Shown here: positions 1-11,530 of the stretch, piece after piece | Position numbering within the stretch: the stretch's first letter is position 1 | How the letters are laid out: the number at the start of each line of letters is the position of its first letter | The notes under the pieces: model-generated | Told to the model about the DNA's origin: nothing | Databases searched by the model: none | What the model saw: the letters and a program-made list of their open reading frames with translations, nothing else | Made by a program: the position numbers and the translations under genes | Source of the DNA: Salibacteraceae bacterium | Lineage (GTDB): Bacteria; Bacteroidota; Bacteroidia; Flavobacteriales_G; Salibacteraceae | Assembly (NCBI GenBank): GCA_023262195.1 | Contig: JALRDM010000178.1 | Location: 1-11,530 of the forward strand | Direction: 5' to 3' | DNA length: 11,530 bases

Positions 1-443
1 CTTCAGTTGAGTATGACTCACTGCGCTGGAGTACTGGTGAAACCAATGAACTATTCATACCAAAAGCCTCTGGTTCATACACCGTAGAAGTGTTCGCTCC
101 GCCATGCTCTGCCGAATTTACTGCTGTGGTTGACTCGGTAGTTTGTCCAATTAACTGCGACCCGTATTTCCCGAATGTCTTTAGCCCGAACAATGATGGC
201 ATTAACGATTTCTTTGAATCCAGTATCGATCACACTGATTGTGGACATTCAGAAATGAACCTGCAAATTTTTAATCGTTGGGGTAATTTATTGTTTAGCG
301 CACAACATCTAACCGAACCTAAGTGGGACGGTGTTTCCAATGGTACGCCTGCTACGGAAGGAGTATATTACTACGTGTTTGATGCGCTTGACGCCAGCGG
401 AAAGGCATATCGATTAAATGGATATTTTCATTTGAAGCGATAA
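1..443 (+). CDS. T9SS type B sorting-domain protein, C-terminal part (5' end outside window)
   Basis: The reading frame is open from the left edge of the window (codons in phase with position 3) to TAA at 441-443, so only the last 146 or so residues of a longer protein are visible. The final 95 residues form the gliding-motility-associated C-terminal domain: CDPYFPNVFSPNNDG, then LQIFNRWGN, EGVYYYVF and the end NGYFHLKR. In Bacteroidota this domain directs proteins through the type IX secretion system to the outside or cell surface and is usually removed. The protein is a paralog of the one at 1265-3820, which lies exactly 3377 bases further on. The tails differ at many residues but share an 84-base stretch of identical DNA. 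The GTG at 90 is internal and not a start. The sorting domain is clear; the function of the whole protein cannot be judged. Confidence 0.9.
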   Translation, partial: SVEYDSLRWSTGETNELFIPKASGSYTVEVFAPPCSAEFTAVVDSVVCPINCDPYFPNVFSPNNDGINDFFESSIDHTDCGHSEMNLQIFNRWGNLLFSAQHLTEPKWDGVSNGTPATEGVYYYVFDALDASGKAYRLNGYFHLKR

Positions 444-444
444 C

Positions 445-630
445 GTGGACAACGATTTCTTCGATCAAGTTTATCAAGTAGTCAGGCTCATCCCCTATGG
501 GCGGGTAACGAGCTACGGTGCCATAGGCAAATACCTTGGGGCCGCACGCTCAGCGCGCATGGTGGGCTGGGCTATGAATAATGCGCACGGACAAAAACCG
601 TCTGTGCCTGCACACATTTGTGATTATTAG
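445..630 (+). pseudogene. Truncated alkyltransferase-like (ATL/MGMT-family) gene, 5' half only
   Basis: Starting at GTG 445, one base after the upstream stop, this frame encodes 61 residues. The first 57 codons match the complete gene at 3822-4154. By hand count 20 of 171 bases differ, with 15 codons changed silently and 2 changing the residue. Homology ends at base 615, right after Pro-Ala-His of the active-site loop; four unrelated codons (Ile-Cys-Asp-Tyr) and TAG follow. The winged-helix segment (RVTSYGAIGKYLG) remains, but the rest of the active-site loop and the C-terminal part are gone, so normal lesion binding is unlikely. One usually conserved proline before the Gly-Arg of this segment is Tyr here. 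The truncation fits the junction of a tandem duplication. It could still be translated as a short peptide. Confidence 0.85.
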
Positions 631-738
631 GGATTTTTTTGATCATTTCGTAATCATAGTATTGGATACACTTAATTTTTGTCCGCTCCTCGATTTTCAC
701 ATAAGTCTGCGTACAAACCTTCCAATACGCATGAGCAA

Positions 739-768
739 TTGAATATTAAAGCCTTTTAATTATCTTTA
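739..768 (+). promoter_or_regulatory. Putative Bacteroidota-type promoter
   Basis: TTG at 739-741 and TATCTTTA at 761-768 are separated by 19 bases. This fits the Bacteroidota -33/-7 consensus (TTG, then TAnnTTTG) with one mismatch in the last base. It lies 25 bases before the ATG at 794, so the transcript would have a short leader. A 7-base inverted repeat (AAGCCTT at 749-755, AAGGCTT at 768-774) spans the -7 box and could be an operator or chance. It would drive the operon 794-4154. Confidence 0.5.
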
Positions 769-793
769 AGGCTTAACTCTAAAGTATTCGATC

Positions 794-1255
794 ATGACTT
801 CACGCTTCTTCGCGCTTCTTTTATTAGTTGTACCAATGCTGGTCTTCAGTCAAGGCGGGCAAACTGGTGTTGTAAACAATACTAATTGCACTTTTTGGGT
901 AACTTTCTACCCCGACAATGGCACGGCCTGCACGCCAGCGACTGCAACGAGTATATGTGTTGCTGCCAATTCAGGTCCAACAACTATTGCAAACCTTGGA
1001 GCAGGAATAGATAACTGTTATTTTATTGTTTATGAAACAGATCCAGGTTGCGCAAATACACCAGCAAATTGCTACGGACCAACGCATTATTTAGGTTTTC
1101 CATCTGGGTCATGTGCAAATTACTCTGGATATCCGGACTTTAAACATAACATTACTTCTAATTGTCCTGGGTGTACTGCTCTTAATCCGACATACGACCT
1201 TGACGTACTTTTCGTATCTGGATCTACTAGCGATTTTATTTTGACGATAAACTAA
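794..1255 (+). CDS. Small cysteine-rich secreted protein, function unknown
   Basis: This encodes 153 residues from ATG 794 to TAA 1253-1255. The start MTSRFFALLLLVVPMLVFSQ is a classic signal peptide with probable cleavage near Ser-Gln, so the product leaves the cytoplasm. The mature part of about 134 residues has nine cysteines and is rich in Asn, Thr, Gly and Pro, with few charges; it begins GVVNNTNCTFWVTFY and looks like a disulfide-stabilised beta-structured protein. It has no type IX sorting tail, so export beyond the periplasm is not shown. The sorting-domain gene at 1265 follows after nine bases, so the two are probably co-transcribed. I do not recognise the family. If the tandem-duplication model is right, a paralog should lie left of the window. 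Confidence 0.75.
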   Translation: MTSRFFALLLLVVPMLVFSQGGQTGVVNNTNCTFWVTFYPDNGTACTPATATSICVAANSGPTTIANLGAGIDNCYFIVYETDPGCANTPANCYGPTHYLGFPSGSCANYSGYPDFKHNITSNCPGCTALNPTYDLDVLFVSGSTSDFILTIN

Positions 1256-1264
1256 ATAATCAAA

Positions 1265-3820
1265 TTGATTGCAAATCAACATGTATCCAACTTCATTGTC
1301 GGAGTTTGCTCAGGATGGATGATATTAGTTTTAACCTCAAACAGTGCCGCTCAAGGTCCGACTTCAAATTGGTTTTTTGGCAACCAAGCAGCATTCAAAT
1401 TCACAGACTACCAACCTGTAAACTTACCAAACAGCTCGGCAATGTCTGCAGGTCACGGAGTTGCTACGGTATCCAATATTCGTGGGGAACTGGAATATTA
1501 TGCTCAACCAGAAATTGCCTACAATAGGCAACATCAAATTGTTCACAATGGCGACAATCTAAATGGTATTCAGGTAAGCTGGCAGGGAGCAATGTTGATT
1601 CCACATATGGCAGATCCAAATCGGCATTTTTTGATTACTAATCAATTTTTATCTGGCTTTGGAGGTACGGGGCACTATTACCATCAAATCAAAAAGACAT
1701 GGAAATATCCTACGGGAGAGATTATGCCATCGGACAAAAATTTGTTCTTTTCTGATAGTACCGGTGAGCGCCTCACCGCTGTACACCATGCCAACGGTCG
1801 CCATATCTGGCTCATTGTGAGGTATCCCAACTCAGATTCAATTGGAGCGTTTTTACTTACAGAACTTGGCGTTCAGCAGCCCCCTGTCATCTCTTACTCG
1901 AGTGTCCCCGACACCAACCAGCCTCGTGGGCAAATGAAAGCTTCCCCAAGAGGAGATTTTCTAGGAGAGAATATACAGGGCAGTAGCGCTGCTGGTGAGA
2001 ATATCGGCATGCTACACCGATTCGACCGTGCCACAGGTAAAGCCAGCAGCACATTGATTTTACCTGCATTTGACTCTACGGTTGTGAATTACCCTCAAAT
2101 GGGCTGTGAGTTTTCTCAATCGAGCAATAATTTCTTCATGACCTTTGGATCTCCCTTGGAAGGCTTGCTACAATATTCAATTGTAAACTATGACTCTTTG
2201 TCTGTGAATGCATCACGATTCTTCCATCAAGTTGTAGCAAATGGCCGGAGCATGCAGATTGGAATTGACAGTAAGATCTATATTTCAAACTCGGGAGCCA
2301 ATATACTGTGCATAGAAAATCCTGATGCACCTGCTGCACAATTGATTGTGAATGACTCTGCACTCAGTGTTGCTCCAGGCAATCCAGGTAGTGGCCTCCC
2401 TGATTTTGTGCAAACATTTTTTCATCCCGCTTATTTTGATTACAGCCGAGCTTGTAGCCATGAACCCATGAAGTTTTGGTCGCGTAATGGCAATGTAGAT
2501 AGCGTATTGTGGGATTTTGGGGATCCCGCCAGTGGTGCATTCAATTCGAGTACTCAAATAAATCCAACGCACAGTTTTACTTCTAAGGACACCTTCGGGG
2601 TTACCTTATGGACCTATCATAATGGTTCCATTGATTCTTTTTATCGTGAAATAGTGTTGTATGAACCTCCATCGCTGAGTGATGTCGACTCCATTTACGC
2701 GGGCTGTGCAGGTCAACCGTTGGAGGTGACCATTCCGCTGACCAATGAATACACAGGGGTGCTCTGGGAAGACAGCCTGCAGGATGCGCAGCGGATTTTT
2801 ACCGAACCAACCGTCACCAAGGTCATCATTTATAATTTTTGCGACACCATCACCGCTCCAGTTCGGGTCGAGTTTGATACCGCCCCACAAATTGAGCTGG
2901 GCAATGACACAATATTTTGTGGTGGATTAGCTGCGATTTCACCAAAACTTGTGGATGCACGACTCGTTTGGTGGTCTAATGGCGATACTGGATTCAGCAC
3001 CATGGTTGACGATACCGGATCCTATACCGCCTTTGCAGGCAACGGCTGCGATACGGTCTCTGATGACATCCGTTTATTCAGGCCAACACCCCCAACTCGA
3101 GTTGGCAATTCAACTATAGACACCTGCATCGATTTGTCTGAGGCGGTTCCTTTACCATTGGTTCCCGATGGCATTAAACAATTGGTTTATAATCGAATTG
3201 GCGAAAACGTGGATGAGTTTTTTGACTTCGGTATCGATACCTATAACATCGTGAGAGCCTCTGCTTGCGATACAGTAATTGACACTTTCTACACCTCGAT
3301 TTCTGTTGTTCCTGAAGGGGTTATTAACCAAATTGGCGGATGGTGTTTGCCCGATGGGCTTTCTCTGGCCTTTGAGGCTTCGGTAGAATATGACTCCCTC
3401 CGATGGAGCTCTGGTGAAAATGCTCAAATTATAGCGCCTAAATCTTCCGGAAGATACTCTGTTGAGGTGTTCGCTCCACCATGTTCTGCCAGTTTCATCA
3501 CCTCTGTAGACTCGGTAGTTTGTCCAATTAACTGCGACCCGTATTTCCCGAATGTCTTTAGCCCGAACAATGATGGCATTAACGATTTCTTTACAGCCAA
3601 TATTGATCATGTCGCCTGTGGGCATTCAGAAATGACACTACAAATTTTCAATCGATGGGGAAATATGTTGGTCAACCTGAGAAATGTTGAGGAATTGCAA
3701 TGGGATGGATTTGTAAATGGATCCCCTGCTTCTGAAGGAGTGTACTTTTATATCTTCACTGCTAAGGATGCCAGTAACAAGGATTACCAGCTGAATGGAT
3801 ATTTTCACCTGAAGCGATAG
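1265..3820 (+). CDS. Large secreted protein with PKD-like domain and T9SS type B sorting domain
   Basis: This encodes 851 residues. TTG 1265 is chosen because it supplies a full signal peptide (hydrophobic segment around residues 10-30, probable cleavage after Ser-Ala-Ala) and an in-frame stop lies just upstream at 1253; the next ATG, at 1319, would leave a clipped signal. Mature residues 31-380 start SNWFFGNQAAFKF, as in many flavobacterial surface proteins, and are probably a beta-propeller-like repeat region (inference). Around residues 385-465 a PKD-like domain is visible (VLWDFGDP, then NPTHSF and FGVTLW). Further beta-sandwich-like segments follow. Residues 757-851 are the type B sorting domain (CDPYFPNVFSPNNDGIND, IFNRWGN, GVYFYIF, GYFHLKR). 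The product is likely exported by the type IX system and displayed or released as an adhesin-like protein. Its ligand is unknown. Confidence 0.9.
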   Translation: MIANQHVSNFIVGVCSGWMILVLTSNSAAQGPTSNWFFGNQAAFKFTDYQPVNLPNSSAMSAGHGVATVSNIRGELEYYAQPEIAYNRQHQIVHNGDNLNGIQVSWQGAMLIPHMADPNRHFLITNQFLSGFGGTGHYYHQIKKTWKYPTGEIMPSDKNLFFSDSTGERLTAVHHANGRHIWLIVRYPNSDSIGAFLLTELGVQQPPVISYSSVPDTNQPRGQMKASPRGDFLGENIQGSSAAGENIGMLHRFDRATGKASSTLILPAFDSTVVNYPQMGCEFSQSSNNFFMTFGSPLEGLLQYSIVNYDSLSVNASRFFHQVVANGRSMQIGIDSKIYISNSGANILCIENPDAPAAQLIVNDSALSVAPGNPGSGLPDFVQTFFHPAYFDYSRACSHEPMKFWSRNGNVDSVLWDFGDPASGAFNSSTQINPTHSFTSKDTFGVTLWTYHNGSIDSFYREIVLYEPPSLSDVDSIYAGCAGQPLEVTIPLTNEYTGVLWEDSLQDAQRIFTEPTVTKVIIYNFCDTITAPVRVEFDTAPQIELGNDTIFCGGLAAISPKLVDARLVWWSNGDTGFSTMVDDTGSYTAFAGNGCDTVSDDIRLFRPTPPTRVGNSTIDTCIDLSEAVPLPLVPDGIKQLVYNRIGENVDEFFDFGIDTYNIVRASACDTVIDTFYTSISVVPEGVINQIGGWCLPDGLSLAFEASVEYDSLRWSSGENAQIIAPKSSGRYSVEVFAPPCSASFITSVDSVVCPINCDPYFPNVFSPNNDGINDFFTANIDHVACGHSEMTLQIFNRWGNMLVNLRNVEELQWDGFVNGSPASEGVYFYIFTAKDASNKDYQLNGYFHLKR

Positions 3821-3821
3821 C

Positions 3822-4154
3822 GTGGATAACGATTTCTTCGATCAAGTTTATCAAGTGGTGCGGCTCATCCCTCCAGGGAGGGTGACGAGCTACGGTGCTA
3901 TCGGGAAATACCTTGGGGCAGCACGCTCAGCACGCATGGTGGGCTGGGCAATGAATAATGCCCATGGACAAAAACTATCTGTGCCTGCACACCGCGTGGT
4001 CAATCGACAAGGACTCCTTACAGGAAAAATGCATTTCGAAACGCCTGTTCAAATGGCGGAGCTGCTTGAGGCGGAGGGGGTTCGGGTGAAAAATGATCAG
4101 ATCGTTGATTTTCAATCCGTGTTTTGGGATCCTGTGATTGAGCTTGAACTGTGA
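3822..4154 (+). CDS. Alkyltransferase-like protein (ATL), MGMT-family DNA-binding protein without the acceptor cysteine
   Basis: This encodes 110 residues from GTG 3822, one base after the upstream stop, to TGA 4152-4154. The protein is the C-terminal, DNA-binding half of O6-alkylguanine-DNA alkyltransferases: RLIPPGRVTSYGAIGKYLGAA (winged helix), ARMVGWAMNNAHG, then VPAHRVVNRQG. In active alkyltransferases the last motif is PCHRV; here alanine replaces the alkyl-accepting cysteine. That defines the ATL subfamily, which binds O6-alkylguanine and flips the base without repairing it, and in studied members hands the lesion to nucleotide excision repair. The length is normal for stand-alone ATLs. 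Coupling to a secreted-protein gene is odd and probably positional, not functional. A second, truncated copy lies at 445-630. The family and the missing cysteine are clear; the handover to excision repair is inferred from homologs. Confidence 0.92.
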   Translation: MDNDFFDQVYQVVRLIPPGRVTSYGAIGKYLGAARSARMVGWAMNNAHGQKLSVPAHRVVNRQGLLTGKMHFETPVQMAELLEAEGVRVKNDQIVDFQSVFWDPVIELEL

Positions 4155-4174
4155 TTAATGCGTTAACGCATTAA
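4155..4174. repeat. Perfect 20-base palindrome at convergent gene ends
   Basis: TTAATGCGTTAACGCATTAA is its own reverse complement. It begins directly after the ATL stop codon and includes the stop and last five codons of the opposing glycosyltransferase gene. As RNA it would form an 8-base-pair stem with a TTAA loop from either strand. It could act as a weak bidirectional terminator or mRNA end barrier, but no T-run follows on either side. Confidence 0.55.
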
Positions 4175-5123
4175 ATACATCCTGCAAATCAATATTAAAA
4201 ACACACCCATCCACATAACCTCGATTGCCAAGCTTACTCGTAGGTCGTTTTTTACATTCTGCTTCTATCATTTGAGAGCCCTCTCCGGGCTGCCATGGGG
4301 CAAAACCAAGTTGGGGCGTAGTAGCAAACCAAAGTGAAATCACCTTCTTTTTTAATGCCGATGCGATGTGCATCATCCCGGTGTCGTGGGTTATAACACA
4401 TTCCGCTTGAGCTATAATACTCGCGCTTTGGCCAATCGAATAAGCACCACAAGCATTGTAAACGTTTTGGCCACACTGTTTGGCAATTTCGGCCCCTCTC
4501 TCTTGGTCTTCTTTGCCCCCGACCAATAACAATGGACGATCAATTTTCTGACAGAGTGCCACGATTTTATCCTTGGGTAAAATCTTGCCTTTCATTTTTC
4601 CTCCAATGGCATAAACCACATAACCAGACCGGAAAGCGGCTGGCAATGTCGAACCTGCGACCTTATCATTTTCAGCAAGGAAAAAATCCAACCCTTTGCC
4701 GTCATCCTCAATACCGAGTGCGGCAACCGCATCAAAACATCGGGTAACAAAATGCCCAATGGGTAGCATTTCTCGCTTTGTATTGACATAAATCCACTTG
4801 GCAAGATTTCGTTTATCCACCGTGAAATTTAGCGCCTTCACCAACCGCTTCACTTGGCCAGATCGAAGATTATTATGCAGGTCTACTGCGTAATCATAGC
4901 GCGTTGAAGCAAGTAAGTCCTTCTGTTCAAATACGCTCTTCTCGATGGTGATTACTCGGTTTAAGTTCGGGTTTGATTCCAATATAGCCGCGTAACCAGA
5001 TTTAGTGATATAATCGATCTCTACTTCACCCTCCAACTGCTGTTTAAGTGCCCTGATGATGGGCGTGGTGAGCACAATGTCCCCAATGGAACTAAATCGA
5101 ATTATGAGTATGCGTGTAAGCAT
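4155..5123 (-). CDS. Glycosyltransferase family 9 protein (heptosyltransferase-like)
   Basis: ATG 5123 gives 322 residues; a GTG 15 bases further upstream is possible but lies inside the repeat cluster 5125-5142 and is less likely. The N-terminus RILIIRFSSIGDIVLTTPIIRAL is the hallmark of family 9 (WaaC/WaaF/RfaF) GT-B transferases, with the Gly-Asp loop near residues 13-14. The C-terminal half holds the nucleotide-sugar signature VITHDTGMMHIASALKKKVISLW (from about residue 243) followed by LGFAPW, as is usual in Bacteroidota members. These enzymes transfer heptose or a related sugar from an ADP-sugar to lipid A-linked core at the inner face of the cytoplasmic membrane. The donor and acceptor cannot be read from the sequence. 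No other lipopolysaccharide gene is adjacent. The stop codon abuts the stop of the convergent ATL gene. Confidence 0.9.
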   Translation of the reverse strand: MLTRILIIRFSSIGDIVLTTPIIRALKQQLEGEVEIDYITKSGYAAILESNPNLNRVITIEKSVFEQKDLLASTRYDYAVDLHNNLRSGQVKRLVKALNFTVDKRNLAKWIYVNTKREMLPIGHFVTRCFDAVAALGIEDDGKGLDFFLAENDKVAGSTLPAAFRSGYVVYAIGGKMKGKILPKDKIVALCQKIDRPLLLVGGKEDQERGAEIAKQCGQNVYNACGAYSIGQSASIIAQAECVITHDTGMMHIASALKKKVISLWFATTPQLGFAPWQPGEGSQMIEAECKKRPTSKLGNRGYVDGCVFNIDLQDVFNALTH

Positions 5124-5124
5124 T

Positions 5125-5142
5125 GCCACGAATGGCACGAAT
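5125..5142. repeat. ATTCGTG repeat pair, inverted orientation
   Basis: Two copies of CACGAAT (reverse complement of ATTCGTG) start at 5127 and 5136, nine bases apart, inside GCCACGAATGGCACGAAT. Read on the other strand the arrangement is ATTCGTG, two bases, ATTCGTG, GC, which mirrors the end of the cluster at 5174-5207. The two clusters can pair as a long hairpin. Confidence 0.7.
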
Positions 5143-5173
5143 TTACGCCAATGGATTGTGCATTACCATAGGT

Positions 5174-5207
5174 CTTGACATTCGTGAAAATTAGTGTAAT
5201 TCGTGGC
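5174..5207. repeat. ATTCGTG repeat triplet, left of the GxxExxY gene
   Basis: CTTGAC is followed by ATTCGTG (5180), ATTAGTG (5190) and ATTCGTG (5199), with start-to-start spacings of 10 and 9 bases. The same leader and spacing recur right of the GxxExxY gene at 5604-5638, so the gene is bracketed by direct repeats of about 34 bases. Confidence 0.75.
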
Positions 5208-5222
5208 CTTATCTGGTAAAGT

Positions 5223-5600
5223 ATGTCAGGATTATTATTCAACCAGGAAGTTTATGACATAATCGGTGCGTGCATGGATGTTCATAATGAGCTTGGGCAT
5301 GGCTTCTTAGAAGTGGTTTATGGTGATGCGCTAATGATAGAATTTGAAAAAAGAGGGATACCGTTCAACCGAGAACAGAAATTCGAAATTGGTTACAAAG
5401 GCCAAGTATTAGCACATCAATACTATACCGACTTTGTGGTATTCGACAAAATCATTCTAGAGTTGAAGGCTGCGTCATATATCGTTGATGAACACATTGC
5501 CCAAACTCTTAATTATGTGAAGGCTTCCAATCTTCAGCTCGGACTAATCGTCAATTTCGGCCGTGAAAAAATGGAGTATAAAAGGCTAATCTATTCTTAA
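5223..5600 (+). CDS. GxxExxY family protein (PD-(D/E)XK nuclease-like)
   Basis: This encodes 125 residues from ATG 5223 to TAA 5598-5600, the usual length of the family. The naming motif is present as GFLEVVY (Gly27, Glu30, Tyr33). It is followed by the acid-rich core YYTDFVVFDKIILELKA with Asp70 and Glu80-Leu-Lys82, and by HIAQTLNYVKAS near residues 91-102. The Glu30/Asp70/Glu80-x-Lys82 layout matches a PD-(D/E)XK nuclease fold, the basis on which the family (PDDEXK_3) is grouped; its biochemical role is unknown. The gene stands alone between unrelated housekeeping genes and is enclosed by ATTCGTG repeat clusters on both sides, so gene and repeats look like one inserted unit. The family call is firm; nuclease activity and mobility are inferences. 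Confidence 0.9.
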   Translation: MSGLLFNQEVYDIIGACMDVHNELGHGFLEVVYGDALMIEFEKRGIPFNREQKFEIGYKGQVLAHQYYTDFVVFDKIILELKAASYIVDEHIAQTLNYVKASNLQLGLIVNFGREKMEYKRLIYS

Positions 5601-5603
5601 AGA

Positions 5604-5638
5604 CTTGACTATTCGCGTGCATTCGTGACATTCGCGGA
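5604..5638. repeat. ATTCGTG repeat triplet, right of the GxxExxY gene
   Basis: CTTGAC and one extra T precede ATTCGCG (5611), ATTCGTG (5621) and ATTCGCG (5630). Spacings are 10 and 9 bases, as on the left side at 5180, 5190 and 5199. The cluster fills most of the gap between the GxxExxY stop and the tatD start, so that gap shows no clear promoter for the operon that follows. Confidence 0.75.
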
Positions 5639-5647
5639 ACACTCTTT

Positions 5648-6436
5648 ATGTTAATCGATTCACATACCCATATTTATCACGAAAACTTCGAGGAAGATTT
5701 TGATGAAATGATTGCGCGCGCGCAAAGCGGAGGTATAGGTTATTTCTTGATGCCTGCCATTGATTCAGAATACCATGAAGCCATGCATGGTGCAGCAGAG
5801 CGGCTTGAGCAAGCCATACCCATGATGGGCGTACATCCGTGTTCAATAAAATCAAATTTTCAAGAAGAACTCGATATCGCGAAAGGATACCTTTTCGAGA
5901 ATCCAGAAAAATATTGTGCCGTAGGGGAAATCGGAATTGACCTTTACTGGGATAAGACCACGCTTGATATCCAAATTGAAGCTTTCGAAACGCAAATTGA
6001 ATGGGCCAAACAACTGGGCAAACCTATTGTAATTCATGTGCGGGATGCCTTTAACGAAACCTTGAAAGTCATCGATCGACTAAACGATGACAACCTCACC
6101 GGTGTGTTTCATTGCTTTACCGGGACCAAAGAACAAGCGGAGCATATCATCAACTATGGTGGGTTTAAGTTGGGTATTGGAGGTGTGGTCACTTTTAAGA
6201 ATGGTAAAATCGATCAATTCATTAGCGAGATTGGATTGGACCACCTCATTCTGGAAACGGACGCACCATATCTGGCTCCCAAACCGCATCGGGGAAAAAG
6301 AAATGAGCCCGCTTACGTGGCTCTAGTCGCAGAAAAATTAGCATCTTGCTATGGTGTTTCAGTGCACGAAATCATTGAAACCACAACTGAAAACTGCAGA
6401 AACCTATTTTACCTTGAATTCCCATCCTATGCGTAG
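5648..6436 (+). CDS. tatD: TatD family metal-dependent hydrolase (DNase)
   Basis: This encodes 262 residues, the normal family length. All metal-binding positions of the TIM-barrel amidohydrolase fold are visible: His6-x-His8 (DSHTHIYH), Glu94 in VGEIGID, His130 in VIHVRDA, His155 in FHCFTG and Asp205 in LETDAPYLAP. TatD proteins are divalent-metal 3'-5' exonucleases linked to DNA repair and turnover of damaged DNA in the cytoplasm; despite the name they do not take part in Tat transport. It is the first gene of an operon and its 3' end overlaps the porin gene by eight bases. The intact active site suggests a working enzyme. The paralog (TatD, YcfH or YjjV type) cannot be decided here. Confidence 0.93.
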   Translation: MLIDSHTHIYHENFEEDFDEMIARAQSGGIGYFLMPAIDSEYHEAMHGAAERLEQAIPMMGVHPCSIKSNFQEELDIAKGYLFENPEKYCAVGEIGIDLYWDKTTLDIQIEAFETQIEWAKQLGKPIVIHVRDAFNETLKVIDRLNDDNLTGVFHCFTGTKEQAEHIINYGGFKLGIGGVVTFKNGKIDQFISEIGLDHLILETDAPYLAPKPHRGKRNEPAYVALVAEKLASCYGVSVHEIIETTTENCRNLFYLEFPSYA

Positions 6437-7577
6437 TGTAATTGGCAGCGTACTCGTCCTGACCTGTTTTCTTGCTCAAGGCCAAAAAGACACTTCAAAA
6501 ATCACCTTCGGAGCTTATGCCGATGGGTATTATTCTTATTACACAGGCGCAAGAGAAGTAGCTTATCAGCAACACGACTGCATTGGTGCATTTCACAACA
6601 ACTTTGGGTTGAATATTGCGCAACTCACTGGTGCCTATGAGTCTGACCGTGTACGGGGTGTGCTCACGCTGCACGCAGGCGATATACCGGCTATCGCATG
6701 GTCTGGCACTTACAGAAATATCCAAGAGGCAAATGCTGGTGTGCGCCTGGCAAACCGCCTTTGGCTGGATGTTGGGTTTTTCAAAACACATGTCGGAACC
6801 GAAAGCTTTTTGCCCAAAGACAATTTGATGAGCATCATCACCCTAGGAACATTCTATGGGCCTTTTTATCAAAGTGGCGCTCGGCTGAGCTACGACACTA
6901 AATCCGATTGGCATTTCGAACTCCACGCGATAAACGGTTATAACTTACACATTGACGACAATAATTTTAAAACGTTCGGGCTTTTGGTCTCGCATGATTT
7001 TAGCGACCATTTTGGAATGAGTTACTCTGGAATGGCGGGTCAAGAAAACGTGGGTCAACTCGATGATGGTTACCTCGTTTATCAAAACATTTATGCGAAT
7101 TTGAACTATGACAAACTAGACGTTCAAGTTGGCCTAGATGTGGCAACGGCCGATCAATGGAAGACAGGTCAGGGGTGGCTTCCCGGCCCATTGATCGCAG
7201 GTTTAGCTACGGTAAAGTATCACCTCAATGACAAGTTTGCCATCAGTGCCAGAGGCGAAATTTTTAGTGATGAGAGCTCCATCAATAGTCTGCAGCTCAC
7301 CCCTTCAGTAAATCCCCCCACTGGACGCTCTCGAAATGTAGAATCGGTGGGAATGACCGTTTATGGAGGAACCATCGGGATTGAATATGCCCCGAGTGAA
7401 ATTGGCTACCTGCGCATTGAATCGCGCATACTCTATGACCCCCAAGCCTCGCTGAGCTCAGCGCCCAATGACTATTCTGCGCTTGAAGCTGGAGCAAACC
7501 CAATGCTCAATGGGCGAGCACAATTGATTGCTACTGCCGCTTTCTTTATTGATAAAACTTTCAAACTCGCCAAGTGA
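6429..7577 (+). CDS. OmpL-like outer membrane beta-barrel protein (putative porin)
   Basis: ATG 6429 is chosen over an in-frame GTG at 6351 because it places a signal peptide at the true N-terminus (MRSVIGSVLVLTCFLAQGQ, probable cleavage after Gln-Gly) and gives a short eight-base overlap with tatD. The 382-residue protein begins its mature part with KITFGAYADGYYSYYTG and alternates short amphipathic beta strands rich in Tyr, Phe and Gly (for example WLDVGFFKTHVG, WHFELHAINGYN, GTIGIEYAPSEIGYLRIESRI) with polar turns, and ends on a strand with aromatic residues. This pattern fits the Bacteroidota putative beta-barrel porin-2 (OmpL-like) family. It probably forms a passive outer-membrane channel; the substrate is unknown. 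The placement before an asparaginase gene invites the idea of amino acid uptake, which is only inference. Confidence 0.8.
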   Translation: MRSVIGSVLVLTCFLAQGQKDTSKITFGAYADGYYSYYTGAREVAYQQHDCIGAFHNNFGLNIAQLTGAYESDRVRGVLTLHAGDIPAIAWSGTYRNIQEANAGVRLANRLWLDVGFFKTHVGTESFLPKDNLMSIITLGTFYGPFYQSGARLSYDTKSDWHFELHAINGYNLHIDDNNFKTFGLLVSHDFSDHFGMSYSGMAGQENVGQLDDGYLVYQNIYANLNYDKLDVQVGLDVATADQWKTGQGWLPGPLIAGLATVKYHLNDKFAISARGEIFSDESSINSLQLTPSVNPPTGRSRNVESVGMTVYGGTIGIEYAPSEIGYLRIESRILYDPQASLSSAPNDYSALEAGANPMLNGRAQLIATAAFFIDKTFKLAK

Positions 7578-8596
7578 CATCCATCTTGATTATATACACG
7601 GGAGGCACCATCGGTATGGTGGAATCAGAAGACCAAAAAACGCTGGTTCCGTTCAACTTGGAGCACATCTTATCCCATGTTCCAGAATTGAAAAAACTCG
7701 ATGTGATTCTCGAAGCTCATTCCTTTGATAAACCCATTGATAGCTCTGATATACAACCCCACCACTGGACAGAACTTGGCACCATTATCAGCTCTCGTTA
7801 TGGCGATTTCGATGGATTTGTGATCTTGCACGGATCAGACACACTAGCCTATACGGCTTCGGCTCTAAGCTATATGCTGAATGGTTTGAGCAAACCGGTA
7901 ATCTTAACTGGATCACAGTTGCCCATTGGCATGATCCGCACAGATGCCAGAGAAAACCTCATCACTGCAGTTCAGATAGCATCGCAGCAGATCAATGATG
8001 AGCCCGTAGTTCAAGAAGTCGCGGTGTACTTTGAAGATCATTTGTATCGAGGTAATCGAGTGAAGAAACTGAGTACAGAGGCATTCGAGGCCTTTTTCTC
8101 GCCCAATTATCCCGTGCTGGCGCAAGCTGGAGTTAACATCAATTTCGATTATCCCGAATTGTTACCCAAAACAGAGCTCCCCTTTCGCTTAATCGATGGG
8201 TTTGACAACCGCGTGGTAACACTTACTTTATTCCCAGGGATTTCTGAAGCATTAGTCAAAACCATACTAAGCAACACACAAGTTCGTGGACTCATACTGC
8301 TCACGTTCGGTGCGGGAAACGGGCCAAGTGCACTCTGGTTTATCGATATGCTAACAAAGGCCATTGATAGAGGTTTGGTGGTGATAAATATTACTCAATG
8401 CGCCATGGGCCAAGTAGAGCAAGGAAAGTATGAAACCAGTACAGGATTGCTTCAGGCAGGCGTAATCAGTGGCGGGGATATGACCATGGAAGCCGCCATT
8501 ACCAAACTCATGTTTTTACTAGGTCAAAGCGAGGACAGTACTTGGGTGAAAGAACAAATGGTCACCAATATTCGAGGCGAATTATCAACGAATTGA
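7574..8596 (+). CDS. ansA: Type I (cytosolic) L-asparaginase
   Basis: This encodes 340 residues from GTG 7574, which overlaps the porin stop as GTGA, to TGA 8594-8596. Asparaginase signatures are in place: TGGTIG at residues 9-14 (catalytic Thr12), HGSDT at 86-90 (usual HGTDT, here Ser88 with Asp89), TGSQ at 112-115 and YRGNRVKK around 158-165 supplying the active-site lysine. There is no signal peptide, and the segment LYRGNR followed by AFEAFFSPN resembles Escherichia coli AnsA more than the periplasmic AnsB. The enzyme hydrolyses L-asparagine to aspartate and ammonia in the cytoplasm. The serine in the second catalytic motif keeps a hydroxyl and should be functional. It is third in the TatD-porin-asparaginase-TMTC-like operon. 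Confidence 0.93.
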   Translation: MTSILIIYTGGTIGMVESEDQKTLVPFNLEHILSHVPELKKLDVILEAHSFDKPIDSSDIQPHHWTELGTIISSRYGDFDGFVILHGSDTLAYTASALSYMLNGLSKPVILTGSQLPIGMIRTDARENLITAVQIASQQINDEPVVQEVAVYFEDHLYRGNRVKKLSTEAFEAFFSPNYPVLAQAGVNINFDYPELLPKTELPFRLIDGFDNRVVTLTLFPGISEALVKTILSNTQVRGLILLTFGAGNGPSALWFIDMLTKAIDRGLVVINITQCAMGQVEQGKYETSTGLLQAGVISGGDMTMEAAITKLMFLLGQSEDSTWVKEQMVTNIRGELSTN

Positions 8597-8597
8597 T

Positions 8598-10727
8598 ATG
8601 GCAAGAAGAGAAAAACAAGCGCAACGAAAAAAAGAAAAAGCGAAGTCGATTGATGAACAAACGGAGGCGGTAAGCCCTCCAAGCAACGCTCCCCAGGCCG
8701 AGCAAACAAGCCGTGACTGGACTCCAATCATTGCCATTTTTTTATTTGGAATAATCCTTTACGGAAATACGGCCTTCTTTGGTTTCACCCTTGATGATAA
8801 GCTCTACATTACGGCAAACGAATACACCAAACAAGGTTTTGATGGGTTAGGAGACATCTGGACAAATGATATGATGACTGGCTTCTTCGGAAAGAAAAAA
8901 AGTCTTGTTGAAGGAGGTCGATACCGCCCCTTAGCGCTTACAACACACGCCATAGAATGGGAACTTTTTGGTAAAAATGCCGCCATTGCACACATCATAA
9001 ACATCTTGATGCATGCTTTGATGGGCGTTATTCTCTTGCTTGTATTGCAAGAAATTTTCGAAACCAAGAAAGGTAAAAAATGGTGGTGGACATTACCGTT
9101 TATAGCCACAGTGCTATTTCTTGCACACCCCACGCATACCGAGGTTGGAGCCAACATAAAGAGCCGTGATGAAATCATGAGTTTGCTCTTCGCGCTGCTG
9201 AGTTTCTATTCAGTATTGAGATACTTAAAAGCCTCTGAATCCAAACATCTTCTGCTCGCAGGTATTTGGTTTTGGTTGAGTTTGGCCTCAAAAGAGTCAA
9301 CCATAACGTTCATAGGAGTAATCCCGCTCACTTTGATATTCTTTCCAAAAGGAGATTTGCGGAAGAGCATAATTTCAATGGCGCCAGTATTATTAGCGAC
9401 CGCAGCCTACTTTGCGTTGCGACTCTCCGTTCTAGGAACGGAGGGCAATTCGCTTGATGTTGCCGCAGAGCTTATGAATAAACCATATCTCAATGCAAGT
9501 GATAGCGAGCGGCTGGCCAGTATTTTCTTTACCCTAGCCCTGTACCTTAAGCTCCTGTTTTGGCCACACCCTTTAACACACGACTATTACCCTTATCATC
9601 CCTTCGCCACTTACGATGAATTGGTCATTGGCGCCAGTGGTTATGTAGATTGGCCTTCTCCAGTATCCATCCTCGGATTGATCGGATATGCCATAATTCT
9701 TGGGTTTGGACTTTTCACTCTATTCCGAAGACTAAAAGGTGGTAAAGCAAATATGATGGGTTATGGAGCACTCCTTTTCTTGGGTACGTTTATCCTCTTT
9801 TCAAACCTGCTATTTGATATCGGAGCGTTTATGAACGAACGATTCCTATTCATTCCCTCGCTCGGATTCACCATTCCACTTGCTTGGATATTGGTAGAGA
9901 AAATTGGTAAAAAAGAGGGTTTGAATGCAGGTCTTGTGATAGCGGGCATTCTGTTGGTGGGGTATTCCGCAAAAACCATACATCGCAACAATGCTTGGGA
10001 AAGTGATGGAGCACTGGCCGCTGCCGATGTGGGCACTTCCGATGGATCAGCAAAAGTGAAAATGACCATGGGCAGCGAATTACTTGATCAAGCCAAAGAC
10101 CCAAAAAATGCTGCCAAAAAGCAACAACTGCTCAAGCAAGCCGAAGCGTATGAGTTGCAATCCCTAAAGATTTATCCAACTTATTTTCCTCCATTAGATA
10201 TCCTAGGAAACATCTATTTCGAATTGGGTAATTATGAATACAGCGTACATTACTTCAAACAGGCGCTTAAGTTGAAGCCCGGTGAAGCGCGCATGAGAAC
10301 GAACATGGAGGCGGTAGCGAATATGGCCAAATCTAAAGGTGAGTATGAGGCCGCCATCCAAGGTTATAAATCACTAGTGAAGCTACTGCGCGGTGAAGAT
10401 TTATCCCGCATCTACTCTTCGCTCGGTGAGCTTTATGGAAAGGAGATGAACGACCTTGTAAACTCCAAAAAATACTTGAAAAAGGCACTGAAAGCTGATC
10501 CCAATAACGGAGGTGTGTATCAGAAACTGGGTATTGTTTATGCGATGACCAACCGACCTGATTCGGCTATGGTAAATTTTGAGAAAGCGTATGAACTTGA
10601 TCCTGAAAATGCCCGAGTGCTGCTCAACTTAGGATTATTAAATCGGCAGCTTGGCAATACGGAGCGGGCAAACCAATATTTGCGTAAAGCACAAGAAATT
10701 GACCCCACGGTAATGAGCGGGCAATAA
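8598..10727 (+). CDS. TMTC-like membrane protein with C-terminal TPR repeats (putative GT-C glycosyltransferase)
   Basis: This encodes 709 residues from ATG 8598, one base after the asparaginase stop. Residues 1-40 form a Lys/Arg/Glu-rich cytosolic tail; the first membrane span is at about 42-63. FTLDD (Asp66-Asp67), RYRPL (108-112) and HPTHTEVGANIKSRDE (177-192) match the conserved acidic, Arg and His-Pro-x-His-x-Glu features of TMTC/DUF1736 proteins, multi-pass GT-C enzymes that in animals O-mannosylate cadherins. About eight to ten further hydrophobic segments run to residue 460. From about 515 to the end lie four or more TPR units (for example LGNIYFELGNYEYSVHYFKQALKLKPG and LGIVYAMTNRPDSAMVNFEKAYELDPEN), probably on the far side of the membrane. 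A role in protein glycosylation is inferred; bacterial members are largely untested. Confidence 0.85.
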   Translation: MARREKQAQRKKEKAKSIDEQTEAVSPPSNAPQAEQTSRDWTPIIAIFLFGIILYGNTAFFGFTLDDKLYITANEYTKQGFDGLGDIWTNDMMTGFFGKKKSLVEGGRYRPLALTTHAIEWELFGKNAAIAHIINILMHALMGVILLLVLQEIFETKKGKKWWWTLPFIATVLFLAHPTHTEVGANIKSRDEIMSLLFALLSFYSVLRYLKASESKHLLLAGIWFWLSLASKESTITFIGVIPLTLIFFPKGDLRKSIISMAPVLLATAAYFALRLSVLGTEGNSLDVAAELMNKPYLNASDSERLASIFFTLALYLKLLFWPHPLTHDYYPYHPFATYDELVIGASGYVDWPSPVSILGLIGYAIILGFGLFTLFRRLKGGKANMMGYGALLFLGTFILFSNLLFDIGAFMNERFLFIPSLGFTIPLAWILVEKIGKKEGLNAGLVIAGILLVGYSAKTIHRNNAWESDGALAAADVGTSDGSAKVKMTMGSELLDQAKDPKNAAKKQQLLKQAEAYELQSLKIYPTYFPPLDILGNIYFELGNYEYSVHYFKQALKLKPGEARMRTNMEAVANMAKSKGEYEAAIQGYKSLVKLLRGEDLSRIYSSLGELYGKEMNDLVNSKKYLKKALKADPNNGGVYQKLGIVYAMTNRPDSAMVNFEKAYELDPENARVLLNLGLLNRQLGNTERANQYLRKAQEIDPTVMSGQ

Positions 10728-10764
10728 ATCGCTGAAGTTTCTCATTACATTCGCGACCCCATTC

Positions 10765-10772
10765 TAAAATTG
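10765..10772 (+). promoter_or_regulatory. Possible -7 element for tRNA-Ser
   Basis: TAAAATTG matches the Bacteroidota -7 box TAnnTTTG with one mismatch and ends six bases before the tRNA. No convincing -33 box is present at the usual distance. The tRNA may instead be co-transcribed with the gene ending at 10727, since no terminator lies between. Confidence 0.3.
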
Positions 10773-10778
10773 AAAACC

Positions 10779-10863
10779 GGAGAGGTGGCAGAGTGGCTGA
10801 TCGCGCACGCTTGGAAAGCGTGTTTACGGAAACGTAACGGGGGTTCGAATCCCCCTCTCTCCG
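10779..10863 (+). tRNA. tRNA-Ser(GGA)
   Basis: The complete cloverleaf can be drawn by hand. The acceptor stem is 10779-10785 with 10856-10862 (one G-U pair), the discriminator is G10863, and the anticodon stem is CACGC/GCGTG around the loop TTGGAAA. Anticodon GGA (10813-10815) reads UCC and UCU. The long variable arm typical of serine tRNAs is TTACG-GAAA-CGTAA (10824-10837). The T-arm is GGGGG-TTCGAAT-CCCCC (10839-10855). CCA is not encoded. Its last 16 bases plus one base beyond are repeated exactly at 11013-11029. Confidence 0.97.
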
Positions 10864-10864
10864 C
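10848..10864 (+). repeat. 17-base direct repeat, copy 1 (tRNA 3' end, att-like)
   Basis: AATCCCCCTCTCTCCGC spans the end of the T-loop, the T-stem and the acceptor 3' strand of tRNA-Ser. An exact second copy starts 165 bases later. tRNA 3' ends are common attachment cores of tyrosine-recombinase elements. Confidence 0.75.
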
Positions 10865-10869
10865 AGATG

Positions 10870-10902
10870 AAATCCTGGGCACGCAGTGACCTGGGGTTTT
10901 TT
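10870..10902 (+). terminator. Intrinsic terminator after tRNA-Ser
   Basis: AAATCCTGGG (10870-10879) pairs with CCTGGGGTTT (10890-10899) over ten positions, three of them G-U, around a ten-base loop. A run of six T (10897-10902) and more T-rich sequence follow. This should end the tRNA transcript. Confidence 0.75.
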
Positions 10903-10903
10903 A

Positions 10904-10940
10904 TTTCCACACCTCGAGCTTGCTCGAAAGGTTGTGGAAA
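10904..10940. repeat. Imperfect 37-base hairpin
   Basis: TTTCCACA (10904-10911) pairs with TGTGGAAA (10933-10940). Inside, CCT pairs with AGG and CGAG with CTCG around a CTTG loop, with small bulges AA and T. It follows the tRNA terminator directly. Its role is unknown. Confidence 0.6.
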
Positions 10941-10954
10941 CAAAAAAGACCGAT

Positions 10955-10973
10955 AGCTGCAAAGCAGCTTTTT
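10955..10973 (+). terminator. Short terminator-like stem-loop
   Basis: AGCTGC (10955-10960) and GCAGCT (10964-10969) form a six-base-pair stem with an AAA loop, followed by four more T. An outer pairing AGACC/GGTCT (10947-10951, 10980-10984) encloses it. It may be a second terminator or part of a structured RNA. Confidence 0.45.
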
Positions 10974-11012
10974 GGATTTGGTCTGACCCACCCCCACTTG
11001 GGATCACACAGT

Positions 11013-11029
11013 AATCCCCCTCTCTCCGC
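11013..11029 (+). repeat. 17-base direct repeat, copy 2 (tRNA-Ser 3' end duplicate)
   Basis: This is an exact copy of 10848-10864, without the rest of a tRNA upstream of it. It is followed by a strong terminator and by tandem repeats. It reads as an attachment-site scar or element end. Confidence 0.7.
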
Positions 11030-11039
11030 CATGCAAATA

Positions 11040-11077
11040 AAGGGTTTCAGGATGATTAATTCCTGAGACCCTTTTTT
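11040..11077 (+). terminator. Strong intrinsic terminator
   Basis: AAGGGTTTCAGGA (11040-11052) pairs with TCCTGAGACCCTT (11061-11073) over 13 positions with a single G-U pair and an eight-base loop; T residues continue to 11077. An outer inverted pair ATGCAAAT (11031-11038) and ATTTGCAT (11088-11095) brackets the hairpin. No gene ending just upstream is visible, so it may serve a lost gene or a second tRNA copy. Confidence 0.8.
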
Positions 11078-11087
11078 AATTAGAGGC

Positions 11088-11108
11088 ATTTGCATACTAT
11101 TTGCATAC
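11088..11108. repeat. Tandem 10-base repeat next to att-like site
   Basis: ATTTGCATAC occurs at 11088-11097 and again at 11099-11108, separated by one T. The inverted form ATGCAAAT lies at 11031-11038, directly beside the 17-base repeat copy. Short direct and inverted repeats beside a core resemble integrase arm sites. Confidence 0.55.
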
Positions 11109-11132
11109 AAAGCATGCTTAAAACATTAGCTT

Positions 11133-11165
11133 ACTGTGAATCAAGATCAATATTTAATAACTGAA
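11133..11165. repeat. 33-base direct repeat, copy 1
   Basis: This matches 11390-11422 at 30 of 33 positions by hand count (offset 257). The shared parts are GAATCAAGATC and TTTAATAACTGAA. The copies flank the hairpin and two palindromes. Confidence 0.75.
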
Positions 11166-11244
11166 CGTAAATCACAACCAAGCCTATGGTTTGTCAAGTG
11201 AGTATTAAGGAAGCAAAAGAAGTTCCCCTAACATTTGACTAACT

Positions 11245-11303
11245 AAAAAGTGTGACAATAGCCCCTTACTATATATACCTATAAGGCTAATGTCACACTT
11301 TTT
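11245..11303. repeat. 59-base hairpin with 13-base perfect outer stem
   Basis: AAAAAGTGTGACA (11245-11257) and TGTCACACTTTTT (11291-11303) are perfect reverse complements. Inside, TAGCC-CC-TTA pairs with TAAGGCTA apart from a CC bulge and an A-A mismatch at its base. The A-run on one side and the T-run on the other would suit a bidirectional terminator. Ends of a very small element are an alternative. Confidence 0.7.
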
Positions 11304-11369
11304 GAAAACTAGATAAGATCACATAGGGTATAATACCCTTTAAACCAACAAAAACAAGTAAACAAAACA

Positions 11370-11385
11370 TACACTTATAAGTGTA
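11370..11385. repeat. Perfect 16-base palindrome
   Basis: TACACTTATAAGTGTA is its own reverse complement. It lies five bases before the second 33-base direct repeat. It could be an operator for a dimeric repressor, which cannot be tested here. Confidence 0.55.
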
Positions 11386-11389
11386 AAAA

Positions 11390-11422
11390 ACTGAGAATCA
11401 AGATCTAAATTTAATAACTGAA
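11390..11422. repeat. 33-base direct repeat, copy 2
   Basis: This is the partner of 11133-11165, with three substitutions and no indel. The unit is AT-rich and contains no recognisable gene part. Confidence 0.75.
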
Positions 11423-11530
11423 AGCAGTGTAAAGGCGATGCTATACACCCAGATATGGGGTTATACTATACCCTGGAAACCATATCGAAGACAGAAACCC
11501 GATTTAAAATAACCGACCCCCTGAGGTGAT

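Follow-up and report, generated by a model that had tools for sequence, protein, structure and literature searches.

Organization of the GxxExxY locus

The window, that is, the whole stretch of 11,530 nucleotides of DNA that was analysed, contains a short GxxExxY gene between a family 9 glycosyltransferase (GT9) gene and tatD, accompanied by three arrays of heptamers related to ATTCGTG. The features of the locus are the following.

5127..5152, minus strand: left inverted array of three units (5127-5133, 5136-5142, 5146-5152), read on the minus strand as ATTGGCG-TAA-ATTCGTG-CC-ATTCGTG; mirrored partner of the right array
5180..5205, plus strand: left direct array, ATTCGTG-AAA-ATTAGTG-TA-ATTCGTG, which forms a palindrome with 5127-5152
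5223..5600, plus strand: GxxExxY gene, 125 amino acids, PF13366/TIGR04256, predicted compact PD-(D/E)XK nuclease fold (profile scores, structure model)
5611..5636, plus strand: right direct array, ATTCGCG-TGC-ATTCGTG-AC-ATTCGCG, its last base 11 bases short of the tatD open reading frame
5125..5638, plus strand: proposed unit, comprising arrays and gene with two outer bases on each side (gene absent from nine congeners; paralogue boundaries and outer-base covariation elsewhere)

The palindrome lies upstream of the gene, with 27 bases separating its two arrays, and the outer bases of the unit are GC and GA. Exact ATTCGTG is found at 5127 and 5136 on the minus strand and at 5180, 5199 and 5621 on the plus strand, with a sixth, unrelated copy at 1478. 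The heptamer clusters described in an earlier note on this DNA are real, but the units at 5190 (ATTAGTG), 5611 and 5630 (both ATTCGCG) are one-letter variants that the note had listed as ATTCGTG, and a third inverted unit, CGCCAAT at 5146-5152, had been missed. With this unit, all three clusters become triples with spacers of 3 and 2 bases (7-3-7-2-7).

It is this phased triple that lies beyond chance, the count of single heptamers being less striking. With up to 3 mismatches allowed, the window contains the triple pattern three times and 200 dinucleotide shuffles never produced it, whereas the six copies of the single exact heptamer were reached in 4 of 200 shuffles. In the organism's own 2.1 Mb genome (79% complete) the triple pattern has three matches, all at this locus, and none when it is read backwards.

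The sequence CTTGAC stands before both plus-strand clusters, at slightly different distances, and had been taken for a shared leader. Since it precedes none of 144 other ATTCGTG arrays and is absent from two syntenic orthologues, it is not part of the repeat and is attributed to chance. Direct repeats of about 34 bases, the bounds originally proposed, were likewise rejected as the boundary of the unit, which is formed instead by the mirrored arrays, of CACGAAT type upstream and ATTCGTG type downstream. The left inverted cluster overlaps the GT9 open reading frame only if GTG 5138 is the start; ATG 5123 is the likelier start, because homologues mostly match from about residues 1-8 on, and all arrays would then be intergenic.

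A predicted compact nuclease

The gene product scores 144 bits against TIGR04256 (cut-off 35) and 134 bits against PF13366 (cut-off 22), families whose names, GxxExxY and PDDEXK_3, state no role. Residues G27, E30 and Y33 of the G-x-x-E-x-x-Y motif are invariant among 93 sequences, as are the catalytic D70, E80 and K82 (D, E-x-K). The structure model (pLDDT 94) has as its neighbours PD-(D/E)XK folds of the Cas4/RecB-like kind (SSO0001, PDB code 4ic1), and a search by sequence returned no relative of solved structure at E up to 1. According to this model the protein is a compact Cas4/RecB-like PD-(D/E)XK fold with its active-site residues intact, and we predict that it is a nuclease. It differs from the Cas4/RecB-like nucleases in comprising only 125 residues with one cysteine. 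The Fe-S cluster of Cas4 needs four cysteines, a set that a protein with one cysteine does not have, and no CRISPR genes were noticed among the open reading frames of the window.

PF13366 is the sole family represented in the unit, with no known transposase or integrase there, and the single GxxExxY match in the own genome (79% complete) is that of the window. Synonymous sites are saturated and pN is 0.12-0.17, yet the heptamers are retained. A defence system was set aside, as the PADLOC search gave no match at E up to 1, and so was a phage origin: the only PHROGs matches are weak (E 0.023 and 0.12), and tblastn with the window protein (E 1e-5) matched 2 of 50,697 phage records, both from one virus. 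The same search found 8 of 72,556 plasmid records. The literature searched, which included few subscription papers and no preprints, yielded no link between GxxExxY genes and repeats or mirrored phased arrays; one paper describes a GxxExxY gene adjoining a reverse transcriptase, and the accessible portion of its text does not mention repeats (PMC8934634).

Mirrored, phased arrays flank many GxxExxY genes

A side-by-side reading of 31 GxxExxY loci revealed the same design in most of them, inverted heptamers upstream and direct ones downstream, while the heptamers themselves differ (CTCTGTG, CTCTGCG, CTTTGCG, ATCTGTG, ATTCGTG and others; the register of one listing of arrays is unfixed, and heptamers there may be shifted). 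ATTCGTG, initially regarded as the motif, is only one among many such types. Among 144 loci, an array score of at least 17 was reached upstream in 64 of 143 flanks and downstream in 55 of 143; the corresponding figures are 5 of 141 and 6 of 124 for stretches lying 400-600 bp out, and 2 of 143 for shuffled sequence. Exact 7-mers recur near these genes far more often than at a distance from them (314 v 25 at lag 9, 175 v 11 at lag 10 and 122 v 7 at lag 19), and a phasing of about 9.5 bases, close to the ten bases noted for the window, is general among GxxExxY loci.

Mirror symmetry was scored at 168 of the 173 loci, those with less than 150 bases of flank being left out; the 173 include one locus twice (L060 and L208 share the same best match). 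The median mirrored score of a locus's own upstream and downstream flanks is 37, compared to 17 for flanks of mismatched loci and 19 for own flanks in direct sense, and 61% of the 168 loci exceed the 99th percentile of the mismatched scores, against 19% in direct sense. An exact mirrored heptamer is found across the gene for 75% of 73 arrays, but for 8% when other loci are used and 19% when unmirrored. The TatD control (26 loci) gave mirrored scores of 18 against 16, with array scores of at least 17 at 4 upstream and 0 downstream flanks. At the threshold, a phased array is present on one or both sides in 81 of the 168 GxxExxY loci and on neither in 87. The suggestions that gene and repeats form one unit, and that similar repeats stand beside such genes in other bacteria, are thus borne out.

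Heptamer type and protein clade

Across loci, the similarity of the repeats correlates weakly with the identity of the proteins (Mantel r 0.22; maximum 0.13 over 2000 permutations). On a tree of 168 proteins, from which those shorter than 85 residues were left out of the 173, the ATTCGTG label requires 14 changes against 27.2 when shuffled, with 0 of 500 shuffles as low; the tree has few columns and many open forks, and its well-supported branches force only 4 changes. Loci with CTTCGTG, CTTATAT and ATCTGCG group on the tree too. ATTCGTG-like triples (up to 3 mismatches) flank 29 of the 173 loci, five of which better fit another heptamer, whereas 40 permuted heptamers flank a mean of 0.18 loci and at most 2.

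The sequences thus suggest that the heptamer varies between loci and tends to track the protein clade. The host does not set its type, because paralogues in one genome (G103) can carry different heptamers, CTTCGTG at one locus and ATTCGCG at the other. As the arrays are linked to the gene, the match with clade indicates co-inheritance as a unit and not by itself recognition; linkage alone could produce it.

Dispersed arrays without the gene

Named genomes contain at least 119 stretches with an exact triple, which come from Bacteroidota, Verrucomicrobiota, Acidobacteriota, Chloroflexota, Planctomycetota, Cloacimonadota, Spirochaetota, Calditrichota and other phyla. The earlier note would have taken repeats scattered without enrichment near GxxExxY genes as a refutation, and on this point the outcome is mixed. 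In the own genome (79% complete) all arrays lie at the gene and no gene-less copies were found outside the locus, but elsewhere only 2 of the 119 stretches have such a gene within 500 bp. This is a lower bound: of 80 stretches listed, 14 end less than 500 bases from the triple, so that a gene farther on can be missed. Counted by genome, a GxxExxY gene with an ATTCGTG-like flank (up to 3 mismatches) is present in 21 of 32 genomes chosen for the triple (18 of 32 if loci better fitting another heptamer are excluded), against 4 of 35 others (Fisher 4e-6, kinship uncorrected). A strict count, from which G112 and G114 were removed as chosen via the gene's own flank and in which G102, G105 and G113 were scored negative as better fitting another heptamer, gives 16 of 30 against 4 of 35 (3e-4).

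The 32 genomes derive from 40 chosen for an exact triple, 33 of which have a GxxExxY match and 7 none; one weak match was unfetched, and about 10 of the 32 were only partly fetched. No ATTCGTG-like flank was seen among the fetched GxxExxY loci of 11 of the 32, and ATTCGTG-flanked GxxExxY genes were found neither in G087 (25 arrays; 5 of 5 matches) nor in G098 (13 arrays; 11 of 11 matches). These two genomes, the 11 of 32 and the 7 of 40 show that arrays lacking the gene can occur in genomes where no cognate gene resides. Among 100 relatives, GxxExxY is present in 12 of 12 genomes with ATTCGTG triples against 52 of 88 of the rest, in 12 of 13 with CTCTGTG triples against 52 of 87, and in 14 of 16 with ATCTGTG triples against 50 of 84 (p 0.003, 0.018 and 0.027, kinship uncorrected; three of the 12 ATTCGTG genomes have single places with 3 mismatches, perhaps by chance). 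Distance to the gene was counted for 62 of 96 ATCTGTG and 33 of 86 CTCTGTG places, only in genomes already known for such cases, and is therefore given no weight.

The spacing of 3 and 2 bases is kept in 238 of 273 dispersed arrays. Where two arrays lie less than 150 bp apart (n = 110), CACGAAT followed by ATTCGTG, which is also the order around GxxExxY genes, accounts for 77 pairs, the reverse order for 7 and the same direction for 26. Two of nine gaps of 150-2500 bp between such arrays hold a GxxExxY gene (L063, L073), and in the other seven no family was recognised by eye. In one Prevotellaceae stretch (L060, 890-1842), tandem copies of the whole ATTCGTG palindrome with a 163-base period stand beside a GxxExxY match; the match, at 1047-1352, lies between palindromes and not in a loop.

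Dispersed palindromes of this kind might be REP- or MITE-like elements of the usual sort that some other enzyme mobilises, for example a Y1 (RAYT-type) transposase, with GxxExxY as a passenger between them. Y1_Tnp (PF01797) has matches in 38 of 46 genomes tested, among them G087 and G098, which have arrays and no ATTCGTG-flanked GxxExxY gene, and inverted flanks are common at the Y1 loci themselves (median own-mirrored score 25.5). Yet none of 20 Y1 loci fetched from six such genomes has a 9/10 array scoring 17 within 200 bp or an ATTCGTG triple, arrays occur without a Y1 match in G000, G003 and G012 of the window's genus and in G112, G114 and G131 (although drafts may miss genes), and the ATTCGTG type clusters on the GxxExxY tree. 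A Y1 transposase is therefore disfavoured as the driver, and we regard this explanation as rather unlikely. One Spirochaetia genome (G128, L087) has 46 Y1 transposase matches together with ATTCGTG palindromes and no GxxExxY match.

The GT9-tatD site and signs of movement

The GT9-tatD order is conserved in 12 of 13 members of the window's genus, namely those with a tatD match (G008 has none). Gene and arrays occupy the site in three genomes (G000, G003, G012), and the gene is absent from it in nine (G001, G002, G004, G005, G006, G007, G009, G010, G011), so that the sites without the gene called for in the earlier note do exist. Five of the nine (G002, G006, G007, G009, G011) have an exact CACGAAT remnant at the GT9 side, extended in G007 and G009 by a second unit in phase (CGCGAAT-TT-CACGAAT), and G010 has two near-units in phase. 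As G006 and G011, and likewise G007 and G009, look alike and may be sister pairs, we count about three independent remnants. They suggest that the unit was once at these sites and was probably lost repeatedly, leaving scars; a decayed gene-less palindrome is the alternative reading. The heptamer letters of the downstream array are kept at 21 of 21 positions in G003 and G012 and at 19 of 21 in G000. In this lineage the unit gives the impression of being old and quiet: there is a single copy, and three congeners share its site. In G004 (L164) the GT9-tatD gap is occupied by another insert, a few hundred bases long and lacking GxxExxY. The orthologous gene-less sites compared are too divergent for target-site duplications or exact insertion points to be resolved.

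Elsewhere, comparison of sequences suggests that such units have moved. Paralogues at unrelated loci in three genomes lose their similarity at about the mirrored arrays: the pairs L216/L218 (81.5% over 530 bp) and L359/L360 (74% over 548 bp) are alike only between about these limits, and the pair L202/L287 (77% over 422 bp) has a less sharp right end. One Flavobacterium intergenic site holds an ATTCGTG palindrome, an ATCTGTG palindrome, both nested, or neither, depending on the species, and additional dispersed matches to a single 66-base palindrome were found in many of 29 Flavobacterium genomes searched. Different heptamer types are nested in each other's loops in Flavobacterium, both ways round (L099 site B and its orthologues L324, L329, L335, L336 and L337; also L036, L046, L050 and L051). 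In five Flavobacterium loci (L326, L329, L332, L335, L338) a sequence resembling actcgagcgatagcgaacagacgaagtaa, possibly another tiny inserted element, breaks one palindrome arm between heptamers.

The arrays could instead be operators to which the protein binds in repressing the gene that encodes it, along with neighbours such as tatD, the unit being immobile and the dispersed copies a regulon or decayed relics. They adjoin the points where the gene and tatD start, their phasing resembles that of operator sites, and three congeners have retained them together with the gene, the gene-less congeners having remnants at most. This reading sits poorly, however, with a downstream array and mirror symmetry round the gene that recur widely, with paralogous copies that end at about the arrays, and with Flavobacterium intergenic sites that hold different or nested palindrome types; we consider it quite improbable.

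Covariation between the arms

In 66 palindromes, the variable fourth base does not covary between arms in the inner (0.55 v 0.58) or the middle heptamer (0.67 v 0.66), nor is there covariation at the inner spacer's first base (0.26 v 0.29). Covariation is seen for the outer spacer (0.52 v 0.32 and 0.83 v 0.64) and for the two bases outside the last heptamer (0.94 v 0.60 and 0.83 v 0.44); in the outermost heptamer the variable base covaries weakly (0.83 v 0.78, p 0.03). The 29 Flavobacterium pairs, taken alone, show covariation at the first outer base (0.86 v 0.65), in the outer spacer (0.62 v 0.40) and at the variable base of the outermost heptamer (0.86 v 0.73, p 0.004). Their second outer base does not clearly covary (0.79 v 0.75), and the outer dinucleotide matches in 0.72 v 0.56. 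Covariation between the arms thus increases towards the outer end.

These data bear on the possibility that the structure acts as a folded single strand, an RNA or single-stranded DNA hairpin like the 23S rRNA intervening sequences or REPs, and that the protein acts on the fold. The layout of a gene in a hairpin recalls that of the rRNA intervening sequences, and covariation at the outer spacer, the outer two bases and, weakly, the outermost heptamer base would be expected of such a fold. Since the inner arms do not covary, however, a hairpin kept by pairing along its whole length is rejected as the sole explanation; the second outer base is not clearly covarying within Flavobacterium, and Rfam gave no match in 5000-5760 at E up to 1, which also argues against a known RNA. 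The pattern better fits recognition of double-stranded heptamers with a paired or target-derived outer end than a full-length paired stem, although a folded intermediate would be compatible with it. We give the folded-strand explanation little probability.

A candidate class of minimal mobile units

On balance, and with modest confidence, we think it probable that the unit in the window belongs to a class of minimal mobile units that is widespread and mostly chromosomal, REPtron-like but with an unrelated nuclease. Sequence comparison provides its basis in the anatomy of the arrays and their mirror symmetry, the partial match of heptamer and clade, dispersed gene-less copies, paralogues bounded by arrays, gene-less sites and the conserved active site. 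In such a unit, a small PD-(D/E)XK nuclease gene would be enclosed by mirrored arrays that form the unit's ends, each with about three heptamers phased at 9-10 bases. A gene-less unit would be a palindrome in which the same two arrays enclose a short loop, and a gene-bearing unit such a palindrome with the gene in or beside its loop, as in the window, where the palindrome is upstream and a single array downstream. Nuclease clades would tend to have their own heptamer, and gene-less palindromes of that type would be non-autonomous copies. Binding by the protein, cutting, and copying by repair are steps that we infer. Several nuclease subunits may bind along one face of the double helix, at the phased heptamers, and draw the mirrored arms together; the nuclease would then cut at or near the outer ends, and repair of the cut could copy the unit into a new site or into another palindrome.

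The closest parallel is the REPtron (RAYT/TnpA-REP), in which, according to the portions of the reports available, an enzyme gene is flanked by cognate palindromes, gene-less palindromes occur in intergenic DNA, and enzyme and repeat types co-vary (PMC8266576, PMC3116915). The rarity of close relatives of the window's protein in plasmid (8 of 72,556) and phage (2 of 50,697) records is a further likeness. The enzyme of the unit is, however, a predicted PD-(D/E)XK nuclease (PF13366) and not an HUH Y1 transposase, and Y1_Tnp (PF01797) has no match in the own genome (79% complete). The arms also differ, being phased heptamer arrays whose inner parts lack hairpin-like covariation, and there is no GTAG or CGTC tag, the outer bases of the 66 palindromes being mainly GC, TC, GA, GT and TT. 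Dispersed cognate palindromes, absent from the own genome outside the locus, are present in many other genomes. MITE and TIR transposons and the TIRtrons of RAYTs share with the unit inverted terminal sequences round a gene and gene-less copies, as far as the available part of the source describes them (PMC3733652), but the terminal repeats of the unit are short phased arrays and no known transposase or integrase accompanies them. Unlike the 23S rRNA intervening sequence, the unit sits between GT9 and tatD and not in an rRNA gene.

Should this interpretation hold, it would give a concrete role to a large family named only by a motif, an origin to short phased repeats of many phyla, and a second enzyme class to the REPtron idea of an enzyme gene with cognate dispersed palindromes. 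Paired nucleases and recognition heptamers would make specificity directly testable, and a mobile unit that encodes only a nuclease would, at about 500 bases, be very small. There is a fair chance that the system merits a class of its own.

A broader reading, which we offer tentatively as possible but rather doubtful, is that of selfish DNA crossing phyla, in which small PD-(D/E)XK nucleases with their own phased-heptamer codes use cutting and repair to place copies of themselves and of gene-less palindromes in intergenic sites and in one another's loops, with no transposase or integrase; the CTCTGTG, ATCTGTG, CTTTGCG and ATTCGTG repeats would be the non-autonomous copies, and four-helix-bundle genes (TIGR02436) a second, convergent class with period-7 arrays. 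The latter genes, at 30 loci in 30 of 100 genomes, likewise have mirrored flanks, with a median own score of 33.5 against 16 for mismatched loci. They encode an unrelated protein, and their heptamers are contiguous with period 7 (158 v 4 at lag 7; 162 v 0 at lag 14), 9/10 arrays being found in only 1 and 0 of 30 flanks. That these genes, too, lie between mirrored arrays suggests a more general design, with a gene enclosed by array arms. Across the TIGR02436 loci (L294-L323), the heptamers differ from one locus to another.
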